From NCBI GenBank assembly GCA_945876035.1, contig CAMCMU010000017.1, positions 1 through 64,000 of the forward strand: a DNA stretch of 64,000 nucleotides. Direction: 5' to 3'. The notes beneath the pieces were generated by a model that was not told the origin of the DNA, did not search any database, and saw only the letters and a program-made list of their open reading frames with translations. The stretch comes from Schlesneria paludicola DSM 18645. Lineage in GTDB: Bacteria > Planctomycetota > Planctomycetia > Planctomycetales > Planctomycetaceae. Shown here in pieces: positions 1-64,000 of the stretch (position 1 is the first letter of the stretch; each line of letters starts with the position of its first letter). The position numbers and the translations under genes are program-made.

Positions 1-67
1 GTCATCCTGCCTGTCGATGACGGTCGGATAGGAACATTCGGACGAAGACGTCGTCGGTAAAATGTCA

Positions 68-1018
68 TCACGGCTGCAACTCGGCCGGGGAAAAGTTAGT
101 GATGTTGTCAGACTCAAGATGTCGATCAGTCGGAGGCGATGTCGCCAAATGATCATTGCCGGTGGCGACATACGGACCGCCAGACCCATATTCTTTATCG
201 TAACCGGGCGAAATGATCTGATAGCTGTTTGCCTTCCACGCTGGCGCCGTCGCCGCCTTGGCGGTGCGATAAGGTTGAGTCAAACCACCACCAACGAATT
301 CACCCGTCACATATCCCGTTCCGTCATACCCGCTGTAATACAGGTACGGCATTGTTTGGTTAGGCAGCGGGTCGCGGTACTCGGGAAAACCGTCTCCGTT
401 CGGGAAAGAAGGTATCCCGGTTGGGTTCGGGGAAGGAGGTGTCTCGGCTAGATCGGTGAAACGAGCAGGCAGAAATTCGAATAGTGGCGCCTCGCGATTG
501 CCACCGCGAGCAAACGGGTTCGCAGGATTTTTGGAAAATCCTGTGCAGGCCCCAATTTGAAGCGGGATGTTGTTGTCCGCAGACGCGCTGCCTGCGGCGT
601 TGCCACCCATTCCACCGAGAAAAAAGACGAGACACTCACCCTGACTCAAAGTGATCGTGTCAGTAAAGTCGCCGTCCCCATTGATATCAAGTGAAGGGTT
701 GGCGAAGTTGAACTGCGGCCACATTTGTCGCACCAGTGCCTTACTGTTCGCGTCCCCATCCCAACCTGCAACAGCTTCATAAAGTGTAATGCTACTTGGC
801 GGGTCCATGTTGTAATTGGCCCGGAATCGGGCGATGGCCGATTCGAGTTGCGAAATTTCCGTCCGGACGGATGTGATACGCACACGCCTCATCACACTCC
901 CGACGGCGGGCACCAGCAATCCGGCGAGAATGCCGATCAGGGCGATCACGACCAGCAGTTCAATCAGTGTGAATCCAGCTCGGGGGCCCGAGGTCTTGGG
1001 CGAGCGGTTGGCCAGCAT
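68..1018 (-). CDS. Prepilin-type pseudopilin (GspG-like)
   Basis: A 316-residue protein with a short basic leader ending in Gly, then FTLIELLVVIALIGILAG, the classic prepilin peptidase cleavage site followed by the hydrophobic N-terminal helix. The mature part begins with a helical stretch and then a long globular region rich in Gly, Pro and Asn, ending near SPGYDKEYGSGG, which resembles the C-terminal SxGxDxxxG loop of GspG-like major pseudopilins. It is about twice the usual GspG length, as is common for planctomycete pseudopilins. AAGGA lies seven bases before the ATG. It is the last gene of the block with gspF, gspE and pilT. The likely role is a fibre subunit of a type II secretion or type IV pilus machine in the cell envelope; substrate unknown. 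Confidence 0.85.
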   Translation of the reverse strand: MLANRSPKTSGPRAGFTLIELLVVIALIGILAGLLVPAVGSVMRRVRITSVRTEISQLESAIARFRANYNMDPPSSITLYEAVAGWDGDANSKALVRQMWPQFNFANPSLDINGDGDFTDTITLSQGECLVFFLGGMGGNAAGSASADNNIPLQIGACTGFSKNPANPFARGGNREAPLFEFLPARFTDLAETPPSPNPTGIPSFPNGDGFPEYRDPLPNQTMPYLYYSGYDGTGYVTGEFVGGGLTQPYRTAKAATAPAWKANSYQIISPGYDKEYGSGGPYVATGNDHLATSPPTDRHLESDNITNFSPAELQP

Positions 1019-1077
1019 GATTTCAGTCCTTACACAATTGACGGGAATCAGGAATCCTCAGCAAGGAAGTCCGGCCT

Positions 1078-1114
1078 CATCCCCTCATTCCACGACAGCG
1101 TGGGTGAGGGGATG
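1078..1114. repeat. Strong intercistronic hairpin, REP-like
   Basis: An inverted repeat between gspF and the pseudopilin gene. Ten base pairs (1078-1087 with 1105-1114) enclose a second five-pair stem (1090-1094 with 1099-1103) and an ACAG loop. There is no U-tract, so it is not a standard terminator. It could be an RNA processing or stability element that sets pseudopilin mRNA level relative to gspF, or a REP-type repeat. Confidence 0.55.
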
Positions 1115-1129
1115 GAGACGCCGGAGGAA

Positions 1130-2419
1130 CTACGACAGGTCATTCAGCAACTTGATCAAAGGCATGAACAGAGCAATCACGATGAAGCCTACGATCAGAC
1201 CGAGAGCCACCACCATGATCGGCTCGAGCATGTTCACCAGTCCTTCGACGAGGACTCCAACTTCTTCGTCATAAACATCAGCGACCTTATACAACATGGT
1301 GTCCAACGCACCGGTTTCCTCTCCGACGTCGACCATGTTCACGACGATCTCATCCACCGTCCGCGTTTCGCGTAACGGGACAGCCATCGTTTCACCTTCA
1401 CGGATGGCGGCAATAATGTGGTCGTACGCATTGTAAAAGACCCTGTTCCCCGCGGTGTCTCGGGTAATCGCCAACGCTTCCAAGATCGGCACCCCCGCGC
1501 CGACCAGTGTCCCCAACGTTCGACAGGTTCTGGAGACAATCGATTTGCGAATGATCATCCCCAGTAACGGAATCCGGAGCGAAATCCAGTCAACGACATA
1601 GGCCCCGGTATTGTTCTTCTTGATGATTTTGATCATGATCCACAGGATGAACGGAAGTGCGGGACCGAGATACCAATAGCGCGAAACAAAGTCGCTGATC
1701 GCGATCAACGTGACCGTAATCGCCGGTAGTTCTGTCCCGAAATCATCAAAAATGGTTTTAAACTTGGGAATGATGTAGACCATGATGAAGCCCACGATCA
1801 AGGTGGCAACCGTGATCACGGCCCCGGGATAAATCATCGCCCCCTTCACCTTACGCTTCAGACTTTCTGACCGTTCCTTGAACTCGGCCAGTCGCTGCAG
1901 AATGACTTCCAGTGCACCACCCGCTTCACCCGCCTTGACCATGTTGCAGTACAGATTATCGAAGGCCTTCGGCTGCTTCGACATCGCTTCGGACAATGTA
2001 CTTCCGGACTCAATGTCTTCAACCACTCCGACCAGCGAGCTTTTCAGCGGTCCCGGTCGGCATTGACCTTCGAGGATTCGCAGGCTGCGCAGGATCGGTA
2101 GTCCGGCATCTTGCAGAGTGGAAAGCTGCCGGGTGAAGGTGCAGATCTTCTTGCCACTGACTCCACCGATCGAGAAGCCGCCTCCTTTTTTCCGCTTGGC
2201 GGCCGCCGCTTTCCGCTTCATATCCGCCTGAGTTTTCGCCGCTTCCTTGGTTTTGCCACCCTGCTTGGTGTTTTTACCCTGACCCTTTTCGACGATCTTG
2301 GTGACGAAAAATCCTTTTTCGCGGATCTTCGATTGAGCGTCCTGTTCGGAACCGGCTTCGATGGAGTCCTTGATCTCAAGACCCGTGTTGTCCATCGCTT
2401 CGTACTGAAAGGTTGGCAC
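1130..2419 (-). CDS. gspF: Type II secretion/type IV pilus inner-membrane platform protein
   Basis: A GspF/PilC family platform protein of 429 residues from the chosen GTG start at 2419. That start gives PTFQYEAMD, the usual family N-terminus, and has GGAG eight bases upstream; the ATG at 2437 is an alternative. Residues about 47-80 form a Lys/Ala-rich charged linker. Two T2SSF domains follow (about 92-219 and 295-420). Hydrophobic helices near 197-217, 251-266 and 400-420 give the usual three-helix topology. In the family this protein couples the cytosolic ATPase to pseudopilin assembly. It sits directly between a GspE-like ATPase and a pseudopilin on the same strand, which supports the role. 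Confidence 0.9.
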   Translation of the reverse strand: MPTFQYEAMDNTGLEIKDSIEAGSEQDAQSKIREKGFFVTKIVEKGQGKNTKQGGKTKEAAKTQADMKRKAAAAKRKKGGGFSIGGVSGKKICTFTRQLSTLQDAGLPILRSLRILEGQCRPGPLKSSLVGVVEDIESGSTLSEAMSKQPKAFDNLYCNMVKAGEAGGALEVILQRLAEFKERSESLKRKVKGAMIYPGAVITVATLIVGFIMVYIIPKFKTIFDDFGTELPAITVTLIAISDFVSRYWYLGPALPFILWIMIKIIKKNNTGAYVVDWISLRIPLLGMIIRKSIVSRTCRTLGTLVGAGVPILEALAITRDTAGNRVFYNAYDHIIAAIREGETMAVPLRETRTVDEIVVNMVDVGEETGALDTMLYKVADVYDEEVGVLVEGLVNMLEPIMVVALGLIVGFIVIALFMPLIKLLNDLS

Positions 2420-2694
2420 GCCGTATTCTCCAGTCATAGACACGAACGGGATCGAGTGATCCGCATCCAACGAGACTTGTCGCATCACACAGGCCGGCGA
2501 TGACCTTGCCAATCTGCCGGCAAATAATACACGGTTTTTTAAGACAATCCATAAACGCTGCTGAAAAACGTCCGACAGTCAACGGTGCATTCGTCGTTCT
2601 GAGACGCTCGAAAAACTCTTGTCGAACGTGCCCGATCTGTTTCAGGGGCCTGCTTCTGGTGTTGATTTTGAAGTTTGCTGAGCCCCGTGTCTCT

Positions 2695-4395
2695 TCAGTC
2701 GATATCCTCCATGATCGTTTCACGAACCACTTCGTCGATGGTGGTGATACCATCAAAAATCAGTTTCAGACCGGCTTCGCGGAGGGTTGTCATCCCTTGG
2801 CCCCGGGCGTAATTTCGAATGTCATCGACACTGGCACTGGAAGTGATCAGATCGCGTATTTCATCGTTGACTTCGAGTAACTCGTAGATCCCGCAGCGAC
2901 CCTTGTAACCCGAGTTGTTACAGCGTTTGCAACCACGACCATAATAGAATTTGTACAGCCGTGATTGGGCAATGGGAAGTTGCAGTTCCATCAGCAGTTC
3001 GTCGCTCGGCTCGAATTCTGTCCGGCATTCGGAGCAAATTTTGCGAACCAGTCGTTGAGCCAGAACGGCTTCGACTGTGGCGGTGATCAAAAACGGTTCG
3101 ATTCCCATGTCGCGCAGTCGGGTGATGGCCGAGGGGGCATCGTTGGTATGCAGCGTGCTAAACACGAGATGCCCGGTTAAGGCACTTTGAATCGCGACTT
3201 CGGCTGTCTCAAAATCGCGAATTTCTCCGATCAGGATGGTGTCGGGGTCATGTCGCAAAATGGCTCGTAACACCGTGGCAAACGTCACCTGAATGTCGGG
3301 ATTGACGGGGATTTGAATCAGCCCGTCGATCTCGTATTCAATCGGATCCTCGGTGGTGATGATCTTGGTCTCAATGTCGTTCAGTTCATTGAGTGCGGAA
3401 TAGAGAGTGGTGGTTTTTCCACTGCCGGTCGGACCGGTCACGAGAACGATTCCGTTGGGGCGTTTGAGGACCGAGCGGAATTTGACGAGCGTGTTGGGGT
3501 CCATGCCGATCTTGTTCAGATCCAACTGAACCACGGTCCGGTCAAGAACGCGCATGACCACCGCTTCACCAAACAGAGTGGGCAAAACACTGACGCGGAG
3601 ATCGACGGAATGGCCACCGACATTCAGTTCGATCCGTCCGTCCTGAGGCAATCGCCGCTCGGCAATGTCCAGATCCGACATGATCTTGATACGTGAGATA
3701 ATGGCGTTCGCCAGATGCCGTGGCGGTGGGATCATTTCATAGAGCATCCCGTCCGCTTTCACACGGACCTTGAACTCGTCTTCAAACGGTTCGAAGTGGA
3801 TATCGCTGGCTTGATCTTTAATCGCCAGCAAAAGAATCATATTCAGCAGCTTGCGAATGGGGGCCTCGTCCATGTCGGCGGCTAAGTCGTATCCCCGCTC
3901 ACTGTCTCGGCTACTGTCGTAACCTTCCTCCAATTGACTAATGACGTCTTCGATGCTGTCTTCTCGACCGGCATAGTAGCGCGCGATGGCGGCCTCGACA
4001 TCCGGGTGGTTGGAGACGGCACCGCGGACTTCCAGTCCGAGCATATTCCGCAGATCGTCGAGTGCGGCGATGTTCTGCGGATCGGCCATCGCCACCATCA
4101 GGACATTGTCCTTCAGTGAAATGGGCATGATCTTGTAGACATCGGCCATCGTTTGCGGGACGAGCTCTAAGACCTTCGCAGCAATCGTCGTCTCCCCAAG
4201 ATTCACAACGGGCAGACCCCATTGCTCCGCTAAGGCCTCCGCGATTTGAGATTCGGTGACGAACCCCATCCGGAGGGCCACCTGACCGATGATTTCACCG
4301 GCGTTTTGTTTCTGCTCTTCCAGAATATCCCACAATTGGTCCTCGGTGAGATAACCAATATCAACCAGAATCTGTCCGAGCCGTCTCTGCGCCAT
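2695..4395 (-). CDS. gspE: GspE/PilB-type assembly ATPase with intact MshEN domain
   Basis: A 566-residue secretion/pilus extension ATPase. Residues 1-150 form an MshEN domain with two tandem motifs: RLGQILVDIGYL followed by Q20, L21 and Q28, and a second copy from I36. In MshE-type ATPases this pattern binds cyclic di-GMP. The ATPase core has Walker A GPTGSGKTT at 321-329, Walker B ending in GEIRD at 390-394, and a zinc-type tetracysteine set (C454, C457, C489, C492). It is cytosolic at the inner membrane and drives pseudopilin or pilin polymerisation with GspF. It is followed by gspF and preceded by pilT. No strong Shine-Dalgarno sequence is visible; the start follows the family N-terminus. 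Confidence 0.93.
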   Translation of the reverse strand: MAQRRLGQILVDIGYLTEDQLWDILEEQKQNAGEIIGQVALRMGFVTESQIAEALAEQWGLPVVNLGETTIAAKVLELVPQTMADVYKIMPISLKDNVLMVAMADPQNIAALDDLRNMLGLEVRGAVSNHPDVEAAIARYYAGREDSIEDVISQLEEGYDSSRDSERGYDLAADMDEAPIRKLLNMILLLAIKDQASDIHFEPFEDEFKVRVKADGMLYEMIPPPRHLANAIISRIKIMSDLDIAERRLPQDGRIELNVGGHSVDLRVSVLPTLFGEAVVMRVLDRTVVQLDLNKIGMDPNTLVKFRSVLKRPNGIVLVTGPTGSGKTTTLYSALNELNDIETKIITTEDPIEYEIDGLIQIPVNPDIQVTFATVLRAILRHDPDTILIGEIRDFETAEVAIQSALTGHLVFSTLHTNDAPSAITRLRDMGIEPFLITATVEAVLAQRLVRKICSECRTEFEPSDELLMELQLPIAQSRLYKFYYGRGCKRCNNSGYKGRCGIYELLEVNDEIRDLITSSASVDDIRNYARGQGMTTLREAGLKLIFDGITTIDEVVRETIMEDID

Positions 4396-4449
4396 GTCGA
4401 TACTACATTCTGTGGTTGATGAGACCAGTCCTGTGTGCTGCGGAAAATT

Positions 4450-5559
4450 TCAGTCGTCGTCGTCCTCTTCGGTCTCGTCTTCCAACAGACCTTTCTTGGC
4501 ACGGGCGATTCGTGCTTTCAATTCCCCCGGTTGATTGGATCTGACGACCACGTCGCCCTCGTCACACAGTTCATTTTTCCACAGATTGAACAGGGCGTCG
4601 TCGAGCAGTTGCATCCCGAATTTGCGACCGGTTTGAATCGAAGAATTGATTCGATAGGTTTTGGCTTCGCGAATCAGATTGGCGATCGCCGGAGTCACCA
4701 CAAGCATCTCATACGCCGCAACCACCCCTTTGGGTTTTCTGGGCAAGAGAGTTTGCGACAGGATTCCAATGATTGCGACTGACAATTGAGTCCGAATTTG
4801 CTCTTGCTGAGTCGTTGGAAAGACATCGATGATCCGATCAACGGTACCTTGAGCTCCGGTCGTATGCAATGTTCCGAAGACGACGTGTCCTGTTTCCGCA
4901 GCGGTAATGGCAGAGGAAATGGTGGCTAGATCTCGCATTTCCCCAACGAGAATCACATCCGGATCCATCCGCAGTGCCCGCCGCAAGGCTTCTGGAAAAT
5001 CGGGGACATCGACACCGATCTCACGCTGATTGATCGTCGATTTCTTGTGCTGATGGTAGTACTCAATCGGATCTTCCAGCGTGATGATGTGGTGATCAAC
5101 GGTATCGTTGAGGTAATTGATCATGCTGGCCAAGCTGGTCGTCTTGCCGGATCCAGTCGGTCCTGTCACCAGAAACAGTCCGCGCGGACGCGTCAATAAA
5201 TCTCGAATGACCGGAGGAAGTCCCAATTGCTCAAAAGACAGAAATTCGTTCGGGATCCGGCGCAGCACCATGCCAATGTGCCCACGCTGCTTGAACACGG
5301 AAACGCGAAACCGACCTTTGTCTCCAAACGCAAATCCGAAGTCGGTTCCACCAACTTCCTGCAACTCCTGTTGGTTCCGCTCGGGTGTGATACTCTTCAT
5401 CAAGCCAACAGTATCTTCCGGCTCGAGAGACTTTGTGTCGAGCCGGACGAGGTGTCCGCCGAGTCGAAGGACAGGGGGTTGACCCGTGGCGAGATGCAGA
5501 TCGCTCGCCTTTTCGCGAACAACGGTCTCCAGCATTTTGTCGATTTGGAGTGTGGCCAT
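4450..5559 (-). CDS. pilT: PilT-type retraction ATPase
   Basis: A 369-residue PilT family ATPase. The N-terminal PAS-like region begins with the usual family sequence (KASDLHL at 17-23). Walker A is GPTGSGKTT (133-141), Walker B region DVILVGEMRD (201-210), and the PilT signature AIANLIRE (291-298) matches the family AIRNLIRE motif. The C-terminus ends in an unusual acidic tail, EDETEEDDDD. PilT proteins depolymerise type IV pili, so this gene indicates that the flanking ATPases serve a retractable pilus or that pilus and secretion functions share the locus. It lies between the two GspE-like genes on the same strand, with 54 bp to the downstream one. Confidence 0.93.
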   Translation of the reverse strand: MATLQIDKMLETVVREKASDLHLATGQPPVLRLGGHLVRLDTKSLEPEDTVGLMKSITPERNQQELQEVGGTDFGFAFGDKGRFRVSVFKQRGHIGMVLRRIPNEFLSFEQLGLPPVIRDLLTRPRGLFLVTGPTGSGKTTSLASMINYLNDTVDHHIITLEDPIEYYHQHKKSTINQREIGVDVPDFPEALRRALRMDPDVILVGEMRDLATISSAITAAETGHVVFGTLHTTGAQGTVDRIIDVFPTTQQEQIRTQLSVAIIGILSQTLLPRKPKGVVAAYEMLVVTPAIANLIREAKTYRINSSIQTGRKFGMQLLDDALFNLWKNELCDEGDVVVRSNQPGELKARIARAKKGLLEDETEEDDDD

Positions 5560-5732
5560 GTCAGATTCCGTAGAGATTCAGACGCGTAAGTCTGTTGCCG
5601 CTGGTTCATGCCTTACGGGTCTGTGATCCGCTCTCGACGGGGTCAAATGACCTGTTTTTTGTGGCCGAACGATTGTCGGCATCTCTTCGGTTTAATCCAT
5701 TTTGGATCAATAATCTAGTCCGGGGTGTCATT

Positions 5733-7430
5733 TCAGTGCCCCCCTTTGTCCAGCTTATAGACCTCATGAAGTGTCGTTTTTCCAAGCAACGCTTTGCCTA
5801 AGGCATCTTCGACGAGTGTTTTCATTCCGAAAAGACGCGCCTGACGACGTAGATTCTGTGTCGGCTCACTCTTAAAAGTCATTTCTCGCAAGGTGGAATT
5901 CATGACCATCAACTCAAACACCGCCACACGCCCGCGATAACCCGTATGCTGACAGTTGGAACAGCCTTTGCCTCGATTAAAGACCGCTGTCGCGATCTGG
6001 TCTTGGGTAATCTCAAAATGCTCCAGTTCGCTGGCGTCAGGCATGTAGGTCTCTTTGCATTTTGAACAGGTGACCCGAATCAGACGCTGCGCCATGATCG
6101 CCATCACGCTCGATGCCACCAGAAATGGCTCAACACCCATGTCAATCAGGCGTGTAATGGAACCGGGCGCATCGTTCGTATGTAGTGTGCTAAAAACCAA
6201 GTGTCCAGTAAGAGAAGCTTGGATTGCCATTTCTGCCGTCTCGGAATCACGAATTTCTCCGACGAGGATCACATTGGGAGCCTGTCGCAGCATGGCCCGA
6301 ATAATTCGAGCGAAGTCGAGTCCGATATCATGTTTGACTTCCACCTGATTGATACCTGGCAGGACATATTCGACCGGGTCTTCGGCGGTGATAATTTTTC
6401 GATCGGGTCGATTCAGTTCTCCGAGGGCGCTATAGAGGGTGGTAGTTTTTCCGCTTCCGGTCGGTCCGGTGACCAGAAAGATGCCGTTCGGCCGACGGAT
6501 AATGTTTTGGAAGCGGCGGTAATTGTCTTCGCCGAATCCCAGATTTCGGATCCCGACCTTAATATTTTCCCGGTCGAGAATTCGCATCACGACCGACTGA
6601 CCATGGCTGGAAGGCAGGATGCTGATGCGCATGTCGAAATCTTTGCCACCGACGCGCGTCTTGATACGACCATCCTGCGGGCGTCTTTTTTCCGCAATGT
6701 CCATCCGTGCCATAATTTTGATACGCGACGTCAAGGCCGCGAGGAGTCGTTTGGGGGGGCTATCGCGCTCCACCAACACGCCGTCGATGCGGTATCGCAC
6801 CCGGATTCGGTCGTCAAACGGTTCGATGTGGATATCACTGGCGCGCATGTTGAACGCTTCCGAGATGATCAGGTTGATCAAGCGGACCACCGGCGCCTTT
6901 TCTTCGGCCTCCATCGCTTTGGACTGCGCCGTACCTTCGGTCTCGGTAAAGTCGATCGCCGTTTCCGTGAATTCCATCAACATCGAGTCGACCGATTGCG
7001 TTTCCGAGCCTCCATAAAGGCGATTGATGGCCGACTGAATGGCCTCTTTAGGAGCGACCACAGGGTCGATTTCGCGATTGACCATGAACCGCAGCTTGTC
7101 GATAACGTCTAAGTCCAGCGCATTACTCATGGCCACCCGCAGACGTTCTTCGGCGAGCGCGACGGGAATCACAAGGTTTTCTCTGGCCACCGACTCCGGA
7201 ATCATGGACACGATGCTTTGGGGAATCTCCATCGTTTCGAGATCGACGTACTCGTAGCCGTACTGCGCGGCCTGAAGTTGCCCGAGTTCACCGGCCGAGA
7301 CGTATCCCAATCTCACCAACGCGTCATCAACCGTCGTTCCCAAGCTGGAGGAAAGATCGATCGCCTCGGTGAGTTGATCGGCACTGATCACGCCATCGCG
7401 AACCAACTTTTTCAGATAATCTTCGGCCAT
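5733..7430 (-). CDS. Second GspE/PilB-type ATPase, MshEN motif degenerate
   Basis: A 565-residue paralogue of the ATPase at 2695-4395. The start ATG at 7430 has AGGA eight bases upstream and gives MAEDYLKKLVRDG; the frame is open further upstream but without family similarity. The core keeps Walker A GPTGSGKTT, the Walker B region ending GEIRD and a CSKC/CSNC tetracysteine pair. The N-terminal MshEN-like domain is present in outline but lacks the RLGxxL first motif seen in its paralogue. It probably powers assembly of a pilus or pseudopilus. It is the first gene of the pilus/secretion block after hflX. Which ATPase serves pilus and which serves secretion cannot be told from sequence. Confidence 0.9.
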   Translation of the reverse strand: MAEDYLKKLVRDGVISADQLTEAIDLSSSLGTTVDDALVRLGYVSAGELGQLQAAQYGYEYVDLETMEIPQSIVSMIPESVARENLVIPVALAEERLRVAMSNALDLDVIDKLRFMVNREIDPVVAPKEAIQSAINRLYGGSETQSVDSMLMEFTETAIDFTETEGTAQSKAMEAEEKAPVVRLINLIISEAFNMRASDIHIEPFDDRIRVRYRIDGVLVERDSPPKRLLAALTSRIKIMARMDIAEKRRPQDGRIKTRVGGKDFDMRISILPSSHGQSVVMRILDRENIKVGIRNLGFGEDNYRRFQNIIRRPNGIFLVTGPTGSGKTTTLYSALGELNRPDRKIITAEDPVEYVLPGINQVEVKHDIGLDFARIIRAMLRQAPNVILVGEIRDSETAEMAIQASLTGHLVFSTLHTNDAPGSITRLIDMGVEPFLVASSVMAIMAQRLIRVTCSKCKETYMPDASELEHFEITQDQIATAVFNRGKGCSNCQHTGYRGRVAVFELMVMNSTLREMTFKSEPTQNLRRQARLFGMKTLVEDALGKALLGKTTLHEVYKLDKGGH

Positions 7431-7611
7431 CGTCGGAGTTCCTGACTGATTTGTTTGCTGTCTATGGAGGATTGCAATCGACACACGGAAGGAGCCGAAC
7501 TCCATTATTCAGGACGGTTGACGCCGTCGCGTTTTGCGGAGGCGATCGGAATCGGAATGGGGGCCGGTGGTTGGACTGTCTGGAAAGAACACTGCGAAAA
7601 AAACAGAGGTG

Positions 7612-8937
7612 TTATGTTGGCGGGGACAACACGTTGGACGCACCCGACAGCAGGTCTATCTTTAAGATGCCGGGTTCTGAATGCAATCGTGAAAGCAGTG
7701 ACGGTGAGACTCGGCAGGTCAAAAAGGCCGACGATTCATCGTATCGCGATTCTCGGATCAATGTCTGTTCCGCCAGAAAGGCCAGCAATTTACCATTCCC
7801 CACGACAGCCTCAATCAGGACCTCCACAAACCCGCCGGATAGCCGTTCAGAGACCATGTGGCCCAATGGATCCAAACCGATGCGATCACGGGCACTGACG
7901 CTGACCGAGCAGGAATACTTGGCACGCAGAACATCGACGAGGCTTCGATCCTTCACCGCATCCATTTTGTTCAACACGAGAATCGAATTGCCGAGATCAA
8001 TGCCGATTTCTGCCAGAACCCGTTCCACCGTTTCCGCCTGCTGTTCCGCTTCCGGGTTGGAGGCATCCACGACATGGAGCAGCAAATGGGCCTGCCGCGC
8101 TTCCTCGAGCGTCGATTTAAACGAGGCCACAAGTTCGTGGGGAAGATCGCGAACGAATCCGACGGTATCGCTCAGAAGAACGCTGCGACAGGAGGGAAGT
8201 GACCACTTTCTCGTGCGTGTGTCCAAGGTGGCGAAGAGTTGGTCTGCCACGTACACATCCGCACCCGTCAGGGCATTCATTAACGTGCTTTTTCCCGCGT
8301 TGGTGTAGCCTACAACAGACACGAGAGCATGCGAATCGCGTTGTCGAACCATCCGAGTTCGGCGCTGTTCGACATCTTTCAATCGTTCCTGAAGCTCCGT
8401 GATCCGATGATCAATCAACCGCCGATCCGTTTCGATCTGCTTCTCACCCGGTCCACGACTGGCTCCGATCCCGCCTTCGATTCTTTCCAGATGAGTCCAC
8501 ATCCGTTTCAGACGCGTTCTCGTATATTGAAGTTGAGCCAGTTCCACCTGCAGTTTCGATTCGTGGGTTCTCGCGTGCGTCGCAAAAATATCCAGGATCA
8601 ACTCGCTGCGGTCAACGATGATTCGCTGCGTCGCTTGTTCCAGGTTGCGTCCCTGAGCCGGAGTCAGGTTGTTGTCAAAAATCACCAACTCGGCATCGGT
8701 GGCATCGACCAGCTCCCTTAATTCGTCAACCTTCCCCTTGCCGAGGCAGGTGGCCGGATGAGGTCGCTCGCGGTTTTGCACAAGGGTTCCGACGACTTTG
8801 ACCCCCGCGGTTTTGACCAATCCCTGCAGTTCGTCGAGAGCATGTTCCCGGCCGAGTTGGCGATGAGGATCGGGAACAGAGACCAACACCGCCGTTCTGC
8901 GCTGAATCTTGATGTCATCACGGATGGGCTCTGCCAA
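7612..8937 (-). CDS. hflX: Ribosome-associated GTPase HflX
   Basis: A 441-residue HflX family protein. The N-terminal domain carries the family region with RGPGEKQIE and a long helical linker. The G domain has G1 GYTNAGKST, G3 DTVGFVRDLP and G4 NKMD. HflX splits stalled or stressed 70S ribosomes in the cytosol in studied bacteria. The start at 8937 is TTG; AAGG lies nine bases before it and no ATG in frame gives the complete N-terminus. It is upstream of the pilus/secretion block on the same strand, with a 181 bp gap, so co-transcription is possible but not shown. Confidence 0.93.
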   Translation of the reverse strand: MAEPIRDDIKIQRRTAVLVSVPDPHRQLGREHALDELQGLVKTAGVKVVGTLVQNRERPHPATCLGKGKVDELRELVDATDAELVIFDNNLTPAQGRNLEQATQRIIVDRSELILDIFATHARTHESKLQVELAQLQYTRTRLKRMWTHLERIEGGIGASRGPGEKQIETDRRLIDHRITELQERLKDVEQRRTRMVRQRDSHALVSVVGYTNAGKSTLMNALTGADVYVADQLFATLDTRTRKWSLPSCRSVLLSDTVGFVRDLPHELVASFKSTLEEARQAHLLLHVVDASNPEAEQQAETVERVLAEIGIDLGNSILVLNKMDAVKDRSLVDVLRAKYSCSVSVSARDRIGLDPLGHMVSERLSGGFVEVLIEAVVGNGKLLAFLAEQTLIRESRYDESSAFLTCRVSPSLLSRLHSEPGILKIDLLSGASNVLSPPT

Positions 8938-9625
8938 TGGAATCTACCTTGCTCTGCGGGAATGAATTTCGAATCTGCAATGCCACGGAGGCCGGTGTTC
9001 GAGGAGACGTTTTCTGGCGGACTGAGTGTGCGTTGTTTCTATTTCGCAAACGACGTCCGCCGTGCGGGCGCTGGCATGATGTCACGCGTCACGATGGCAA
9101 AGTCGACTTCACCACCGGACCCCCGGAATATACTCCATGGGACCACATTTGATCCATGACGGTCACAATCGAGGCCCCTGTCCCCAATCACGATCGACCC
9201 CCGTCTCCCTCTTTTTTGCAATCCAAAGAAGGCGAGAGGCCGGATCGTTGCGGGAACGGTCCGGCCTGAATGGGCAAGGTATTGTTGATGTGTGCTGTGA
9301 GCGGAGCGTGGCCCGTCTCCCTCGGGCCGGCAGGAAATCAAGAATCTCGGTTTGTGTCGAATGACCGCCCCGTGAGTTCGTTCGAGTATTGGCTCGTTTG
9401 ACAATCCAATGAATAAGCACGACTCGTGCCAATTCCCGTTTCCTGTGGAAATATTATTGCGTGATAACGCAAGTTGCTATTCAATAAAGCCTAGCGATCA
9501 GCGTGCAATTAAAGGCCCTTTTTTTGTGGCCAGCGGAAACGGTATTTTGTAATTGTTGCACATTGCAAAATGTGTAAAAAGTGCAACGGCGGAGCAGCCG
9601 TCGGCGATCCGTGACAGGCTCAACG
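8938..9625. other. Intergenic, no gene seen
   Basis: 688 bases between the start of hflX and the end of the transglutaminase-like gene. Frames here give only low-complexity or Arg-rich products with no family resemblance. An inverted repeat of seven pairs (9555-9561 with 9581-9587, 19-base loop) follows the transglutaminase gene and is a weak candidate for its 3' end. The AT-rich stretch 9430-9560 might hold regulatory signals, but I cannot assign any. Confidence 0.5.
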
Positions 9626-11167
9626 CTATTCCACGGACAGGATCTCCAGCTGCAGGTGCCCGATGATCAACATGAGTGGTGCGAAGCAGGCGATCGGTGC
9701 CGTTCCATCGTCGGAAAAACTGGAATCCGACAATTTGAGATGTGTCGCCCCCGTTCCTCCCCGTCCGAGTGTGGCATCGAGAGGAATCCAGTGGCCGTTG
9801 AGACAGGCTTCGGTCCACATATGTCCGCCGAATGCGGAAAGCGAATCGACGTAGACCAGTCCCACCGCCACGCGCGACGGAATCGCCTTGACCCGGAGCA
9901 TTGCGGCCAGCAGCAGCGCATGTTCGGTGCAGTCTCCTTCTAAGGTTCTGGCCACTTCGCCGGCGGAGGCCATCGCCGTCGAAAAGTTTTTCTTGGTCAA
10001 CGCTGTGTGGACGTAGCTCTCCATGCGACGAGCGATCTGTGCAGGATCGGTCTCGTCGCCCGCCCCCTTCTGGGCGTGTTGTTGCACGATGACGTCGTCG
10101 CGCTGCAGGTACTGTGAGGCGGCTGTGAATCGCCCGTCGACCGGTTCAATGGTCGCCTGAGCGGGGATCGGTAGGGAGATCACCGTCAGTTCGGCCGTCT
10201 CTGCCCCCGTCTTGATAATCGTTTGAGTCTCGCCTGTGGGGAGTATTTCCAGAGGATTTTGGCCGAGAGTGGTCGCACGGTAAACCACTTTTTTCGTTTG
10301 CTGAGGATGGCGAATCCGTGGGACCTTGATCAACGTGCTGACCGCGAGATCGAGTTCCGAGCCTTCAATGGCTTTCAACGCCTGATCCCGGGTGACCTGA
10401 AAGGTCTCCAGGGTTGTCCCCAGCATGCGGGTTGAGGTCTTCAGCGTCTGGCCATGCTCATCGACTGAGCCGATCAGGACGACGCCAGGCAGCAGCGATT
10501 GAGTCATCTTCACCGTCAGTAATTTTTTTTCCGGCCCCTGTAACAGAGGCGTGTTCTCCCAATCCACCGCGACGAGGACAATCGTGGCCACTTGGCTAAA
10601 GTCGGGGACGAATGCTTCAAACGATCGCCTGTCACCCGGCTGAAGGGGTGACCGCTGCAGCACACGTTCCTGATAGCCGGGCGATTTCACGTCGGGTCTC
10701 CAGACTTGAACGGAATTTTTCGTCTGGCCATCGACCGTCTGTGCCAATCGCAATTCCGAGCCGTGAACGGTTCCGTGGGTGGTACTCGTACTGGCCGGGG
10801 GATTGTCCGTTTGAAATCGGAAACGGAGCAGATCGCCAGCTTCGGTTTCTACGGTTTCCATGGTCTGTTGGATCACCAGTGATTGGCCGAAACGCTTGAT
10901 CGTCATGTGGGATTCGGAGACCGTTCGCAGGACTTGGGTTTCGCTCTCTTGAATCGCCTCTGTCTTCGCATACGAATAGCCGATCCGTTGCCCACTGAGA
11001 TGGATCACCTGCCACGTCTCCGCAGTCCCTGCCTCAGCCGGTTTCGAGTCTGCGGCCGCGACGCATTCGCCGAGGCTTGCCACTAACAATGAGACGGCCA
11101 AGAGCGCTCGGCGTGACCGCATCAAGCGGCTGGCAAAACCGTCACGGTTTCCCTGTGGGTCAGTCAT
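9626..11167 (-). CDS. Secreted transglutaminase-like protein
   Basis: A 513-residue protein from the ATG at 11167, with GAGGA upstream; a TTG five codons earlier and an ATG 15 codons later are alternatives. An N-terminal Arg-rich segment followed by ALLAVSLLVASLG and an AAA-type site indicates export. The long middle is beta-rich and unassigned. The C-terminal part has the transglutaminase-like core: GDCTEHA with the nucleophile Cys, then GGHMWTEA with His and PLDATLG with Asp, completing the papain-like Cys-His-Asp triad. Members act as peptidases or amidotransferases in the envelope; the substrate is not predictable. It is divergent from the gene at 11701. Confidence 0.82.
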   Translation of the reverse strand: MTDPQGNRDGFASRLMRSRRALLAVSLLVASLGECVAAADSKPAEAGTAETWQVIHLSGQRIGYSYAKTEAIQESETQVLRTVSESHMTIKRFGQSLVIQQTMETVETEAGDLLRFRFQTDNPPASTSTTHGTVHGSELRLAQTVDGQTKNSVQVWRPDVKSPGYQERVLQRSPLQPGDRRSFEAFVPDFSQVATIVLVAVDWENTPLLQGPEKKLLTVKMTQSLLPGVVLIGSVDEHGQTLKTSTRMLGTTLETFQVTRDQALKAIEGSELDLAVSTLIKVPRIRHPQQTKKVVYRATTLGQNPLEILPTGETQTIIKTGAETAELTVISLPIPAQATIEPVDGRFTAASQYLQRDDVIVQQHAQKGAGDETDPAQIARRMESYVHTALTKKNFSTAMASAGEVARTLEGDCTEHALLLAAMLRVKAIPSRVAVGLVYVDSLSAFGGHMWTEACLNGHWIPLDATLGRGGTGATHLKLSDSSFSDDGTAPIACFAPLMLIIGHLQLEILSVE

Positions 11168-11700
11168 TCCTACGGTCCTCAAAACAGGCCCTGTGTTCTA
11201 GAACTCATCCGGCATGGGATGGCGCGTGCATGAGATCATATCGCCAACGCGGGACGTTGTCCGGTTCGGCGTCTGGATCAGGCCCAGATCTGCTAGCCAG
11301 GAGGTTTGCAGTGATTGCATCGAGGATCTGTCCGGCGCCCGAGCCGCACCAATCCGCAGAGTCCTCCCTGAAGCGATGGTTCCTCGTCCGCTGTGTTTCG
11401 GATGGACCGGCGACAGAGCTTGCCCGTCCCTGTTATCCGCCGTGCGCGACGACTGTTTTCTAATTGATAAACATGACACAGCCTGTCTGCATGGCCGGAA
11501 TAAGGAGACCGAGTCTGGAAATCCCGTGTGCCGGCAAACGTTTCAATAAAAGTCAAAAAACTCGTGCTAGAGTTATCCGACTTTCCACCTCTCGACACAG
11601 GGGCTGTTCGCCACATCCAAGGAAAATCAAAGTTCGGAAAGCCTGCGTTTCACGGATTGCCGAAGTCGGCTGACACGTCTGGAAGGGGAGATATAAAGAG
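11168..11700. other. Divergent intergenic region
   Basis: 533 bases between two divergently oriented genes, so it should carry both promoters. No convincing ORF, repeat or RNA structure was found. A GGGGAG ribosome-binding site lies near its right end, just before the gene at 11701. Confidence 0.5.
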
Positions 11701-12384
11701 ATGGGCTTCTTAAAACGGTTTTGTAAAAATACGTATCGTGATGACGAGCCAAGACGCGGTCCCAGTAGTTTTGCGAATCTCAGCGAAGAGCAGCTGGAAA
11801 CGCATTTGAAAATTGCGCGTTACGGAGGCTTTAACCTGACCGGTGCCGTTCGGCCGTCCTATGACGTTCAGGTCATGCCTCAGCCCGGTTATCGGCACGA
11901 TGCCTACCAAGATCGGGAATCGAAGATCAAGATTCCGGTGATCATGGCGTCGGCAAGTCGCGAAACACTGATGGACCTGTTTTTTGAACTCTTAGAGCCT
12001 TTGGGGCCGACGGTGGATTTGGTGCTGGAGACCAGTCATCAACGCCCCGGTGGTCACACCGACCTGTATCGTGAAGAAATCGACCTGTCTGTGCTTAAGA
12101 GCACGCTCTATGATTTTGAAAATTTGCTGTTGAATGACGGCTGTACAGGTATCGCCGTCCTGAACCCAAACATCCCGCTCGAAATTCAGCTTGATGAACA
12201 CAAGTTGCTGATTTTATACGGCCACGAACTGGTCGACTTCGAAGACATTCTTGACGACTACGGTCTGCCCTGCTGCGAAGACATCAAGTTCATTACCGAA
12301 GCGGAACATGTTCATTCCTCGACCGACGATTTCGTGCGGCAGTTCGATCAGATGAAATACAGGCTGGGAATTGATGAAGATTGA
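11701..12384 (+). CDS. Conserved-looking acidic cytosolic protein, unknown function
   Basis: I do not recognise this 227-residue protein. It has no signal peptide or membrane segment. The N-terminal 35 residues are basic; the rest is strongly acidic and alternates predicted helices and strands. The middle has a repeated pattern of hydrophobic strands around IPVIMASASRETLMDL and VDLVLETSH, and the end contains DYGLPCCEDIKF. Good coding composition and GGGGAG before the ATG support it as a real gene. It precedes the degenerate M14-like gene by 115 bp on the same strand. Confidence 0.75.
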   Translation: MGFLKRFCKNTYRDDEPRRGPSSFANLSEEQLETHLKIARYGGFNLTGAVRPSYDVQVMPQPGYRHDAYQDRESKIKIPVIMASASRETLMDLFFELLEPLGPTVDLVLETSHQRPGGHTDLYREEIDLSVLKSTLYDFENLLLNDGCTGIAVLNPNIPLEIQLDEHKLLILYGHELVDFEDILDDYGLPCCEDIKFITEAEHVHSSTDDFVRQFDQMKYRLGIDED

Positions 12385-12499
12385 ATTCTGAGGCCGGTTT
12401 TGAATGGTTCAAGGATTGTGCTTGGGCAAAGGGAGTTGCACTGCTGAGCTGTTCATTTTTTCCACACGACGCTTCCCCGTGTCGAGATTGGAGACTTTC

Positions 12500-13696
12500 G
12501 TGCGTTATTTAATTGCCGCTGTGACTCTTGTTGTTGCCACTCTGGGATTTCGCTTTGTCAATCACCCGTTCGAGTGGGACTCCGCAACACAACCGACGGC
12601 CTTGCGGCCGCCGTTGGAGTTGGCTTTAAACGACGGTGAGTTGTGGAGCGTGTCCCATCCCCCCGCATGGGCGGCAATGGCCAGTCGCACTCCGGATCAC
12701 GTCGCTGCCGTCGATCCTAGCCAGAGGGTTCTGGTGGTCCAGCAGGCGACAACGATCCAGAGCGTCAAGCAAAAACAAATTTCGACAGGGGCCGAACGAG
12801 CGAGGCCGGCAGAAATCATCGACCGCGCCACGCAGAACGAAGATTTGCCGCCGTCCTCCTTGGTACGAGCCGTTTCGGCCATTTCAGAGACGACGACCGA
12901 TTGGACGATTGCCGGAAAGACGACGCAGGGACGTCCGATGCATATTCGGCGTTTGGGCAATCCGGGTGCACGAACAGTGATCGTCGCCGGCCTTGATGGA
13001 GCGGACCGGATTGCCGTGCGCTGGATCGACGAACTGGCCGGTCAAGTGGCGGAACGTCCGATCTTGATCGAGACGCAGGAACTTTTAATTTTTCGCGCGG
13101 GTAATCCGGATGGATTGACCAAAAAGGTTTCGGAAAACTCACACGGCATCCTCATCAATCGGAACTTTCCCGGTCGTCGTGATCGGCCCCAACTCGGCAA
13201 CGCCTCGGGATCCAAACCGGCGACCGAAGCCGAGACCCGAACGCTCGTCGACACGCTCAAGACATTCCAGCCACAATGTGTGATTCATCTGAAATCGACC
13301 AGCAATCGAACGACGATCTCTTACAATCCGGCGGCGAAACAGAGGGCCAAGGAACTGCAACGCCTGTACGAGGTTAACATCCATCCGTTGGACATTCATC
13401 AAGTCCCCGGTTCGCTCGAGGACTTTGCCGACGGGACGTTGGAGACGGGCGTTCTTTCCATTCAGTTGAATGTCGGATCGGACTGGAAAAATTCTTGGTC
13501 CAAGTATCAGCCGGTGATTTTGGCGGCAGTGACGGGCGGAACGTCTGCCAAACCGGCGCCAATCCCCCAGTCGCCGGAGGAAGTCGTTCGTCAGCTTCCG
13601 GCCTCGGCCAGTTCACCCATTCCCGTTTCAGCGAATACACCACGCCGCAGCCCGCCCCGCAGCGGTTATGAGGCACTGCCGGCTCCACCGAAATGA
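12500..13696 (+). CDS. M14 peptidase-like protein with altered zinc site
   Basis: A 398-residue protein from a GTG at 12500 with GGAG six bases upstream (12490-12493). The first 20 residues are a hydrophobic export or anchor segment. Residues about 140-350 resemble the M14/MpaA-like carboxypeptidase fold: GLDGAD (164-169) stands where active members have a GxHGxE motif, followed by NPDG (202-205), NRNFP (220-224), AEAETR, and a His at 263 in VIHLK. Two of three zinc ligands are therefore Asp rather than His and Glu. The C-terminal tail is Pro-rich. It may bind peptidoglycan peptides without cleaving them, or use different chemistry. Confidence 0.65.
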   Translation: MRYLIAAVTLVVATLGFRFVNHPFEWDSATQPTALRPPLELALNDGELWSVSHPPAWAAMASRTPDHVAAVDPSQRVLVVQQATTIQSVKQKQISTGAERARPAEIIDRATQNEDLPPSSLVRAVSAISETTTDWTIAGKTTQGRPMHIRRLGNPGARTVIVAGLDGADRIAVRWIDELAGQVAERPILIETQELLIFRAGNPDGLTKKVSENSHGILINRNFPGRRDRPQLGNASGSKPATEAETRTLVDTLKTFQPQCVIHLKSTSNRTTISYNPAAKQRAKELQRLYEVNIHPLDIHQVPGSLEDFADGTLETGVLSIQLNVGSDWKNSWSKYQPVILAAVTGGTSAKPAPIPQSPEEVVRQLPASASSPIPVSANTPRRSPPRSGYEALPAPPK

Positions 13697-13722
13697 ATCT
13701 GGCGACTCAGAATCCAGTTGGA

Positions 13723-14940
13723 TTAATACGCGGCCTGCAAAATCTCCAAGAGATCCGCCTCGGTCGGGCGCCGGGGATTGAGCACCATCAAACGCTTGAT
13801 CGCAAACGATTTGGCGGCGAAGGTGGGAAGTTGTTCGGTTGTTCCACCGAGATCGCGAATCCTTTGTGGAATGCCGATGGCGACGCTCAATCTCTCGACG
13901 GCAGTCACCGCCCGGCCGGCCGCCTGTTCCAGCGACAACCCGTGTGTGTCTTCGCCCAGCAATCGCGCGATGCGTGCAAATTCCGGCAAACGTGTTTTTA
14001 AGTTGTAGCGCATGACATGGGGCAGCAGCAGGCCATTGCCAGCCCCGTGCGAGCAGTGGAGTGCTCCCCCCACCGGATATTCCAAGGCATGGACCAACGC
14101 CACGGCGTTGTTGGAGAATGCCAAGCCAGCCAGTGTTGCGGCGAGTGCCATTCCCTCTCTGGCCGGAAGATTTGTCGGCTCAGCAACGGTTGTGACTAAG
14201 TGGTGTCCGACGAGTTCAATCGCCTTTTCGGCAAGACAGTCACCAATCGGTTGTTTGCCTTCATAGGGAAACGGCTCGTCGGCAGCGATCTCGAGTTCGT
14301 GGAAGTGTGCCGCGGTCATGGCTTCGATGGCATGTGTCAGGGCATCAATTCCGCTGTCCGCCGTCGGTCGTTGGGGGCAGGTCAGCGTCAGTTGGGGATC
14401 CACGACGGCGAGGGCCGGTCGCAGATAATGGCTCAGGATGCTGACTTTCATCTGATTGGCGGTATCGGTCAGCACTGCGGCATGAGAGACTTCGCTGCCC
14501 GTACCGGCTGTGGTCGGCACACAGACCAGAGGCAAAATCGCTCCCGGAATATTGCCATATCCAAAATAATCTCGATAGCTTCCTCCGTGAGTGAGCATTG
14601 CCGCCACAACCTTGGCCACGTCCATATTGCTGCCGCCACCGACGGCCACAATCACATCAGGGCGTTGGGTCTTGGCCGCCGAGAACGCGGCCTCTGCAAT
14701 GGCACAGGAAGGCTCCGGCTGGCCCCCTTCGAAGCGGCTGACGTCCAATCCTGCCGCGAGAAGTGGCGCTGCGACTCGGTCGACGACCCCCGCTTGAACC
14801 AGCATTCTGTCCGTGACAATCAGGACCCGCGTCGGTTTCCAAGGATCCAGGAACTCCGCCAGGCGTGCGACCGAGCCCGAACCAAACACAATCCGACCCG
14901 CCGAATGAAAGCTCCAACATTGACGATGAGCCATAGTCAT
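13723..14940 (-). CDS. Iron-containing alcohol dehydrogenase
   Basis: A 405-residue member of the group III iron-dependent alcohol dehydrogenases. The N-terminal dinucleotide-binding half has VGGGSNMDVAK, a family signature. The C-terminal half holds the metal ligands: the Asp and His of DSGIDALTHAIE and the two His of VHALEYPVGG and HCSHGAG. It reduces or oxidises an alcohol/aldehyde with NAD(P)H in the cytosol; the substrate is unknown. GAGGAG precedes the ATG by eleven bases. It converges with the M14-like gene, 26 bp apart. Confidence 0.92.
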   Translation of the reverse strand: MTMAHRQCWSFHSAGRIVFGSGSVARLAEFLDPWKPTRVLIVTDRMLVQAGVVDRVAAPLLAAGLDVSRFEGGQPEPSCAIAEAAFSAAKTQRPDVIVAVGGGSNMDVAKVVAAMLTHGGSYRDYFGYGNIPGAILPLVCVPTTAGTGSEVSHAAVLTDTANQMKVSILSHYLRPALAVVDPQLTLTCPQRPTADSGIDALTHAIEAMTAAHFHELEIAADEPFPYEGKQPIGDCLAEKAIELVGHHLVTTVAEPTNLPAREGMALAATLAGLAFSNNAVALVHALEYPVGGALHCSHGAGNGLLLPHVMRYNLKTRLPEFARIARLLGEDTHGLSLEQAAGRAVTAVERLSVAIGIPQRIRDLGGTTEQLPTFAAKSFAIKRLMVLNPRRPTEADLLEILQAAY

Positions 14941-15078
14941 GGAACAAAATACTCCTCAAATGGATCTGGAAAATGTCGCGTTTCTGCCAGACAGGCGCGA
15001 CATCCGCCGCCTGCTGAAACAGGCCCAGAAGAATTGTCAAGATTTCGCTCAGCCGCAATCACTCTCCGCAGTTGAAAC

Positions 15079-15621
15079 TCATCCGGATTGGCGATCGAGC
15101 CTCCCTTTCGCTGTTTTTAGCAGACTCTCACTCCGAGGAGTACGCTGAGTGTTTGTGTCCGTCAGCGGCTCAAACTGTTCAACAAGTCGGTCGATGGCTT
15201 CTGCGGGATTCATGTTAAACAATGCCTTACCACCTGTGCCCCAGGTTCCCGCGTGAAAGTGAAACACCGCCACGGCATCTCGAATTGTGCTGACGGCTTC
15301 GACATCTTCCATATCGCCCCCCTCAATCGCTTCGAACCGGATGTTGATGCCAGCGAACGCCGCCAGAAGATTCGTCTTGCGATCGCGCGCAAACGTCACC
15401 GCATCAATCCAGTCGCAGTCGATCCACCGTAGCCCGCGCGGCTTGCCCACGGCCCGTGCCCTGTCGAGGAACTGGGCCTGCAATACTTTCCGTTGCCGGT
15501 GAAAGAGATTCACGGCGGAAATAGTTTCCAGCCGTCTCCAACGTGTCGCCAGAGGAATTGCAGACAATGCACCGACAAATATGATAACTGCCAAGAGTCC
15601 GAATCCCCAGATCCAAACCAT
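15079..15621 (-). CDS. Membrane-anchored protein of unknown function
   Basis: A 180-residue protein with one N-terminal transmembrane segment (WIWGFGLLAVIIFVGALSA), then a soluble domain on the far side or in the cytosol. I do not recognise the soluble domain. It contains conserved-looking WIDCDWIDAVTFARD, aromatic and acidic patches, and a mixed helix/strand pattern (LLAAFAGINIRFEAIEGG, AVFHFHAGTWGTGGKA). AAAGGA lies seven bases before the ATG. The start is therefore well supported, the function is not. Confidence 0.72.
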   Translation of the reverse strand: MVWIWGFGLLAVIIFVGALSAIPLATRWRRLETISAVNLFHRQRKVLQAQFLDRARAVGKPRGLRWIDCDWIDAVTFARDRKTNLLAAFAGINIRFEAIEGGDMEDVEAVSTIRDAVAVFHFHAGTWGTGGKALFNMNPAEAIDRLVEQFEPLTDTNTQRTPRSESLLKTAKGRLDRQSG

Positions 15622-16094
15622 GAACGTGTCCTTTAGGATTCAGCCGTCCGAGAGACATCAGGTGATCCCTCGGTCGTTCGAAGTTTGCTTTCACTGTAGC
15701 CCGGCCGATTTCGTTGAGGAAGCGAGGCATCCACTTGGTGACTAAAATCGGGAGTGGCTTTGATTGGTCTCGTGCCGCCGATCACTTTTTGATGTCCCTT
15801 TGGTATACTCGTTGTGGAGTCGTTGTGTGCGGGTCCGAATCGTGACGTGTCGGTGCTTTTCTCGATCACACGTTGTAACGTCATTGCCGGTTAGAAAAAG
15901 GGATTTGAGAGCGGTCAAAGCGTTCGTCGGTCTTTGCGCACGCGGCTCACTCAGAGCCTCACCCTCCCCCGTTTCAGCGGGAGGTGAATTTCAGGTTTGT
16001 GTCCAGTGGTTTGTGTCCAATGGTTTGTGTCCAGTGGTTGTGTCCAGTGGTGTCGTTCCTAGAAGGTGTCCTTCCTAGAAATTGAGGTAAAACC
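15622..16094. other. Intergenic region with hairpin and tandem repeats
   Basis: 473 bases without a supported gene between divergent neighbours. It contains a hairpin at about 15957-15985, an extended -10-like TGGTATACT at 15801-15809 without a matched -35, and the repeat array listed separately. The right edge has GAGG seven bases before the ATG at 16095. Confidence 0.5.
15994..16048. repeat. Four tandem copies of a 14-bp unit
   Basis: Copies of ggtttgtgtccagt at 15994, 16008, 16022 and 16036; the second has one substitution and the fourth lacks one base. Immediately after, ttcctagaa occurs twice (16057-16065 and 16072-16080) around ggtgtcc. The array sits about 47 to 101 bases before a start codon, so it may be operator-like or a simple replication-slippage repeat. 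Confidence 0.85.
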
Positions 16095-16418
16095 ATGGCT
16101 TTGTACGAGATCGAGACAAACGCGCACATCCTCATCGCATGGGCCAGCGATCAGGCGGCAGCCGAGGCGGTCGCTCACGAGAACTATCCGGAAGATCAAA
16201 TCAAGCGAGTGGCCAAGCGACCCCGTGATGTTTGGGTCATTTCGAAAAGAATGCTGGGAATCGAGGGTCCGCTTGAACCGTGTGAGAATGCCCGTGAATG
16301 TATCAGCCGTGCCAAAGGCGATAAGGTTCATGCCATCCGTCTGTACATGCAGGATACGGGGGCGGACCTTCACGAAGCTCAGCGCGCCGTGGAAACCAAT
16401 ATGTCGCTCGGATGGTGA
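16095..16418 (+). CDS. Small cytosolic protein of unknown function
   Basis: A 107-residue protein without membrane segments. I do not recognise the family. It has a beta/alpha pattern at the N-terminus (YEIETNAHILIAWASD) and a C-terminal segment where Asp-Leu-His-Glu-Ala precedes a short helix ending in SLGW. This last part resembles a ribosomal protein L7/L12 C-terminal-type or UBA-type helical element, but the match is weak. GAGG is placed seven bases before the ATG, and coding composition is good. It follows the tandem repeat array and precedes the TerC-type gene by 112 bp on the same strand. Confidence 0.72.
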   Translation: MALYEIETNAHILIAWASDQAAAEAVAHENYPEDQIKRVAKRPRDVWVISKRMLGIEGPLEPCENARECISRAKGDKVHAIRLYMQDTGADLHEAQRAVETNMSLGW

Positions 16419-16530
16419 CGGCAATCCTTTAGCGGATGCCATACACCGCGTTCGAGGGGTTGAAAAGGCGGATCATGATCGGTCCGCGGTAATCGAGTTT
16501 TTTACAAGTTGTTGAGGATTTTCACGGGTT

Positions 16531-17553
16531 ATGACTTTCACTTACGTTCTGTCCGTCCTGCAGATCATTCTTATCGACATCGTTCTCTCGGGAGACAACG
16601 CGGTTGTGATCGCACTCGCCGCCCACAGGCTACCGGAGCATCAGCGTCGCCGGGCCATCCTGTGGGGCGGTGCGGTGGCGATCATTTTGCGAATCCTCTT
16701 TACGCTCGTGATGTCATTTTTGCTGATGATTCCGGGATTACGGTTAGTTGGCGGGATCATGCTGGCGTGGATCGCCTGCAAGTTGCTGGTCAATGAAGCG
16801 GAGCCCGCAGTGACGGCGGAAAAAGCGGCCAACAGCATGTTTGCCGCGGTGAAGATGATTTTTCTCGCCGACTTTGTCATGAGCCTCGACAACATGTTGG
16901 CCGTTGCGGGAGCCGGTCACGGCGACCCTCTCCTGTTACTGATGGGGTTGCTTGTTTCCATCGCCATTATCATGACTTGCAGCGAGTTAGTGGCTCGGCT
17001 AATGAATCGATTCCAGTGGCTGGTCTGTGTCGGTGCCGGAATTCTGGCGTTCACGTCGGCTGAAATGATGATTGGTGACCGTGAGTTGGCCAGCTACTGC
17101 GTTCGCTCGCAGCACATCAGTCTCAACAATCACTGGGCGCACGAGTGGCGGGCCACCCACGTCGCCATGTCGCCGCTGGATACGTCTCTCCTGCCAGCCG
17201 AGTGGCGAGAGTTCGTGCATTACGACAACGGGCGGCTCACGTTTGTCGGCCAGATGACAACGCAACAGCGAGACCAACTGCTCGAGTCGGTCTCAGTGGC
17301 AGCCGATCGTGTAGCCATTGAGAGCGTTTACGAAACGTCGCACGCTCGTGAGGTTCCCGGTTGGGTTTCCCCCGGGTTGCGCGATCGCGTCCAACTCTGG
17401 TTCCAAAACAAGTGGCCGGCCGATTCGTGGAACGGAATTCGAAATTACCCGTGGGTGGCGTGGGTGTTCTATCTTGTTGTGGTCGTCGTTTGCCTGACGT
17501 CACCCCGCTGGTGGCCACGCCGGCAATCCGGAGTAGAAAATCCGTCGGCCTGA
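16531..17553 (+). CDS. TerC/YjbE-family integral membrane protein with C-terminal extension
   Basis: A 340-residue protein. The first 190 residues form the TerC family core: several transmembrane helices carrying the repeated acidic motif in helix 1 (SGDNAVVIA) and in the middle helix (VMSLDNMLAVAGAG). TerC-type proteins are implicated in metal ion efflux and resistance, with manganese shown for some members. After the last core helix there is about 120 residues of soluble sequence with HWAHEWRATHVAM and no recognised domain, then a final transmembrane segment (WVFYLVVVVVCL). The extension is not part of the usual 220-residue YjbE length. Confidence 0.85.
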   Translation: MTFTYVLSVLQIILIDIVLSGDNAVVIALAAHRLPEHQRRRAILWGGAVAIILRILFTLVMSFLLMIPGLRLVGGIMLAWIACKLLVNEAEPAVTAEKAANSMFAAVKMIFLADFVMSLDNMLAVAGAGHGDPLLLLMGLLVSIAIIMTCSELVARLMNRFQWLVCVGAGILAFTSAEMMIGDRELASYCVRSQHISLNNHWAHEWRATHVAMSPLDTSLLPAEWREFVHYDNGRLTFVGQMTTQQRDQLLESVSVAADRVAIESVYETSHAREVPGWVSPGLRDRVQLWFQNKWPADSWNGIRNYPWVAWVFYLVVVVVCLTSPRWWPRRQSGVENPSA

Positions 17554-17669
17554 GAGAGCGATGTCACAGCCGCATCTCTGGGAATCGACTGCGAGCGGCG
17601 GGCCTCCCCGGGCGCATGAGGACTAGGCTCTGGCCGCGAGGATCGGGCGTGTGATCACAATTCTTCAGA

Positions 17670-18446
17670 TCAACTCCGCGGTTTGGCCGCCTGTTTGGAC
17701 TGAATCGGCCGCATGTATTTTTGGGCTTGTCCTGACTTCGTGGCCCGCGATTGAGTCTCAAAAACCTCGGTCGCGGCCAGCAATTGGCTGAGTTTTGAGT
17801 AGCCATAGTTGCGCGGGTCGAAGTCGGGGGCTTGGTTAGCAATGTAGCTACCAATCCGTCCGACGTAGCACCAACCATCTTCGTCGGCAGAGGACAGGAC
17901 GGCGGCACGGAGGAGTTTTCCGAGTGTCGAATCGGTGCGCAGTTCTTTACCCGACTTCCTGCTAACGGACGCCGTCGAGGTGGTCTCCGTCGGGTCATCT
18001 GCGGTGGCCAGAATTTCCGTGTAGACAAATTTGTCGCAGGCTCCGACGAAGGCCCTCGGCGTTTTTTTCTCACCGAAACCCATTACCGTCATGCCGGATT
18101 CCCGCAGACGCGTCGCCAGACGCGTAAAGTCGCTGTCACTCGAAACGAGGCAAAACCCCTGCAAACGGCCGGCGTATAGTAGGTCCATCGCATCGATGAT
18201 CATCGCCGCATCGGTCGAATTCTTGCCACTTGTGTATCCGAACTGCTGAACGGGCTGAATGGCGTTCTCGTTCAGCATTCCCTTCCAACTGTTGAGTCGC
18301 GAGGTGGTCCAATCGCCGTAGGCGCGTTTGACACTCGCCACCCCATACTTGGCGATTTCTCCCAGCAAAGTCACGATACTCGAAGCTTGGGCGTTGTCGG
18401 CATCAATCAACACAGCAAAACGGGGTTGGTCAGTGTGTGGGTTCAC
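17670..18446 (-). CDS. NYN (LabA-like PIN) domain protein with C-terminal LOTUS/OST-HTH-like region
   Basis: A 258-residue protein starting at GTG 18446, with GAGG nine bases upstream. The N-terminal NYN domain has FAVLIDADNAQ at the start and the acidic cluster in NSTDAAMIIDAMDLL and SSDSDFTRLATRLRE, giving the four Asp expected of PIN-like metal-dependent RNases. The C-terminal part around LLRAAVLSSADEDGWCYVGRIG and DFDPRNYGYSKLSQLL matches the LOTUS/OST-HTH pattern, which binds RNA G-quadruplexes or proteins in other systems. The combination suggests a cytosolic RNA-processing nuclease; its targets are unknown. Confidence 0.88.
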   Translation of the reverse strand: MNPHTDQPRFAVLIDADNAQASSIVTLLGEIAKYGVASVKRAYGDWTTSRLNSWKGMLNENAIQPVQQFGYTSGKNSTDAAMIIDAMDLLYAGRLQGFCLVSSDSDFTRLATRLRESGMTVMGFGEKKTPRAFVGACDKFVYTEILATADDPTETTSTASVSRKSGKELRTDSTLGKLLRAAVLSSADEDGWCYVGRIGSYIANQAPDFDPRNYGYSKLSQLLAATEVFETQSRATKSGQAQKYMRPIQSKQAAKPRS

Positions 18447-18550
18447 AGGCGAAGACCTCGAACAGAGAAAGGGGGCGTGCGGAGCTCGACAGTTCGAGCA
18501 TCCTCGGGTCAGCAGCTCCAGTATTCAAGGGACAGGAGCCTGAAACACCC

Positions 18551-18721
18551 TCAGGGGATCACCAACAGCCGTGCCTCAAAATCCGGGTGACCCCCGTTCG
18601 GCGACAGCAAGAATGCGTCTCGACCAGCGATCGGTTCCTCGTCACAGACGGCGTGAGGACCGAGTTCGTACGCTGCCGGTGTTGCGCGATCCCCCGTGTC
18701 AACGCGCGGGCCGGATTTCAT
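18551..18721 (-). CDS. Possible small protein or remnant
   Basis: A 56-codon frame that begins MKSGPRVDTGDRATPAAYEL and ends in LLVIP. Codon choice looks like that of neighbouring genes, and GGAGGG occurs 13 bases upstream, which is rather far. It lies between lpdA and the NYN gene, all on one strand. I do not recognise it; it may be the C-terminus of a lost gene. The rest of 18447-18916 holds nothing I can support. Confidence 0.28.
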   Translation of the reverse strand: MKSGPRVDTGDRATPAAYELGPHAVCDEEPIAGRDAFLLSPNGGHPDFEARLLVIP

Positions 18722-18916
18722 CAGCCGGAGTCGCCCTCCGTGTCCGCATCGAGTCTGAAGCAAATTTCGACGTGGCGGGGGAGGCCTCCGAAGAACATCA
18801 CACCTCTCCGAAACTTATCCCATCGGAGTTCGCCGATCTCCGGCAGTCTTTTGCAAAAAAATGTCGATCTGTCGGAACACTCTTTCGTGGCTGGGTCGTT
18901 GACGAACCACAGACAT

Positions 18917-20332
18917 TCAGCGTTTTGGACGATAGGAATGTGTGGCTTGTCCGAAGACGCTCTCGGCGGCTTCCATCAGCGTTTCACTAAGAGTCGGGTG
19001 GGCGTGGATGGTCTCCGCCAGATCGCGAGCAACAGCAGCCGTTTCGACGGCCAGTGTCGCCTCTGCAATCATTTCTCCGGCATTCACTCCGACCAATCCG
19101 ACACCGAGGATACGTTCAGTTTTGGGGTCGATGATCAGTTTTGTCAAACCTTCGTTACGAGCCAGAGTTGTTGCGCGGCCGGAAGCCGTCCACGGAAATT
19201 TGACGACTTTGACTTCGATGTTGCGGGCGGCGGCTTCGTGCTCCATCAGCCCGCACCAGGCGATTTCGGGATCGGTGAAGACGACGGCTGGGATGGCGAT
19301 GTTGTCGAATTCGGCATGTCCGCCCATCATCGCTTCCACGGCAACCTTGGCCTCACGCGTGGCCTTGTGGGCCAGCATCGGTTCACCCGCGATGTCACCA
19401 ATGGCGAAAATATGTGGCACTGTTGAGCGGCGTTGCCCATCGACCGTGATGAAACCCTTCTCGTCCACCGTCACGCCCGTCTTTTCCAATCCCAGACCTT
19501 GGCTGTTCGGCCGACGTCCGATGGAAATCAGAACCCGGTCGAACGTCTGCTTGGGGGCCACGCCCTCACCGGTCAGAGTGGCTTCGATTCCGGTCTTGGT
19601 GGCCTTCAGTGCCTCCACCTTCGTCTGTAAATGGAGCGCTGCAAACTGCTTTTCGAGCCGTTTTTGGAGTGGTTTGACCAGGTCGCGATCGGCTCCGGGG
19701 AGAAGGCCACTTGTGAGTTCCACGACGGTCACCTTCGAACCCAACGCGGCGTAGACGGTTCCCATTTCCAGGCCGATGTAACCGCCACCGACGACGAGCA
19801 GCGAGCCAGGGATGGCGGCGAGTTCGAGGGCGCCGGTGGAGTCCATCACGCGCGGGTCGCCCAGTTGAAATAGCGGTGGTATGGCCGGTGACGAGCCCGT
19901 GGCGATGATCGCCTTTTCGAAGCCAATCGTCTCGATTCGGCCGTCCGGATGTTTTAACTCGATCGTGTGTGAGTCGAGAAACGTTCCTCGAGCGCTGACC
20001 AACGTGACTCCGCGGGCCCGACACAGTTCGCTGATCCCGCCGGACAGTTTGCCGATCACGCCGTTCTTGAAATCACGAAGTTTGGCGAGGTCGATCTTCG
20101 GTTTGCCAAACGTCAGGCCACACTCAACCGAGTCGTGCGATTCGTTGATCAGCTTGGCGAGATGCAGCAGTGCCTTGGAGGGAATGCAGCCCCGATTCAG
20201 ACAGACACCCCCCGGTCGGGCGCCCTCATCAACCAGCAGGACCTTCAGCCCATGATCGGCTGCCTCAAAAGCCGCCGGATAGCCACCGGGGCCACCACCA
20301 AGGACCAAGAGTTCGATCTTCGAGTCTGCCAT
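18917..20332 (-). CDS. lpdA: Dihydrolipoyl dehydrogenase (E3)
   Basis: A 471-residue flavoprotein disulfide reductase. The start at 20332 gives [20 protein letters not shown] with the FAD-binding GxGxxG motif; GGA is eight bases upstream. The redox disulfide is in [10 protein letters not shown]. The NAD-binding motif is [10 protein letters not shown], and the C-terminal interface has the His-Glu dyad (HAHPTLSE). E3 reoxidises dihydrolipoamide of the E2 subunit with NAD. It is the third gene of the PDH operon after aceE and aceF, with 261 bp to aceF. Confidence 0.95.
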
Positions 20333-20593
20333 GTCATTCCATCTCAAAAAATTCAAGGGGTGTCAAAAAAACAAAAACAGAGCGGAGATCGATCAAAACG
20401 ACGGCTTCTTCAGAGAGGATCGATCGTCGCCTCGCGAGAACCCCCGCAGGGAAGTTTAAAGTTGTTGGCAAACACAGAAATCACAAAATGGATGTTTCAG
20501 GGGCGATTCCCGGCGTGCGACCGTGTGCTGAAGGGGGTGATCGATGTGCCAATCGTGCCGGACAATTCCGAATCGCTGGCGGGTCGAAACCGT

Positions 20594-21844
20594 TCAGCAC
20601 TCGATCAACAAGCGAAAGGCATCGCCGAGCATTTGTACGAGTTTGGTGGTGAATCGAGCGGCATCGGCTCCATTGATGACTCGGTGATCAAAAGAGAGCG
20701 ACAACGGAAGCATCAGACGTTCGGTGACTTCACCGTCCACCAAGTGGAGTTGTTTTTGGCTGCGGGACATCCCGAGAATGGCGACTTCCGGGAAGTTGAT
20801 GATCGGTGTGAACGAGGTACATCCAAGACCTCCGAGATTGGTCATCGTGAACGTGCCCCCCTGCATCTCGCTGACTTGCAACTTTCGATCTCGGGCCTTG
20901 GCCGCGAGTTCAGACAGTTCGCCGGCCAATTGCAGGATGTTTTTTTGATCCACATTGCGAATCACCGGCACGACGAGGCCGTTCGGCGTATCGACGGCAA
21001 CGCCAATGTGATAGTAGCGTTTTAGGATCACTTCGGATTTTGCGGAGTCAAAGCTGGCATTGAATTGAGGAAACTCTTTGAGACAGGCGACGAGTGCCTT
21101 GAGGGCGATGACGGTCATCGTCACCTTCGGCGAACCCTTGATCGCCGTCGCGACGATATGCTTGCGGGCGGCTTCGGTTTCGGTGATATCCGCCTGATCA
21201 TTCACGGTCACGTGTGGAATGTTTTGCCAAGCCAAGCAGAGATTGTTTGCCGCCGTCTTTTGCAGTTTGGTCAAGGCCAGACGATCCACCGGGCCATAGA
21301 GCGAGAAGTCCGGCAACGGCGGTTCGATCAGACCGCGGCCGCCTCCGACCCCCGTTGTCGACAGCGCACGTGCCACGTCTTCCAAAGTGATCCGTCCCCC
21401 AGAACCTGTTCCGGGAATGTGGGCCAAATTCAGGCCCAGTTCGCGTGCGAGGCGTCTTGTGGCCGGGCCCGCCGGCAATGGCAAACTCGATCCTCGGGTC
21501 ACGGCAGGCAGCGTGCGGACGGCGGTGACCACCTTGGAGGGGGCGTTGGCCACTGCCGTCACCGGACTCGATCGGGTTCCTCCGTTGAGACTTCCGCCAG
21601 AGGCCGTCGTGGGTTCCATCTCGAAAATTGCCTGACCGGGTAATACGGTGTCCCCCTTTTTGACCAGCAGCTTGCCGATCATTCCCGCATGGGGGCAGGG
21701 GACTTCCATGACGGCTTTGTCCGTCTCCAATTCCACGACGATTTGCCCGGCTTGAATCACATCACCGGCAGCAACATGCAGCGCGGCCACGTCGGCACTT
21801 TTCACGCCATCACCTAAGTTATCGACTTTGAATTCGATGGTCAT
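20594..21844 (-). CDS. aceF: Pyruvate dehydrogenase E2, dihydrolipoamide acetyltransferase
   Basis: A 416-residue E2p with one lipoyl domain (lysine in ETDKAV), an Ala/Pro/Ser/Thr-rich linker, a peripheral subunit-binding domain (ATRRLARELGLN to TLEDVARAL), and the catalytic acetyltransferase domain. The catalytic segment is SFDHRVINGADAARF; Asn in place of the Asp found in some E2 enzymes is normal for AceF-type members. It transfers acetyl groups from lipoyl-lysine to CoA in the 24- or 60-meric core. The start at 21844 follows the family N-terminus. It lies between aceE and lpdA, 158 bp after aceE. Confidence 0.95.
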   Translation of the reverse strand: MTIEFKVDNLGDGVKSADVAALHVAAGDVIQAGQIVVELETDKAVMEVPCPHAGMIGKLLVKKGDTVLPGQAIFEMEPTTASGGSLNGGTRSSPVTAVANAPSKVVTAVRTLPAVTRGSSLPLPAGPATRRLARELGLNLAHIPGTGSGGRITLEDVARALSTTGVGGGRGLIEPPLPDFSLYGPVDRLALTKLQKTAANNLCLAWQNIPHVTVNDQADITETEAARKHIVATAIKGSPKVTMTVIALKALVACLKEFPQFNASFDSAKSEVILKRYYHIGVAVDTPNGLVVPVIRNVDQKNILQLAGELSELAAKARDRKLQVSEMQGGTFTMTNLGGLGCTSFTPIINFPEVAILGMSRSQKQLHLVDGEVTERLMLPLSLSFDHRVINGADAARFTTKLVQMLGDAFRLLIEC

Positions 21845-22002
21845 CGTCACTCTCTTACAGGGGGCTTGGCCCATCAGACCTTAGATTTAGTTTTAGCCTT
21901 GCAGCTCATGGATTTCGCGGGACTAACGACCCAAAAATCGGTCTCTCTGTTTGCTTGTATGGGCTGCAACACTCTGACAACGTCCGCCGGCTGAATAATC
22001 AA

Positions 22003-24759
22003 TCAGGCGGTTGCCGGATCGACTTTTTCGGGATCGATTCCCAGATCTTTTAACGCTTGAGGCAATTTTTTGACGTCGAAACGACCTTCGCTGCCGAGCG
22101 CCACCAGCGTGGTATACGCCACCGACTCGGCATCGATTTCAAAGTGACGTCGCAACTCTTCGCGTGACTCGCTCCGCCCAAATCCATCCGTCCCACAAAC
22201 CACATAGTGAGCGGGAACATAAGGTCGAATCTGTTCGGCGACAAGCTGGACATTGTCACTCGAGGAAATAAACGGACCTTGGAGGCCACGGAATGAGTCC
22301 TCGATGTGACTGGTCTGTTGCTTCTGTTCGGGATGAAGTCGATTCCAACGAGCGATAGATTGAGCTTCTCTCTTCAGTTCGTTGTAACTGGTCACGCTCC
22401 AGACATCGGATTCGATGCCGTACTTTTCTGCCAGCAGCTTCTGAGCGCGAAGGACTTCTTTGAGCAGCGGTCCGCTGCCAAGAAGCTGCGGTCGTTTCGC
22501 TCGTTTCGCTGAGGGAACGGTGGGGTTGAGTGGATACAGTCCCTTCACGATTCCCCGTTCGACGCCGACCGGCATCGAGTCGGGCATGACATAGGATTCG
22601 TTGTAAACAGAGAGGTAGTAAAAAACGTCCTCACCGTCTGCGTACATCCGTCGCAGCCCATCCTGCACGATTACAGATAACTCGTAGCCATACGCGGGAT
22701 CAAAAGCCAACAGGTTCGGGACGGTACTGGCCATCAATTGGCTATGACCGTCTTCATGCTGCAGACCCTCACCGTTGAGCGTCGTCCGTCCCGATGTGCC
22801 TCCGCACAGAAAGCCCTTGCAGCGTGAATCTGCCGCGAGCCAGATTAGGTCACCCACCCTCTGAAATCCGAACATCGAGTAGTAAACATAGAAGGGAATC
22901 ATGTTCAGCCCGACGTTGGCATAAGCCGTGCCGACGGCGACGAATGACGACATCGCTCCCGCTTCGTTGATCCCTTCCATGAGGATCTGTCCCGTCGTCG
23001 ACTCGGTATACGACATTGGCTGACCGGCATCGACGGGTGTGTACAGTTGTCCTTTGCTGGAATAGATGCCGAAGGTGGCAAACAGAGCCTGCATGCCGAA
23101 CGTCTGGGCCTCGTCAGGAATGATCGGAACAATCCGCTTGCCGATGTTCTTGTCACGCATCAACCAGCGAAGGATCGCGCCGAGGACTTGGGTTGTTGAC
23201 CAATCCTTTCCAGCGCCGCTTGTGGCCTCGAGAAACTCGCCGATGCTCGGAATCGTCAGTCGTTCTGGGGTGGGGATCCGCACGGGCAGATAGCCGCCGA
23301 GCTTCTGTCGATGCTCATGGAGGTATTTCATCTCGGGACTGTCCGCCGGTGGCCGATAAAACGCCGCCGACTTTGCCTGTTCGTCGCTGAGCGGTAAGTT
23401 GAACCGATCGCGGAATTGAAGCAGCAGTGGCTCTTCAATGTTCTTCGTTTGGTGTGCCGTGTTCTTCCCCTCGCCCGCTTCACCCAAACCAAATCCCTTG
23501 ACGGTGTGAGCCAAGACCACCGTCGGAGCTCCCTTATGCTCAGTGGCGACCTTGTACGCCGCATAAACCTTGATCGGATCGTGCCCGCCACGACGGAGGT
23601 TGCGGATCTGTTCGTCACTCAGATTTTCCACGAGTTTTAACAGATCGGGATGGCGACCAAAAAAATCGTGACGAATGTACTCACCCGTCTCCACGCTGTA
23701 TTTCTGAAACTGACCGTCCACCACTTCGCCAAGAGTCTGGACCAGCAGGCCATTGTTGTCGGCATCGAACAGAGGCTGCCAGTCGCTTCCCCAAACAATC
23801 TTGATCACATTCCAGCCGGCTCCGCGGAAGACCCCTTCCAGCTCTTGAATAATCTTGCCATTGCCGCGAACCGGTCCGTCCAGTCGTTGCAGATTGCAGT
23901 TCACGACCCAGGTCAGATTATCGAGCGATTCTCTGGCACCCAGTGTGATTGCTCCCAGCGATTCCGGCTCATCGATTTCCCCGTCTCCCAAAAATGCCCA
24001 GACGTGCGATTTGGAAGTGTCGAGCAGTCCGCGGTGCTGCAAGTAGCGCAGGAACCGAGCCTGATAGATTGAACAAATGGGACCCAGCCCCATCGAGACC
24101 GTCGGAAACTGCCAAAAATCGGGCATCAACCACGGATGAGGATAGGAAGACAGTCCCGTTCCACGCGGAAGTTCGCGACGAAATTGAACGAGGTTGTCTT
24201 CGGTCAAGCGGCCTTCGACAAACGCGCGTGAATACATTCCCGGAGACGAGTGCCCTTGGAAGTAAATCAAGTCCCCTGTGTGATTGGCTGTCCGCGCATG
24301 GAAGAAGTGGTTGAAGCCCATTTCCACCAGTGTGGCGGATGAGGCAAACGTCGAGATGTGGCCCCCAACGCCGGATCCGGTGCGGTACGCCCGAACGACC
24401 ATCGCCATGGCATTCCAACGGATGATACTTCGGAGTCTTCGTTCCACGACCCGATCACCCGGAAACAGCGGTTCGGCTTCTGCAGGAATCGTGTTGATAT
24501 AGGCGGTGGTGATGGATGGGACAACCGGAACACCGAGAGCCTGAGCGCGAGAATATAAGCGGGTCAGGAGTCGGCTAAACGCTTCTGCTCCGTGTCGTTG
24601 GATGACGTCATCGACAGACTCCATCCATTCGTCGAGTTCCTGCGGATCCATCACAACGACGGGCACATCTGTGACATTGTCTGAGGAAACAGCAGTCTCC
24701 GCGGCCGGACTACGATCCGCCTTGCGTGAGGCCGCAGATACTTCGAAAACGGTGGCCAT
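22003..24759 (-). CDS. aceE: Pyruvate dehydrogenase E1, homodimeric type
   Basis: A 918-residue AceE. The thiamine diphosphate region is FLGDGEIDEPE followed after the usual interval by NCNLQRLDG. Other family features include PGMYSRAF and the C-terminal GTDGFGRSE region with SRE. It decarboxylates pyruvate and reductively acetylates the lipoyl group of AceF in the cytosol. The start at 24759 begins MATVFEVSAASRKAD and has AGGTTGATC upstream; an in-frame extension of 39 codons upstream looks non-coding. It is the first gene of the operon. The homodimeric E1 plus matching AceF makes this the proteobacterial-type complex rather than the alpha/beta type. Confidence 0.95.
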   Translation of the reverse strand: MATVFEVSAASRKADRSPAAETAVSSDNVTDVPVVVMDPQELDEWMESVDDVIQRHGAEAFSRLLTRLYSRAQALGVPVVPSITTAYINTIPAEAEPLFPGDRVVERRLRSIIRWNAMAMVVRAYRTGSGVGGHISTFASSATLVEMGFNHFFHARTANHTGDLIYFQGHSSPGMYSRAFVEGRLTEDNLVQFRRELPRGTGLSSYPHPWLMPDFWQFPTVSMGLGPICSIYQARFLRYLQHRGLLDTSKSHVWAFLGDGEIDEPESLGAITLGARESLDNLTWVVNCNLQRLDGPVRGNGKIIQELEGVFRGAGWNVIKIVWGSDWQPLFDADNNGLLVQTLGEVVDGQFQKYSVETGEYIRHDFFGRHPDLLKLVENLSDEQIRNLRRGGHDPIKVYAAYKVATEHKGAPTVVLAHTVKGFGLGEAGEGKNTAHQTKNIEEPLLLQFRDRFNLPLSDEQAKSAAFYRPPADSPEMKYLHEHRQKLGGYLPVRIPTPERLTIPSIGEFLEATSGAGKDWSTTQVLGAILRWLMRDKNIGKRIVPIIPDEAQTFGMQALFATFGIYSSKGQLYTPVDAGQPMSYTESTTGQILMEGINEAGAMSSFVAVGTAYANVGLNMIPFYVYYSMFGFQRVGDLIWLAADSRCKGFLCGGTSGRTTLNGEGLQHEDGHSQLMASTVPNLLAFDPAYGYELSVIVQDGLRRMYADGEDVFYYLSVYNESYVMPDSMPVGVERGIVKGLYPLNPTVPSAKRAKRPQLLGSGPLLKEVLRAQKLLAEKYGIESDVWSVTSYNELKREAQSIARWNRLHPEQKQQTSHIEDSFRGLQGPFISSSDNVQLVAEQIRPYVPAHYVVCGTDGFGRSESREELRRHFEIDAESVAYTTLVALGSEGRFDVKKLPQALKDLGIDPEKVDPATA

Positions 24760-25270
24760 CGGTTCGATCAACCTCGCTCTGTAATTGTGGAGCCGACGCC
24801 GCTGTGCGGTGCCGAAACCCCAAATAATCGATCCATTACCCAACGCTTGTCGGAAAACCGAAATTGGGTGCCGCATTCTAACAGTTCGCGGCCACTCTGC
24901 ACAGACCGCCGGAGAGTCTCACCACCATCGTCTAAAATTATGACGTCCAGTACTCGGCATCGCCATCAACGATGACTCCTCTGCCTTTGGGAGAGCACCC
25001 CAAGGACTCCTCGCAGACGTTTTTTGGCAGGCGACGATGGTGGATTTTGAATCACCACACATGCCGTTGGAACCAAGAGTTTTTTAGGCAGCGGGGGCCA
25101 ATCACGGATCAGGATCCCGTTCGGGTCGGGCGCCCGGCGTTTGCCATTCTGTGGTAGCGATTGTGTGGGCCACCAAAAGACTCGGTTGCCGGTCCGTTCT
25201 AGCAGAGGTATCGTGCACCCGCACCCCAGCAGTTTCGAAAAAATCGGTCGTCCATTTGAGGAGTCGCAGC
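24760..25270. other. Divergent intergenic region, aceE/trxB
   Basis: 511 bases between divergent aceE and trxB, presumably with both promoters. No ORF, riboswitch fold or repeat could be supported. Several T-rich stretches occur at 25018-25090, but without a hairpin. Confidence 0.5.
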
Positions 25271-26320
25271 GTGACGGAACGAGTAGTCATCATTGGGTCT
25301 GGTCCCGCGGGATGGGCGGCCGCAATCTATGCCTCAAGAGCCAATTTGGAACCCCTTGTTTTTGAAGGGGCATTGACCGAAGAAAATCGAATGCAGGGCA
25401 CATTGCCACTCGGACAACTGTCTCTGACAACCGAGGTGGAAAACTATCCGGGTTTTCCGGGTGGCAATTTGTCTCAGTATCTCGCCACCGCATTGCCGGA
25501 ATCGCAGCGAAAATTCATGGCTCCTCATGGTGGCCACGGAGTGACCGGTCCGGAGTTGATGGAGTTGATGCGTCAGCAAGCGAAGAACTTTGGCACGCGT
25601 GTGATCACAGACGACGTCATCGAGGTCGATTTGTCGTCTCGGCCATTTCACATCAGACGTCTCGAGGGCGATCCGGTGGACGCGCAGTCGATCATCATCG
25701 CCACCGGGGCTCGAGCCAACTATCTGGGCCTGCCGTCAGAGGATCGTTTCAAAAATTTGGGTGTCTCGGCGTGTGCCGTCTGTGATGGGGCGCTTCCCCG
25801 CTTTCGAAATCAGCCTTTGGTTGTCGTGGGTGGTGGCGACAGTGCCATGGAAGAAGCGAGCTATCTCGCTAAATTTGCCTCGACCGTGTACCTCGTGCAT
25901 CGTCGAGGCGAGTTTCGAGCGAGCAAGATCATGGCGCAACGAGTGATTGAAAATCCCAAAATCAGCGTCAAGTGGTTTTCCGGAGTGGAGGAGGTTCTCG
26001 GCGATGAGAGGTCGGGAGTAACGGGTGTCCGTCTCCGGAACCTGCAGACCAACAGCACCGAAGATGTGGTCGCCGCGGGGATGTTTTGTGCCATTGGTCA
26101 CTCACCCAATACGGACTTCCTCAAGGGTCAAATCCAGACAGATGACAAGGGTTACGTGGTGTACACGCAGCCTTTCCGGACGAATACCAGCGTCGAGGGA
26201 GTGTTCGCGGCCGGTGATGTGGCGGACAGTTATTATCGTCAAGCGATTACTTCTGCTGGAACCGGTTGCATGGCCGCTCTGGACGCCGAACGCTGGCTGG
26301 CGGCCGAGGGCGTCCATTAA
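25271..26320 (+). CDS. trxB: Thioredoxin reductase
   Basis: A 349-residue low-molecular-weight thioredoxin reductase. The GTG start at 25271 has GAGGAG seven bases upstream and gives [20 protein letters not shown] with the FAD GxGxxG motif; the upstream open frame has no family similarity. The redox pair is CAVCDG (C168, C171), the NADPH motif [10 protein letters not shown], and the C-terminal FAD motif [16 protein letters not shown]. It keeps thioredoxin reduced with NADPH in the cytosol. It is a single gene here, divergent from aceE. Confidence 0.95.
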
Positions 26321-26559
26321 TTCTCACCCCCTTGTGGACGTGATACGCCACGTCGTCAAACGTCATATCGTGCCACCCGAGTCACAAACCCAACAGCCAC
26401 AATCATCCGTTACGGAAGGTCTAACGCCGACATCTCTCCGCAGCGCGCGATTCTTGTCCGTTCGGAATTCAAGGTTCAACACGACTCCTCAAACGGTATT
26501 GCAGTGTTAGAACCTGCCTCCGTTTTCACTGACGATCCCACTCAGGAAACCGTTTCATC

Positions 26560-27738
26560 ATGCTGACTCAGGAAGGCTGTCTCGCCCGGCGGATTCGACT
26601 TTGGGAGTCTGTGCCGGACACGTATGAATGGTTGCTTGTTGCCGATCCCCGGCACGTGCTCTATTTGTCCAACTTCATGGTTCATCCGCTGACGTTTTCG
26701 GCGGGGGAACGGTGTTGGCTGCTGCTGCAACGAGACGGCCGGGCGACGCTACTCGGTGACAACTTCACGCTCCGTTCCCGGGCGGGTGTACCGTTCGTTG
26801 ACGACGAAGTGATGGTCAAGTGGTACGACCATCAGCACTCGGTCATCAATCGGGATCATGCGTTGCTCGCGGCCACGGAACAGATCGCCGATCGGCTCTT
26901 CGGTCGTGCGGGGGCTGTGGAAGCGGAGTGGCTGCCGGTGGGTGCGTTTGAGTTGCTGGGTCTGGATCACGAACATCATTCCGTCCGGCGAGAAGCGAAA
27001 GACATCGGCCAGCGAGGAGCCGTCGATCTGGGAACCACACTCCGCGGGTTGCGCCGTCAAAAACACCCCGATGAGATCGCGCTTCTGAAAGAGTGCATGC
27101 GCGCCGGCGAAGCGGGGATGCTCCGTCTGCGAGAGATCATTCGGCCCGGGATTTCGGAGTTCGAGATCTTTCGTGAAATCCACGCAGCCACTCTGGCGGC
27201 CGCAGGACGACCCTGCTTGATCTATGGTGACTTCCGTGCTGCCAACGGTTCCAAACCAAAAGTCGGTGGACTCCCGACGGACTACAAGTTGCAACCGGGC
27301 GATATGTTTACGCTGGATTATTCGGTCGTTCTCGACGGCTACCGATCGGACTTCACGAACTGTCTGACGGTTGGCGAGCCGTCTTTGGATCAGCAGCGTT
27401 TGTTCGATCTGGTCTCCGCGGCGCAGCGTGCCGGTGAAGCGGTGTGCCGTGCGGGCACCAAGGCCCGTGATGTCTTTCATGCCGTCAACCAGCCGATTCT
27501 CGAGGCCGGTCTCGCCGCACACTTCGCACATCACGCCGGTCACGGTATCGGGCTGGCTCACCCCGAAGCCCCGATTCTTGTCCCCGAAAGCGACGATGTC
27601 TTAATGGCCGGAGACGTCGTGACCCTCGAACCGGGTCTGTACGTCGAAGGCCTCGGTGGTCTTCGTATTGAACACAATTACCGCATCACGGACGCGGGAT
27701 ATGAACGCTTAAGTAACCACGTCATCTCGTTGACATAA
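26560..27738 (+). CDS. M24 family metallopeptidase (Xaa-Pro aminopeptidase-like)
   Basis: A 392-residue protein with an N-terminal creatinase-like domain and a C-terminal pita-bread domain. The five metal ligands are visible: two Asp in [17 protein letters not shown], His in [13 protein letters not shown], Glu in [10 protein letters not shown] and Glu in LRIEHNYRI. It would remove an N-terminal residue before proline from peptides in the cytosol, with two manganese or cobalt ions. AGGA is upstream of the ATG with a long spacing. It is followed by the ArsC-like gene after 53 bp on the same strand. Confidence 0.9.
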
Positions 27739-27791
27739 CCCGTCGAGGGCGGACCTGCCGTCTTGCAAAATTGCTCTGGAAAGGAATGACA

Positions 27792-28139
27792 ATGCCGAAG
27801 GTTGATTGGAACTATCATCGCACAGGTTGCAAGACCTGCAGTCGGGCGACCGAATTCCTCGCTCAGGAAAACGTCACCATTGCCGAGCAGATCGATGCCA
27901 AGAAAATCGCTCTGTTGCCAGAGCAGGCGCTCCAACTCGTCTCCCAGGCGCATCAGCTCTATGTCACAAAAGGATCGAAAGTCATTCACGTTGATTTGAA
28001 AAAACAACGTCCGGACGACGAGACATTGCTCGGACTGCTCATCGGCCCCAGTGGGAAACTACGAGCCCCGACTCTGAAAATCGGCAAGACGCTGGTCGTC
28101 GGATTTGATCAGGCGACCTACGAACACGTCTTTCGGTGA
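27792..28139 (+). CDS. ArsC/thioredoxin-fold-like protein
   Basis: A 115-residue protein with HRTGCKTCSRATEFL near the N-terminus, a CxxC pair in the position of the ArsC or glutaredoxin active site. The rest keeps the beta-alpha-beta arrangement (IDAKKIALLPEQAL, GSKVIHVDL) and ends in GFDQATYEHVF, like the ArsC/Spx family end. It differs from Spx because it lacks the conserved Arg/Pro pattern I would expect, so arsenate reductase or regulator status is open. AAGG precedes the ATG. It is likely co-transcribed with the M24 peptidase. Confidence 0.7.
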   Translation: MPKVDWNYHRTGCKTCSRATEFLAQENVTIAEQIDAKKIALLPEQALQLVSQAHQLYVTKGSKVIHVDLKKQRPDDETLLGLLIGPSGKLRAPTLKIGKTLVVGFDQATYEHVFR

Positions 28140-28290
28140 TCGATCAGCAACACGATGGCGAGTCTCCAAAAACGGGACTGCGGAAAACGAAATCCGTCGC
28201 GTGCCCAATCGCGGCGGGTGTCTTGGGACCGGATCTGCGACGGATTAGAAAAAACGTCTGCCGCATGGACTTGATCCTTTCGCCCGTCAC

Positions 28291-28321
28291 ATCCCGTCCT
28301 TCAGGAACGGGATTCGTTTTT
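28291..28321 (+). terminator. Putative rho-independent terminator
   Basis: A hairpin with ATCCCGT (28291-28297) pairing with ACGGGAT (28307-28313), extended by CC/GG with one bulge, followed by TTCGTTTTT. It lies about 150 bases after the ArsC-like gene on the same strand and would end the M24-ArsC transcript. Confidence 0.5.
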
Positions 28322-28397
28322 GGGAAGAAAATCGAGGCGTGACAGCACGGGGGAAAAGTTGTGCTGTCGGTCAGGATTCTGGACACGGGATGACTAA

Positions 28398-29345
28398 TTA
28401 TACCACCCGTCCCGGCAGCGGTTCGTGACGCAAACCGGCCATTAAATTTTCGACTGTCATTTCCATCATCCGTCTTCGTGTCCGATCGGAAGCGGTCCCC
28501 AGGTGAGGGGTGATGATGAGATTGTCGAGTTTCAGAAGTGGATGATTACGCGGTAGCGGTTCCGGAGAGGTCACGTCGATGGCTGCCGCGGCAATGCGGC
28601 GCGATGTGAGCGCTTCGAAGAGAGCCTCATGATTCACAACCGGTCCGCGTGCGACGTTGATCAGAATGCCCGTCGGTTTCATGAGCGAAAATTCTCGGGT
28701 GCCGATCAGGTCGGTGGTTTCCACCGTCAGAGGGCAATTGAGTGCCACGAAATCGCTTTCCAGCAACAGTTCTTCGAGGCTACAGTAGGTGGCTCCCAGT
28801 TCCTGTTCCGCGGCTGGGTCACGTCTTCGATTGTGATACAGGATCCGCATGTCGAAAGCTCGGGCGCGTCGAGCCACTTGCTGACCGATGCGACCGAGGC
28901 CCACGATGCCAAGAGTACTGCCCGTCACCTCCATGCCGATCAGTTGTGAGGGGTCGTAGTGTGTGAACTCCGGAGACCGTGCGAATCGGTCCCCAATCAC
29001 GACATTGCGCGCCGCCGCCAACATCAACGCCAACGTCATATCGGCGGTCGATGCATCCACGCACCCCGGTGTATTTCCCACGGCCACGCCACGTGCCTTC
29101 GCCGCGTCACAGTCGATGTGATCGACACCCACACCAAAATTGCTAACGATTCGAAGATTGGGTATGCGGTCCATCAACGGCCCATCCACCTGCGGATGAC
29201 CATAGGTAATCAGGGCGACTACGCGTTTCACGGCTTCAGAGCTCGCAGAGTCGTCCCATTCGAGGACTTCTATGTCCGGTCCGAGTAATTCAAAGAATAA
29301 CGCCGGAAGGCGATCGCCCATAACCGAGATTCGAGACGGTGACAT
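28398..29345 (-). CDS. D-isomer-specific 2-hydroxyacid dehydrogenase
   Basis: A 315-residue member of the D-3-phosphoglycerate/glycerate dehydrogenase superfamily. The NAD-binding motif is LGIVGLGRIGQQVARRA, followed by the Arg of NVARGPVV, the Glu of TSPEPLPRNHP and the His of ITPHLGTA. It reduces a 2-oxoacid such as hydroxypyruvate or glyoxylate with NAD(P)H in the cytosol. The start at 29345 has AAGGG six bases upstream. It follows metW on the same strand by 127 bp. Confidence 0.9.
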   Translation of the reverse strand: MSPSRISVMGDRLPALFFELLGPDIEVLEWDDSASSEAVKRVVALITYGHPQVDGPLMDRIPNLRIVSNFGVGVDHIDCDAAKARGVAVGNTPGCVDASTADMTLALMLAAARNVVIGDRFARSPEFTHYDPSQLIGMEVTGSTLGIVGLGRIGQQVARRARAFDMRILYHNRRRDPAAEQELGATYCSLEELLLESDFVALNCPLTVETTDLIGTREFSLMKPTGILINVARGPVVNHEALFEALTSRRIAAAAIDVTSPEPLPRNHPLLKLDNLIITPHLGTASDRTRRRMMEMTVENLMAGLRHEPLPGRVV

Positions 29346-29472
29346 GAGAGACCCTTGCGATGGAGAAGGAGGATCCAAAAAATGCGGGTTTTTAACGAAG
29401 GCGGCCGCACGGGGGCGGCTTCAGCAACCCTCATCGGCACCGGTGCGGAACGCCCGTCACGACCGAGCGGGG

Positions 29473-30090
29473 CTACTTCTGTGCGAGGACATACAACGCA
29501 CTGTCGGCTCGCAGATTGGCCGCCCAAGCGCCCATCGCCGAACGTCCGCGGATGATCGGGATTTCGTCGACGACACGAATCGTCAACTGTTGACACAGGT
29601 CTCTGAAATCGAGCATCGACAAGAAGTGAAGGTTGGGCGTGTTGTACCAGTCGTAAGGCAGGGAGCCCGTCATCGGGGCACGGCCCTGCCATAAGATCTG
29701 CAGGCGAACCCGCCAATGACCGTAGTTCGGTACTAACACCACGGCTTGTTTGGCAACCCGAAGCATTCGTTGCAACAGGACCTTGGGGTGTCGGACCTGC
29801 TGCAGCGTCTGGCTCAGGACTGCAAAATCGAAAGAGTCATCGGGGACTTCATCGAGACCTCTGTCAAGATCTGCTTGGATGATGGGCATCCCCTTGCAAA
29901 TGGCCTCGATCACTCCCCGATGATCCAACTCGATTCCTTGGACGGAGCACTGCGCTTCGTCTCGCAGCCGGCTCAACAACCGTCCGTCTCCACAGCCGAG
30001 ATCGAGAACACGACGCTCTCGGCCAATTTGGTCCATGATCAGTCGATCCGTCAGGGCGGCGGTGGTGTCGGGAAGGCAATAACGGGGCAT
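29473..30090 (-). CDS. metW: MetW-like SAM-dependent methyltransferase
   Basis: A 205-residue protein with the class I methyltransferase motif VLDLGCGDGRLL, then ELD and the downstream LSQTLQQVRHP segment typical of MetW, and NYGHWRVRLQILWQGRAP. MetW is linked to methionine biosynthesis and is usually next to metX; no metX is in this window. The start is uncertain: the frame is open about 40 codons further upstream and no Shine-Dalgarno sequence marks the ATG at 30090. It is divergent from mqnD. Confidence 0.82.
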   Translation of the reverse strand: MPRYCLPDTTAALTDRLIMDQIGRERRVLDLGCGDGRLLSRLRDEAQCSVQGIELDHRGVIEAICKGMPIIQADLDRGLDEVPDDSFDFAVLSQTLQQVRHPKVLLQRMLRVAKQAVVLVPNYGHWRVRLQILWQGRAPMTGSLPYDWYNTPNLHFLSMLDFRDLCQQLTIRVVDEIPIIRGRSAMGAWAANLRADSALYVLAQK

Positions 30091-30329
30091 ATGAAGTCTG
30101 TCGGAATATCGAGAAGTAGCCAATCGCGGAGCCGAAAATGTCTGACGCGTCGTCGGACGTTCCACGGATACGGCGGCTTTGCCTTTAAAAAATTCTGAAG
30201 CAAGCAAGTCACGTGGGATCGTAGTCAGTCCGATCCAGAGGGACTATGATCCGTTTCTGTCGCGACTGCAAGTTCAAATGCGGTGGCGTTGATCTTCGTT
30301 CTCTCCCTTTGAATTTTTGATCCAAAACC

Positions 30330-31160
30330 ATGCTTATCCACGTAGGCCACAGCCCCGATCCTGACGATGCCTTCATGTTTCATGCCTTGGCAAATGATAA
30401 GATTCCGACGGGAGACTATCAGTTCACGCATCAGCTTCAGGACATTCAGACGTTGAACGACAGGGCCTTTCGCGGCGAACTCGAACTCACGGCTGTCAGT
30501 CTGCATGGCTATGCCTACGTGACCGACAAATATGCACTCTGTGCCTGCGGAGCCAGCATGGGTGACAACTATGGCCCCATGATTGTGGCTCGCCAATCAG
30601 GAGATCTGAACGATTTTCGGGGCAAGACAATTGCCGTCCCGGGAAAATTGACCACGGCCTATCTCGCATTGAAATTGGCATTGGGAGACGACTTTACGCC
30701 TGTTGTCTATCCCTTTGATGAAATTCTTGCGGTGACCGCAGCGGGGACGGTGGATGCCGGTCTGATCATTCACGAAGGGCAACTGACCTATCAAAATGAT
30801 GGGCTTCATCTGATCGTTGACCTCGGAAAGTGGTGGATGAAAGATACGGGATTGCCTCTCCCACTCGGCGCCAACGCCATCCGCCGTGACCTCGGTCGAA
30901 AAGCGATGGAGGAAGTCACCAGCTTGCTCAAGCAAAGCATTCAATATGCTCTCGAGCATCGTGCCGAAGCGCTGGCGTATGCTTTGCAATTCGGTCGCGA
31001 TCTTGATCGGAGCCAAGCAGACAAGTTTGTGGGAATGTACGTCAACGACTGGACACTCGATTTTGGGACCCGTGGCCGCGAGGCTGTGGCGTTGCTCTTG
31101 ACGCGGGCCTATGAGGCAAAAATCATTCCTCGGCCGGTTGACCTCGAGTTTATTGGCTGA
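30330..31160 (+). CDS. mqnD: 1,4-dihydroxy-6-naphthoate synthase (futalosine menaquinone pathway)
   Basis: A 276-residue MqnD family protein. It starts with GHSPDPDDAFMFHAL, the family N-terminal signature, and has DIQTLNDRAF, GDNYGPMIV and DEILAVTAAGTVDAGLIIHE, the positions that shape the substrate pocket in this solute-binding-like fold. It forms the naphthoate ring in the futalosine route to menaquinone in the cytosol. MqnA, MqnC and other pathway genes are not here. The following SDR gene starts 49 bp downstream on the same strand. Confidence 0.93.
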   Translation: MLIHVGHSPDPDDAFMFHALANDKIPTGDYQFTHQLQDIQTLNDRAFRGELELTAVSLHGYAYVTDKYALCACGASMGDNYGPMIVARQSGDLNDFRGKTIAVPGKLTTAYLALKLALGDDFTPVVYPFDEILAVTAAGTVDAGLIIHEGQLTYQNDGLHLIVDLGKWWMKDTGLPLPLGANAIRRDLGRKAMEEVTSLLKQSIQYALEHRAEALAYALQFGRDLDRSQADKFVGMYVNDWTLDFGTRGREAVALLLTRAYEAKIIPRPVDLEFIG

Positions 31161-31209
31161 ATGCTCGGGCGGATCGTTCCACACAATCCTGCACAAGGAA
31201 TGACGCAAG

Positions 31210-31998
31210 ATGCCCGCTGTTGAGTACCTTCAAAGCCTGTTTGGATTGGACGGACGGACGGCTGTTGTGATCGGCGGTACCGGCACTTTGGGTGGCGCCT
31301 TCTGCGAGGCACTGGCCGGAGCAGGTGCTCATGTCGTCGTCGTCGGTCGCAACGAGGAACGCGGTCTCGGGCGTGTTCGCTCAATTTGTGACAAAGCAGG
31401 CTCTGCCGAATACTTTCCCTGTGAAGCCACCTCTCGCACAGGACTGGAATCTCTGGTCAGTCACCTGAAGTCGGCAGGCCTTGAAACCAGCGTCCTCGTC
31501 AATGCCGCTGGAGTGAATTCGCCGACCCCGTTTCTCGAGATCAGCGATGAAGAATGGGAGCGGATTCTGGATGTGAACCTTCGAAGTGTGCGACTGGCTT
31601 GCCAGGTCTTAGGGGCCTACATGCTCGACTGCGGGACGAAGGCGTCGATCATCAACGTAGCGTCAGTGAGTGCCGGTCCACCGCTGTCGCGAGTCTTTAC
31701 GTATTCCCTGTCGAAAGCCGCCGTACTGAACCTGACACAAAACTTGGCGCGGGAATGGGCGCCGAGGGGTATTCGCGTCAATGCGATTTCACCGGGCTTT
31801 TTCCCGGCCGAACAAAACCGGAAAGTTCTGACTCCGGATCGAATCGAGAACGTCATGCGACATACGCCTCTGGCCCGTTTCGGTTCGCCCGAGGAACTTG
31901 CTGGCGGGATCTTGTTGTTGGCATCGAACCAAGCGGGTAGCTTTTTGACCGGGCATAATTTGGTCATTGATGGCGGCTTCACGGCCATGACGATTTAA
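31210..31998 (+). CDS. Short-chain dehydrogenase/reductase
   Basis: A 262-residue classical SDR. The cofactor motif is GGTGTLGG, with the NAG motif (NAAGV), the catalytic Ser in NVASVSAG and the YSLSK Tyr-Lys pair. The C-terminal GHNLVIDGGF is the usual SDR end. It is related to gluconate 5-dehydrogenase or mannonate/fructuronate reductase subgroups, but substrate assignment is not safe. AAGG is ten bases before the ATG. It sits between mqnD and the gamma-glutamylcyclotransferase-like gene on one strand. Confidence 0.9.
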   Translation: MPAVEYLQSLFGLDGRTAVVIGGTGTLGGAFCEALAGAGAHVVVVGRNEERGLGRVRSICDKAGSAEYFPCEATSRTGLESLVSHLKSAGLETSVLVNAAGVNSPTPFLEISDEEWERILDVNLRSVRLACQVLGAYMLDCGTKASIINVASVSAGPPLSRVFTYSLSKAAVLNLTQNLAREWAPRGIRVNAISPGFFPAEQNRKVLTPDRIENVMRHTPLARFGSPEELAGGILLLASNQAGSFLTGHNLVIDGGFTAMTI

Positions 31999-32064
31999 CG
32001 CGTTCCTGAGGCATGACGTTGGCCTCCAGGTTAGACCTCATCCACACGCGGAGTTTAGATCAGG

Positions 32065-32421
32065 ATGATCCACACTCGTTTGTCACAGACGCTCCCCTTG
32101 TTTGTCTTCGGCACACTGCGATCCGGTCGCGAAAACCATCATTTTCTCCTCGGGCAGTTCGAACGCATGCTGCCGGCGAACCTGGCGGGTTACGCCAGAA
32201 TTGAGCCGTTGATGATCGCTCCTCGGCCTGCTGGTCTTGTCGACGGTGAACTGTATTTTCTGAGAGTGGACGAATACGACGCAACCCTCGCCGGCTGTGA
32301 CAGGCTTGAGGGCATTCCACCGGGAACACTCAGCGGACGGGAGTACGAACGAAAACGGGTCGTCGTGGCGACATCGGCAGGTTTGTACGATGCCTGGGCC
32401 TACGTTCAGACAGAGAGTTGA
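32065..32421 (+). CDS. Gamma-glutamylcyclotransferase-like (AIG2/GGCT family) protein
   Basis: A 118-residue GGCT fold protein. The N-terminal FVFGTLRSG matches the family phosphate-binding YGxLxxG, with Phe in place of Tyr, and the acidic residue at VDEYDATLAGCDRLEG matches the ligand-binding segment. Members cyclise gamma-glutamyl amines to 5-oxoproline in the cytosol. Its last 16 bases overlap the 3' end of the convergent PAP2 gene. Confidence 0.82.
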   Translation: MIHTRLSQTLPLFVFGTLRSGRENHHFLLGQFERMLPANLAGYARIEPLMIAPRPAGLVDGELYFLRVDEYDATLAGCDRLEGIPPGTLSGREYERKRVVVATSAGLYDAWAYVQTES

Positions 32422-33089
32422 TCGGAGGAATCGGCACGATTGAGGCGGCGACTGTCGCCGTAAAGGCAGCAGGATCCGATCAACCAACCGATCCCCGCAG
32501 CGGCGAAGACGTCGCTCGGAAAATGCGCCGAATGAAAAATCCGATGTAGGCCGACAAGCGTAGCCATCGTCGCAAACAGCCATTTTCCACGTGGATATAA
32601 TCCGGCAAGAACCACCGCCAACCCCACGGCGGTCGCCGTATGTCCTGAGGGAAAGCTTTGCTTGCCACTGCTGGATTCGCGTTGAATCCAGCCCTGAAAC
32701 GTTTGCCAAACCGAGCCGTCGATCAAATCCGATGCCCGTGGTCGCGTGCGGACCACCACTAATTTTATTGCGTTTGCAAGCAGTCCCGCTCCAAACGTAC
32801 CTCCCGCAATCCAACCCCAGCGATATCGCATTCGAGGATCCAGTAGAACCACGGTGGTGATCACCAGCAGGGCTCCAAAGGCGTGACCAAACGCTTCGGC
32901 GCGGTCGAGGCATTCGAAAATCGGTTTGGCGTACCCTTGGTGTTCGAAGCACCAGTGGGCGAGGCGTGCCGTAGGAATATCGATGGTCAGGCAGCCGATG
33001 GCGATCACGAATAACACCAGAGGCACAGCGATTCGGGCGAGGCCATGCCGCTCTGAATCCGCCGAATTCGGAACGTGTTCAAGTGTCAT
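32406..33089 (-). CDS. PAP2-family membrane phosphatase
   Basis: A 227-residue integral membrane protein with about five hydrophobic segments. The three PAP2 motifs are present: KLVVVRTRP (motif 1), SFPSGHTATA (motif 2) and GLHRIFHSAHFPSD (motif 3). It dephosphorylates a lipid phosphate such as undecaprenyl pyrophosphate or phosphatidic acid at the membrane. The start at 33089 is preferred over the upstream frame extension of eight codons. It overlaps the GGCT gene tail to tail. Confidence 0.9.
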   Translation of the reverse strand: MTLEHVPNSADSERHGLARIAVPLVLFVIAIGCLTIDIPTARLAHWCFEHQGYAKPIFECLDRAEAFGHAFGALLVITTVVLLDPRMRYRWGWIAGGTFGAGLLANAIKLVVVRTRPRASDLIDGSVWQTFQGWIQRESSSGKQSFPSGHTATAVGLAVVLAGLYPRGKWLFATMATLVGLHRIFHSAHFPSDVFAAAGIGWLIGSCCLYGDSRRLNRADSSDQLSV

Positions 33090-33590
33090 TGGTAATCCAA
33101 ATATTCGTCCCAATGGTGCTCATATCAGAAGAGTGGTCGGAATCCTATCCGATGCCAGACAAATCGAGAAGTCGTTGCGTTTCGCTCGTTTTCACAGAGA
33201 CGGCTTGAACAGGCAGAACGCTAATCCCGCCGGGTGCGCTGCGGATCGAATGCCGCTCCGGTGATAACGGCTGCGAGAAAACGCCCCCCCTTCCTTCCCC
33301 CTCGAAAAGACGGTTTTTAACAAGCCGCACCGCGGAGCAATTCTTGCCGAATATCACCGCGGAAAATGAGGGCTCGGCGCCGGTTCGGGATTCTCTCTGT
33401 GTCCGCACGTTGGCGGATCACGCTGAACAGCGGTGTTTGCCGGAAGACTAGGGTGAGTGAACACGATGTTACGGGGGCGAGCAACATTTCTCGCCGCCCG
33501 TCGCACGGTCTTCCGATTCCATTTGCGTCGTCGTCGGGCAACCGTCCGCCATGACACGAGATTCGGCAGACAAAGCCGGAAGCAAGCATC
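33090..33590. other. Divergent intergenic region
   Basis: 501 bases between divergent genes. It has a run of Cs at 33280-33301 and an otherwise ordinary composition. No ORF with a ribosome-binding site or family match was seen. Confidence 0.5.
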
Positions 33591-33998
33591 ATGCTCAAGG
33601 CCGTGGAACCCAACATGACAGACCCTCATCTGAGTCAGATCTTCGAACATGCGGCTCGTGAACTTTTGATGTGGATTGGTTTCGGGACACTGGTTGGTCT
33701 CAGTGCCAAAGCGATCATGCCTGGTCGCGATCCCGGTGGTGCCATCGGAACGCTGATGATGGGGATTGCGGGGAGCCTGATTGGTTGTGGAGTCGTGCTG
33801 CTGTTCGACACCAGCTTGCAAATCACTCCGATCAGTCCGATTGGCTTTGCCGCCGGTATCGGCGGGGCCTTCCTGTTGTTGTTCTTCTTCCGAGTCCTGT
33901 CCAACTCATACGTGGCTGAAGCGGTGGATGGAAAAATCAGCGGATCCGCCGGGACAGGCATTCGGAAGTACTATCGTCGGGGACGTCGAGCCGCCTAG
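33591..33998 (+). CDS. GlsB/YeaQ/YmgE-like small membrane protein
   Basis: A 135-residue hydrophobic protein of the transglycosylase-associated family. Three predicted transmembrane helices contain the family pattern: FGTLVGLSAKAIMPGRDPGG (helix 1 and loop), TLMMGIAGSLIGCGV (helix 2), and GFAAGIGGAFLLLFFF (helix 3). The Gly-rich helices match YeaQ-like proteins. The ATG at 33591 is given; the ATG eight codons later has a similar weak ribosome-binding site. The function of the family is largely unknown, with stress association in some bacteria. The C-terminus is basic (YYRRGRRAA). Confidence 0.85.
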   Translation: MLKAVEPNMTDPHLSQIFEHAARELLMWIGFGTLVGLSAKAIMPGRDPGGAIGTLMMGIAGSLIGCGVVLLFDTSLQITPISPIGFAAGIGGAFLLLFFFRVLSNSYVAEAVDGKISGSAGTGIRKYYRRGRRAA

Positions 33999-34077
33999 AC
34001 CACCGATGCGGCAGTTTTTCGGGATCCGACGTTGTCGGTTGATGGCGCGTGAGGTCGTTTTATCACGACCGTTCCGG

Positions 34078-36006
34078 TTACTTCACGGCAGCGATCTGCG
34101 GCTTGTAGCCCGGAGCGGCAGTAAACTTGAGCAGTTCTTTCCCGTCTTCCGCATTCCAAATGCGAACTTCGCCATCATGGCTCCCGCTGGCGACGCGTTT
34201 GCTGTTCGCGTCATAGGCAATGGCATAGACCCAGTCGTTGTGGGGTCCGTACTGCTTGACCAAGACACCATCCGCCAGTTTGTGTTGTCGGGCGATCTTG
34301 TCGGCGCTCCCACTCAACACCAGTCCGTCGGCCGTGATCACGATTCGAAAGACTTCCCCGTCAACGACAATTTCACGTGTTTGCTTCGCGTCGGTAACGT
34401 TCCAGAGTCGAATCTTCTTGTCGCGTCCGCTGGTGGCCACCGTGTTGCCATCGGGTAGAAAGCCGACTCCGAAGACCGGTTGACCATGTCCGTTGGATGT
34501 GATCTGTGATTCGCCAGTGGTACTGTCGAATATCTTGGAGGTCTTATCACGACTGGCGGTTGCGATTTTCTTTCCGTCGGGGGACCACGCGACGTCCATC
34601 ACCCAGTCGGCATGATCCTCAATCCGTTTCTCTTGCCGTCGGGTCGCGACATTGAACAGGCGGACAGACCGATCGGCACAGGCGGCAGCCAGACGTGTTC
34701 CATCCGGGCTGAAAGCAACGGCAAACACCTCGTCATCCGTTGTGAACAGATCTGCCAGCAGAGTCCCATCGTCCGAGTTGAACAACTTGACATCGCCCAT
34801 CTGCCCGGGTGTGCCTGCCGCCACGGCCATCATTTTACCGTCTGCAGAGAAGGCAATATCGTGAGGCCGCTCGCCAATGTTGGCGATACGACGGACAAGT
34901 TGTCCGTTCGTTGTGTTCCACAGGAGGACTTCTCGATATCCCGACGTCGCCAGCAAAGTCCCGTCCGGGCTGAAGGCGAGGGCCATCACGGGGACAGGGA
35001 CCCGATAGGTTTCAGGGGGAGCGGGTTGTGTCGGCTTGGGGATGAAGGCGATCAGTTGCGCGTTTCCGGAAATTCCAGCGTCCAGTTGTGCCCCCGTCTC
35101 GATCCATTTTTTGATGATGGCGATCTGATCGTCACTCAACGGGTCGGCGTCTTGAGGCATGGAATGATCTTCGATCATCGTCTGCAGGAGTGAGTCATTA
35201 GGAGTCGCGGCCACGATCGCTAAGCCGCTTTCCCCGCCTTTCATCAGTCCCGCATAAGTTTCCATGTTGAGTCGTCCTTTGGACGTCCGGACATTGTGAC
35301 AGGCCAAACAACGATCCGAAAAGATCGGGGCCACCTGCTTGGCAAACGAGACCAAACGTCCGACCGCGACAAGTGACGTTTCGAGTTCGATCTGTCGCGC
35401 GACCGCCTCGGTGCTCAATGCCGCATAGAGCGCTTCCATCCGCTGAAGCTCCGGTTGAAAATCGACAACGGCCTGCTCAGCCGATTTGCCCTTTTCTGGC
35501 AGGCTCTCCCCAGCCGCTCGTGTCTCGGCGATTGTCGATTCGACAGGCTGGACGGCTTTCAGAGCCTCCGCCAGCGTCTTGGTGGCTGTCACCACTTTTT
35601 CCGCAGCCATTTTTGCCTTGTCGGCCTCGGCTCGCTCATTTTCCTTGCCCCGAGCCTCCCCCGCTAATTTTGAGGCGGCCGCCGATTCGGTCTCGAGCGT
35701 GATTCGCTCTTCCACCGCCTTTTTGACCGCTTCCTGCAATTTGGGGAGCTTCGACTCCTCATTTTTAATGGTCGATTCCGACTTGTTTTGCTGAATCTTC
35801 AAGGTCGTGACCAGCGACGTCAGCTCAGCCGCTTTGGCACGTGTGGCCTTGATGGCTGGCTCGCCGTCGACCCTTCGTGCCGTGGCTTCATCGGCCGCGA
35901 TCTGTTGTTGGGCAATCTTTTCGTCGATGTTCGGTTGCGCCATCAGACCGATTGTGGTCCCCGTGAGCAACCACACAAACAGCGCACATCGGAGACGGTT
36001 TTTCAC
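34078..36006 (-). CDS. Exported coiled-coil, cytochrome-like and WD40 repeat protein
   Basis: A 642-residue protein from a GTG at 36006 with AAGGA upstream. It has a signal peptide (RCALFVWLLTGTTIGLMAQ), a long Lys/Glu/Ala-rich coiled coil (about 30-215), a planctomycete cytochrome-C-like domain with CLACH (233-237) and a distal MPQDAD, then WD40 repeats from about residue 335 to the end, each with the FSPDG and W/D endings. The cytochrome/WD40 order is the same as in the first part of the protein at 53377-58500, so the two are paralogues. The role is likely in the periplasm or paryphoplasm; haem binding is inferred from CxxCH only. Confidence 0.88.
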   Translation of the reverse strand: MKNRLRCALFVWLLTGTTIGLMAQPNIDEKIAQQQIAADEATARRVDGEPAIKATRAKAAELTSLVTTLKIQQNKSESTIKNEESKLPKLQEAVKKAVEERITLETESAAASKLAGEARGKENERAEADKAKMAAEKVVTATKTLAEALKAVQPVESTIAETRAAGESLPEKGKSAEQAVVDFQPELQRMEALYAALSTEAVARQIELETSLVAVGRLVSFAKQVAPIFSDRCLACHNVRTSKGRLNMETYAGLMKGGESGLAIVAATPNDSLLQTMIEDHSMPQDADPLSDDQIAIIKKWIETGAQLDAGISGNAQLIAFIPKPTQPAPPETYRVPVPVMALAFSPDGTLLATSGYREVLLWNTTNGQLVRRIANIGERPHDIAFSADGKMMAVAAGTPGQMGDVKLFNSDDGTLLADLFTTDDEVFAVAFSPDGTRLAAACADRSVRLFNVATRRQEKRIEDHADWVMDVAWSPDGKKIATASRDKTSKIFDSTTGESQITSNGHGQPVFGVGFLPDGNTVATSGRDKKIRLWNVTDAKQTREIVVDGEVFRIVITADGLVLSGSADKIARQHKLADGVLVKQYGPHNDWVYAIAYDANSKRVASGSHDGEVRIWNAEDGKELLKFTAAPGYKPQIAAVK

Positions 36007-36475
36007 GAGACGATCCTTAGGAGTACTCGGCGAGACGGCTTCTCGAAACAGAGGAGCGTCAAACAGCAGTTCTGAAACAGTCGCAACGTCGTCGGCAGGT
36101 GGAATAGGCGGGTGAGACGGACCATAACGCTAAGAACTAGCATCACTGGGCCAGAGGGTGCTGTCAAGCGCCAGAATTTTGATCAAGGACCAAGTCCACT
36201 CGACACGTTGCGTTTGTGCGTCGGAGTTTGTGGAGGCGGGCGTTAATCGAGCACGGACGTTAATCGAGCACGGGCGTTGAATGTCCGCCTCGTTTTGGCC
36301 GGACAAAATTTCCATCAGGACGTGCCGGGAAGTCGACTCTGAGAGCGACAGCATTCGATCATAAAAAAGGCCCAGCATCAGGAACAATGCGGGGCCTTTA
36401 ATTTTAGGAACGTGCCGAGAGCTGATGAAACAGATCGCAGCAGCAGGCATGAAAATCAGATGCGAAAGAACGCGA
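36007..36475. other. Intergenic region
   Basis: 469 bases between the start of the cytochrome/WD40 gene and the 28-residue basic ORF. It contains the terminator listed separately. Nothing else can be supported; a possible 142-residue frame crossing this region on the minus strand has unlikely composition and conflicts with the basic ORF. Confidence 0.5.
36365..36402 (-). terminator. Rho-independent terminator for the 28-residue ORF
   Basis: On the minus strand an AAAGGCC stem pairs with GGCCTTT around the segment GCAT/ATGC and is followed by TTTTTT and AT. It lies about 75 bases after the stop of the small ORF at 36476 and supports expression of that ORF as a separate transcript. Confidence 0.7.
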
Positions 36476-36562
36476 TTACTTTCGGTGCCGAATCTTACTG
36501 CGGTTTTTGCGCTTTTTCCGCCCGATTTTCCTGCGGCCTTTACCAGTCTGCTTGACACCCAT
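36476..36562 (-). CDS. 28-residue very basic protein
   Basis: A short ORF starting at ATG 36562 and ending at TAA 36478-36476. The product is 28 residues with about half Lys, Arg or His: MGVKQTGKGRRKIGRKKRKN at the start, then RSKIRHRK. GGGAG lies roughly eleven bases upstream and a rho-independent terminator follows at 36365-36402, so the gene is well framed despite its size. The composition is like tiny ribosome-associated proteins (bTHX and the COX24/AURKAIP1 type), but I cannot assign it to a family. Alternatives are a nucleic-acid-binding peptide or a chance frame. Confidence 0.72.
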   Translation of the reverse strand: MGVKQTGKGRRKIGRKKRKNRSKIRHRK

Positions 36563-36812
36563 TAGTTCTCAACTCCCGTGATCTTTTCGTGTCTCCAAAT
36601 GGATCCACCAGCATGATTCAATTTCAGGCGGGTGGGAAAGAATAGCAACGATTGCTCAATCGATCAAGCAACGAATCAACGGCGGTGGAAATTGGCCGCG
36701 ATACGATCCATCAGCCGTCCAACGCGTGTCTCCCAGTCGATCGTGGGATATTTTCAGCGTCGATATGTTTTGCGAGGCTTGTCGGCAGACCACCGTCGCT
36801 TTGCCAGCCGAG

Positions 36813-37382
36813 TTACATCTTCGCCCGCAGGAGTTTACAAAACTCCCCAAGAAATTCGCCATTCTGATGCCAACCGCGTGCGCTGACGAGGTTTCCGTCA
36901 ACAAAAACCGGTTGATCCACGTAGTGCCCACCGCATTGTGTAATGTCCAAGGCGCACTTGGCGACTGTTGTGGCGCTGCGACCAATCAGACATCCGGCCG
37001 CGGCCGGAATTTCCACTCCATGACACAGCATGGCAACAGGTTTGTCGGTCTTAAAGAAGTGCCGGGTGATGTCGAGTAGATGTTCGTCATAGCGTAGATA
37101 TTCAGGGGCTCTGCCACCGGAGATCAAAATCCCAAAATAGTCGGCGGGATTAACGTCACGAAAGGCAATCGTCGCTCGAACGTGATAGGCCGGCTGCTCT
37201 CGTGTAATGTCCCAAGGAATGGAGGCATCGGGCGGGACTTCATGCATCACACCGTGGTACAGACGCGCTTCAGGACCGGCAATCACGACTTCGAATCCCT
37301 CTTCTTGCAGCCGGAAGAACGGGTACAGCGTATCCATCACTTCAGTCGCATCGCCGATCGGCATCAATATCTTGTGACTCAT
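36813..37382 (-). CDS. DJ-1/PfpI family protein
   Basis: A 189-residue protein. The ATG at 37382 has AGGA five or six bases upstream and gives MSHKILMPIGDATE. The nucleophile elbow is VAMLCHGVE, with Cys at the position of the PfpI/DJ-1 catalytic residue and His next to it, followed by GRSATTVAKCALDI. The ILISGGRAPEYLR segment is the flavodoxin-like second strand. Members act as proteases, deglycases or chaperones, so activity cannot be assigned. It is a lone gene, followed by the basic ORF on the same strand with 250 bp between. Confidence 0.9.
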   Translation of the reverse strand: MSHKILMPIGDATEVMDTLYPFFRLQEEGFEVVIAGPEARLYHGVMHEVPPDASIPWDITREQPAYHVRATIAFRDVNPADYFGILISGGRAPEYLRYDEHLLDITRHFFKTDKPVAMLCHGVEIPAAAGCLIGRSATTVAKCALDITQCGGHYVDQPVFVDGNLVSARGWHQNGEFLGEFCKLLRAKM

Positions 37383-38101
37383 GTTTTTCCTGTTCCGATT
37401 GGACAGCATATTTTAGACGACATATTCCACCGCACTTCCCGCTTGACGAGTCCGTCCAGACATCGACACCGGAAAAAATCATGGGAAGCTGCCCCGATTT
37501 TGGTCATGGCCGCCAGCTTCGTGCAGAGCCTCTGACGCAGGCGAGCATAATTAGTCTTTAAGGCAACGGCAATCGTCGGGCGGGAACAGTGTTTTTTCGT
37601 TCCATGCAAACAGTGTTTTTTCGTTCAATGCAATTTGAACCCGTCTTCGAAGTTTGGAAAGCGACAGCGAGAGCTCGACAATGATGCAGGGCGGTCCGGG
37701 GCCGACTGACAGCCAACCGGATCACCAAAATCACCGATCCCGTTGTCTCATCCGACCGCGTGGCGCCAGTCTGCCGCCTCTTCATCATCGAGCCTGAGTG
37801 TCAGGCACTTTGACGCTTCCGCCGGCTCTGACAAATTCGCTCAGTGGCGTCGCGAGGGTTGTGAACCGGAATGAATTCAGCGCGGCATGCAGATAAGGAC
37901 AGCCGGTGTTCGTGATCACGGTTCATCCGAGGATGACGGCATTGCAGGCAAAAGCCGCAGATGCGTCGGCATGCGGCGACTCGTGGTCGAGTTCATGGGC
38001 GGGCTCGTCAGCCACGGTCATCTTTTCAGAATTTCGCCCTCGAACGACCGAGACCCATTGCGGACAGAAAGAATCCCGGCCGGCAATCGTGTCGTCGGAC
38101 G
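37383..38101. other. Intergenic region with a direct repeat
   Basis: 719 bases with no supported gene. It contains two adjacent copies of a 24-base unit (37585-37608 and 37609-37632), reading aacagtgttttttcgttc then c/a-atgc, differing at one base. Remaining frames have unlikely composition. Confidence 0.5.
37585..37632. repeat. Tandem duplication of a 24-bp unit
   Basis: Two head-to-tail copies differing by one substitution (position 19 of the unit, c or a). Each includes a run of six T. It lies between divergent genes; it could be a local slippage event. Confidence 0.8.
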
Positions 38102-39388
38102 TTATTCTTCCGGTTCATGGCTCTGCTGGAGCGTGCTGGCAGGGACCATTTTTTCATGGACTCGGTCCCAGCCCATCATCTGGCTCGAGCGCCAGCTTTC
38201 ATTGGCCATGTTGACGGCCACGACTCCCGCCATGCCGAGCTCCGCCGGACAATTCAGTGCTTCGCCGTTGCGGAGGTGATTGTGCAGGTTGGTGTGGTGC
38301 AGGTTCTGATCTTCGGCCCCCGTCTTGTGGTGTTCCGCCAAGACTTTACCGTCCTTATCCTTCGCGACCCAACCCGTCGCTGTGAAGAACAGAGTTCCTC
38401 GATAGCCACGGATCAGGTGATCGATGCCGACGCGATTGCTCATTGTTCCGAGGACATAGACGGTCATGCCCCGAGGATATTCACAAATCATCTCGATGTT
38501 GTCGGGAAGATCACGGCCGTCCGGCCATTGCCAGATCCCTCCCATGCCGACAACTCGACGGGGGTAGAGCAGATCGCAGGCGCGCATGATACGCGTAATT
38601 CGATGAATGAACAGGTCCGTGCAGATTCCGCCGGAATAGGCCGAATAGCACCGCCATTCGAAGTAGTGATGCGGATCCCAATCTCGTTTCTCGGCATGAC
38701 CGAGCCAAGCGTTCCAGTCGAGATCGGCAGGCTGTATTTGATGCTCGGCGACTGCGGAGGGAACTCGCCAAGGTCCGAGTTTCGCATCGTAACGGCGGAC
38801 GTATTCGATCTGGGCCTGAATCACTTTGCCGATGACGCCGCCCCGAATCGCGTCTCGGGCGGTGATGTAACTGTTGTCTGACATGGCTTGGACACCGATC
38901 TGAAGTGGCCGGCCCGTCTCCTTTTGCTTTTTCATCACCGCTTGCGCTTCGGGGATCGTATGGGTCATCGGTTTTTCGCAATAGACGGCTTTTCCCGCAT
39001 CCAAGGCATCAATCGTCATCGTCGAATGCCAATGTTCCGGGACAGCCACGACGACGTAATCGACATCTTTCCTCTGCAACAGGCGTCGGTAGTCGGTCAG
39101 CGAATGCTCCGCTTCCACGAGTGCCTGTCCCTTATCCGCGCGCGTCTTCCAACAGTCGACAACAGCGACAGGGAGCAGATTGTTTTGTTCACGCAGATTC
39201 TTGATGACGTTCAGATGTGCGGTCCCAATCACACCCGCTCCGATGATTCCGACGCCAATCCGATCGTTGGCACCGAGAATCTGACCATAACTTTTTGCCG
39301 TCCAAGAAACGGTCGAGGCCAACGTGGCGGCAACAGTGGCGGAACTGGCCGTCGTCAGAAAAGATCGACGCGAAACATTCGGAGACAT
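38102..39388 (-). CDS. Tat-exported Gfo/Idh/MocA family oxidoreductase
   Basis: A 428-residue protein. The N-terminus SRRSFLTTASSATVAATLA is a twin-arginine signal. Then comes a Rossmann fold starting GVGIIGAGVIGTAHLNVI, with the family EKPMTH motif (EKP, catalytic Lys) and a C-terminal alpha/beta domain carrying GGICTDLFIHRITRI and RGYRGTLFF. These enzymes oxidise or rearrange sugars and cyclitols with NAD(P); exported members are typical of planctomycetes, some acting as glycosidase-like enzymes. AGGA precedes the ATG by about ten bases. The downstream region is empty, so it appears monocistronic. Confidence 0.9.
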   Translation of the reverse strand: MSPNVSRRSFLTTASSATVAATLASTVSWTAKSYGQILGANDRIGVGIIGAGVIGTAHLNVIKNLREQNNLLPVAVVDCWKTRADKGQALVEAEHSLTDYRRLLQRKDVDYVVVAVPEHWHSTMTIDALDAGKAVYCEKPMTHTIPEAQAVMKKQKETGRPLQIGVQAMSDNSYITARDAIRGGVIGKVIQAQIEYVRRYDAKLGPWRVPSAVAEHQIQPADLDWNAWLGHAEKRDWDPHHYFEWRCYSAYSGGICTDLFIHRITRIMRACDLLYPRRVVGMGGIWQWPDGRDLPDNIEMICEYPRGMTVYVLGTMSNRVGIDHLIRGYRGTLFFTATGWVAKDKDGKVLAEHHKTGAEDQNLHHTNLHNHLRNGEALNCPAELGMAGVVAVNMANESWRSSQMMGWDRVHEKMVPASTLQQSHEPEE

Positions 39389-39547
39389 CTCGATCGTATC
39401 CTGTTCTCAAGAAAAACGGCTGTTGGAGAACTCCCCCGCCATTGTCCACCGGTTGAGCGAACCCTCCACAGATCCGCTGGCGGTCATCGTAACTCAACCA
39501 CAGTTTGGGAACTAGGCTTTTCAGCCCCTGGCAAAAACGGGGACTCG

Positions 39548-40528
39548 TCACCAGCGTTCCACGGGTCCATTGGGCACTTTGATCAAGGCAGTCGCCACGG
39601 ACGTTCGGCGTTCGCCATGGCGTTCACGTATTTCGCTGACGATTTCATCAAATTCCGCGATGCTCTGGAATAGTCTCATCCGCTGTTCCAGATCGTCGGG
39701 GACTCCCAACTGAGCACCATACCAAGCGGCGAACTTACGGAATAACTGGCAACTGCGTTCGGCGTGCTGTTCGGTCATCAGCCGGAAATGACGGGCGAGA
39801 AAATCGAGCTGCTCATCAGGGCTCGGATCGCGTATGTCTTCTCCCGCCGCGTTGTCCTTCAGCTTGCGGAAGATCCAGGGATCGAGCAGTGCACCACGCC
39901 CGATCGCCACCGCATCACAACCCGTCACGCGTCTCATGTGTAATGCATGTTCGACAGTCCGCACGTCGCCGTTACCGATGACCGGAATCTGCTTGACGGC
40001 TGCGACTGTTTCGGCGATCCCCTCGAGATTGACAGCGCCTTGAAATCCCTGCGATCGAGTTCGACCGTGAATGGTGATTGCGGCCACTCCGACGTTCTCA
40101 AACCGGCGAGCGAGCCGAGGGGCACAGATGCTGTCTCGGTCCCAGCCGAGTCGCATTTTTACGGTCACGGGGACGTGGACCGCCGAGACGATACGTTCCA
40201 CAAGACGAGTGGCATCGTCGGCATCGCAGAGCAGCCTGGCCCCTCCGCCCTGCCCGTTGACCTTGGCCATCGGGCAGCCCATGTTGATGTCAACTCCGGC
40301 GTAACCACGCCTTTCCAACCACTGAGCCGCGAGGACCAGTTCCTGATCCCTGCCGCTAAAAATTTGGATGGATAATGGATCGTCGTCGGCATGCGTTTCA
40401 ATCAATTCGAGCGAATGACGATGACCGGCATTCAGTTGCGTTGCATGCACGAGATCGGTCGTTGCCAGTCCGAGTCCCCCGAGCTCTCGAAGGGCGCGAC
40501 GAAACGCAAGATGCGTATAACCGGCCAA
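39548..40528 (-). CDS. tRNA-dihydrouridine synthase
   Basis: A 326-residue Dus family protein in the listed frame. It has GVDINMGCPMAKVNG with the catalytic Cys, the FMN-binding KMRLGWDRD and ITIHGRTRSQGF, and GNGDVRTVEHA. It reduces uridines of tRNA to dihydrouridine with FMN and NADPH. The coordinates use TTG at 40528, but conserved residues of the N-terminal strand (FSIG, then SLAPLAGYTH) lie upstream in the same frame with no ATG, GTG or TTG. An ATC at 40633 has AAGGA in front of it, which would give 361 residues and overlap the kinase gene by 16 bases. The true start is unresolved. Confidence 0.88.
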   Translation of the reverse strand: MAGYTHLAFRRALRELGGLGLATTDLVHATQLNAGHRHSLELIETHADDDPLSIQIFSGRDQELVLAAQWLERRGYAGVDINMGCPMAKVNGQGGGARLLCDADDATRLVERIVSAVHVPVTVKMRLGWDRDSICAPRLARRFENVGVAAITIHGRTRSQGFQGAVNLEGIAETVAAVKQIPVIGNGDVRTVEHALHMRRVTGCDAVAIGRGALLDPWIFRKLKDNAAGEDIRDPSPDEQLDFLARHFRLMTEQHAERSCQLFRKFAAWYGAQLGVPDDLEQRMRLFQSIAEFDEIVSEIRERHGERRTSVATALIKVPNGPVERW

Positions 40529-40617
40529 GGGCGCGAGGCTGTAGCGTGACGGTATCGACCGATGACCGATGGAGAACTTCGGATCGGTAGAAACGGAAAC
40601 GGGGGTGGCGGATTTGA

Positions 40618-42066
40618 TCAGAGGACTGTCGATCCGGATCGTCCTTCCGTGAAGTGAATGGGGAGAGTCACCGTAAACTCCGTCTCCTGACCGAACAGGC
40701 TGCGAACGGAAATCGTCCCGGCATGGGCCAAGACAATCGACTGACAGATGCTGAGTCCCAGGCCGTTGCCACGGTCTTCGGCATCTCGTTGACGCGCTTT
40801 GTCGACCTGATAAAAGCGATCGAAAACATGAGCCAGAGCATCCGTTGGAATTCCGATGCCTGTATCGCTGACGGTCAATTCAACGCGCGTCCCATCAGCC
40901 GATCTCTGCAACTCAATCGAGACGACTCCCTGTTGGGGTGTAAACTTGATGGCATTGTCCACGAGATTCGTCAGCAACTGCCGCAGTTGACTCGGATCTC
41001 CATGAACGGAGAGCGGTTCCACGCCGTGATATTCCAGCGTCACGTTCCGTTCTTCGGCCACGGGGCCGAACATTTCGACAGACTTATGGATTAGATCGTG
41101 GAGCAACACCTGTTCGCGGTGAATGGGGTCGCCTCCCGCCTCACTTTGAGCCAGTTGCAGCAACTGATTCACGAGTTGCCCCAGATGTCGGCATTGGTCG
41201 TTGAGCTGGAACAACGTCTCTTCATATTCCGCGGCCGTGCGCGGTTTTTGCAGAGTCACTTCGACACAACTTTGAATGGCCGTCAGCGGAGATCGAAGTT
41301 CGTGCGCAGCATGTGCCACAAAGTCTCGGTTTTTCTGCAGATGATTGCCAATCTGGTCTAGGAAGGTGTTGATCTTGATGGCCAATTGATCGAGTTCATC
41401 GCCGATTCCTCGCACTTTGAGTCGTTCCTCGAGATGGCTCGGTCGCAGTCGCGCTGTCGTGCGAATAATCTGTTGCAGGGGCTCGACGGCTCGACTTGCC
41501 ACCATCAGCCCGCCCAGCGGAGCCAGCAGGAAAATTGCAAATCCCACAGGGGCCAGAATACGCGTCAGGCGTTCCACATCTTCGCTAATAAACGTGATTG
41601 GAGTGCCAACGCGGATATAATAATTCGGCAAGTCGGGTCGGATCAACTGACGTTCAATGGAGCGGTATTCGGGCGACTCCCAGACGTTGTATCCGTCGCT
41701 GGAACGGACCAGTTTTTGGAGAGGTTGAGCGGGTGCCAAGACGCTGGACCAGATGGTCTCTTGTCGTCCTTCCGATAGCCAGCGAATGTGCCACCCTCGT
41801 TCACGGTGTCCCTCCGCCTTGCGTTCCATCTCCGCAATAATCTGCTTCTGATCCGGATGAAATGCCTCAACGGCCAAGAGTAACTCCCGAACTTCCGCAT
41901 CGAGTGTCGTATCGGTTTCCAGTAACAGATAAAACCGCAATCCCTCACGCACCGCAACCAAGGCGATGATCACTGCAATCAGAACGATCAGTGTGTTCCA
42001 GACGGCGAGTCGAACTTTCAATGATCGAAAGAAATTCGTCAAGCGTTTCAGGGTTTGCGCGGGCAT
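40618..42066 (-). CDS. Sensor histidine kinase, HAMP type
   Basis: A 482-residue membrane kinase. The start at 42066 has AAGGAG about ten bases upstream; an upstream open frame of 106 codons has no family similarity. A first transmembrane segment (WNTLIVLIAVIIALVAV) is followed by a periplasmic domain of about 140 residues, a second membrane segment (GFAIFLLAPLGGLMV), a HAMP region, the HisKA phospho-acceptor FVAHAAHELRSPLTA, and an HATPase_c domain with LVDNAIKFTP, DTGIGIP and GNGLGLSI. No response regulator gene is adjacent, so its partner is elsewhere or not yet seen. Its 3' end abuts or overlaps the Dus gene. Confidence 0.9.
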   Translation of the reverse strand: MPAQTLKRLTNFFRSLKVRLAVWNTLIVLIAVIIALVAVREGLRFYLLLETDTTLDAEVRELLLAVEAFHPDQKQIIAEMERKAEGHRERGWHIRWLSEGRQETIWSSVLAPAQPLQKLVRSSDGYNVWESPEYRSIERQLIRPDLPNYYIRVGTPITFISEDVERLTRILAPVGFAIFLLAPLGGLMVASRAVEPLQQIIRTTARLRPSHLEERLKVRGIGDELDQLAIKINTFLDQIGNHLQKNRDFVAHAAHELRSPLTAIQSCVEVTLQKPRTAAEYEETLFQLNDQCRHLGQLVNQLLQLAQSEAGGDPIHREQVLLHDLIHKSVEMFGPVAEERNVTLEYHGVEPLSVHGDPSQLRQLLTNLVDNAIKFTPQQGVVSIELQRSADGTRVELTVSDTGIGIPTDALAHVFDRFYQVDKARQRDAEDRGNGLGLSICQSIVLAHAGTISVRSLFGQETEFTVTLPIHFTEGRSGSTVL

Positions 42067-42172
42067 GGTCGGCGGCTCCTTCGACCCCGTGACATTCTTT
42101 ACGCCTGAGGAAATGACCGTGACGTGATTTCGACAGGGATCTTTGGCCCAGAAACGACCGGTTCGGACAACG

Positions 42173-43432
42173 TCATTTCTGGATCTCGGCAATGCAAAAG
42201 CTGCCGTAGGTGTGGACTCGATCCTGAGCGTGGAGTTCGCTTGCCAGCGACGTGTTGTATCGCAGAATGTCTCGGAGCTGTTTTCGTTCCCCCTGCACGA
42301 GGACTTGGATCGGGTTGATGAACGTTCCATCGAGGCCGGCACTGCGCCACAGTACGCGGGCGTGGGGAGTTGCCCGATCCACAATCGACTGCCATTCGGC
42401 GGTTAACAGTTTTTTGGCCGGATCTTTCGACAGCCAATCCATGTGGTCCAGCAGCACAAATCGTGTAATCGGTTCGGGTGCGGACTTGAGAAACCCTTCC
42501 ATGGTATTCGTGTGCGATGAGACCTGGTCGGCAACGCCGCTCTTGAGTCGTTCAAAGTTGTGTGGCTTGAGATATTCGGGACAGGCTTCCGGTGAGTACT
42601 CGCCGGTCATATAGACACGCCAAGCGTAGTTGTCCTTCAGCGGAATTTTCGTGAACACGGCTTCGACACGATCCACGACGAATTGCAGGATGCCACCGGG
42701 GTAGCCCTCGTCAATTTGTTTGCGTTGAGCACGCGGGACACCCAGCAGAGAGAGGGTGATGTCGCGTCTCATCGCAAACTTGATAAAGGGCCTCCATAAC
42801 TTTTTTGCGAGGTCGTATTGTTCAAAGAGACTCTTCTGCTGTTCGACACTGTCCGCCGCCAGAAGGGCATTGACAGCATCACGCATCTTAGCGACGTGGT
42901 CGATGTAATAATTGACCAGCCAGGCGAATGTGCCGCTCGTTCCCCGGAAGTAGAAGGACTTTCGACGACCACGTTTGAACAGATCCCCCTTGCGATCCCA
43001 AAAGACCCGCGCCTCGGGTGCCAGAGAAGGACGAAGTTGCTTGGAATAGACTTCAGACCACTCGTCAAGTCGTCCCTGCCCAAAGAGTTTCCAGTACGTT
43101 TCATAGTCCAGCTGTCTGGCTCCAACCAATTTAAGGTCCAGCAGATGGTTCTGCTTGGGATTCATATCGACGGCGTAGACATGCCCGGCACCGGCCAGCG
43201 CGTAGTCAATCGCGTTACAACCCGCCGATGTGATCACCACCACACGGTCTGTCGCCGACAGTTCCAACGCGACTCGATCCAAGCGAGGATCTTCCCAGCA
43301 TTGGTTGTAGACGATATTGCGGCCGTGGACGATATTGAACCATGTCTTACTGAGTCGTTCGACAACCATTTGCAGAGTATCCGTCGTGAATTCCAAGACG
43401 CTCGCGTTGGAGTGGACGTCCACAAGGGACAT
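42173..43432 (-). CDS. btaA: BtaA-like 3-amino-3-carboxypropyltransferase (DUF3419)
   Basis: A 419-residue DUF3419/BtaA family protein. The N-terminal half has the family NIVYNQCWEDPRLD and the SAM-binding ITSAGCNAIDYALAG followed by VYAVDMNPKQ. The C-terminal half contains DHMDWLSKDPAKKLLTAEW and RVLWRSAGLD, also seen in BtaA. BtaA transfers the aminocarboxypropyl group from SAM to diacylglycerol, the first step of the betaine lipid DGTS. The BtaB N-methyltransferase that usually accompanies it is absent here. The start is not marked by a good ribosome-binding site; ATG 43432 is given and a GTG two codons earlier is possible. Confidence 0.85.
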   Translation of the reverse strand: MSLVDVHSNASVLEFTTDTLQMVVERLSKTWFNIVHGRNIVYNQCWEDPRLDRVALELSATDRVVVITSAGCNAIDYALAGAGHVYAVDMNPKQNHLLDLKLVGARQLDYETYWKLFGQGRLDEWSEVYSKQLRPSLAPEARVFWDRKGDLFKRGRRKSFYFRGTSGTFAWLVNYYIDHVAKMRDAVNALLAADSVEQQKSLFEQYDLAKKLWRPFIKFAMRRDITLSLLGVPRAQRKQIDEGYPGGILQFVVDRVEAVFTKIPLKDNYAWRVYMTGEYSPEACPEYLKPHNFERLKSGVADQVSSHTNTMEGFLKSAPEPITRFVLLDHMDWLSKDPAKKLLTAEWQSIVDRATPHARVLWRSAGLDGTFINPIQVLVQGERKQLRDILRYNTSLASELHAQDRVHTYGSFCIAEIQK

Positions 43433-44172
43433 GACCACCGCGCCCGAAAGGGGACCAGTGACATGTTCCCTAAACAGAACCGGATTCTCAACCGATCCCG
43501 TCTCAGAATGACCTCAAGGGGTCGGAAATCTCTGTCGGTTGCAGGGATTGGCGAGCCCGCGTGGAGCATGTGGGGCTTGGGATCTTGATGGATGGGGAGC
43601 GGGAGTCGCTTGGGGAAGGGTGTCTGTCAAGACGCATCGGCCGCGGGAAATCGCGTCATGGCGGATGTGTCGATCGTCGGGGTCGCAGTGGGCCGGTTGC
43701 GTCATCGTACACGGATCCGCGATTCCTCAACTTCTCGAGACAGATTGGGTGGTTAGCGAATCCCGCGGCACGATCTCGTGGTCCTACCGAGGGACGAGGT
43801 GATTGTTGCCGCGGGCTCGGTGAGCCAATCGCCAAGCGGCTGATTCAGGGGCGGCGGTTCAGAAAGGCTATGAGAATAGCGGCCAAGTTGGATCTCTTCA
43901 CGCCCTCGATCAGCACCCAAGACTCGCTGCGGGACTGGCGATTGGCTTTCGAACGCGGAGACAAGATTCGGGGGCTTCAGAGGGAACTCAGGCCTCATCC
44001 CTCAACCGGTTGGTTGTGCAGTAGCCGTTGGAACGCGAGAACGTGACTCGTTCCTCAAATGATGGACCGGATGATCGACCTTCCCGAATCCGCTCTCAGG
44101 AATCCCGCGTCGATATCGGAATTCCGTCCACGCGAGTCGCGTCCGGGGAGTGCGTGCCGTTTTAAGAGGTCG
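43433..44172. other. Intergenic region, no gene seen
   Basis: 740 bases without a gene I can support. One plus-strand frame of 161 codons (43561-44046) is Arg/Gly-rich with no family features or ribosome-binding site. It may hold remnants, but no recognisable protein segment was found in any frame. Confidence 0.5.
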
Positions 44173-44517
44173 TTACCGTTCAGGTTCGGCGATTACCGCT
44201 GTTCCGTATGCCAGAACTTCCGTGATCCCCGGGCCGATCTCGTTCGCATCATACCGCACTCCGATCACGGCGTTGGCTCCGTGTTGTTCGGCATGTTCGA
44301 CCATTTCCGTGAATGCGTCGGCACGCGCTTGTTCGCAGAGACTGGTATAGATCGTGATATTGCCTCCCAAAATCGTCTGAAACCCGGCGAAGAAATTTCC
44401 GACGAGGCTGCGCGAGCGAACGACGATTCCTCGAACGACGCCGCAGCTTCGGACAACACGATGGCCGGGCAGTTCAAATGCGGTTGTCACGTTTTCGGGT
44501 GATATCGCGCTAGACAT
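44173..44517 (-). CDS. YbjQ family (DUF74) protein
   Basis: A 114-residue protein of the YbjQ family, a small beta-rich pentameric fold sometimes annotated as heavy-metal-binding. It has the family features [26 protein letters not shown], the conserved A-x-x-x-M helix ([16 protein letters not shown]) and [15 protein letters not shown]. The start at 44517 has AGGG upstream and gives the full family N-terminus; an earlier in-frame ATG adds 25 residues of non-family sequence. The role is unknown. Confidence 0.92.
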
Positions 44518-44722
44518 GGTCGCTTTCCCTGACTTGAAAAGAGAGACAACGGAACTCGTCGACGTCAACGATCGGTCGCAAAGTTCGATCATCGCACACG
44601 TTGCCGCCGAACGCGAACCCGCTGTGTGTCTTTGGATGCCGGTTGAGCCAATGTGGTTTTGATCGAGCGAGACGAGATTGGATTAGACTATTTGGCACGT
44701 GAAACATCCGGTCAGGAACCGG

Positions 44723-45496
44723 TCACACAGAGGGAGACGCTCCTGCTTTGGTCGCCTGAACCAGTTTAGTGACGGTGGCTTGGAGCAGATAAAAAGGCTC
44801 GGCGATGCACAGCAGCCGGTACCCTAGCCCGGCATTGGTCGGCCCATCCCCGATCATCCACAGGAGTTTTCCAGCGGCCTCTGCCGCCTTCTTGAGTCGA
44901 TCCTTGGCGTTCAACAAACGAGGATCTTCGGAATTCCAACAGCAACCGAGTCGAGCGGAGAGGTCATACGGGCCAATCGCGAGTGCTGTGCAGAGTGGAT
45001 GCTTGGCGATGGCCTCGCAATTCTCGAGACCTTGCAGACTTTCAATTTGAGGCCACACGATAAAATTGTCCTCAACCTCGGTTTTCCACGTGGCGTAATT
45101 GTAGTCGCTGACCCATTGATTTCCCTGACCGCCGGGACGTCGTTCCCCGCGGGGCGGTAGATAGATGCCGCTTTGAATTTCGTCCATCTGTTCCACGCTG
45201 TTGACCATGGGACAAAGCAGCCCACAAGCTCCGGCGTCAACGGCCAGACGGATCGATTCGCGATCGGTTCTGGCCGGGCGGATCAGCACGGGAAAATTGG
45301 TCAGCCGGCCAACCATGCAGCCATCGGCCACAAGTTGCGATCCGTGATCATGGTGCTCCACATCAATGATGACGTAATCGAGGCCGGCCGTGATTCCCAG
45401 TTCGATAAACTGCAGCCAGAAATGGTTGCTGCAGAGCATTCCCAGGACAGGCTGACCGGAGGCCATTTTTTCTCTTAGAATTCGGGCAGACTTCAT
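44723..45496 (-). CDS. HpcH/HpaI aldolase family protein
   Basis: A 257-residue class II aldolase of the HpcH/HpaI/citrate lyase beta family. It has GLDYVIIDVEHHDHG, with the catalytic His region, the Arg of VLIRPART, DAGACGLLCPMVNS and the metal-binding segment around PQIESLQGLEN and AIGPYDLSARLG. It cleaves 2-oxo-4-hydroxy acids such as dehydro-deoxyglucarate to pyruvate and an aldehyde in the cytosol. GAGG and GAGGGA precede the ATG. It is a single gene on its strand between YbjQ and the chimeric gene. Confidence 0.9.
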   Translation of the reverse strand: MKSARILREKMASGQPVLGMLCSNHFWLQFIELGITAGLDYVIIDVEHHDHGSQLVADGCMVGRLTNFPVLIRPARTDRESIRLAVDAGACGLLCPMVNSVEQMDEIQSGIYLPPRGERRPGGQGNQWVSDYNYATWKTEVEDNFIVWPQIESLQGLENCEAIAKHPLCTALAIGPYDLSARLGCCWNSEDPRLLNAKDRLKKAAEAAGKLLWMIGDGPTNAGLGYRLLCIAEPFYLLQATVTKLVQATKAGASPSV

Positions 45497-45785
45497 TCCC
45501 TCGCCTCGTTCTTTCTATGACAGCACGTTTTAAAAGTGGGATCTCCAAGACTATAACAGCAGTGGCTGCAGATTTTGACTGTAACCGCCACCGTAACAAT
45601 GAGACCTCGTTCCGAAAAGTTCCCGAAAAAAGAGTCGTGCGGAGAAGGGAGTTTCCCTGGGAGTCCCCCGATACTCAGCCGGATTCAAATGTGTTGATGC
45701 CGTTTGCAATTGGTGGTCTTATTCCTGAGAATTCCAGATCGTAAGACCTCTGTTCCGATCACCTTGCTCGACGTGGGAAATCCGA

Positions 45786-46712
45786 ATGCTTGTTCAATCG
45801 TTGCCGATGATGACGCTGGTTGCCATTGTCGTCTCCAGTTCCGTGTTTGCCGTGGATCTCAAGCCGATCGTCGCTCCGCACGCGGAAGTGATTCAGGTTG
45901 TGGAGAACGGCCGATTCACCGAAGGTCCGGCCGATTCGCCTCGCAGTCTTGTCGTCCTCGAGGCGAACGGGGCATCGATCGGTCGGATACCGGTTCCGGA
46001 ACATCCCGCCAATGGCACGTTTGGCCGAGCGGAGGGGCAAACCTTGTTGCTGACGGCGAGGACGAGTCTGTATCCAATACCGATGAGTGTGGCCGGAGCC
46101 CCATTGGCAGCTTCCGGACCGGATCGGGCGCGGTCCGTCCGTCAATACGCCCCACGCCGTCGCTCGATTCGCGGGCCAGCACGGTTGGCTCAGGACCAGA
46201 AACAGGACTCCGCGCCGACCACGGACGTGATCATTCAAGACATCACTCTGAAAATTCCGACGTCGTGGAAGTCGGAGCCTCCGGCGACTTCGATGCGACT
46301 TTCTCAATTCAAAATCCCAGCCGCCGCAGGGGATCAATATCCCACCGAATTGGTGATTTCGTCATTTCGCGGTGGCGGAGGTGGTGTCGCTCCGAATCTC
46401 AAGCGTTGGGTTGATCAATTCCTTGTGGAAGGCCGAAACGTGAAAGTGACAACAGGGACTTGCCCACAGGGCAAGTACTACTTCAGCAATGTCAGCGGCA
46501 CTTACGAATTTACCGCAGGAGGACGGTTCCCGGGCGGCAAGAAGGAACCGCGTCCAAAACATCGTTCGCTGAGCGTCGTCCTCGAAACCGACAAGAAAGA
46601 AGTCTATTTTCTCAGACTTACCGGCACGGAAAAGGCTGTCACCGAGGCGGCGGAGGGATTCCGAGCCGCGTTTGGCGCGGATCTCACCAAAGAAACCGAT
46701 TACGAGATCTAG
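45786..46712 (+). CDS. Chimeric ORF: collapsed SMP-30/gluconolactonase fused to an exported protein
   Basis: A 308-residue frame with two origins. Residues 1-23 are a signal peptide. Residues 24-52 match the start of SMP-30/gluconolactonase proteins (FTEGPADSP at 44-52). Residues 59-105 match the family C-terminus (IGRIPVPEHPANGTFG and LLLTARTSLYPIPM). The central four to five propeller blades are missing, joined in frame near residues 53-58. From about 145 the sequence is a different secreted-type protein (ITLKIPTSWKSEPP, YPTELVISSFRGGGGG, GKYYFSNVSGTYEF). I read it as an internal deletion plus fusion, with the second part now carrying a borrowed signal peptide. It has no known function. Confidence 0.65.
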   Translation: MLVQSLPMMTLVAIVVSSSVFAVDLKPIVAPHAEVIQVVENGRFTEGPADSPRSLVVLEANGASIGRIPVPEHPANGTFGRAEGQTLLLTARTSLYPIPMSVAGAPLAASGPDRARSVRQYAPRRRSIRGPARLAQDQKQDSAPTTDVIIQDITLKIPTSWKSEPPATSMRLSQFKIPAAAGDQYPTELVISSFRGGGGGVAPNLKRWVDQFLVEGRNVKVTTGTCPQGKYYFSNVSGTYEFTAGGRFPGGKKEPRPKHRSLSVVLETDKKEVYFLRLTGTEKAVTEAAEGFRAAFGADLTKETDYEI

Positions 46713-47001
46713 TGCCAGATCGACAGTCCTCAGTGATGACAGACTTTGTTTTTTGTGGTGAATTCGTGGTGATCTTCCACGGCGTTCCGGATGCTGATGC
46801 AGCACCGCGCCCGGTATGGTTTTGCGGCGTCTGTGGTTTCGGGTGAGTTGACTGCCGGATGAGGTTCAAGGATGTCTGAAGCGTCAGCAAATTCAGGGCT
46901 GACACGCGGTGCCTGTAGCGTGAAGATACCGCACGATCATCGCGTCCGACGTCCGCGGTTGTTGGCGACGCGTTGAAACGCCAGTTGGCGAGGCAGCGAC
47001 G

Positions 47002-47847
47002 TCACGTCCCGAGCGGATTCCATTCCCCGGTGAAGACCTCTGTCGCCGGTCCGGTCATGAAGACATCGCCCGCTGAAGCCCATTCGAGTTTCAAGTCACC
47101 GCCGCGAAGATGGGCGATGACGGTTCGTTGCGTTCGACCCGTGAGCACTCCGGCCACCAGACCGGCACACGCGCCGGTCCCGCAGGCCATGGTCTCACCG
47201 CTTCCACGTTCCCAGACACGCATGTGAAATTCTTGGGGCGAGACAATCTGAATGAATTCGGCATTCACTCTGCGGGGAAAGGCAGAATGCTGTTCCATCA
47301 AAGGTCCGACGCGCAGCACCCAGTCGTCGTTGAGTTGCTCGACGAATGTGACGCAGTGTGGATTTCCCATGGAGACACAGGTGACATCAATCCTCTGACC
47401 GGCGACGTCGAGTGGGACATTTTTTGGCGGATCACCAGGCAGGTTCGTTGGAATCCGACGGGCATCCAGAATTGGTGGACCCATGTTGACGGTGACCTGC
47501 TCGACCTTTCCATGGCCGCCGAGGGTCAATTGCATGGTCAGGACACCCCGACCTGTTTCGATTTTCAATTCGGGCTTCTTGGCGATGCCTCGATCGTGGA
47601 TGTACTTGGCGACGCATCGAATCGCATTGCCGCACATCTCCGATTCGCTGCCGTCGGCATTGAACATTCTCATGCGTGCATCGGCCACAGGGGAGGGACA
47701 GATCAACACCAGCCCATCGCCGCCAATTCCCTTGTGACGGTCGCTCACCGCCATGGCCGTGGCGGGAATATCCGTCGGAACAGGCTCGGAAAAGCAATTG
47801 ACGTAGACATAGTCATTGCCAGCTCCGTGCATCTTGGTGAATTGCAT
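47002..47847 (-). CDS. dapF: Diaminopimelate epimerase
   Basis: A 281-residue DapF. It begins [17 protein letters not shown], the family start, and has both catalytic Cys: [14 protein letters not shown] and [12 protein letters not shown]. It interconverts LL- and meso-diaminopimelate for lysine and peptidoglycan synthesis in the cytosol. It follows the Rid-like gene by 42 bp on the same strand and is probably co-transcribed with it. Confidence 0.95.
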
Positions 47848-47889
47848 GGGACGTCTCGTGATCCGGTTTGGTGTGCACAGGTGATGGGT

Positions 47890-48645
47890 TCACACCAAAC
47901 GAAGTTCGGTACGTATGCCTCGGACATCCATCTCGTACTCAATTTCTGAAATCGGTGGATTGGTGTAGTGCCAATGGACTCCATGAATGCTGGCGTCGCC
48001 CGCGCGACCCAAAATGATTTCCGACAACAGCGGCGTGATCGAGTGCGACGTAAAAACATCAATCGCCGTCACCTGTGGCCAATCGACTCCCAAACCCTGC
48101 AGCCGGCTTTCCATCAGGCCCATCACGTAGCGCGACTTGGATTCCAAACCTTTGTCGGACGTGTCGCCGAGGGAAATGATTCCCTCACGCGCCAGGATAC
48201 CCTCGGGCAACTCGCCAGCACCGGCCACGACAAACGTCGGCGGCAGGCCTGCCGCACAGGGCTTCGTGAATGAAAAACCATACAGAACAGGTTCTTGAGG
48301 CGGATTGACGACAGGAGCTACGTTCGTCCTCGCGATGGGATTCGCGCCGCCGACAAAAACGTTCCAATCCCGCAAAATTTGAGCATATCCGGAATTGAAA
48401 TCGAGGAATCCTTGAAAGCTGTAAGGCTTGGGTGATCTCAATTCGATGCCACACAGAGCGACTGTCGGACGTCCTGAGGCCGATAGATATTCGGCGATCT
48501 TATCGAATCCGATGCGATAAGGAACGGGTCGTTGAAACGTCACGTGTACGATTTCAAAGCCGGGGCTGGAGATGACGCCGCAGGAGTAAGGCGCGATACC
48601 TGGCAAAAAACAATAGTTTCCCGTGAGATGCTCAACCAATGCCAT
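47890..48645 (-). CDS. Conserved unknown with a Rid/YjgF-like C-terminal domain
   Basis: A 251-residue protein with AAGGA before the ATG. I do not recognise it as a named family. From about residue 120 it reads like a Rid-type fold: LYGFSFTKP, FVVAGAGELPEG, ESKSRYVMGLMESRLQGLG, then VDWPQVTAIDVFT and a final strand EIEYEMDVRGI. The key Arg of active RidA enamine deaminases is not obvious. The first 110 residues are a beta-rich domain, possibly a degenerate second Rid fold (PVPYRIGFDKIAEYLSASG). It lies upstream of dapF in a probable two-gene unit, which hints at amino acid metabolism. Confidence 0.68.
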   Translation of the reverse strand: MALVEHLTGNYCFLPGIAPYSCGVISSPGFEIVHVTFQRPVPYRIGFDKIAEYLSASGRPTVALCGIELRSPKPYSFQGFLDFNSGYAQILRDWNVFVGGANPIARTNVAPVVNPPQEPVLYGFSFTKPCAAGLPPTFVVAGAGELPEGILAREGIISLGDTSDKGLESKSRYVMGLMESRLQGLGVDWPQVTAIDVFTSHSITPLLSEIILGRAGDASIHGVHWHYTNPPISEIEYEMDVRGIRTELRLV

Positions 48646-49092
48646 GACAGATCCTTGCGACGAATTTCAGAACATATTTCGAGACACTATGCGTCACTGC
48701 AATTCAGCTTAATCCATTTGATTTGAGGAGGTCTAGTCCACCCGTTTTTTTGTTGAGGCGCAATTCCGATGCCGGCCGGCAGGGATGCTTGATAGAGACT
48801 CGGAAGAGTGGGTCATGGAACGTGACCGAGAGCCAATCAGTGCCCCTTGTGTCTGACGCGAACGTCAGTCGTTGTCGCATTCCAACACATCAGAAAACGT
48901 GGACGGAGTCCAGCCTCACACGGCCGCTCGTCAAACCTCGTTCCGAATGCGTGAACGAGGTCTTGGCAGCAGGGTTTCCTCCGCACGCTCAGCTGAGAGG
49001 CGATCCGAAAAGAACGATCCTCTGCTTGTCGAGACCACTTCGGCTATGAACCGTGCAGCAGTATCCACTGCCACAGTGGTCTCGGTCCGCGT
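48646..49092. other. Intergenic region, no gene seen
   Basis: 447 bases between two minus-strand genes. One plus-strand frame of 108 codons starts near 48723 after AGGAGG but has unlikely composition and begins with a non-standard start. No structured repeat was seen. Confidence 0.5.
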
Positions 49093-49977
49093 TCACACCA
49101 GTCCGAGTACCGTCTTCATCCGGGCCGTGATGTCGGCCAGTTCTTTCTCGCCACCCCCGCTGACTTCGCTGGTGGCCCAGCCGTCGTAGCCGATGTCGCC
49201 GAGAGCTCGCAGAACCTCGGGCCAGTCTTCGTCCCCCTCGCCGATTTTGCACCAACTGTTTTTGTGGCTGTAGCCCTTGAAGTCGAACTTCACCAGTCGC
49301 TTGCCGAGCTTCCGAATCCACTCGGCCGACGAGACACCATACTTGAGCATGTTGCTGCAATCGAAGTAGGCACCCACCCACGGGCTTTTCAGATCATCCA
49401 CGAACGAGATCAATTGCTCTGGCGTCGTAATGAAATTGTTCCAGACGGTTTCGATGCAAATTTTGACGTTGTGCTTCTCGGCCAGAGGCAGAGCCTGTTT
49501 GATTTCGGCTTGCGAACGTGCGTAGCACTGCTCGAAAGTCACACCGTCCTTCACCACGCCGGGGACCAGAAGTACGGTGTCACAGCCGAAGAAGGCGGCG
49601 TCTGTGATGGCTCCCTTCAGAGCGGCCAGACCTTTCGCTCGGGTATCAGCTTCGGCGCTCGACAGCGTGTCACGCCAGTGAACGCTGTCGATCACGCCGT
49701 GAATCACGATGCCGGTTTTCTCGGCGGCGGCTTTGGCTTCGGCCCGATTCAACCCGCTGGGACTGTCCACTTCGACTCCGGCGAGGCCGAGCTTCTTGAT
49801 CAGGTTGAACTTGTCCTCAATCGAGCCGTCGTGCTGGATCATCCCGTACTTGACCGCCATCCTCAGCTTCGGCATCTTTCCCTCCGCGGCGACAGTCCGT
49901 GGCATCGGCCAAGCAACCGCCGCTGATGCGGCCAAAGTCGACTTGAGGAAATTGCGCCGAGGAAATGATCTGTGCAT
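49093..49977 (-). CDS. Tat-exported sugar phosphate isomerase/epimerase-like TIM barrel
   Basis: A 294-residue protein from ATG 49977, with AAAGGA upstream. The N-terminus SFPRRNFLKSTLAASAAVAW is a twin-arginine signal. The rest is a xylose-isomerase-like TIM barrel: GLAGVEVDSP, VIHGVIDSVHW, CDTVLLVPG, ICIETVWNNF with the Glu ligand, GAYFDCSNM, VKFDFKGYS, then WPEVLRALGDIGYDGW with a terminal Glu in SEVSGGG. Exported members of this family are common in planctomycetes; substrates are sugars or cyclitols. An upstream frame of 72 codons is not used. Confidence 0.9.
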   Translation of the reverse strand: MHRSFPRRNFLKSTLAASAAVAWPMPRTVAAEGKMPKLRMAVKYGMIQHDGSIEDKFNLIKKLGLAGVEVDSPSGLNRAEAKAAAEKTGIVIHGVIDSVHWRDTLSSAEADTRAKGLAALKGAITDAAFFGCDTVLLVPGVVKDGVTFEQCYARSQAEIKQALPLAEKHNVKICIETVWNNFITTPEQLISFVDDLKSPWVGAYFDCSNMLKYGVSSAEWIRKLGKRLVKFDFKGYSHKNSWCKIGEGDEDWPEVLRALGDIGYDGWATSEVSGGGEKELADITARMKTVLGLV

Positions 49978-50502
49978 CGAAACACGTCCTTTCAACAAAG
50001 AACCAGTTTGAAGTGAGGGGCGGATGTTCAAACGGAGCGTCGCGGACCACTGTGCGACGCTGGAGGAACGCGAAAAAATCCTTGGGCCGATTCTCCGAAG
50101 CAGAAGTTCCTCGCCACAAGAGGCTACAGTTCCACAGGTCACACTGGCAATCAACCGAGTGTGACTTTGGCACCCACCTGCCCCCGGTGACATTTTGGGG
50201 TGACCGTATCTGGTGTGGATGAGTCGCCGATCGACGCGGTGCGAATCTCGTTGGATTCGAGCGTTTGGGCGGTCGCCCGCAACACCGTTTGGCTCGTTAG
50301 TTGCGAACCCGATCGTAGCCGCCCGATTGGGTTTTGATCACGGTCATTCCGGTAATAACCGATCTCCCTTATCCTAACGTGAGCCGGGCCCTTCCACGTT
50401 CCCCGCGCGGCGAGGGCACTCGTCACGGGTTCGAAGACCTCAGAGCGGTTGGGCGGGACGCCCGACCGCGGTGAAAGGCCGAGGCTGACTTTGTTGGCGA
50501 TT
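49978..50502. other. Intergenic region downstream of the sulfatase remnant
   Basis: 525 bases. It contains a near-perfect 11-base inverted repeat at 50445-50469 listed separately. Other frames are short and Arg/Pro-rich with no recognisable segment. Confidence 0.5.
50445..50469. repeat. Eleven-pair inverted repeat with three-base loop
   Basis: GCGGTTGGGCG (50445-50455) and CGCCCGACCGC (50459-50469) pair with one G-T wobble. It sits about 35 bases beyond the last sulfatase-like codon on the minus strand and may be the old 3' hairpin of that gene. There is no U-tract. Confidence 0.6.
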
Positions 50503-50940
50503 CCTGCCGTTTTTGCAGGACTTCGTCGAGGTTGAAACGGGCGGCCTTCTGACGCTGTGGGTACTCCTTGAACGTCAACAGAAACTGACCCCCATAGTCC
50601 TGAGCCGGGAGCAGCAAAAAGACGTGGTCCATGTGCCTGTCGTCGTATATTTTTGATGTCACGTCCGCACGCTCACGAACGGCTCCGCCCAGACGCCCAG
50701 TGTCCCTTGGGTCCGCTGTTCCATGAACACAACTTTCCAGTTGTCATATCTCAGCCCCGTCAACTGCTGTTCGTCGTTACAATCGATGAACGACTCCCGC
50801 GGAGACGTCTCTATTTGTCCGGTCGAATACGGCATGAGGTTGAATCCATCCACGTAAACCTTAAACCGGATAGGTCATGTCGCCGACCGTCGTTCCCTGA
50901 CGTAACTTCTGAGTTACGGCATCGTCGTAAAGACGAGCGA
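50503..50940 (-). pseudogene. Arylsulfatase C-terminal remnant, frameshifted
   Basis: Three reading frames in a row match the C-terminal part of type I sulfatases. The first reads VTQKLRQGTTVGDMTY, the second FKVYVDGFNLMPYSTG, then LRYDNWKVVFMEQRTQGT and VWAEPF. The shift between them is at about 50868. A third segment reads MDHVFLLLPAQDY, then LTFKEYPQRQKAARFNLDEV. About 16 residues normally between the last two segments are missing near 50662, where the frame also changes. The catalytic N-terminal half is gone. It is fused directly to the FGE remnant upstream, so the pair is a single deletion scar. Confidence 0.8.
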
Positions 50941-51375
50941 TCCGACGCTGAGTGTTCCTTGAGGCGGCGGAGTCCCCGGAGGCAACGGCTGCATAATCTC
51001 CGTGACGTCGGGAACCTGTTCGGCCGTGGTGACGTATCTCGATGCCGCGATAAACTGGCGGAACTGCGTGTTCGTGACTTCGGTCGGGTCGATCCAAAAG
51101 CCTTTGACACGCACGACGTGCGCGGGCTTCTCGTCGGGCCATCCCAGTTCCGAATCGGTTCCCATCGTGAACTTGTCACCGGCAATCCAGACCATTCCAT
51201 CCGTCGAGGCCACGGCCGGAATCAGCTCGCGCGTCGCCCTCTCGACCGGCGCTGCGGACCGAGACAGACAACTCGTCCCCAGATCCTGCCGCGACGCGTT
51301 CCACGCTTTTGCCGCGGTAAATGCGACCCCAAACACAACCAATGCCGCAGCCAGTGTCAATCGGTTTTTCTGCAT
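50914..51375 (-). pseudogene. Formylglycine-generating enzyme N-terminal remnant
   Basis: A 153-codon frame starting with a signal-like segment (LTLAAALVVFGVAFTAA) and then the start of the FGE-sulfatase domain: MVWIAGDKFTMGTDSELGWP, DEKPAHVVRVKGFWIDPTEV and TNTQFRQFI. The frame stops at 50914 after SLVFTTMP, where intact enzymes continue for roughly 200 residues including the active-site Cys pair. The stop region runs directly into sulfatase sequence in another frame. FGE converts a sulfatase Cys to formylglycine, so the two remnants were probably neighbours in an operon. Confidence 0.8.
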
Positions 51376-51659
51376 CTCGTTCTCGCCGAGTGAGTTTCGA
51401 ATCGGCCTGTGTGCCCGCCTGAGACGCGGCGGGAGTGAACCAAAGGAGCAGAAAGTGAGATTGAAAAATCTCCAGACTATTCAGTCGGCGAACTCAAATT
51501 TCAATCGAGTCTGCAGCCGCACTCGATGACGTGGGAAGGGGTCGAGACAGCCCTGGTTTGGAGGCCCGCTGACGACCCGCGTCAGAGACGCGGGTCGTCT
51601 GGTCTCAGAGAAGACGGTGACAACACGAAAACGAGGGTGCGATGTGATAGGAGTTCTGC

Positions 51660-52538
51660 TTAGAGAGCGGTCACGTCGCGTGAGCGGGGATGATCGATCA
51701 CTTGGCCGCTGTGGAGCTGGCCTGTCATGGCCTGAGGCCGCCAGAGGGACGGGCCATCGAAGTATGTCGGGTCGAGTTTCATTTCGGTGACGAGGATTCC
51801 GGGGCGATGCGTCGGCAGCCGGCCGGTGATCAAGCCGTCGGGCCGGACAGCAAAACTGCCCCAGCAGGAGGGGCGGGCCGTGCTGTTGTTTGCGCTGACC
51901 CAGAAGTGATTCTCGGCTGCACGGCATTGCATCGTCGCCGGAACGATGCTCTTCCAGATATTGTACGCGGGATCAGCAGCGACGGATTGCCTGGCGTTAT
52001 GAAACGACTGAAACAGCACCTCGACACCGAGTTGCTTGTAGCCACGATATAACTCCGGAAAGCGGTAATCGAAACAGATGCCGACTCCGCAGGTCAGACC
52101 CTTTACCTGAAATGTGACGTAGCGGTCGCCCGGCGAATAATGGCACAGATCGAATGTTGGTTTTTTACCCGCCGCTCCGGTGCAGAAACGTTTGTCATAG
52201 CGTTCCACAATCTGCCCCTTCGGCGAGATGAGGTACACGCAGTTGTGCGGCTTGTGTTTGTCATCGAGCCGGTGTGTCGAGCCCAGTAGAACCCAGACTC
52301 GATGTGCCTTCGCCGCCGCCATCACGTCGTGCGTGGCGGCGACGAGGCGATCCCAATCCAGTTCGGCAATCCCGGGGAGATCGACACCGGCGTAACCTGA
52401 TAACGCACACTCCGAGAAGTGGACGACATCCGCCCGTTGTGCCGCGGCCTCGGCAATCTGCTTCAAGACCCAGCGACGGTTGTGCTCAATCTGCCCCTCA
52501 ACCGAAAACTGACAAGTGGCTACGCGGAGTGATTTCAT
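51660..52538 (-). CDS. Carbon-nitrogen hydrolase (nitrilase superfamily)
   Basis: A 292-residue nitrilase-fold protein. The Glu-Lys-Cys triad is visible in VHFSECALSGYAG (Glu), RYDKRFCTG (Lys) and CGVGICFDYRFPE (Cys). Members hydrolyse amides or nitriles, for example as amidases or omega-amidases; the subgroup is not clear. The start at 52538 gives MKSLRVATCQFSVEG, the usual family N-terminus; the Shine-Dalgarno sequence is weak. An in-frame extension of 24 codons upstream is less likely. Confidence 0.9.
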   Translation of the reverse strand: MKSLRVATCQFSVEGQIEHNRRWVLKQIAEAAAQRADVVHFSECALSGYAGVDLPGIAELDWDRLVAATHDVMAAAKAHRVWVLLGSTHRLDDKHKPHNCVYLISPKGQIVERYDKRFCTGAAGKKPTFDLCHYSPGDRYVTFQVKGLTCGVGICFDYRFPELYRGYKQLGVEVLFQSFHNARQSVAADPAYNIWKSIVPATMQCRAAENHFWVSANNSTARPSCWGSFAVRPDGLITGRLPTHRPGILVTEMKLDPTYFDGPSLWRPQAMTGQLHSGQVIDHPRSRDVTAL

Positions 52539-53376
52539 GCAATGGAATCTTTCACGAATCGGTCTTTTAACGCCAAACGATAAACTCTGCTCCACGGGAT
52601 CTTTTGCCAATCCTCAACGGCGAACAGTCATCGCCGCGAGTCTCGTGTTTATGTGGCCTCGATCCATTCCGAACTCGTGGAAGAATGACTGTATTATCCA
52701 ACACCGTAATATTCAATTTCAGCGGACGGTTGTCCCACGGTGACCGGCGTTGCACATGACCCCGAATCCGATTGTCGCCCAAGCTCCACCCTGCTCTGAT
52801 TGCGATCACGGAAGTTGCAGCGGCAGAGAGTCTGGTGTCGGGGGATCCGCAGACAACGATGGCGAAGACCGCGGTCCTTCGCCCAGACGGGTATGGAGAT
52901 CGTCGGAGGAGTCACGGCACAGATCGTACGTTTGTGGCTGCGGTTCTGACGTGCGGGCCAAAGGGACTGTTGTCGCGCGACGAGCCGATGTCGCGCGACG
53001 AGCCGATGTCGCGCGACGAGCCGATGTCGCGCGACGAGCCGATGTCGCGCGACGAGCCGAATCGGGGATGTCGAGGGGATTTTGTACGCTGTTGTGCGAC
53101 TGATGTTTGTCCCTCCGCTGGTCAGAACCCCGAATCGATTTTTTTCGGCAAAAGCCGGCGTGTGGTCCGTTCGATGGACACGATTCTCGAAGAAATCTCT
53201 CAAGAAGGGTTCTGGAATAAGTTTTTTTGGTCTGTCGGGTGTGTTATCGTTTCTCTCCTGCAAATGTGTCTTCTACGAAAATAGCCTACCGAATGGAAAT
53301 CGATTCCCGAATGGTCAAGAACCGCTGGTCCGGCTGTCTGTTGGGGATATCTTAAGAAATCACACGAGGTTGAACG
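52539..53376. other. Intergenic region with an 18-bp minisatellite
   Basis: 838 bases before the DUF1549/DUF1553 gene. It contains the minisatellite listed separately. Several long frames cross it on both strands, but they are opened by the repeat, whose length is a multiple of three. A plus-strand frame 52772-53284 has a plausible C-terminal membrane helix (FFWSVGCVIVSLLQMCLL) but no ribosome-binding site or homology I recognise. GAGG occurs just before the ATG at 53377. Confidence 0.5.
52969..53058. repeat. Five tandem copies of an 18-bp unit
   Basis: Five adjacent copies of gatgtcgcgcgacgagcc; the first copy differs at one position (gttgtcg). The unit contains tcgcgcga, an eight-base palindrome, spaced every 18 bases. 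Only the first copy has diverged, suggesting recent expansion by slippage or an array kept for protein binding. Confidence 0.92.
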
Positions 53377-56300
53377 ATGCAACGTTGGCGTTGTTATGTC
53401 ATTTTTTCGTCAATTAGTTTTTTCGCAATCCGATCGACGCTGGCTTTCGCGGCTGATCCGGTGAAAGACTCGATCAGCTTTGATAAGCAAGTGCGGCTTA
53501 TTTTTCAGGCGCATTGTCAAGGCTGTCATCAACCGTCCAAGGCAGGCGGACAGTATGTGATGACCGTGTTTGATCGCTTGATCCAAGGGGGTGAGTCGGG
53601 GTCGGCAGCCGTGACGCCCGGGAACCCTGCGGCGAGTCATCTGCTGCAACTCATTACGCCCACAAACGGCCAGGCGCAGATGCCGAAGGGCAAAACACCA
53701 CTCAGCCCAACCGAGATCGAACTAATCCGGACTTGGATTACGCAGGGGGCCAGTGACGATACCCCGGCTGGGGCGAAGCCGCGTTACGATGCAGCGCATC
53801 CTCCGGAATATGCGCGACCGCCCGTGATTACATCGCTTGATTTTTCTGCAGACGGACAGACGCTGGCAATCAGCGGATTTCATGAGGTGTTGCTGGCCAA
53901 GGCGGAAACAGGCGAGTTGATCGGGCGACTGATCGGGCTTTCGGAACGGATCGAGTCGGTGCGGTTCTCCCCCGATGGAACGCAGTTGGCCGTGACCGGC
54001 GGTTTGCCAGGCAGGATGGGTGAGATTCAGATTTGGGATGTCGCCTCCCAAACGTTGACACTGTCGGTGACGGTGACGTTCGACACGGTTTATGGCGGCA
54101 GCTGGTCATCCGACGGCAAACGGATTGCGTTCGGCGGCACGGACAATGTGGTCCGAGCGATCGACACAACGACCGGTCTGCAGGTTTTGCAAAACGGGGC
54201 GCATACCGATTGGGTGCTCGACACAGGCTTCTCACCCGACAACTCGCACGTGACATCGGTCAGTCGGGACATGACAGCCAAGCTGACGGAAGTCAGCACA
54301 CAACGGTTTATCGACAACATCACGTCGATCACGCCCGGGGCCTTGAAAGGTGGGATTCAAGCTGTGGCCGTGTTGCCGAATCGCGATGAGATTGTTGTCG
54401 GTGGATCGGACGGCGTGCTGAAGATTTATCGGCTGTACCGCAAGACCGCCCGGAAAATTGGCGACGACGACAACAAGCTGCGTGAATTTCCGGCGATGCG
54501 CGGCCGCATTTTCGGTGTCGCGACGAGTCCAGACGGGTTCCGTTTCGCGGCGTCGAGTGCTCTCGACGGGACCGGCCAAGTACTGATCCTCCGCTTCGAT
54601 CCGGCTCAGCTGCCGGAGAACGTCGGGCTGATGCTCGCCCAGCCGTTCACCGAACGGAGTTCCGCCGAGAAAGACGCGATCGAAAATTACTTCAAGACGG
54701 CGGTGTTGACGGAGGCGAAAGTCGAAGTCAACGCCAATGTTTATGCCGTCGCATTTCGGCCTGACGGAAACATCGTCGCTGCGGCCGGATCGGATGGCAT
54801 CGTGCGCTTAATCGATGCGAATAACGGTCAGCTGACGAAAGAGTTTTCGCCCGCTCCCCTCCGGCGGACAAGCCGAACTCAGGTCCGTCCACTGGCCACG
54901 AACGGGCAGCCGACGGTGGACAAAACCGAAGCCGAATCGCTGCCGAGCGGTGCGCAGGTCGTCGGGCTGGAAGTGATTCCCGAAAGGATCAGGCTCACCA
55001 GCCCCTTCGATTACGTGCAGTTACTGATCACGGCGAAGTTGACTGGCGGCGATCGCGTCGATGCGACGCGAATCGCTCAGACGCAAGCGGTTGTCGCGTC
55101 TGTGACCATTTCGCCAGGCGGGATTGTTCGAGCGGTCGCAGACGGCACGACATCGTTGGTGGTGACGCTCGGCGATCAAACGCGGACGATCCCGGTCGAA
55201 GTCGACGGTGTCGCGGCGGAGTTTCATCCGGATTTTATTCGTGATGTGAACCCCCTGCTCTCTCGAGTGGGCTGTAATGCGGGGACGTGTCACGGTTCCG
55301 TCAAGGGAAAGAACGGCTTCAAACTGTCGCTTCGTGGTTATGATCCGATTTACGATGTCCGCGCCTTGACCGACGATTTGTCGTCGCGCCGTGTGAACCT
55401 TTCGTCTCCGGACGACAGCTTGATGCTCCTGAAGACGACAGCCGCCGTTCCGCATCTTGGCGGGCAAGTCCTGCAAGCCGGCGAACCGTATTACGAGGTG
55501 ATTCGTCGCTGGGTTGCCGATGGTGTGAAGCTGGATCTCAGTTCGCCACGCGTTACAAAAATTGACGTCGTTCCCCAAAATCCGGTCGTGCAGTTGATCG
55601 GTGCCAAGCAGCAACTGCGTGTCTTGGCGACGTACTCCGACGGCCGTGTGCGCGATGTCACTTGCGAAGCGTTCGTGGAAAGCGGTAATACCGAAGTCGC
55701 CACCTCCGAACGGGGCGGATTGCTGAAATCACTGCGACGGGGTGAGGCGCCGATGCTTGTCCGTTACGAAGGTTCCTATGCGGCAACGACGCTGACTGTG
55801 ATGGGTGACCGCAGTGGCTTCGTCTGGACAGAACCACCGCGGAACAACACGATCGATCAGTTGGTTGCCGCCAAATGGCAGCGAATGAAGATTCAACCCA
55901 GTCCGCTCTGCTCGGATGACGAGTTCCTGCGCCGCGTGCAACTCGACCTGACCGGCCTGCCGCCGACGTCGGACGACGTGAAGGCGTTCATGGCGGACAC
56001 GCGCGAGACACAGATCAAACGAGACGCGTTGATCGACACGTTGGTTGGCTCAGACGACTACGTGGAATACTGGTCGAACAAGTGGGCCGACCTGTTACAG
56101 GTCAACGGCAAGTTCTTGGATCGCGAGGGTGCGACCTCGTTCCGCCAATGGATTCGCGACGAAATCAAAGCCAACACGCCCTATGACCAGTTTGCGAGGA
56201 AGGTGATCACGGCGACGGGCTCGAATCGTGAAGTGCCTCAGGCCGCGTATTACAAAATTCTGCGAGAGCCAACGGCCACAATGGAAAATACGACGCACTT

Positions 56301-58500
56301 GTTTCTCGCGATCCGCTTCAACTGCAATAAGTGCCACGATCATCCGTTTGAACGCTGGACTCAGGACCAGTACTACGAAACGGCGGCCTTTTTCGCACAG
56401 ATTGGACTCGACCGTGATCCCGTCAGCGGCGATCGCAAGATTGGTGGAACGGACGTCGAGGGGTCGAAGCCGCTTTACGAGAGCGTTGTTGATCGCCATG
56501 TGGGGGAAGTTTTGCACGAACGAACAGCGCAGGCCACGCCGCCAAAGTTTCCATATCCATTGACGAGCCAGGGGACACACGTCCTGCCGGTTGCCGATGC
56601 CTCATCGGCGAAACCGCGCCGACTGGAATTCGCCGACTGGCTGACCGCACGCGACAATCCCTACTTTGCCAAGAGTTATGTCAATCGGTTGTGGGGTTAT
56701 CTGTTCGGCGTCGGCATTATTGAACCGATCGATGACATTCGCGCCGGCAATCCGCCGACGAATCCCGAATTGCTTGACGAACTGACCCGTGAGTTTCTTG
56801 CCAGCAACTTTGACGTACGGCAGATGATCACGCGGATTTGCAAATCGCGGACATATCAATTGTCGTTCCAGCCGAACACGTTCAACGTCGATGACCGGAT
56901 CAATTACTCGCACGCGATTCCGCGCCGTCTCCCGGCCGAAGTCCTGTACGATACGGTGTACCGAGTGGTCGGCTCCGTTTCGAAAATTCCAGGCGTTCCT
57001 CTGGGAATGCGTGCCGCCGCGCTGCCCGATTCCGGTATCGAACTACCAAGCGGATTTTTGACGACATTCGGCCGCCCGGTTCGTGAAAGCGCTTGCGAAT
57101 GTGAACGGTCAGCCGGCCTGCAACTCGGCCCGATCATGGCTTTGATCAACGGTCCGACGGTCGCCGAGGCGTTGTCGGATCCGGACAATGCACTGGCGAA
57201 ACTGGTTGCCACTCAACCGGACGACAAGCCATTGATCGATGAGTTGACGCTGCGAGTTTTGAATCGCTTGGCGACGGAATCGGAGTACAAAGCCTTTGCG
57301 GATGCTCTCACAGCGATGGACGACGACCACCAAAAACTTGCAGATCAGCTGACGCAGCGAGAAACCGACGCGGCCTTGCTGGTCCCCGTGCTTGAAAAGA
57401 AACGGGAAGAAGCGATCGCGCGAACGCAGGCGGAAATCGCGGAGTATGGCCGACAAATCGCCCCACGCATCGCGGAACTCGAACAGCAACGCCTCGACAC
57501 CATCGCGGCCAAAAATGCCGACGCCGAAAAGTACGAGGAACGTTTCGCCGAAACGCTACAAGAGTTCGAGAAGCAACATCCGCTGAACGGGGTCGAATGG
57601 ATTCCGTTGCTGCCGATCTCGGTCAGCGGCACGAAGGAAACCACGCTTCGAGTGGAGGCCGATCGCTCCGTGATCGCGGATGCCAAGGGGGCTCGTCAGG
57701 TGGTCCTGAAACTGATGCTTCCCACAAATCTTAAAAACATCACCGCCTTTCGACTGGAAACAATCGCCGATTCAAGCCTCCCCAACGGAGGTCCGGGTCG
57801 TGCGGCCGACGGTAATTTTGTGCTTAGTGAATTGGAAGTTTACGCGGCTTCGATCGCCGATCCGAATCAGACCACACGCGTTGAACTCCATAAACCGCTG
57901 GCCAGCTATAGTCAGAGTAATTTCGAAATTTTGAAAGCCTTCAATGGTCAGGTGGGCGATAGCGGCGACGGTTGGGCCATCGGGCCAGCGATGGGCGTCA
58001 CACACTGGGCAACGATTGAGACAAAATCGCCACTTCAATTGGAATCCGGGCAGCAGATTCAAATCCTGATGCACCATAACTTCAGCCATCCCGATCATAT
58101 TCCCGGTCGGTTTCGCATCTCGGTCGCCATAGAAAAAACCGATGTGGGACTGAGCTTATCCGACGAATTGCAGGCGATCCTGCAAATTCCGACTTCGGAA
58201 CGAACGGAAAACCAACGGACGCTTCTTGGAACGTTGGTCAGAGCGATTGATCCAGAATTGAAAAAATTGAAGGCCGCCGTTGCGGTGGCCTTCCTTCCGA
58301 TTCCGATCGATCCGGGAGTGATCTCCTTGCAGAAAAAAATGGATTTGGTAAGCCTCCCCGTCATGCCGGATGTTCTGTTGGAGCAACTCCGACGGGACTT
58401 GGTCGCCAGTCAACAGCAACTCAGCAACAAACGCCTGACTGCGGCACAAGACGTGGCTTGGGCCATGATCAATACCCCGGCGTTTTTGTTTAATCGATGA
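53377..58500 (+). CDS. Giant exported cytochrome/WD40/Ig-like/DUF1549/DUF1553 protein
   Basis: A 1707-residue planctomycete multidomain protein. It has a signal peptide ([15 protein letters not shown]), a cytochrome-like PSCyt1 domain with CQGCH (47-51), a WD40 propeller (about 135-500), a bacterial Ig-like domain (about 522-612), a second Cys/His site CNAGTCH (633-639), another Ig-like domain (about 724-810), DUF1549 (about 823-1030) with CNKCHDHP (983-990), DUF1553 (about 1080-1320), an alpha-helical coiled coil (1314-1405), a beta-rich C-terminal domain and a helical tail. These proteins probably act on the outer side of the cytoplasmic membrane; the DUF1549/DUF1553 reaction is not known. 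The partner DUF1501 gene follows in 98 bp. Confidence 0.93.
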
Positions 58501-58597
58501 TCTCCGAGACGATCGCGTGGGGCAAACCCGCAAGCGCGCGGCGTTGTATTCCAGAATTCGTGGCTTTTGTGCTAGGTCCATCACAGGGAGATTGTCA

Positions 58598-60067
58598 ATG
58601 CTGTCCGTCATGGGTGAGTTTGGGAAAGACTTGTGTGACCAGCAACTGGGGATGTCTCGGCGGCGTTTGCTCCGTGTTGGTAGCAGCGGCATTTTGGGTG
58701 TGACGCTTGGTTCCATGCTGCAGATGAAGGCGCGCGCGGAGGATGCGGGGATCTCCGGTGGGCCGGGTTGGGGCCGAGCAAAAAGCGTGGTTCTGGTGTA
58801 TCTGCAGGGAGGACCATCGCATCTGGACCTCTGGGATCCCAAACCAGAGGCACCCGACAATGTGAAGAGCATTTTTCAACCAATTGAAACCAAAGTCCCG
58901 GGAGTGCACTTCACCGAAATTCTCCCCAATCTGGCGAAAATCAACGACAAGTTGACGATGATTCGTTCGATCGGATACACGCCCAACGGGTTGTTCAACC
59001 ACACGGCCGCGATCTATCAAATGATGACCGGTTACACGACAGATAAGGTCAGTGCCTCCGGCCAACTTGAGCCTCCGAGCCCAAAGGACTTCCCGAACTT
59101 CGGCTCCAACATCATCCGGCTGAAGCCCACGACGGAGCCAATGCTGCCATTCGTCATGCTGCCGCGACCTCTGCAAGAGAGCAACGTGGTTGGCAAGGGT
59201 GGAACTGCGGGGTTTCTGGGCAAGGCGTTCGATCCGTACACGCTTTATCCGGAGGGCGACGACATGGATATGAACAAGATGGATCGGATTAAGATCGACG
59301 ACCTCAAGTTGCGTCCCGAGGTTTTTTCGGTTCGTCTTGACCGTCGATCCCGTCTGCGTGATTCGATCAATGCCGGAATGAAAGACGTCGATGCGGCAGT
59401 CCGAGACTACAACCTTGACAGCTATTACGACCAAGCCCTGAAGTTGATCGTTTCTGGCCGTGCTCGCGAGGCCTTCAATCTGGAAGCGGAATCTGGGGAA
59501 CAGCGTGCGCGATACGGACTCAATACGTTCGGACAGAGCCTGCTGCTGGCGCGGCGGTTGATCGAAGCGGGGACACGCGTCGTGGAAGTCGTCTGGCCAA
59601 AAGTGGCCAACAGCGACAATCATTCGTGGGATCATCATGTCAACCTGCCGGAACGGATGAAGAAGCAATCCGGACCGATGCTTGATGTTGGCTTGTCGGC
59701 CTTCATCAACGATTTGGATGAACGAGGGATGCTCGATGAGACGCTGGTCTTGTGTCTGGGCGAATTCGGCCGCAGTCCGAACCGCGGAGTGAGCACGTCC
59801 GGCAACAGCAACAGTTCCGACGGTCGTGATCACTGGCCGTACTGCTATACCGGCGTGATCGCCGGAGCGGGAATGAAACGTGGTCACATTTACGGCAAGT
59901 CGGACAAGACGGCGTCCAGCCCCTTAGAAACCCCGGTGCACCCCATCGAATTGCTGGCGACGGTGTACCATGCCTTTGGTATCGATCCCGAGACCATCGT
60001 CTACAATCACTTAAACCAACCACGGGAACTGGTCAAAGCAAAATCCGTATCAGGCTTGTTTGCGTAA
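58598..60067 (+). CDS. Tat-exported DUF1501 protein, partner of DUF1549/DUF1553
   Basis: A 489-residue protein. The ATG at 58598 has GGGAG seven bases upstream, preferred over the in-frame ATG 27 codons earlier. The N-terminus has a twin-arginine signal ([20 protein letters not shown]). DUF1501 features follow: [70 protein letters not shown], and [17 protein letters not shown]. The fold is related to alkaline phosphatase/sulfatase proteins by its Asp/His-rich segments, but substrate is unknown. In planctomycetes DUF1501 is found directly after DUF1549/DUF1553 genes and the two are thought to act together. Confidence 0.93.
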
Positions 60068-60091
60068 TTTAGCGGGCGTGATTTCTAGTGC

Positions 60092-60108
60092 GGCGGGGAC
60101 TCCCCGCC
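60092..60108. terminator. Hairpin after the DUF1501 gene
   Basis: A perfect seven-base stem GGCGGGG/CCCCGCC with loop ACT, 25 bases after the stop codon. There is no U-tract, so terminator function is only possible. Confidence 0.4.
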
Positions 60109-60283
60109 CTAACCCTGTGGTGAATTGGTATGCGGTATCAACGCTCCATTATCGACAACGCCGACAGTCGAGGGCGGGGGGCATCATGCGATAGTCGATC
60201 TGAGATGTCGGATCTTGCCGAAGTGGTTCCGTGTGATGCACGGGGGTCCTGGAAAACGAAGCGACATGGCCGCCAACAGATTC

Positions 60284-61501
60284 TCACACAGTCTGTTGAA
60301 AGAGCAGCGGCATGAGTTCCCACCCGCGGTCCAGTCCGAGTGGCGAAGCCGCCGCCGTCGGTTCATCGTAGGCCAGTCCTTGGTCTCTGGTCACCCCGCT
60401 TCCGCAGAGGGCGAAGGGAACGTATCCGTGGCTGTGGGTTTTCGTGCGCAGAAACGTCGGGTGATCGGGGCAAACGAGGATCCGATAATCGTCCTGTGAC
60501 TTCAGGTACTGATGCAATGGGCCGACGATGTGCTCATCGATCTGTTCCAGAGCCTTCACTTTTTCGTCGGCTCGTCCCTCGTGAGAGGCTTCATCCGTGG
60601 CCTCGACATGAACCACGATCAGATCGGCCACATTATCCTGCAGGGCTTTGATGGCCGCCCGTCCTTTGGCCGCATAGTTCGTGTCGAGATATCCCGTTGC
60701 CCCATCCACTTCGATCACGGACCAGCCGAGCAACCGGCCGAGGCCGCGCAGGAGATCGACAGCGGTAATCACGGCACCTCTCTTGTGAAATCGCTCTTGA
60801 AACGATGGCAACGCTGGACACTGCCCTTGCCCCCAGAGCCAGCATTGAGTGGCGGTGTGAACCCCGGTGGCCGCTCGAGCCTGATTTGCCGAGCAGGCGG
60901 CAAAGAGCGCGCCACTCTGGTCCATGATCTCGCATAACAGATCGCTGCCCGGACCGCGGGGCAAATGCGGCTGAATCAACTGATCGGTAATATCGTGCGG
61001 AGGAGTCGTTTGTGTTGTTGTGCCAAATGGCGCAGGCCGCTGGCGTCCGCGATAAACGAGCAGATTGCGATAGCTGACCCCGGTATGAAATTTCCAGTGA
61101 TCGTCGCCACAGTGATTGCGTTGCAAAGATTCGATGAGTGTTCGGCCCAATTCGTTGGGAATCTGTTCGGCGGTGAAACTGGTCATTCGGCCTGCGGTGA
61201 TCGTCACCAGATTGCAGCGGATGCACCAATCCAACGGCCCGAGTTCAATTCCCTGCGCTGCCGCCTCCAGCGGCGCTCGACCGGTGTGGTATTTCAGCGG
61301 ATCGTATCCGAAAAGGCTCATCGTCCCCACATCGCTGCCAGAGGGCATTGAGGCGGGGACATGGTCGACACGACCTACGAGACCCCATTTCGCAATCTCG
61401 TCCATGTAAGGAATGCGAGCGGCTTGTAGTGGTGTTCGGCTCCCCAGTGATTCTTGCGGTTCGTCGGCAACTCCATCGGGAATGATCAAGGCGTATTTCA
61501 T
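60284..61501 (-). CDS. apgM: Cofactor-independent phosphoglycerate mutase, ApgM type
   Basis: A 405-residue archaeal-type iPGM/ApgM protein. It starts MKYALIIPDGVADEPQ, with the first metal Asp, then MPSGSDVGTMSLFGYDP with the catalytic Ser, TGRAPLEAAAQGIEL, VIEVDGATGYLDTNY, VHVEATDEASHEG with the metal His/Asp, and CPDHPTFLRTKTHSHG. It interconverts 3- and 2-phosphoglycerate with two manganese ions. It is convergent with the DUF1501 gene and divergent from the aminotransferase. Confidence 0.92.
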   Translation of the reverse strand: MKYALIIPDGVADEPQESLGSRTPLQAARIPYMDEIAKWGLVGRVDHVPASMPSGSDVGTMSLFGYDPLKYHTGRAPLEAAAQGIELGPLDWCIRCNLVTITAGRMTSFTAEQIPNELGRTLIESLQRNHCGDDHWKFHTGVSYRNLLVYRGRQRPAPFGTTTQTTPPHDITDQLIQPHLPRGPGSDLLCEIMDQSGALFAACSANQARAATGVHTATQCWLWGQGQCPALPSFQERFHKRGAVITAVDLLRGLGRLLGWSVIEVDGATGYLDTNYAAKGRAAIKALQDNVADLIVVHVEATDEASHEGRADEKVKALEQIDEHIVGPLHQYLKSQDDYRILVCPDHPTFLRTKTHSHGYVPFALCGSGVTRDQGLAYDEPTAAASPLGLDRGWELMPLLFQQTV

Positions 61502-61762
61502 GACGAAGTTTCGATTACGGAGTGCAGGAAATGAGGGCCGGAGCTACTTTTAGCTGGCCGACGGAATGTTGTCGACAGATCTCGATCGGTCGTCCTCCCG
61601 AGGAACGGCGAAGTCCGTGCCCAATCGCGGATCGATGAAGTCACTCGGCCGACCATTGAGGCCCGCGAGTCTCTTCCAAAAATTGCTGGCATCCACCAGA
61701 ATCAGGTCTAGCCATCGACCGGCCTTGAAACGATACCGATTCCCTCTTCGACCTGCGTCACC

Positions 61763-62872
61763 ATGCCCAATAACTGGATTTCCGACCGGATGCACCGGAT
61801 TGATGCTTCTGGAATTCGCAAGGCCTTCGATCTTGCTGCCAAGATGAAGAACCCGATCAATTTGGCGATTGGGCAGCCGCACTTTGACACTCCCGAACCG
61901 ATCAAACGCGCCTTGTGTGATGCGGTCATGAGCGGAAAAAATATCTACAGCTCGACACAGGGAATCACGCCCCTGTGTGAGGCGTTCCAGAGGCGAGTCG
62001 ACTTGGAACTGGGGCATGCCGATCGTCAAGCATTTGTCACGAGCGGGACGAGTGGTGGGTTGATGCTGGCTCTCTCTGTGCTGGTCAACCCCGGTGACGA
62101 GGTGATAGCCTTCGATCCTTGGTTCGTGATGTATCAGCATTTGGTGACGCTCGCCGGCGGCACCTGCGTGCAGATCGACACCTATCCCGATTTTGCGATC
62201 GATCTGAATCAGGTCCGTGACGCGATCACGCCGCGGACCAAGGCCATCCTCTGTAATAGCCCCTGCAATCCTACCGGGTCCATTGCGACCGAATCCGAGA
62301 TGAAGGGTTTGGCCGAGTTAGCCCAAGAAAAAAACATTTGCCTCATCAGTGACGAGATCTATCGCGTGTTTTGTTATGATCGCCCATTCGTCAGCCCGGC
62401 AGTCTGGAATGATCGCACATTGGTGATCGATGGTTTCAGCAAGTCGCATTCGATGACCGGACTGAGATTGGGCTTTGCCCACGGGCCGGCCGATGTCATA
62501 CAGCAGATGATCAAACTACAGCAGTTTACCTTTGTTTGTGCCCCTCAGCCGGTTCAATGGGCCGGATTGGCAGCTCTGGAATACGATGTCGCGGACCGAG
62601 TGGCGGACTACGCGCTGAAATATCGTTATCTGCAAAGTGAGTTGGCTGGTCTGTATGATATTCGCGGGAGTGGCGGAGCGTTCTATCTCTTTATCAAGAC
62701 GCCTCATGGCACCGGAACAGAATTCGTTGCTAAGGCGATTGAGAACCACTTGCTGGTCATTCCCGGTCAAGTGTTCAGCAAACGCGACACCCATTTTCGA
62801 ATGAGTTTTGCCGCGGAACAAGTGACGCTGGAACGCGGAGTGGAAGTCTTAAAGAAGCTGGCCAGAGGTTAG
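61763..62872 (+). CDS. PLP-dependent aminotransferase class I/II
   Basis: A 369-residue fold-type I aminotransferase. It has NLAIGQPHFDTPEPIK at the N-terminus, TSGTSGGLMLALSVLV in the cofactor-phosphate region, NSPCNPTGSI, the PLP-stacking and Asp segment CLISDEIYRVF, the Schiff-base lysine in DGFSKSHSMTGLRLGF, and HFRMSFA near the C-terminus with the substrate-carboxylate Arg. The amino donor is unclear. No strong Shine-Dalgarno sequence precedes the ATG. It lies upstream of clpC. Confidence 0.9.
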   Translation: MPNNWISDRMHRIDASGIRKAFDLAAKMKNPINLAIGQPHFDTPEPIKRALCDAVMSGKNIYSSTQGITPLCEAFQRRVDLELGHADRQAFVTSGTSGGLMLALSVLVNPGDEVIAFDPWFVMYQHLVTLAGGTCVQIDTYPDFAIDLNQVRDAITPRTKAILCNSPCNPTGSIATESEMKGLAELAQEKNICLISDEIYRVFCYDRPFVSPAVWNDRTLVIDGFSKSHSMTGLRLGFAHGPADVIQQMIKLQQFTFVCAPQPVQWAGLAALEYDVADRVADYALKYRYLQSELAGLYDIRGSGGAFYLFIKTPHGTGTEFVAKAIENHLLVIPGQVFSKRDTHFRMSFAAEQVTLERGVEVLKKLARG

Positions 62873-63286
62873 TCGCCGGTCGAAAAAGGGATTGAATCGG
62901 GGCCCTGTCCGTGCTGTGCCGCTGGCGGGATTTTCAGGCGACGTCTTTGACGCATCTGTCGTGGCCTAAAATTTGGCCAGACGTTTTCAACAGAGAGGCT
63001 GACCAGAGACTCGTCCGCGTCACAGATAATGTGTGACCGAGGTAACTTCAGTCCCTGTGCGCAGGTCGGCTCCTTGCCCTTGTCTTCGCACTCAACTAGA
63101 ATTCGGAAGTTTTAGGGGACGTTTTTAGGGTTCCTGCCGGCTCGTCACGTTTGTTCCCGATTCGTATCCTAGACGAATCTCTGGATTTGCGTTGAAGGGT
63201 ACAAACTCGGTGGTCGAGAGTCGGCACAATGAACGAGACGTGATCTTGGTGGGGTAACCCACTTTCAACAAATCGGAGGCTTCGGC
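62873..63286. other. Intergenic region upstream of clpC
   Basis: 414 bases. It contains an imperfect inverted TGGCC-N8-GGCCA at about 62960 and a short direct repeat of tttttaggg. A GGAGG ribosome-binding site is found just before the clpC ATG. I cannot define a promoter. Confidence 0.5.
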
Positions 63287-64000
63287 ATGTACGAGCGATT
63301 CACTGATCGCGCCCGCAAAGTGATGCAACTGGCCAATCAGGAAGCCCAGCGTTTCAATCACGAATACATCGGGACTGAGCACGTTCTGTTGGGACTCGTC
63401 AAAGAGGGTTCCGGAGTTGCTGCCAATGTGCTGAAAAACCTCGAAGTCGATCTCAGAAAGATTCGCCTCGAGGTCGAAAAAATTGTCCAGTCTGGACCCG
63501 ATATGGTCACCATGGGCAAGCTACCACAAACACCGCGCGCCAAAAAAGTCATCGAATATGCGATGGAGGAAGCGCGTAATCTGAATCACAACTACGTCGG
63601 TACAGAACACCTGTTGCTGGGTCTGATCCGCGAACAGGAAGGTGTCGCCGCTCAAGTCCTGTTGAATCTGGGGTTGAAGCTTGAAGACGTCCGAGAAGAG
63701 GTGCTCAACCTTCTCGGACACGGGTTGGAAGGTAGTGAAGGTGGAGGGACCGCCGAACGGGCTGGGGCGGGTGCTGCCGCTGGAGGAGTCGGCGCGGGAT
63801 CGGGAAAATCCGGAAAAAGCAAAACGCCGGCTTTGGACAGTTTCGGTCGCGATCTGACAGAATTGGCCCGACAAAATAAACTCGATCCTGTGATCGGGCG
63901 TGCGGATGAGATGGAGCGTGTTGTTCAAATTCTCTGTCGCCGCCAGAAAAACAATCCCGTATTGCTGGGCGAGGCGGGAGTTGGCAAGACGGCCATCGTC
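63287..64000 (+). CDS. clpC: ATP-dependent Clp protease ATPase ClpC, 3' end outside the window
   Basis: The first 238 codons of ClpC, open to the window end. It starts [20 protein letters not shown] with GGAGG about eight bases upstream. Two Clp N repeats follow: [20 protein letters not shown] and [20 protein letters not shown]. After a Gly/Ala-rich linker there is [20 protein letters not shown], then [20 protein letters not shown] and [11 protein letters not shown], the first Walker A motif. ClpC unfolds proteins for ClpP in the cytosol. It is clearly intact to the end of the window; the D2 domain is not seen. Confidence 0.95.

Follow-up and report, generated by a model that had tools for sequence, protein, structure and literature searches.

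At positions 45786–46712 of the 64,000-nucleotide stretch of DNA analysed here (the window), the forward strand carries a gene for a 308-residue protein in which the two ends of an SMP-30/gluconolactonase-like propeller stand in front of a second, different domain. The locus raises the question of which came first, the joining of the two parts or the loss of the propeller core. A preliminary description, made from the sequence of the window alone, proposed that an internal deletion had fused a gluconolactonase to a secreted protein and so given rise to a new protein. Our comparison with related genomes points to the opposite order. Very probably, the ancestor of the gene encoded an old two-domain exported protein, which lost its propeller core in frame after the split from its sister species (G009), with the second domain remaining.

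The gene, an open frame that we aligned with 14 full-length relatives, reads as the remnant of a two-domain exported protein, with all its parts on the forward strand. Residues 1–23 (45786–45854) form a hydrophobic, signal-peptide-like segment, judged by eye, that ends in SSVFA; a comparable segment heads the full-length fusions at the same position. An N-terminal SMP-30 remnant follows (residues 24–52; 45855–45941), in which the TEGP motif with Glu46 is kept, and then the deletion junction at codon 53 (45942–45944), where 195 codons are absent between residues 52 and 54. Beyond it lie a C-terminal SMP-30 remnant (residues 54–106; 45945–46103) and a linker (residues 107–145; 46104–46220) that the alignment also places in the full fusions, with a mean identity of 45%. 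The remainder is a conserved C-terminal domain (residues 146–308; 46221–46709) without a Pfam or NCBIfam family, whose own family profile matches residues 145–308 with an E value of 3.8e-85.

The nature of the N-terminal part emerged from comparison with L004, a full-length relative from the same genus (genome G012). In single pairwise comparisons, residues 24–58 match residues 24–58 of L004 at 46% identity (E 2e-7), and residues 53–106 match its residues 248–301 at 67% identity (E 2e-21). Both remnants also match an SMP-30 profile built from the fusions, at the profile's two ends. To judge from these matches, both are related by common descent to the SMP-30/gluconolactonase family (PF08450). 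The PF08450 profile does not recognize the window protein above cut-off: Pfam searches of the whole ORF or of residues 1–106 gave zero matches up to an E value of 10, PF08450 included, and Pfam and NCBIfam searches of the whole ORF and of both halves returned no family match. Residues 1–106 searched against genome contigs found a single, uninformative Streptomyces locus (30% over residues 11–79).

Intact counterparts are common in the genus. In our sample of 15 genomes (the window genome, G000, and 14 congeners), 12 of the 14 congeners carry a fusion of about 500 residues in which a signal-like segment at the N-terminus is followed by the complete SMP-30 propeller (PF08450), the linker and the same C-terminal domain. 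The best-matching ORF in these 12 splits the window query into residues of about 8–58 and 53–308, with a gap between them. The full fusion also occurs outside the genus, in a second (G015) and a third genus (G029). PF08450 matches three full-length relatives from two genera with E values of 8.8e-45 to 3.1e-50 over profile positions 1–244 of 246, and among solved structures the nearest relative is 3E5Z, a putative gluconolactonase (E 4e-37). We found no account of a fusion of SMP-30 with this C-terminal domain in published papers.

These relatives allow the gap to be measured. The interval from TEGP to the GRI motif spans 217 codons in all seven relatives measured and 22 in the window, so that 195 codons (585 bp) are gone, in frame. 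In the alignment with the 14 full-length proteins, the missing segment begins immediately behind SP52 and ends immediately ahead of S54; codon 53 could be assigned to the left side (SPK) or to the right (YKS). A short sequence shared at the two ends of the break is possible, the sister gene being too diverged to show one. Other SMP-30-like matches in the window genome, where five distant SMP-30-like genes were found, share no more than 42% identity with the two queries, compared with 75–81% for relatives with the orthologous gene. Thus no close copy at another locus has taken over the activity. In these respects the preliminary description holds up: it had recognized the start and end of an SMP-30/gluconolactonase protein around a missing core, had taken residues from about 145 to 308 for a different protein, had seen no other frame nearby encoding the lost blades, and had placed the junction within 45935–45965, a range that includes codon 53.

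What does not hold up is the order of events. In a tree of the C-terminal domain, the window protein is sister to full-length G009 (bootstrap 98) within a clade of fusions, and a FastTree phylogeny of rpoB and AlaRS pairs the same two genomes with a support of 1.0. By alignment and branching alike, the window gene descends from a full-length fusion with the C-terminal domain at the protein end. The presence of that fusion in the sister species, other congeners and two other genera indicates that it predates the deletion. Read by itself, the ORF does have the look of a gluconolactonase fused by the deletion to a separate gene for a secreted protein, with fusion and export created together. Yet the complete fusion, signal-like head included, is found in the sister species, in 11 more congeners and in two other genera, and the free-standing forms of the second domain that were read in other genera have no SMP-30-like frame within about 3 kb. 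This origin is hardly credible, and the full-length fusions that surround the window gene in the trees already speak decisively against it. Of the proposed fusion by internal deletion, then, the in-frame loss of the propeller core stands, but the join was not made by it. Instead of a new protein having arisen, an old one appears to have lost a part. Because a signal-like segment headed the fusion beforehand, the deletion did not bring a signal peptide to the second protein or rescue its export, as had been suggested. Where a full SMP-30 gene next to a free-standing second gene had been expected in relatives, a single fused ORF of about 500 residues is found.

What remains of the propeller can be compared with the known active site. 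SMP-30 binds its metal through Glu18, Asn154 and Asp204, with Asn103 as an additional ligand in 3E5Z and related enzymes (PMC3551927). Our alignment assigns Glu18, Asn103, Asn154 and Asp204 to TEGP, NSPND, RPNG and GPDGM of the fusions, respectively. Only the glutamate of TEGP (E46) is kept in the window; the deletion took the segments that bear the other three. With one of the four positions left, the window propeller cannot act as such an enzyme. Among positions invariant in the 14 fusions, 6 of 36 are altered in the remnant and 6 of 40 in the C-terminal domain, and both invariant cysteines have become glycine (C42G and C77G). Scaled to the remainder of its tree, the window branch has a length of 0.26 for the remnant and 0.105 for the C-terminal domain, a difference of about 2.5-fold, with the remnant the larger in 60 of 60 bootstraps. 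Because the two data sets are short, the topology was kept fixed and variation is seen at other tips as well, this is moderate evidence for relaxed constraint on the remnant. Since the C-terminal half of the remnant is still 66% identical to relatives, a release from constraint is not clear. Against G009, dN/dS is about 0.15 for the C-terminal domain and 0.21 for the remnant, at a dS of about 1.5 that is near saturation. The window lineage is also fast overall, with a branch of 0.143 against 0.054 for G009 in the rpoB and AlaRS tree. The window genome is the smallest in the genus sample (4.7 Mb compared with 6.3–9.0 Mb), which, together with this long branch, fits genome reduction.

Could the gap instead be an artefact, with the full gene present in the genome and the contig collapsed across the propeller? 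The assembly is a draft of 102 contigs and the only genome of its species in the sample, and the junction is one single point. However, the gap is in frame and an exact multiple of three, the junction lies mid-contig, at 45.9 kb of 84.6 kb, and the propeller core is on no other contig of a genome that is 96.85% complete. Moreover, the remnant is altered at positions invariant in 14 relatives, both cysteines included, which would be unexpected for an intact enzyme. An assembly error is therefore very unlikely. It is also quite unlikely that the entire gene is a pseudogene on its way to being lost, as the large deletion, the fast lineage and the smallest genome of the genus might lead one to suppose: the frame is open over 327 codons, the C-terminal domain can be aligned over its full length, and against G009 that domain has 61 synonymous and 54 amino-acid-changing codons, with dN/dS at about 0.15.

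A different reading accepts the deletion and gives the remnant a role. In six-bladed propellers of the SMP-30 type both ends adjoin within one blade, and the surviving pieces could fold as the last blade closed by the N-terminal strand, with a structural role for the second domain kept or gained. Both propeller ends did survive, the C-terminal half with its high identity to relatives. Yet the conserved cysteines are both gone, the remnant is faster than the second domain on the window branch, and two congeners (G003 and G004) have no SMP-30 part at all, so we consider a folded remnant of this kind unlikely. We return, then, to the two-domain ancestor and a remnant that most likely is a passive leftover, the exported C-terminal domain being the working part.

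The two exceptional congeners bear on how expendable the propeller is. In G003 and G004 the C-terminal domain stands alone, in proteins of 203 and 209 residues, respectively, and the entire SMP-30 part is absent. The G003 locus is orthologous to those of G001 and G006, with the same flanking genes on both sides, and the G004 locus, on a 3-kb contig, shares its downstream neighbours with them. The G003 gene starts with ATGACCAACTGGAA, preceded by AAGGAT, and resembles the start of the G001 gene, with 23 of 45 bases identical; the best of 244 control ATG positions reached the same identity, so this likeness is a hint and not proof. When the starts of the G003 and G004 genes were aligned with the full-length genes as nucleotides, with gaps allowed, the result broke up into small blocks, and only the C-terminal part was alignable. 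Both trees place the two genomes inside the fusion clade, where G004 splits off before G003, G014 and the G001 group. This nesting and branching order fits two independent complete losses and, counting the window gene, three losses in the genus. The losses in G003 and G004 indicate that the gene can do without the propeller. The more specific proposal that the propeller was lost at least three times in the genus (partly in G000, wholly in G003 and G004), with the 80-residue remnant of the window kept as a small structural module before the second domain, is doubtful.

The congeners do not share the gene order seen around this locus: between 34000 and 58000 of the window, except for the studied gene, almost no ORF matches the 3–18 kb that surround it in relatives. 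In most of the family's other genera the C-terminal domain is free-standing, which may be the ancestral state or reflect further loss. The SMP-30 tree places the G029 propeller with the other fused propellers and not with the G000 paralogues, with modest support, and one old fusion followed by many losses is possible on this branching.

The C-terminal domain is the sole part common to all forms of the protein. Its family profile searched against solved structures gave an antibody fragment as best match (E 0.11), judged to be chance, and Pfam searches of 17 members of the domain family gave isolated weak matches (best E 0.041). AlphaFold prediction of the domain from one sequence had a mean pLDDT of 40, and no fold is therefore assigned. 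The window genome also holds a distant free-standing paralogue (L002; G000:C6:93390–93785) with 29% identity in a 214-residue frame, and most of the genus has distant copies of this kind. G010 carries the domain a second time, as the last part of an ORF longer than 1000 residues (L060, 2981–6001; G010:C1) that contains an FGE-sulfatase domain (PF03781, E 1.1e-98). SMP-30 and FGE-sulfatase partners, and the presence of the domain in all forms, suggest a general exported domain with varied partners.

Our combined findings suggest the following history. The ancestral protein would have comprised a signal segment, a complete six-bladed SMP-30/gluconolactonase propeller, the linker and the second domain, which has no named family. 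Following the split from G009, a single in-frame deletion of 195 codons, or several summing to 195, would have taken the propeller core and with it three of the four metal-ligand positions, leaving an exported second domain with about 80 residues of non-catalytic propeller remnant. The second domain would be the part that still works, propeller activity would be dispensable, and the remnant would be passive and slowly decaying. Domain loss is a known process, seen here in mid-course in a lineage whose genome is small and evolves fast. The gene offers a clear and dated illustration of how the order of events can be inverted when a single gene is read by itself, the fusion being earlier and the deletion later. 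With the propeller expendable and the exported second domain retained, it is the second domain that is the part worth study.

Three known groups of proteins lie closest to the window protein. Its residues 24–52 and 53–106 show homology to both ends of the SMP-30/gluconolactonase family (PF08450; 3E5Z), but it has no Pfam match and has lost the propeller core along with three of the four metal-ligand positions. With the free-standing C-terminal-domain proteins (L017 of G003, L016 of G004 and those of most other genera of the family) it has in common an exported look and the second domain as the conserved part, whereas they have no SMP-30 remnant and it has one. With the full-length fusions of the genus (for example L015 of G009, L004 of G012 and L008 of G001) it shares the order of parts, the signal-like head, the linker, both propeller ends and, at 55–67% identity, the C-terminal domain; in those proteins the propeller and all four metal-ligand positions are intact, whereas the window protein has lost 195 codons and both conserved cysteines.
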